Assembly: GCA_027041035.1 (NCBI GenBank)
Contig: JALULB010000118.1
Coordinates: 1-12,236, forward strand
Reading direction: 5' to 3'
DNA from: Sedimenticola sp.
Lineage (GTDB): Bacteria > Pseudomonadota > Gammaproteobacteria > Chromatiales > Chromatiaceae
DNA: 12,236 nt
Part shown: positions 1-12,236 of the stretch, one piece after another
Layout of the letters: each line of letters begins with the position of its first letter
How positions within the stretch are numbered: position 1 is the stretch's first letter
Translations under genes and position numbers: made by a program
The notes under the pieces: model-generated
Databases searched by the model: none
Told to the model about the DNA's origin: nothing
What the model saw: only the letters and a program-made list of their open reading frames with translations

Positions 1-285
1 GGCAACATCCACACCAACCTGCTGGTGAACCCCGACGACGAGGCGGAGATGCAACGCGCAACGGCCTGTCTGTCCGGCGTCTTCGATCTCGTCCTGCGAC
101 TCGACGGCACGTTGTCGGGCGAACACGGCATCGGCCTGGTGAAACGTGAATTCGTCGCCCGCGAGATCGATCCGGTGACCCTGGAGATGATGCGCCGGAT
201 CAAACGTCAGTTCGACCCGAACAACATCCTGAACCCGGGCAAGGGCCTGCCCACGGGTTCGGAACAACAGAGGACAACGCCTTAG
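1..285 (+). CDS. FAD-linked oxidase, C-terminal end (GlcD / D-lactate dehydrogenase family), 5' truncated by window
   Basis: The frame is open from base 1 (reading GNIHTNLLVNP) to TAG at 283-285, so only about the last 94 residues are present. The segment GTLSGEHGIGLVKREF and the ending RRIKRQFDPNNILNPGKG are the hallmark of the FAD-linked oxidase C-terminal domain found in glycolate oxidase subunit GlcD, D-lactate dehydrogenase and D-2-hydroxyglutarate dehydrogenase. The conserved GEHG carries the His of the substrate/flavin site in this family. These enzymes oxidise a 2-hydroxy acid to a 2-oxo acid and pass electrons to quinone, cytochrome or an Fe-S partner. The N-terminal FAD-binding domain lies outside the window, so the substrate cannot be assigned. 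A GTG at 25 is internal, not the start. The stop overlaps the stop of the convergent TPR gene by 4 bp, leaving no room for a separate terminator. Confidence 0.9.
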   Translation, partial: GNIHTNLLVNPDDEAEMQRATACLSGVFDLVLRLDGTLSGEHGIGLVKREFVAREIDPVTLEMMRRIKRQFDPNNILNPGKGLPTGSEQQRTTP

Positions 286-812
286 GGCGTGGCATGCATC
301 GGCATGGCTGCCGCCGACTTGCCCTTGCCCATGGACGGAGCTTCCACGCCCTGGTGCAAGGCCACGTCCGCTTTCGATGCCTGTTCGATGACCTTCTGAC
401 GGGCATCGATGTACTCGGCCAGCTTGCTCGCGTTCTTCATCGACGGGTCGAGTTGCAACGCCTGATTCGCCATCGCGTGCGCCATCGCGAACTCACTCTG
501 ATGCAGATAGCTGATCGCCATCGCGACGAAGTACTTCGGATTCTCCGGATCGTTGATGATCGCCTGCTGATAAGCGTTCGCCGCATCCTCCGCCTTGTGT
601 TGCGTCAGGTAGAACGCGCCGAGTTTCGACCACGCCTTGGCTGAATCCGGCGCAAGCTCGGTAGCCTTCAGAAACGCCTGCTCGGCCTTGTCGAACTGTT
701 TTTCGGCAAAGAAGTGGGCGCCTTGTTGCATATAGCCAGCAGCATCCTCGGCCGCGCCGGCCGATGCCGCGAGCGACAATAATACGGCCAGCAAGATCAT
801 TCTAAACGTCAT
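282..812 (-). CDS. Exported three-TPR repeat protein, last gene of the nap-side cluster
   Basis: This is a 176-residue protein. Residues 1-21 form a Sec signal peptide (MTFRMILLAVLLSLAASAGA, cleavage near AGA-A/ED), so it acts in the periplasm or at the outer face. Three tetratricopeptide repeats follow at about residues 24-57, 58-91 and 92-125, each with the A/G-x3-Y/F, A-x3-A and closing P pattern (ELAPDS, INDPEN, QLDPSM). A further helix (about 126-155) and a low-complexity Ala/Met/Lys tail complete it. TPRs bind other proteins, and I see no catalytic motif. The start is supported by GGAG six to seven bases before ATG. It lies downstream of napB in the same direction but is separated by a palindromic element and a stem-loop, so co-transcription is uncertain. 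A role in assembling or docking the multiheme/Nap proteins is only a guess from position. It could equally be an unrelated TPR scaffold. Confidence 0.85.
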   Translation of the reverse strand: MTFRMILLAVLLSLAASAGAAEDAAGYMQQGAHFFAEKQFDKAEQAFLKATELAPDSAKAWSKLGAFYLTQHKAEDAANAYQQAIINDPENPKYFVAMAISYLHQSEFAMAHAMANQALQLDPSMKNASKLAEYIDARQKVIEQASKADVALHQGVEAPSMGKGKSAAAMPMHATP

Positions 813-836
813 TCTTTTCTCCTGTAAATCTGTTGA

Positions 837-862
837 CGGGCGAATCGAAAACGATCCGCCCG
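837..862 (-). other. Stem-loop between the MITE-like element and the TPR gene
   Basis: Arms 837-847 and 852-862 form an 11-bp stem around a 4-base loop. Read on the minus strand, the one imperfect position is a G-U wobble, while on the plus strand it is an A-C mismatch. The structure therefore suits minus-strand RNA, the direction of napB and the TPR gene. No U-tract follows it, so it is not a classical intrinsic terminator. It could protect a 3' end, slow polymerase or form part of the TPR gene's leader, as it sits about 15 bases before that gene's Shine-Dalgarno. Confidence 0.45.
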
Positions 863-870
863 CGTCGGTC

Positions 871-890
871 CCTAGGAGGCTGTCGGGTTT
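871..890 (+). repeat. Left terminal inverted repeat of the MITE-like element
   Basis: This 20-base arm is the exact reverse complement of 1020-1039. It begins with the palindrome CCTAGG. Confidence 0.9.
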
Positions 891-1019
891 AACGCTGATC
901 TACTGCGGAAAAGCCCTTTTGGCCCGTTTTCCCGTTCACTTTCGTTAAATAGAATGACTATTCGCCTCAAGTGAACGAAAAAACGGACTCAAAATGGCTT
1001 TCCCTCGCTACGATCGGTC

Positions 1020-1039
1020 AAACCCGACAGCCTCCTAGG
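1020..1039 (-). repeat. Right terminal inverted repeat of the MITE-like element
   Basis: This 20-base arm is the exact reverse complement of 871-890. Its last base touches the napB stop codon (1040-1042, TAG on the minus strand). Confidence 0.9.
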
Positions 1040-1480
1040 CTACTTCCATTCGGGATTGAAGCGGTTGTCCACCAACGGTGGCTTGTTCATCTGCGGCGCA
1101 TGACATTGCGTGCAGAAGTAGTAGCGCGTGGAGACATAACCGGTACGCTCCCCCTTGCGATTGACATAATGGTTCTTGCCGATCGGGGTCGCCTTGATAT
1201 CACCAGCCTCGAGATCGCTGTGGCAACCCAGGCACTGGTTCTTCTTCAAGCTGATGCGCGCTTGATCCACGCGGTGCGGAATCAGCGGCGGCGCATGCTT
1301 GTAGGAACGCGGATAGACCTTGTCCGGCAGGATGACGCGCGCCTGTGCCGGGCGCACGGATATCTTCTCCACCGGTCGATAACCTCGCAACGAACTGGCG
1401 CCATCGACCGCAATGGCGTCGAGCGCGAATACCGCGAGAAGCAAGCCAAGCGCTGCGAATATTCCTGACTGTTTCATCAT
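1040..1480 (-). CDS. napB: NapB, diheme cytochrome c subunit of periplasmic nitrate reductase
   Basis: This is a 146-residue electron-transfer subunit that passes electrons to NapA in the periplasm. It has a Sec signal peptide (residues 1 to about 24, hydrophobic GIFAALGLLLAVFAL). Two c-type heme sites are present, CLGCH at 83-87 and CTQCH at 123-127. The NapB hallmark YKHAPPLIPH (60-69) and the NHY segment (103-105) supply candidate distal His ligands. Length and layout fit the family. The start is one of two adjacent ATGs (1480 or 1477), with GGAGG five or eight bases upstream. The gene begins 12 bp after the napA stop, which indicates an operon and probably coupled expression. The stop codon is immediately followed by the 169-bp palindromic element, which must have been inserted at, or has become, the 3' end of this transcript. 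The identification is firm. Confidence 0.96.
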   Translation of the reverse strand: MMKQSGIFAALGLLLAVFALDAIAVDGASSLRGYRPVEKISVRPAQARVILPDKVYPRSYKHAPPLIPHRVDQARISLKKNQCLGCHSDLEAGDIKATPIGKNHYVNRKGERTGYVSTRYYFCTQCHAPQMNKPPLVDNRFNPEWK

Positions 1481-1492
1481 TCTGTCCTCCCG

Positions 1493-4042
1493 TTAAGCCT
1501 TGACGACCCGCACCGGGGTCTTTTTGTAATCCGTCTCTTTCGACAACGGATCGGTCGCATCCAGGATCAGCTTGTTCACAAGCCTGCTGGCATCGAACCA
1601 GGGAATGAAGATCAAACCTTCCGGAGGCAGATTCCGCCCGCGCGTCTCTACCCGCGCGATGATCTCGCCGCGTGGACTCTGCACCTTGGCCAGGGAACCC
1701 CGCCGCATGCGACGTTTCGATGCATCGCGAGGATGCATGAAGATCACCGCGTCCGGCACGGCGCGATACAGCTCCGGCACACGCCGCGTCATCGATCCGG
1801 AATGCCAGTGTTCCAGCACGCGCCCGGTACACATCCACAGGTCGTATTTGTCGTTCGGCACCTCGGGAGGCGGCTCGTAGGGCGCGGTGATGATATTCGC
1901 CCGGCCATCCTTACGGCCATAGAAACGTATGCCATCGGGGGCATCCTCCGGTACATGCGGATCGTAACCCGCGCGGAAGCGCCACAGGGTTTCCTTGCCG
2001 TCGATCACCGGCCAGCGGATACCGCGCGCCTTGTGGTAGGCCTGAAACGGGGCTTGCTCATGGCCTCGCTTCGGTCCCTCGAACTGGAAGCGACGATATT
2101 CCTCGAACAGGCCCTTCTGCACATAGTAGCCGAAATGTTCGGATTCGTGGTTTCCATACTGGTTACCCGCCTCGTCATGCACGCCCTCGAACTCGAACTT
2201 GTCGACTTGGCCATTCTTGAACAGCACGTCATACAGCGTCTTGCCACGGTATTCCGGCTTCTTCGCCAGCAGACTCTCCGGCCAGACCTCTTCGGTCTTG
2301 AAGCGTTTCGAGAATTCCATGATCTGCCAGACATCCGATTTCGCCTGTCCCGGCGCGCGCGTCTGCTCGCGCCAGAACTGGGTGCGTCGCTCGGCATTGC
2401 CGTAGGCGCCCTCTTTCTCCACCCACATCGCGGTCGGCAGGATCAGGTCCGCCGAGGTCGCGGTGACTGTTGGATAGGGATCAGATACAACGATAAAGTT
2501 CTTCGGGTTGCGATAAGCGGGATATACTTCGTGATCAATATTCGCCGCTGCCTGCATGTTGTTGTTGCACATCACCCAGTAGGCGTTCAGCTTGCCATCC
2601 TTCAACATGCGGTTTTGCAAGACCGCGTGGTAGCCCTTCTTGCCCGGAATCGTACCTTCGGGCAGTTTCCAGATCTTCTCGGCAAAATCACGATGCGGCT
2701 TTTTGAACACCACGTAGTCGGCTGGGAGACGATGAGAGAAGGTGCCTACCTCGCGCGCGGTGCCACAGGCCGAAGGCTGCCCGGTCAGCGAGAACGGGCC
2801 GTTGCCCGGCTCGGAGATCTTGCCCATCAGCAGATGCACGTTATAGATCAGCCCGTTGACCCACACGCCGCGGGTATGTTGATTGAAGCCCATGGTCCAG
2901 TACGAGGTGATCTTCTTGTCCGGATCGGCATACAGCTTGGCGAGGCGTACCAGGCGCTCGCTGGGCACGCCGGAAAGTTCACTGACGTACTCCAGGGTGT
3001 AAGGCTTCAGCGACTTGGCATACTCCTCGAAGCTGATCTTGCTCAGCTTGCCCTTGCCGGCGTTACGCGCCTTCCTCTCGCGCCGGTCGGTCGGGCGCAG
3101 ACCGTAGCCGATATCGGTCGGCGTCTTGTTGAAATTGACGTGCTTGCCGATGAAATCCTCGTTGTACAGCTTGTTTTCGACGATATAGTTGGCGATATAG
3201 TTCAGGATAGCCAGATCGGTCTGCGGCGTAAACACCAGTGAGTTGTCGGCCAGCTCGAAGCAGCGATTCTCGTAGGTGGACAGTACATGCACCTCGCAGC
3301 CTTTGTGGGTCAGGCGCCGGTCGGTCAGGCGCGACCACAGGATCGGGTGCATCTCGGCCATGTTGGAGCCCCACAAGACGAAGGCGTCGGCATGCTCCAG
3401 GTCGTCGTAGCAGCCCATTGGCTCGTCGATTCCGAAGGCCCGGATGAAACCACCGACGGCGGAGGCCATGCAATGGCGTGCATTCGGGTCGATGTTGTTC
3501 GAGCGGAACCCCGCCTTGTACAGCTTGGAAGCGGCATAACCGTCCCAGATCGCCCACTGACCGGAACCGAACATGCCGACCCGAGAGGTCATCTTGTCGA
3601 CCGACTTGTGGCGGTTCTCCCGCATGCTCTGCTTGATCGCGGCCTTCCATTTCTCCGCCATGATATCGAAAGCCTCATCCCAGCTGATAGGTTCGAAATC
3701 ACCTTCCTTGTCGAACTTGCCGTCCTTCTTGCGCAGTAATGGTTGGGTCAGGCGATCCTGCGCGTAGAGTATCTTCGACAGGAAATAGCCCTTGATGCAG
3801 TTCAGTCCACGGTTCACCGGTGCATCCGGGTCACCCTGTGTACCGATGACCCGGCCATTGCGGGTACCCACCAGGACACTGCAACCGGTACCGCAGAAGC
3901 GGCATGGCGCCTTGTCCCAGCGGATGTCCTTGTCGTCTATGTCATCCGCCTTCACCAGTGTGACAGGCAGGCTGACGCCAGCAGCGCTCGCGGTAGCCGC
4001 GGCCGCGCTCTGTTTCATAAAGCTTCTTCTTGTAATGCTCAT
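1493..4042 (-). CDS. napA: NapA, catalytic molybdoprotein of periplasmic nitrate reductase
   Basis: This 849-residue enzyme reduces nitrate to nitrite in the periplasm with electrons from NapB. A twin-arginine signal (TRRSFMK, residues 4-10, then an Ala-rich stretch) shows Tat export of the folded cofactor-loaded protein. The N-terminal [4Fe-4S] ligands are C47, C50, C54 and C82. K84, just after the last Cys, matches the conserved Lys thought to relay electrons from cluster to pterin. The molybdenum-ligating Cys is C191 in [12 protein letters not shown]. Other bis-MGD segments are visible, for example [38 protein letters not shown] and the C-terminal [18 protein letters not shown]. The length is usual for proteobacterial NapA. 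The start has a strong GGAGG eight bases upstream. No napD chaperone or napC/F/G/H gene is in this window, so Tat-signal proofreading and quinol oxidation need genes elsewhere. It lies downstream of an octaheme cytochrome gene, past a terminator. Confidence 0.98.
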
Positions 4043-4067
4043 GGATTAATCCTCCAGCCCAGGGGAT

Positions 4068-4090
4068 ATCCAGTGTGCTAGGCACTGGAT
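4068..4090 (-). promoter_or_regulatory. Inverted repeat in the napA leader
   Basis: Perfect 8-bp arms ATCCAGTG (4068-4075) and CACTGGAT (4083-4090) flank a 7-base spacer. The dyad sits between the upstream terminator and the napA Shine-Dalgarno. It could be an RNA hairpin in the leader or a binding site for a dimeric regulator. The sequence matches no operator that I recognise. Confidence 0.5.
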
Positions 4091-4099
4091 TCCGGAACT

Positions 4100-4133
4100 A
4101 AAAAAGCCCTCTCCGGCGGACGCCGGCGAGGGC
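4100..4133 (-). terminator. Rho-independent terminator after the octaheme cytochrome gene
   Basis: On the minus strand a GC-rich stem (arms 4121-4133 and 4106-4118, 13 positions with one G-A mismatch, loop about two to three bases) is followed by six T's (4105-4100). It lies 33 bases after the octaheme gene's stop and 57 bases before napA. It should end most octaheme-gene transcripts, leaving napAB to read-through or its own promoter. The dyad TTGAACGTTCAA (4136-4147) lies just upstream of the stem. Confidence 0.85.
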
Positions 4134-4166
4134 CGTTGAACGTTCAATGACAGAACGCCAAGCCTA

Positions 4167-5615
4167 TCACTTGCTATAGCGCGCCCTGAACTCGGCTGCG
4201 GCCTTCTTGCGCGCGGCCTTTTCCTTCGGATCCATCTTGTCGTTGAACCAGCGGTGATCCTTGGTATCCAGCACCTGGGCGATCTTTTTCTTCAGTGCCC
4301 TGGCGGCTTTACGCTGCTTGCTCTTCTTCGAGTGCATGCCCTTGTCGATCAGCTCTTCCAACTCGGGAATCATCTTCAGATAGAAGTTCTCGGCAACCTC
4401 GAAGAGTCCGTTCCAATGCACGTAATCAGGCGCCATCATCGATGCGCCATGACGTGCGCGACGGCCTTCGTGATGCCAGATCTTGAACCAGGTCCAATCC
4501 AGCTTGTTGCTGAACTTGGCCGGACGCAACAGCGGCTTGGCCATCTTGTACAACGCCAGACCCGGCGCGGCAAACTTCTTGTTGTACAGCTCGACCAGCG
4601 AGTCGTACTGGAAGTAGAAGTTTTCGACAAAGTTGTCTTCGTGACAAGCGGTGCAGACATCCTGCATGTTGTCGCGACGCTCTTCCCAGTTCACGTTCGC
4701 GCTTTCCAGGCCCATCTTGGCATCGGCCTTCTCCGGACGTATGGACATTACCGGACGGTTGTTCCAACTGATACGCAGGCCAACGTTATGCGTGACCGGT
4801 TGGTCACGCGTTTCACCCATGTGGCAGGTCGAGCAGGTCGGACCCAGATTGAAATCCTCGCCCGGTATCCACTTCGGGTTGTCCAGGTTCATGTCCGCTT
4901 CATGGGTGAAGAATGCGATACCGTGCTTGGACTCCTCATAGATCTCCTTCTGTGGATGATCCGGACCAAGATGGCATTTACCGCAGGTATTCGGATGACG
5001 CGCCTGAGCAACCGAGAACTCATGTCGCTGATGACACGCGGTACAAGCACCTTCGGAACCGTCGGGATTGATACGCCCAATACCTGTGTTCGGCCAGGTG
5101 GCTGGATCGAGCAGACCGTCTTCCAGCACCTTGACCTGGGAGCCGTGACAAGCCCAGCAGCCATTCACGGCCGTCGCCGAGTTTCCCTCGGGGAAGGCAT
5201 CGGTGATCATGTCGCGGTTACCTTCCACGACCTCGGCCAGCAGGTTATCCAGGGAACCCAGGATACGCCCGGCCTTGGCGTGATGGGATGCCTCGGCTTC
5301 CTTCACCTCGCGTTCATGGCAGTTCTGACAGTCGCGCGGAGAGACGATGGTCGAGATCAGTTTCTTGACCTTTTTGTCGTCATGGATGTAGGCGTCCTTG
5401 TCGCCTTCATTCGCGGCATGGCATTCGTAGCAGCCCACGTTCGCCCGGTAATGCTTGCTCGCGCCCCATTGCTGGACAATGCCCGGACTGTGTTTCTTAT
5501 GGCAGGTAACGCACTGCTTCGTGGTATCCGACATGCTCGGTGGCGGTTCCTTCACGGACGCCATGGAGACACTATATGCCAGCAACAGGCTGACGCAGAG
5601 AATAAAGCTCCGCAT
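4167..5615 (-). CDS. haoA: Octaheme cytochrome c of the hydroxylamine oxidoreductase family, probably reductive (epsilon-Hao-like)
   Basis: This 482-residue periplasmic protein has a Sec signal peptide (residues 1 to about 20) and eight CXXCH sites at 35, 62, 96, 153, 191, 211, 261 and 321. The order and the flanking motifs CTACHQRHEFS, CGKCHLGPDH, SKHG, TCSTCHMG and THN match HAO. By alignment from memory, heme 4 (CWACH, 153-157) is the catalytic heme, and D219-H220 corresponds to the Asp-His active-site pair of Nitrosomonas HAO. The region after heme 8 reads ARHGASMMAPDYVHW and EVAENFY, followed by a Lys-rich tail (residues 413-479) without tyrosine. The Tyr that cross-links P460 in nitrifiers is therefore apparently missing. 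Such members are thought to reduce nitrite to hydroxylamine or ammonium rather than oxidise hydroxylamine. There is no haoB, c554 or cM552 gene beside it. The start has GGAGG six bases upstream. An FNR-type box lies about 119 bp upstream of the start codon. Confidence 0.9.
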   Translation of the reverse strand: MRSFILCVSLLLAYSVSMASVKEPPPSMSDTTKQCVTCHKKHSPGIVQQWGASKHYRANVGCYECHAANEGDKDAYIHDDKKVKKLISTIVSPRDCQNCHEREVKEAEASHHAKAGRILGSLDNLLAEVVEGNRDMITDAFPEGNSATAVNGCWACHGSQVKVLEDGLLDPATWPNTGIGRINPDGSEGACTACHQRHEFSVAQARHPNTCGKCHLGPDHPQKEIYEESKHGIAFFTHEADMNLDNPKWIPGEDFNLGPTCSTCHMGETRDQPVTHNVGLRISWNNRPVMSIRPEKADAKMGLESANVNWEERRDNMQDVCTACHEDNFVENFYFQYDSLVELYNKKFAAPGLALYKMAKPLLRPAKFSNKLDWTWFKIWHHEGRRARHGASMMAPDYVHWNGLFEVAENFYLKMIPELEELIDKGMHSKKSKQRKAARALKKKIAQVLDTKDHRWFNDKMDPKEKAARKKAAAEFRARYSK

Positions 5616-5671
5616 GGTATTCCTCCTCTCGGTGTTTATCTGTTATCGGTACGGGTACTGCACTTTTACGG

Positions 5672-5687
5672 CCCGGCATCAGCCGGG
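5672..5687 (-). other. Hairpin in the presumed 5' leader of the octaheme gene
   Basis: A 6-bp GC stem (CCCGGC at 5672-5677, GCCGGG at 5682-5687) closes a 4-base loop. It lies between the predicted transcription start (near 5698) and the Shine-Dalgarno. It is not followed by a U-tract, so it is a leader structure rather than a terminator. Its role is unknown. Confidence 0.4.
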
Positions 5688-5704
5688 ACCGCCCCACCCA
5701 GGGG

Positions 5705-5710
5705 AGTAAA
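5705..5710 (-). promoter_or_regulatory. Candidate -10 element for the octaheme gene
   Basis: Read on the minus strand this is TTTACT, a 4/6 match to TATAAT. It starts 23 bases beyond the FNR box at 5734-5747, close to the roughly 22 bases expected of a class II FNR-activated promoter, with the box near -41.5. Transcription would start near 5698, giving a leader of about 83 bases. Confidence 0.45.
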
Positions 5711-5733
5711 CAGTTAACCCCCATGGGCAAACC

Positions 5734-5747
5734 TTGATCTAGATCAA
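5734..5747. promoter_or_regulatory. Perfect FNR/ANR box between the divergent genes
   Basis: The sequence TTGATCTAGATCAA is an exact match to the FNR consensus TTGAT-N4-ATCAA and is fully palindromic. FNR-type regulators carry an oxygen-sensitive [4Fe-4S] cluster and activate genes when oxygen is absent. The position relative to the candidate -10 at 5705-5710 suits activation of the octaheme gene. Because the box is symmetric, it could also act on the divergent beta-barrel gene, for which GATTAA (5766-5771) is a loosely placed candidate -10. The 305-bp gap 5616-5920 otherwise holds only the sites listed separately and no gene. Confidence 0.85.
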
Positions 5748-5805
5748 CTTCCGTCCTTTGAGAGGGATTAAAGCGCAAAAATCGGACAACATCAGGAAGC
5801 ACTGA

Positions 5806-5819
5806 TTAATCTAAATCAA
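5806..5819. promoter_or_regulatory. Second FNR-like site
   Basis: TTAATCTAAATCAA keeps the right half-site and has one mismatch in the left. Its centre is 72 bp from the centre of the perfect box, close to seven helical turns. It would place a second dimer near -113 of the octaheme promoter, or upstream of the beta-barrel gene, where CATAAG (5836-5841) is a weak candidate -10. Confidence 0.5.
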
Positions 5820-5847
5820 ATGTTATGCGGACAATCATAAGCGAGTG

Positions 5848-5863
5848 TCAGGGTAAACCCTGA
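5848..5863. promoter_or_regulatory. 16-bp palindrome upstream of the beta-barrel gene
   Basis: TCAGGGT and ACCCTGA form perfect 7-bp arms with a 2-base centre, 57 bp before the start codon at 5921. It may be an operator for a dimeric regulator. The arms are too close together to make a good RNA hairpin. I do not recognise the motif. Confidence 0.4.
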
Positions 5864-5920
5864 GAATTGATCGAGACGCCCATCCTTGCCGTTTTCCACC
5901 TGCTTCCGCTACCATGACTC

Positions 5921-6901
5921 ATGCCTTCGCCCAGCTTCGACCCGCGCATTCCAGCCGCCACCGGCATCCGCCGCTGGATCTCGCGGCGTGCCCTTTTGCC
6001 AGTCGCCTGCGTTGTCTTTGGCGCAACAAGCGCCCATGGCAGCGAGACAAGCGTATCCATCGACAACACGCTGTCGCGGATCGCACTGCGGCTCGATCAT
6101 TACGCGCGTCGAATCGATGACTACTTCGGTGACAATCAGCGTTTCATCGAACAAGCGAACACCCGGGTCACATTGAGCATCAAGGGGCTGTTGCAAACCG
6201 TCGGTGGAAACGAAACCGATTATGCACTGCGCGCAAAGGTATCCCTGCCGCGCGTGGAGAAACGCCTGCACCTGTTCTTCAGCAAGGACTCCGGCAGCGA
6301 TGGCGCGCTCGGCGACAACTCGGACTTCTTCGGCCCACGTGGCGGCCTGGACTCGACCTCCAACCTCGGTCTGCAATACTTCTTTCGCGATGTCGAGGAA
6401 AGCAACATCAGCATGCGCATCGGCGCCAAGATCCGTGGCGGCTCGCTGCACATGTTTACCGGACCGCGATACCGCCGCACATTCGAATACGGAGATTGGC
6501 TGGGCCGCTTCACCCAGGAGCTGCTGTGGCATACCGATGACGGCTGGGAGTCCGACACCCGGCTGAATTTCGACCGCCTGCTGGCCAGCCGGCTGCTATT
6601 GCGCACCAATCTGCGCGGTCTGTGGCTGGAGTCGAACGAAGACGGCTACGAATACTCTCTGGATTTCGCGCTGGATCAGACGCTTGCGAGCGGTCGGATC
6701 GTCCGCTACGAATGGAACAATGCGTTCAAGAGTGGGGTCGGCGGGCAATTGAATGAAACCCGGGTGCGGGTTCGCTATCGGCATGCGCTGTGGAAGAAAC
6801 GCCTGTTTGGCGAGATCGCGCCGCAACTTGCTTTCCGCGACGACGAGCACTTCCGCGCATCCTGGGGCGTGGAACTGAAATTGGAACTGGTGATCGACTG
6901 A
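5921..6901 (+). CDS. Unrecognised exported protein, probable outer-membrane beta-barrel
   Basis: This 326-residue protein belongs to no family that I recognise. A late signal peptide is visible: basic RRWISRR (17-23), a hydrophobic core, and cleavage near SAHG/SE (about residue 40). The mature part opens with an amphipathic helical stretch (NTLSRIALRLDHYARRIDDYF). It then runs in alternating polar/non-polar strands separated by Asp/Gly/Asn-rich turns, for example TRVTLSIKG, YALRAKVSL, LGLQYFF, ISMRIGAKI, TRVRVRYRHALW and ASWGVELKLELV. This is the pattern of an outer-membrane barrel. The C-terminus (LELVID) lacks the usual final aromatic residue. An in-frame TGA at 5915-5917 means ATG 5921 is the earliest possible start, although no good Shine-Dalgarno precedes it. 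It is divergent from the octaheme gene and shares its FNR control region, so co-regulation is plausible. It could be a porin or a periplasmic beta-rich protein. Its function is unknown. Confidence 0.8.
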   Translation: MPSPSFDPRIPAATGIRRWISRRALLPVACVVFGATSAHGSETSVSIDNTLSRIALRLDHYARRIDDYFGDNQRFIEQANTRVTLSIKGLLQTVGGNETDYALRAKVSLPRVEKRLHLFFSKDSGSDGALGDNSDFFGPRGGLDSTSNLGLQYFFRDVEESNISMRIGAKIRGGSLHMFTGPRYRRTFEYGDWLGRFTQELLWHTDDGWESDTRLNFDRLLASRLLLRTNLRGLWLESNEDGYEYSLDFALDQTLASGRIVRYEWNNAFKSGVGGQLNETRVRVRYRHALWKKRLFGEIAPQLAFRDDEHFRASWGVELKLELVID

Positions 6902-6927
6902 GCAGCCGATCCGACAGACTCCCAGGG

Positions 6928-7320
6928 CTACTTGACGACCTTCAGCGCGGGACGACCACCGCCCGATGGGGGCCGGGGTTCGCCATCGCCATCCGGCGGA
7001 CCGGAATCGTCCGCATCCTCCGAAAACAACATGCCATGTCCGTTCTCTCGCGCGTAGATCCCCAGCACGGCGGCCGGGGGCACGAAGATATCCGTCGGCA
7101 TGCCACCAAAGCGGGCGTTGAACGAGATCATGTCATTGCCCAGGTTCAGGTCCCGCACGGCTCCCGGTGCGATATTCAGCACGATCTGGCCGTCGTTGAC
7201 ATATGCCTTCGGAACCTCGACGCCCGTTGCGCGGGCATCCACCAGCAGATGCGGCGTCAAATCGTTGTCGACCAGCCATTCGTGCATGGCGCGGATCAGG
7301 TAGGGGCGGTTCGGCGTCAC
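6928..7320 (-). CDS. sspB: SspB, ClpXP protease specificity-enhancing factor
   Basis: This 130-residue adaptor binds ssrA-tagged peptides from stalled ribosomes and tethers them to ClpX for degradation. The folded substrate-binding domain is recognisable from RPYLIRAMHEWLVDN through VPKAY, GQIVLNIAPGAV, ISFNARFGG and AAVLGIYARENG (to about residue 97). An acidic Pro/Gly linker follows, ending in the ClpX-binding tail RPALKVVK. I chose the GTG at 7320 because it begins five bases after the sspA stop, has GGGG nine bases upstream, and gives an N-terminus (TPNRPYL) aligned with E. coli SspB. The open frame continues upstream to 7479 but only through sspA. The gene is coupled to sspA and converges with the beta-barrel gene, with 26 bp between stops and no clear terminator. 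Confidence 0.93.
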   Translation of the reverse strand: MTPNRPYLIRAMHEWLVDNDLTPHLLVDARATGVEVPKAYVNDGQIVLNIAPGAVRDLNLGNDMISFNARFGGMPTDIFVPPAAVLGIYARENGHGMLFSEDADDSGPPDGDGEPRPPSGGGRPALKVVK

Positions 7321-7325
7321 GTCGT

Positions 7326-7949
7326 TCAGCCCCGCATCTCGCGTTCGAGTTCCGTCAGGCTGTCCTGGAATGCCTGACGGGAGAAGATACGCTCGGCATA
7401 GGCTTGCAGCGGCTTGGCCTTGGGGCCGGGGTCGACACCCAGCATCGGCAGGCGCCACAGCAACGGCGCGACGCTGCAATCGACAAGGGAGAACTCCTCG
7501 CTCATGAAGAACGGCCGCGCATCGAAGATCGGCGCGGTGGAGATCAGACTCTCCTTCAACTCCTTGCGCGCCTTAGTCGCATCCTTGCCACCCGCCAGAA
7601 TACGTTCGACCAGGCTGTACCAGTCCCGATTGACACGGTACTGCAACAGGCGGCTGGCGGTGCGCGATACCGGATCGACCGGCAGCAATGGCGGGTGCGG
7701 GAATCGCTCGTCGAGATATTCCATCGCGATCATCGCGTCGTACACGGTCAGATCCCGGTCGGCAAAGGTCGGCAGCGTGCCGTAGGGATTGAGGTCCATC
7801 ACGTCCTCGGGCAACGCCAGTGGATCGACATCGATGATATCCACCGTGACGTTCTTCTCCGCGAGGACAAAGCGCACCCGGTGACAATCGATACTCTGCG
7901 GGTCTGAATACAGCGTCATGACAGATCGTTTATTCGAAACAACGGACAT
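7326..7949 (-). CDS. sspA: SspA, stringent starvation protein A (GST-fold RNA polymerase-associated regulator)
   Basis: This 207-residue protein has a thioredoxin-like N-terminal domain and a helical GST C-terminal domain. It matches E. coli SspA at NKRSVMTLYSDP, VRFVLAEKNV, MEYLDERFPHPPLLPV, EFSLVDCSVAPLLWRLPMLG and the ending LTELEREMR. SspA binds sigma70 RNA polymerase and alters promoter choice in stationary phase and acid stress. It is not an active glutathione transferase. The conserved surface pocket PHPPL is intact. GGAG lies six to seven bases before ATG. It is separated from petC by an intrinsic terminator, so although sspA follows petABC on the same strand it probably has its own promoter. 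It overlaps nothing and leaves 5 bp before sspB. Confidence 0.96.
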   Translation of the reverse strand: MSVVSNKRSVMTLYSDPQSIDCHRVRFVLAEKNVTVDIIDVDPLALPEDVMDLNPYGTLPTFADRDLTVYDAMIAMEYLDERFPHPPLLPVDPVSRTASRLLQYRVNRDWYSLVERILAGGKDATKARKELKESLISTAPIFDARPFFMSEEFSLVDCSVAPLLWRLPMLGVDPGPKAKPLQAYAERIFSRQAFQDSLTELEREMRG

Positions 7950-7966
7950 TTAATACTCCACCACGG

Positions 7967-8005
7967 AAAACACAAAGGGGGCGCATGACCTCGTCAGGCG
8001 CCCCC
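7967..8005 (-). terminator. Rho-independent terminator of the petABC operon
   Basis: On the minus strand perfect 8-bp arms GGGGGCGC/GCGCCCCC (8005-7998, 7984-7977) with an inner TGAC/GTCA pair form a strong hairpin. A T-rich run, TTTGTGTTTT, follows it. It lies 21 bases beyond the petC stop and 17 bases before the sspA start. Confidence 0.85.
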
Positions 8006-8026
8006 AGGAACCGGAAATCAGTGCGC

Positions 8027-8770
8027 TCAGTGCACGTCTTTCCAGTACTCCTTCTTCAAAAAATACGCCAGTATCGAGAAGATCAGCAGGAAGCCTATCA
8101 CCCAGATCCCCATGCTCTTGCGCTTCAATTGAGCCGGCTCCGAGACATAGGCGAGAAAGCTCACCAGATCACGCACCATGGCGTCGAACTCCTCCGGGGA
8201 CATCGTGCCCGGCTTGACGCGCTCGAAACCCTCGAACACCTCGTGCTCGTGACCGCTGTCATCCTTTTCGGTGCGGTACTTGGCGATCTGCATTCCGTGG
8301 AGTTCCCACAGCACGTCCGGCATGCCCACATCCTTGAAGACGTGGTTGTTCACGCCAAACGGACGCGAGGGATCCAGGTAGAAACTGCGCAGATAGGTGT
8401 ACAACCAATCCGCGCCGCCCTTCTTCGCGCGCACGATCAGGCTCAGGTCCGGCGGCGCCGTGCCAAACCATTTCTCCGCGTCGGCCTTCGGCATCGCGTT
8501 CTTCATGGTCTGGCCGAATTTCGCGCCGGTGAACACGAGGTTGTCCATCACCGCCTCCTTGCTCAGGCCGAGATCGACCGCCATCCGCTCGTAACGCTGA
8601 TAGCTCAGCGCATGACAGCCCTGGCAGTAGTTCACGTAGTATTTCGCGCCACGCTGAGCCGCCGCCTTGTTGTTGAGATCGATGTCCGCGCTATCCAGGT
8701 GGACACCGGTATTCGCGAATGCCGCTACCGGGGCGACCAGTAAAAGCAGCACGCTGATTAGCTTTTTCAT
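8027..8770 (-). CDS. petC: PetC, cytochrome c1 of the bc1 complex
   Basis: This 247-residue subunit accepts electrons from the Rieske protein and passes them to soluble cytochrome c in the periplasm. It has a Sec signal peptide (residues 1-19, KKLISVLLLLVAPVAAFA). The heme site is CQGCH at 49-53, followed by the c1-typical ALSYQRYERMA. The conserved segments FGTAPPDLSLIVRAKKGGADWLYTYLRSFY and NHVFKDVGMPDVLW follow. A single C-terminal membrane anchor (about 220-238) ends in a basic KKEYWKDVH tail. The ATG at 8770 overlaps the petB stop as ATGA, and AGAGGG sits about seven bases upstream. The same frame is open to 9109, but that extension lies inside petB and is not coding. Confidence 0.96.
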   Translation of the reverse strand: MKKLISVLLLLVAPVAAFANTGVHLDSADIDLNNKAAAQRGAKYYVNYCQGCHALSYQRYERMAVDLGLSKEAVMDNLVFTGAKFGQTMKNAMPKADAEKWFGTAPPDLSLIVRAKKGGADWLYTYLRSFYLDPSRPFGVNNHVFKDVGMPDVLWELHGMQIAKYRTEKDDSGHEHEVFEGFERVKPGTMSPEEFDAMVRDLVSFLAYVSEPAQLKRKSMGIWVIGFLLIFSILAYFLKKEYWKDVH

Positions 8771-9999
8771 TCGGTTACCCTCTCTGGCACAGGTTTGGTC
8801 TTGTCCATCTTGCTGTAGATCGGCATCAGCAGGAAGAACAGGAAGTACAGCACGCCGAAGAACTGCGCGAGCATGGTGCGTCCCGGCGTTGCCGGCTGCG
8901 TACCCAGATAACCGAGCACGATGAAGGAAACCACGAAGATCGCAAGCGCCGACTTGAAGATCAGCCCCTTGTAGCGAATCGACTTCACCGGACTGCGATC
9001 CAGCCATGGCAGCAGAAACAGCACCACGATCGCCGCGCCCATCGCCACCACGCCGAGGAACTTGTCCGGCACGGCGCGCAGAATCGCGTAGAACGGCGTG
9101 AAATACCACAACGGCACGATATGCTCGGGTGTCTTCAATGGATTGGCCGGGGTGAAGTTGTCGGGCTCAAGGAACCAGCCGCCAAACTCCGGCGCCCAGA
9201 ACACGATCGCCGAGAAGATCATCAGGAACACGCCCACGCCGACGATGTCCTTCACCGAGTAATACGGGTGGAACGGAATGCCATCCGCCGGCGCCTTGTC
9301 GCTCCAGCGATTGCCCTTCGGGCCCTTCTTGATCTCGACACCGTCCGGATTGTTGGAACCCACCGCGTGCAATGCGACGATGTGGAAGAACACCAGCATC
9401 ACCAGGATCAGCGGCACCGCGATGACGTGGAAGGCGAAGAAGCGGTTCAGCGTTGCGTCCGAGATGACGTAATCACCACGAATCCACAACGCCAGATCAT
9501 CACCGACCACCGGTATCGCACCGAACAGCGAGATGATCACCTGCGCGCCCCAGTAGGACATCTGGCCCCACGGCAGCAGGTAACCCATGAAGGCCTCCGC
9601 CATCAGGGCGACATAGATCAACATGCCGAAGATCCACACCAGCTCGCGCGGTTTTCTGTACGAACCGTACATCAGTCCACGGAACATGTGCAGATAGACG
9701 ACGATGAAGAAAGCCGATGCGCCGGTGGAATGCAGATAGCGGATCAGCCATCCCCAGTCGACATAGCGCATGATGTATTCGACGGAACCGAACGCCAGCT
9801 CGGCATCCGGCTTGTAGTTCATGGTCAGGAAGATACCGGTGATGATCTGGTTGACCAGAACCAGCATCGCCAATGAACCGAAGTAATACCAGAAGTTGAA
9901 ATTCTTCGGCGCGTAATATTGGGCCAGATGCTCGTTCCAGACCTTGGTCAAAGGAAAACGGTCATCGATCCAACCCACCATACTCGTCAGCATGCTCAT
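8767..9999 (-). CDS. petB: PetB, cytochrome b of the bc1 complex
   Basis: This 410-residue integral membrane subunit carries hemes bL and bH and the Qo and Qi quinone sites. Eight or so membrane helices are visible. The heme ligands are H90/H104 (13 residues between) and H191/H206 (14 residues between). The second spacing is one longer than in Paracoccus-type cytochrome b. The Qo loop reads PEHIVPLWYF (291-300), so the usual PEWY motif is PLWY here. This is close to the PVWY that I recall for gammaproteobacteria. The start ATG at 9999 overlaps the petA stop (TGATG), with a G-run eight to nine bases upstream. The stop overlaps the petC start. The complex oxidises quinol, reduces cytochrome c and pumps protons. 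Confidence 0.97.
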   Translation of the reverse strand: MSMLTSMVGWIDDRFPLTKVWNEHLAQYYAPKNFNFWYYFGSLAMLVLVNQIITGIFLTMNYKPDAELAFGSVEYIMRYVDWGWLIRYLHSTGASAFFIVVYLHMFRGLMYGSYRKPRELVWIFGMLIYVALMAEAFMGYLLPWGQMSYWGAQVIISLFGAIPVVGDDLALWIRGDYVISDATLNRFFAFHVIAVPLILVMLVFFHIVALHAVGSNNPDGVEIKKGPKGNRWSDKAPADGIPFHPYYSVKDIVGVGVFLMIFSAIVFWAPEFGGWFLEPDNFTPANPLKTPEHIVPLWYFTPFYAILRAVPDKFLGVVAMGAAIVVLFLLPWLDRSPVKSIRYKGLIFKSALAIFVVSFIVLGYLGTQPATPGRTMLAQFFGVLYFLFFLLMPIYSKMDKTKPVPERVTE

Positions 10000-10592
10000 C
10001 AGGCAGCCCCCCCATCGTCACCAATCAGAATCGTTGTATCGCTGAGGTACTGATGCGGTGGCACGACCAAATTGGTCGGCGCCGGCACGCCCTTGTACAC
10101 GCGCGCGGCCAGATCGAAACGGGAACCATGGCACGGGCAGAAGAAACCGCCCTTCCACTCTGGTCCGAGGTCAGCCGGCGCCATTTCCGGCCGGTAGGTC
10201 GGGGAACAGCCCAGGTGCGTGCAGATGCCCACAGCCACCAGGTACTCCGGCTTGCGCGAGCGGTACGCGTTCTTGCAGTAGGGCGGCTGCTGCGGCACCT
10301 CTGAATTCGGGTCGCGCAGCTTGTCGTTCAACGACGGCAGATCGGCCAGATTCTGTTTGGTGCGAAATACGATCCAGACCGGCTTGCCGCGCCACTTCAC
10401 GCGCATCAACTGTCCGGGTTCAAGCTTACTGATATCCGCTTCCGCTGGTGCGCCCAGCGCCTTTGCTTTGGCACTCGGTTGCATCGATGCCACGAATGGA
10501 ACCGCGACATACACAGCACCGACCGCACCGACAACGGATGTCGCCGCGACCAGCATGCGGCGCTTCTTTAGATCAACGCCATCTGCACTCAT
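9999..10592 (-). CDS. petA: PetA, Rieske iron-sulfur subunit of the bc1 complex
   Basis: This 197-residue subunit moves electrons from the Qo site of cytochrome b to cytochrome c1. A Tat-like N-terminus (KKRRMLVAAT, 9-18) precedes the single membrane anchor (about 14-36), which remains uncleaved in this family. The [2Fe-2S] ligands are C124 and H126 (CTHLGC) and C152 and H155 (CPCHGS). C129 and C154 form the structural disulfide. Ser157 of the cluster hydrogen-bond pair is kept, but the position two further on is Phe159 where many homologues have Tyr, a change known to lower Rieske potential. The start has GGGGAG about ten bases upstream. It is the first gene of petABC, with a dyad-rich region before it. 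Confidence 0.97.
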   Translation of the reverse strand: MSADGVDLKKRRMLVAATSVVGAVGAVYVAVPFVASMQPSAKAKALGAPAEADISKLEPGQLMRVKWRGKPVWIVFRTKQNLADLPSLNDKLRDPNSEVPQQPPYCKNAYRSRKPEYLVAVGICTHLGCSPTYRPEMAPADLGPEWKGGFFCPCHGSRFDLAARVYKGVPAPTNLVVPPHQYLSDTTILIGDDGGAA

Positions 10593-10699
10593 TATGGTTT
10601 AACTCCCCAAGGCTGGAAGGCCAGCGGCGCTATCCGGGTATTCAGAAAGCACCACGTTCGAACTGGCCGAAAAATACACCGATAGGTAATACTCTAATA

Positions 10700-10733
10700 T
10701 TGGCGCGTCATTGTCGTACAAATACCGCGCCAA
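10700..10733. promoter_or_regulatory. Nested dyad upstream of petA
   Basis: Perfect arms TTGGCGCG (10700-10707) and CGCGCCAA (10726-10733) are separated by 18 bases. An inner TTGT-CGT-ACAA (10711-10721) has nearly the same centre. The dyad lies about 110-140 bp before petA and overlaps a candidate promoter. It could be a regulator operator or an RNA hairpin at the 3' end of the Nif3 transcript. No U-tract follows (minus strand continues TATTAGAG). Confidence 0.45.
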
Positions 10734-10739
10734 CGTCAA
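10710..10739 (-). promoter_or_regulatory. Candidate sigma70 promoter for petABC
   Basis: On the minus strand, TTGACG (10739-10734) and GACAAT (10715-10710) are 18 bases apart and match the -35 and -10 consensus at 5/6 and 4/6. An alternative, TTGTAC with TATTAG after 16 bases, lies just downstream. The remaining sequence between the Nif3 stop and petA shows no gene. Confidence 0.35.
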
Positions 10740-10789
10740 GTAATCCAAGGACTTAAACCCAGGTTAAAATAACGTGCCATTGATCCGCG

Positions 10790-11542
10790 TCAGGCCGGGT
10801 TCGGTATCTCGACATAGGTGTGCTCCAGGCCGAAGCGGGCGGCCAGGTGCGCGCCCAACGCCCGTACCCCGTAGCGCTCCGTGGCATGATGACCGGCGGC
10901 GAAGTAATGGATACCCAGCTCGCGCGCCAGATGCGTGGTCTGCTCGGAGATCTCGCCGCTGATATACGCCTGGGCGCCCGCCTCGGCGGCCTGTTCGATA
11001 TAGCCCTGCGCGCCCCCGGTACACCAGGCGACGCGCGTGACCGGCCGATCGCACGCGGCAATATGCAGCGGCTCCCGGTCGAGGGCGTCGGCGATGCGCC
11101 GCCGCAGCATGCCGGCATCGATCGGGCTCTCCAGATCGGTCGCCCATACCAGCGAGCCCTCCGCCACCGGGCCGGCGGACCCGCTCAGACCCAGGCGCTC
11201 GCCGAGCTGGCGGTTGTTGCCAAGTTCGGGATGCGCGTCCAGCGGCAGATGGTAGGCCAGCAGGCTGACATCGTGACGCAGCAGCGCGGCAACGCGCCGC
11301 CCCTTCAGACCGGTCAGTGGCGCCGGCTCGCCGCGCCAGAAATAGCCGTGATGCACCAACAGCACGTCGGCATCCGCCTCGATCGCCGCGTCGACCAGCG
11401 CCTGGGACGCGGTCACCCCGGAGACGATCCGCCTTACCTCGTGGCCCGCCTCGACCTGAAGGCCGTTCGGGCAATAGTCATCGAAAGCGCCGACATTCAA
11501 CATCCGATCGCAATAGTCCACCAATTCACGCAACGCAAGCAT
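10790..11542 (-). CDS. ybgI: Nif3/YbgI-family dinuclear metal protein
   Basis: This protein of about 250 residues forms toroidal hexamers with a two-metal site per subunit in the family. It is often annotated as a GTP cyclohydrolase I type 2-like protein, but the physiological reaction is unsettled. Metal-binding segments are visible: LLVHHGYFWRG, YHLPLDAHPELGNN and, near the C-terminus, YFAAGHHATERYG. Family landmarks DDYCPNGLQVE, IVSGVTASQALVD, AWCTGGAQGYI, AYISGEISEQT and the terminal EIPNPA agree with E. coli YbgI throughout. The frame is also open from an ATG at 11554. I prefer ATG 11542 because a GGGGG run lies five bases upstream and the N-terminus then fits homologues, whereas 11554 has no Shine-Dalgarno. 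The gene is divergent from the protease gene and upstream of petA on the same strand. Confidence 0.92.
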   Translation of the reverse strand: MLALRELVDYCDRMLNVGAFDDYCPNGLQVEAGHEVRRIVSGVTASQALVDAAIEADADVLLVHHGYFWRGEPAPLTGLKGRRVAALLRHDVSLLAYHLPLDAHPELGNNRQLGERLGLSGSAGPVAEGSLVWATDLESPIDAGMLRRRIADALDREPLHIAACDRPVTRVAWCTGGAQGYIEQAAEAGAQAYISGEISEQTTHLARELGIHYFAAGHHATERYGVRALGAHLAARFGLEHTYVEIPNPA

Positions 11543-11604
11543 CCGATCCCCCATGCCAGTACAATACCCGACCGAACCCTCGGCCCGGAGCCATCCAAGA
11601 AACC

Positions 11605-12236
11605 ATGCTCATCCACCGTTTTCTGCTGTTCGTCATCGCATCGATCCTGGCCGGCCTGATCGCCGGCTATGTCGCCTTGCAATTCGGCAACCAGGATCAG
11701 TCCGTGCGCATTCGCGAGGCCACGAACCGGCCCCGGGCGGCGGATGTAACGCCACCATTCAGCTACGCCGCCGCGGTACGCGCCGCCGCGCCGTCGGTGG
11801 TCAACATCTATACCGCCAAGATTACCACCCAGCGCGAAAACCCGCTGCTGAAAGACCCCTACCTGCGGCGCTACTACGGCAGCCGCCTCGGGCAACCGCG
11901 CAAACATATCGAGACCAGCCTGGGTTCCGGCGTGATCATCTCGGCGAACGGCCTGATCCTGACCAACCACCATGTCATTCAGGAAGCCGACGCCATCAAG
12001 GTCTTCCTGAACAACGGTCGCAGCCTGGACGCGCGCGTGCTCGGCGCCGACAGCGACGCCGACATCGCCGTGCTGAAGGTGGACGCCACCGATCTGCCGA
12101 CCATCCCGGTGGCGCACTCGGCCGATGTGCGCGTCGGTGATGTCGCGCTGGCGATCGGCAACCCGTTCGGCGTCGGCCAGACGGTGACCATGGGCATCAT
12201 CAGCGCCACCGGGCGCAACCACCTCGGCATCAACAC
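11605..12236 (+). CDS. algW: AlgW/DegS-like membrane-anchored HtrA serine protease, 3' truncated by window
   Basis: The frame is open from ATG 11605 to the window edge, giving 210 residues. An N-terminal membrane segment (HRFLLFVIASILAGLIAGYVAL, about 4-25) without an obvious cleavage site suggests an inner-membrane anchor with the protease in the periplasm, as in DegS and AlgW. The trypsin-like domain begins with SYAAAVRAAAPSVVNIYT. It includes SLGSGVIIS, the catalytic His at about residue 123 in LTNHHV, the catalytic Asp at about 153 in DADIAVLK, and AIGNPFGVGQTVTMGIIS. The catalytic Ser (GNSGG) and the PDZ domain lie beyond the window. DegS/AlgW proteases cleave the anti-sigma factor of RpoE/AlgU when outer-membrane proteins misfold. 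A soluble DegQ-type role cannot be excluded until the PDZ count is known. The Shine-Dalgarno is weak. Confidence 0.9.
   Translation, partial: MLIHRFLLFVIASILAGLIAGYVALQFGNQDQSVRIREATNRPRAADVTPPFSYAAAVRAAAPSVVNIYTAKITTQRENPLLKDPYLRRYYGSRLGQPRKHIETSLGSGVIISANGLILTNHHVIQEADAIKVFLNNGRSLDARVLGADSDADIAVLKVDATDLPTIPVAHSADVRVGDVALAIGNPFGVGQTVTMGIISATGRNHLGIN

Follow-up and report, generated by a model that had tools for sequence, protein, structure and literature searches.

An epsilonHao-type octaheme cytochrome gene beside napAB, with its own terminator-like hairpin, in a Sedimenticola sp. MAG

The window analyzed here, a whole contig of 12,236 bp (G000:C118) from the MAG of a sulfur-oxidizer-like Sedimenticola sp., carries the gene of an octaheme cytochrome of the HAO family (Hao) in front of napA and napB. 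Sequence marks identify Hao as an epsilonHao-type, reductive-looking octaheme protein and not as a nitrifier HAO. A terminator-like hairpin follows hao and FNR-type boxes precede it. We lean slightly towards a reading in which Hao would be an FNR/Dnr-controlled, more abundant periplasmic epsilonHao reductase that converts the nitrite from NapAB directly to ammonium, beside a NirS-based denitrification. Gene identities and order, the missing tyrosine, the boxes, the hairpins and the gene content all rest on sequence.

The MAG (G000) comprises 2.26 Mb in 404 contigs and is 62.7% complete; its congeners G001 and G002 are both 99% complete. On the minus strand the order from 5' to 3' is hao, napA, napB. 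The preliminary description had reported napA, napB and an eight-CXXCH HAO homologue consecutively on one strand, and its coordinates and order are exact (Table 1). Its picture of the locus has to be extended, in that the 124-nt gap between hao and napA contains a strong terminator-like hairpin and the group runs on to a TPR protein gene across a 169-bp insert. NapA scored 1419 bits on TIGR01706 (cut-off 930.55) and 1466 bits on NF010055 (cut-off 904), and by these models its identity is unequivocal. NapB passes the Pfam NapB model PF03892 (125.8 bits, cut-off 25.1) and stays under the NCBIfam equivalog cut-off of NF008609 (75 versus 230). The TPR protein reached 35.9 bits for NrfG and 28 bits for CcmH/CycH, both under the cut-off, and is a possible helper of cytochrome maturation. 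The remaining window genes are the end of glcD, sspB, sspA, genes for Rieske protein and cytochromes b/c1 (labels from reading the translations, without a model run), a Nif3-like gene and a DegS/AlgW-type protease gene. Divergent from hao lies an ORF of 326 aa (5921-6901, plus strand), beta-barrel-like by eye and without a Pfam or NCBIfam match; it is 89% conserved in G002, where it stands between sspB and hao.

Table 1. Coordinates of the hao-nap group and neighbouring elements in the window
Feature	Position	Strand	Description
hao	4167..5615	-	482-aa octaheme cytochrome c, HAO family, predicted epsilonHao (reductive) type
napA, periplasmic nitrate reductase catalytic subunit	1493..4042	-	Tat signal; TIGR01706, NF010055, TAT signal model, PDB 2nya and 3ml1
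napB, diheme subunit	1040..1480	-	12 nt past napA; PF03892
TPR protein gene	282..812	-	last member of the hao-nap group; Pfam/NCBIfam profiles and synteny
Terminator-like hairpin with T run, hao-napA spacer	4100..4134	-	fold; conserved position
FNR-type palindrome TTGATCTAGATCAA	5734..5747		118 nt upstream of the hao ATG
Second FNR-like site, one mismatch	5806..5819		upstream of hao
MITE-like insert, 23-bp inverted terminal repeats	871..1039		napB-TPR gap

The octaheme protein passes PF13447 with 86.6 bits (cut-off 21.9), all of its eight CXXCH motifs fall at invariant columns (alignment A1), and a signal-like stretch was seen by eye at its N-terminus. The eight PDB sequences that it matches are octaheme/HAO-type proteins (4qo5, 6h5l, HDH, HAO). 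The hydrazine dehydrogenase model NF052343 of NCBIfam gave 77.4 bits, and its cut-off of 900 was not reached. In nitrifier HAO heme 4 is cross-linked by a tyrosine of the adjacent subunit, which we take to be Tyr467 of 4fas. This residue, located by counting in the alignment, aligns with Trp401 of Hao. Trp401 and Met393, eight residues earlier, were invariant in 84 of 84 rows of alignment A2. In a larger set, pre-filtered for the motif WHHEGRRA and seven or more CXXCH (93 rows, 92 of them different), Trp401, Met393 and His220 were present in 93 rows, Asp219 in 92 and Arg287 in 91. Among the 120 homologues listed, a regular expression for the Trp site matched 106, every one with Trp, and did not match the other 14. 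In the HMMER alignment with N. europaea HAO, Asp219/His220 align with Asp267/His268 and Arg287 occupies the place of Tyr334, HAO residues that presumably have catalytic roles. The closest PDB entry by sequence as well as by model is 4qo5, deposited as a hypothetical multiheme protein, with 27-28% identity in the structure matches; we take it to be the octaheme cytochrome of the archaeon Ignicoccus hospitalis. A second AlphaFold model of Hao, based on 84 sequences, had a mean pLDDT of 75.5 and HAO-type structures as top matches, with poor global superposition.

A Trp with a Met eight residues before it is described as a feature of epsilonHao, and the absence of the Tyr-heme cross-link as favouring reduction, in the part of PMC8940962 used here, which also gives a role for the cross-linking tyrosine. 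The reductive reading of Hao thus derives from the Trp401/Met393 marks, from Asp219, His220 and Arg287, and from 4qo5 as closest structure, and the Trp and Met marks bear out the earlier proposal of an epsilonHao-like reductive octaheme protein beside Nap in a gammaproteobacterium. Membership among the nitrifier-type HAO proteins was rejected, Trp standing at the place of the cross-linking tyrosine. Identity with NrfA was rejected, as Cytochrom_C552 (PF02335) is not among the Pfam matches of the window protein, and so was identity with octaheme tetrathionate reductase (OTR), as the sole TIGR04315 match in the MAG is a gene on another contig. A 60% identical member of the Trp-bearing Hao family is encoded on a contig of the anammox MAG Ca. 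Scalindua SCAELEC01 (L054/L120), which has HDH/HAO-like paralogues elsewhere in its genome.

The spacer between hao and napA forms a strong hairpin with six T, and the z value of the whole spacer is -3.36; a generic hairpin scan did not list this hairpin. Of 26 close gammaproteobacterial loci, 25 had a best 44-nt fold 3' of hao of -18 kcal/mol or lower and 24 were T-rich, and 10 of 78 shuffles of these loci reached the energy alone. Ten more distant gammaproteobacterial types all reached this energy (shuffles 9 of 30), with only four T-rich, and the 57 loci of other phyla reached it in 37 cases versus 61 of 171 shuffles, with 15 T-rich. The pattern is therefore clear only in close relatives. 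As a control, conserved ORFs were compared. Terminator-like structures were found 3' of hao in 26 of 33 cases, versus 3 of 71 for other genes in tandem and 10 of 112 for other genes. Where a same-strand gene follows within 300 nt, the counts were 17 of 22 for hao versus 3 of 28 for other tandem pairs (gaps of 50-300 nt). Among the nap-linked loci the window, G002, G032 and G082 were scored as terminator-like in this control and G103 was not (strong hairpin, few T); G001, which lies outside the control, has a hairpin and a T run after hao. A simple hao-napAB operon was rejected on account of the hairpin. Our reading is that hao would be transcribed separately and more abundantly, with read-through into nap and TPR attenuated; we infer the expression ratio from the hairpin. 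Alternatively, nap may have a second promoter of its own. Probably, hao is a separately dosed anaerobic unit.

The perfect FNR-type palindrome and the one-mismatch site both lie upstream of hao, the former between hao and the divergent ORF. Sites with at most one mismatch were expected 0.26 times, and two were reached in 5 of 200 shuffles. Perfect boxes were found within 350 nt upstream of hao in 10 of 36 gammaproteobacterial loci (6 of 26 close, 4 of 10 more distant). These ten are among a total of fourteen perfect boxes in 449,465 bp, of which the hao upstream regions make up 12,291 bp (binomial P 2e-13, without correction for relatedness). The other 26 of the 36 upstream regions, one of them only 41 nt long, have no perfect box, and the same holds for four of the six nap-linked ones (G001, G032, G082, G103).

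We surveyed the 210 genomes returned for the order of the host, all those listed being labelled as the same family. An HAO-family gene was present in 74 (E<=1e-100) and NapA in 119 (E<=1e-200). Seventeen of the 74 were full-length at 61-100% identity, the others belonging to more distant types (about 48-58%). Among named genomes, MAGs with the title Sedimenticola sp. come closest by Hao (96, 89 and 73% identity), and HAO-family genes also occur in Thiotrichaceae, Thioglobus and symbiont genomes. Comparing the hao and napA tables by eye, together with synteny, showed hao as the immediate same-strand 5' neighbour of napA in six of the order's genomes (G000, G001, G002, G032, G082, G103). The search for the same gene order in gammaproteobacterial genomes, which had been suggested earlier, was thus positive, and the recurrence in six genomes argues that the pairing is not due to chance. 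The direct pair is absent from the remaining 68 of the 74 HAO-bearing genomes, which leaves the earlier idea that NapA feeds nitrite directly to Hao a speculation. In G205, G058 and G179 the two genes share a contig and a strand and are separated by about 5-11 kb.

Elsewhere among the relatives the place directly 3' of hao is taken by a TPR gene instead of nap (G008, G018, G033, G009, G025, G048 and nine named loci); the TPR proteins are a loose family of 27-51% similarity. TPR is therefore the commoner partner of hao, and in the window lineage napAB is placed between the two. Across many phyla, 17 of 80 named loci, several of the 80 being truncated by contig ends, have a NapA-type gene no more than 5 kb from hao, 14 of them on the same strand. 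Ten of these 17 NapA proteins were tested: nine pass the NF010055 cut-off (L074 fails) and five that of TIGR01706. In the HAO tree (FastTree) a branch with support 99 separates the 13 rows labelled Gammaproteobacteria from the rest, and ten unlabelled rows of the same family, of the more distant types, lie outside it. The hao-linked NapA proteins of the window genus and of G032/G082/G103 fall into two clades of the NapA tree, so that the linkage may have one or two origins. Both congeners have a second hao paralogue (55% identical; L166 in G002, L167 in G001) in a separate clade with other family members; it was not found in the incomplete G000. In L148 (G078), hao-TPR is followed by a 48% NapA-like gene and by napG and napH of a different Nap lineage, which makes an apparently independent hao-nap neighbourhood.

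The adjacency of Nap and epsilonHao is already known, including one gammaproteobacterium, the orange Guaymas Beggiatoaceae, in which Nap genes lie upstream of the octaheme gene BOGUAY_0691 (PMC6449678, in part). BOGUAY_0691 and Hao are both gammaproteobacterial octaheme HAO-type proteins with NapA and NapB as gene neighbours and nirS in the genome (PMC6449678 and PMC6052272, both in part). In contrast to that locus, with nap upstream and a protein of 511 aa, nap lies downstream here and the protein has 482 aa; the two were compared by description only. In vitro, the Beggiatoaceae octaheme converted nitrite to ammonia (PMC6052272, in part). Further cases of Nap beside epsilonHao are given for several Campylobacterota, Denitrovibrio and Caldithrix in the portion of PMC5317091 used, and for Deferribacter in that of PMC6896113. 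Caldithrix abyssi and Deferribacter share with the window a hao that adjoins nap and, as far as these portions go, lack NrfA. However, both belong to a different phylum from the host, Caldithrix having a NapM-type Nap without napB (PMC5317091) and Deferribacter an Hcp inside the cluster (PMC6896113). Given these published lineages, the window locus is a further case of a known arrangement. The Beggiatoaceae example in print, together with the 74 of 210 genomes, speaks against the earlier claim that such a locus would be unusual in the class. For the hairpin pattern, the FNR-box pattern and the G103 island described below we met no published account, the literature not having been searched by those terms.

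The other nitrogen genes of the host were analyzed likewise. A second NapA, 81% identical, is encoded on C310 with napB and napC behind it. NirS on C192 is of the canonical form, with 888 bits against a NirS of solved structure, and is accompanied by genes similar to nirC, nirF, nirJ and nirN. NorB is on C235 (84% to the G103 protein) and NirB on C344 (974 bits, cut-off 578). The OTR gene (TIGR04315; G000:C309:5092-6462) reached 592 bits (cut-off 375) and may encode a further nitrite-to-ammonium enzyme. No match to NrfA (PF02335) was obtained in G000, G001 or G002; over 16 genomes this model gave three weak matches, and only G073 passed the cut-off. Hcp (PF03063) was found in none of the 16 genomes, including G000 and both congeners, and the same search matched 5 of 14 control genomes. 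At 62.7% completeness gene absence in G000 itself is weak evidence, the congeners being 99% complete. The preliminary description had advised checking the host for nitrite and hydroxylamine genes and had named a complete Nrf/denitrification set, together with an octaheme gene silent under nitrate, as evidence against its route. This applies in part, with NirS and NorB present and NrfA not found; NirB is present as well, and Hcp was not found. The lack of a detected NrfA agrees with the proposed route, and the idea of a dedicated nitrite route is weakened, as the MAG also has NirS, NorB, NirB, OTR and a second napABC.

The Nautilia-type scheme, with hydroxylamine and then ammonium, fared no better. 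Nautilia profundicola, for which reverse HURM was proposed, resembles the host in having an octaheme HAO-family protein without the tyrosine, Nap and no NrfA (PMC3701875, in part). In contrast to the window, its hao (locus 1280) and nap (0553-0556) are far apart, and its scheme includes Hcp and no NO-forming nitrite reductase (same source, in part), whereas the host has NirS, NirB and OTR and yielded no Hcp match. As neither Hcp nor NrfA was detected, also in the 99% complete congeners, the hydroxylamine-plus-Hcp scheme is unsupported, and direct reduction of nitrite to ammonium, or detoxification, is likelier.

We therefore favour, by a modest degree, the FNR/Dnr-controlled epsilonHao reductase, based on the FNR-type boxes, on NapA near hao in 17 of 80 loci and on the search results for NrfA and Hcp. 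A regulator, presumably of the FNR/Dnr type, would switch hao on when oxygen is lacking, and the hairpin would let Hao accumulate in larger amounts than the products of the downstream genes. NapAB would reduce nitrate to nitrite, with the NapC of the second nap cluster as probable electron donor. Nitrite may then bind at heme 4 via Asp219, His220 and Arg287 and be reduced to ammonium in one step, most likely without free hydroxylamine. Hao would work alongside NirS/NorB denitrification, and the TPR protein would probably aid cytochrome maturation. Several points count against this explanation: Hao is not needed as sole nitrite reductase in a host with NirS, NirB and OTR, the native Beggiatoaceae protein also oxidized hydroxylamine and hydrazine, its expressed and purified form had lowered nitrite-reducing activity, and Ca. 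Thioglobus autotrophicus, a homologue-bearing SUP05 bacterium, showed no growth on nitrite (all PMC6449678, in part). In addition, 26 of 36 upstream regions lack a perfect box, the direct nap pair is limited to 6 of 74 hao genomes, the T-rich hairpin occurs in only 4 of 10 distant types, and outside the class the fold energies are only moderately better than those of shuffles.

The main rival, which we consider rather unlikely, is that Hao is a detoxifying rather than respiratory reductase for denitrification by-products (hydroxylamine, NO, excess nitrite), which would protect the enzymes of the periplasm, the main flux passing through NirS/Nor. The NirS and NorB of this MAG, three other nitrite-reducing enzymes (NirS, NirB, OTR) and the lack of a detected Hcp to remove hydroxylamine in the 16 genomes are in line with this, as is the G103 island, and PMC6449678, in the part used, raises it as well. 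However, Hao is present where PF02239 (NirS) gave no match (G078, G066, G008, G073), and NapA, a nitrite producer, recurs near hao across phyla. An oxidative Hao that converts hydroxylamine (or hydrazine) to NO or nitrite and passes the electrons into the chain would fit the family name, the fold and the oxidase activities of the native Beggiatoaceae relative (PMC6449678, in part), but it is improbable in view of the Trp in place of the cross-linking tyrosine, the FNR-type boxes upstream and the Nap neighbourhood. Most improbable is a Hao that mainly reduces another substrate, such as a sulfur oxyanion, or stores electrons beside an incidental nap: 63 of 80 named loci, some ended by contig edges, have no NapA-type gene within 5 kb, but several phyla and six genomes of the order have NapA close to hao, and the Asp/His/Arg residues are conserved.

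The G103 island (L139, G103:C116:1-20000) carries on one strand hao, napA, napG, napH, napB, napC, a Tll0287-like gene, a cytochrome d1 protein gene, nirF, nirJ, a gene for a further d1 protein, a norC-like cytochrome gene and norB. Its NapG, NapH and NirJ pass the NCBIfam cut-offs, unlike NapB (131.7 versus 230) and NapC (281.4 versus 310.6, translated from a start set too early). The first d1 protein, a divergent one, has 6rtd as best PDB match (161 bits), with NirS at 124 bits, and was therefore not assigned as canonical NirS. The labels nirE and nirC are by position only, and the norC-like gene shows no domain other than cytochrome c.

A broader idea, which we hold to be doubtful as a whole, is that hao in sulfur-oxidizing Gammaproteobacteria would be a periplasmic sink for nitrogen oxides, over-produced under FNR control and equipped with a conserved terminator of its own, behind which a few lineages have placed napAB, or in G103 a whole nap-nir-nor island. 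Promoter strength and read-through would then set the share of nitrite that goes to ammonium, by an Hcp-free one-step epsilonHao reaction, versus NO. Sulfur oxidizers, symbionts and Thioglobus-type bacteria without detected NrfA carry Hao, and its activity may decide if their nitrate is kept as ammonium or lost as N2O/N2. The locus offers testable handles in the FNR-type box, the hairpin that separates hao and nap, the Trp/Met/Arg signature and a host with denitrification genes.

The MITE-like insert that abuts the napB stop codon is repetitive, with 12 matches in its own genome at no less than 94% identity over at least 140 bp (window copy counted). The napB-TPR gap of G001 is short and free of this insert, and in G002 the site is occupied by a different insert.
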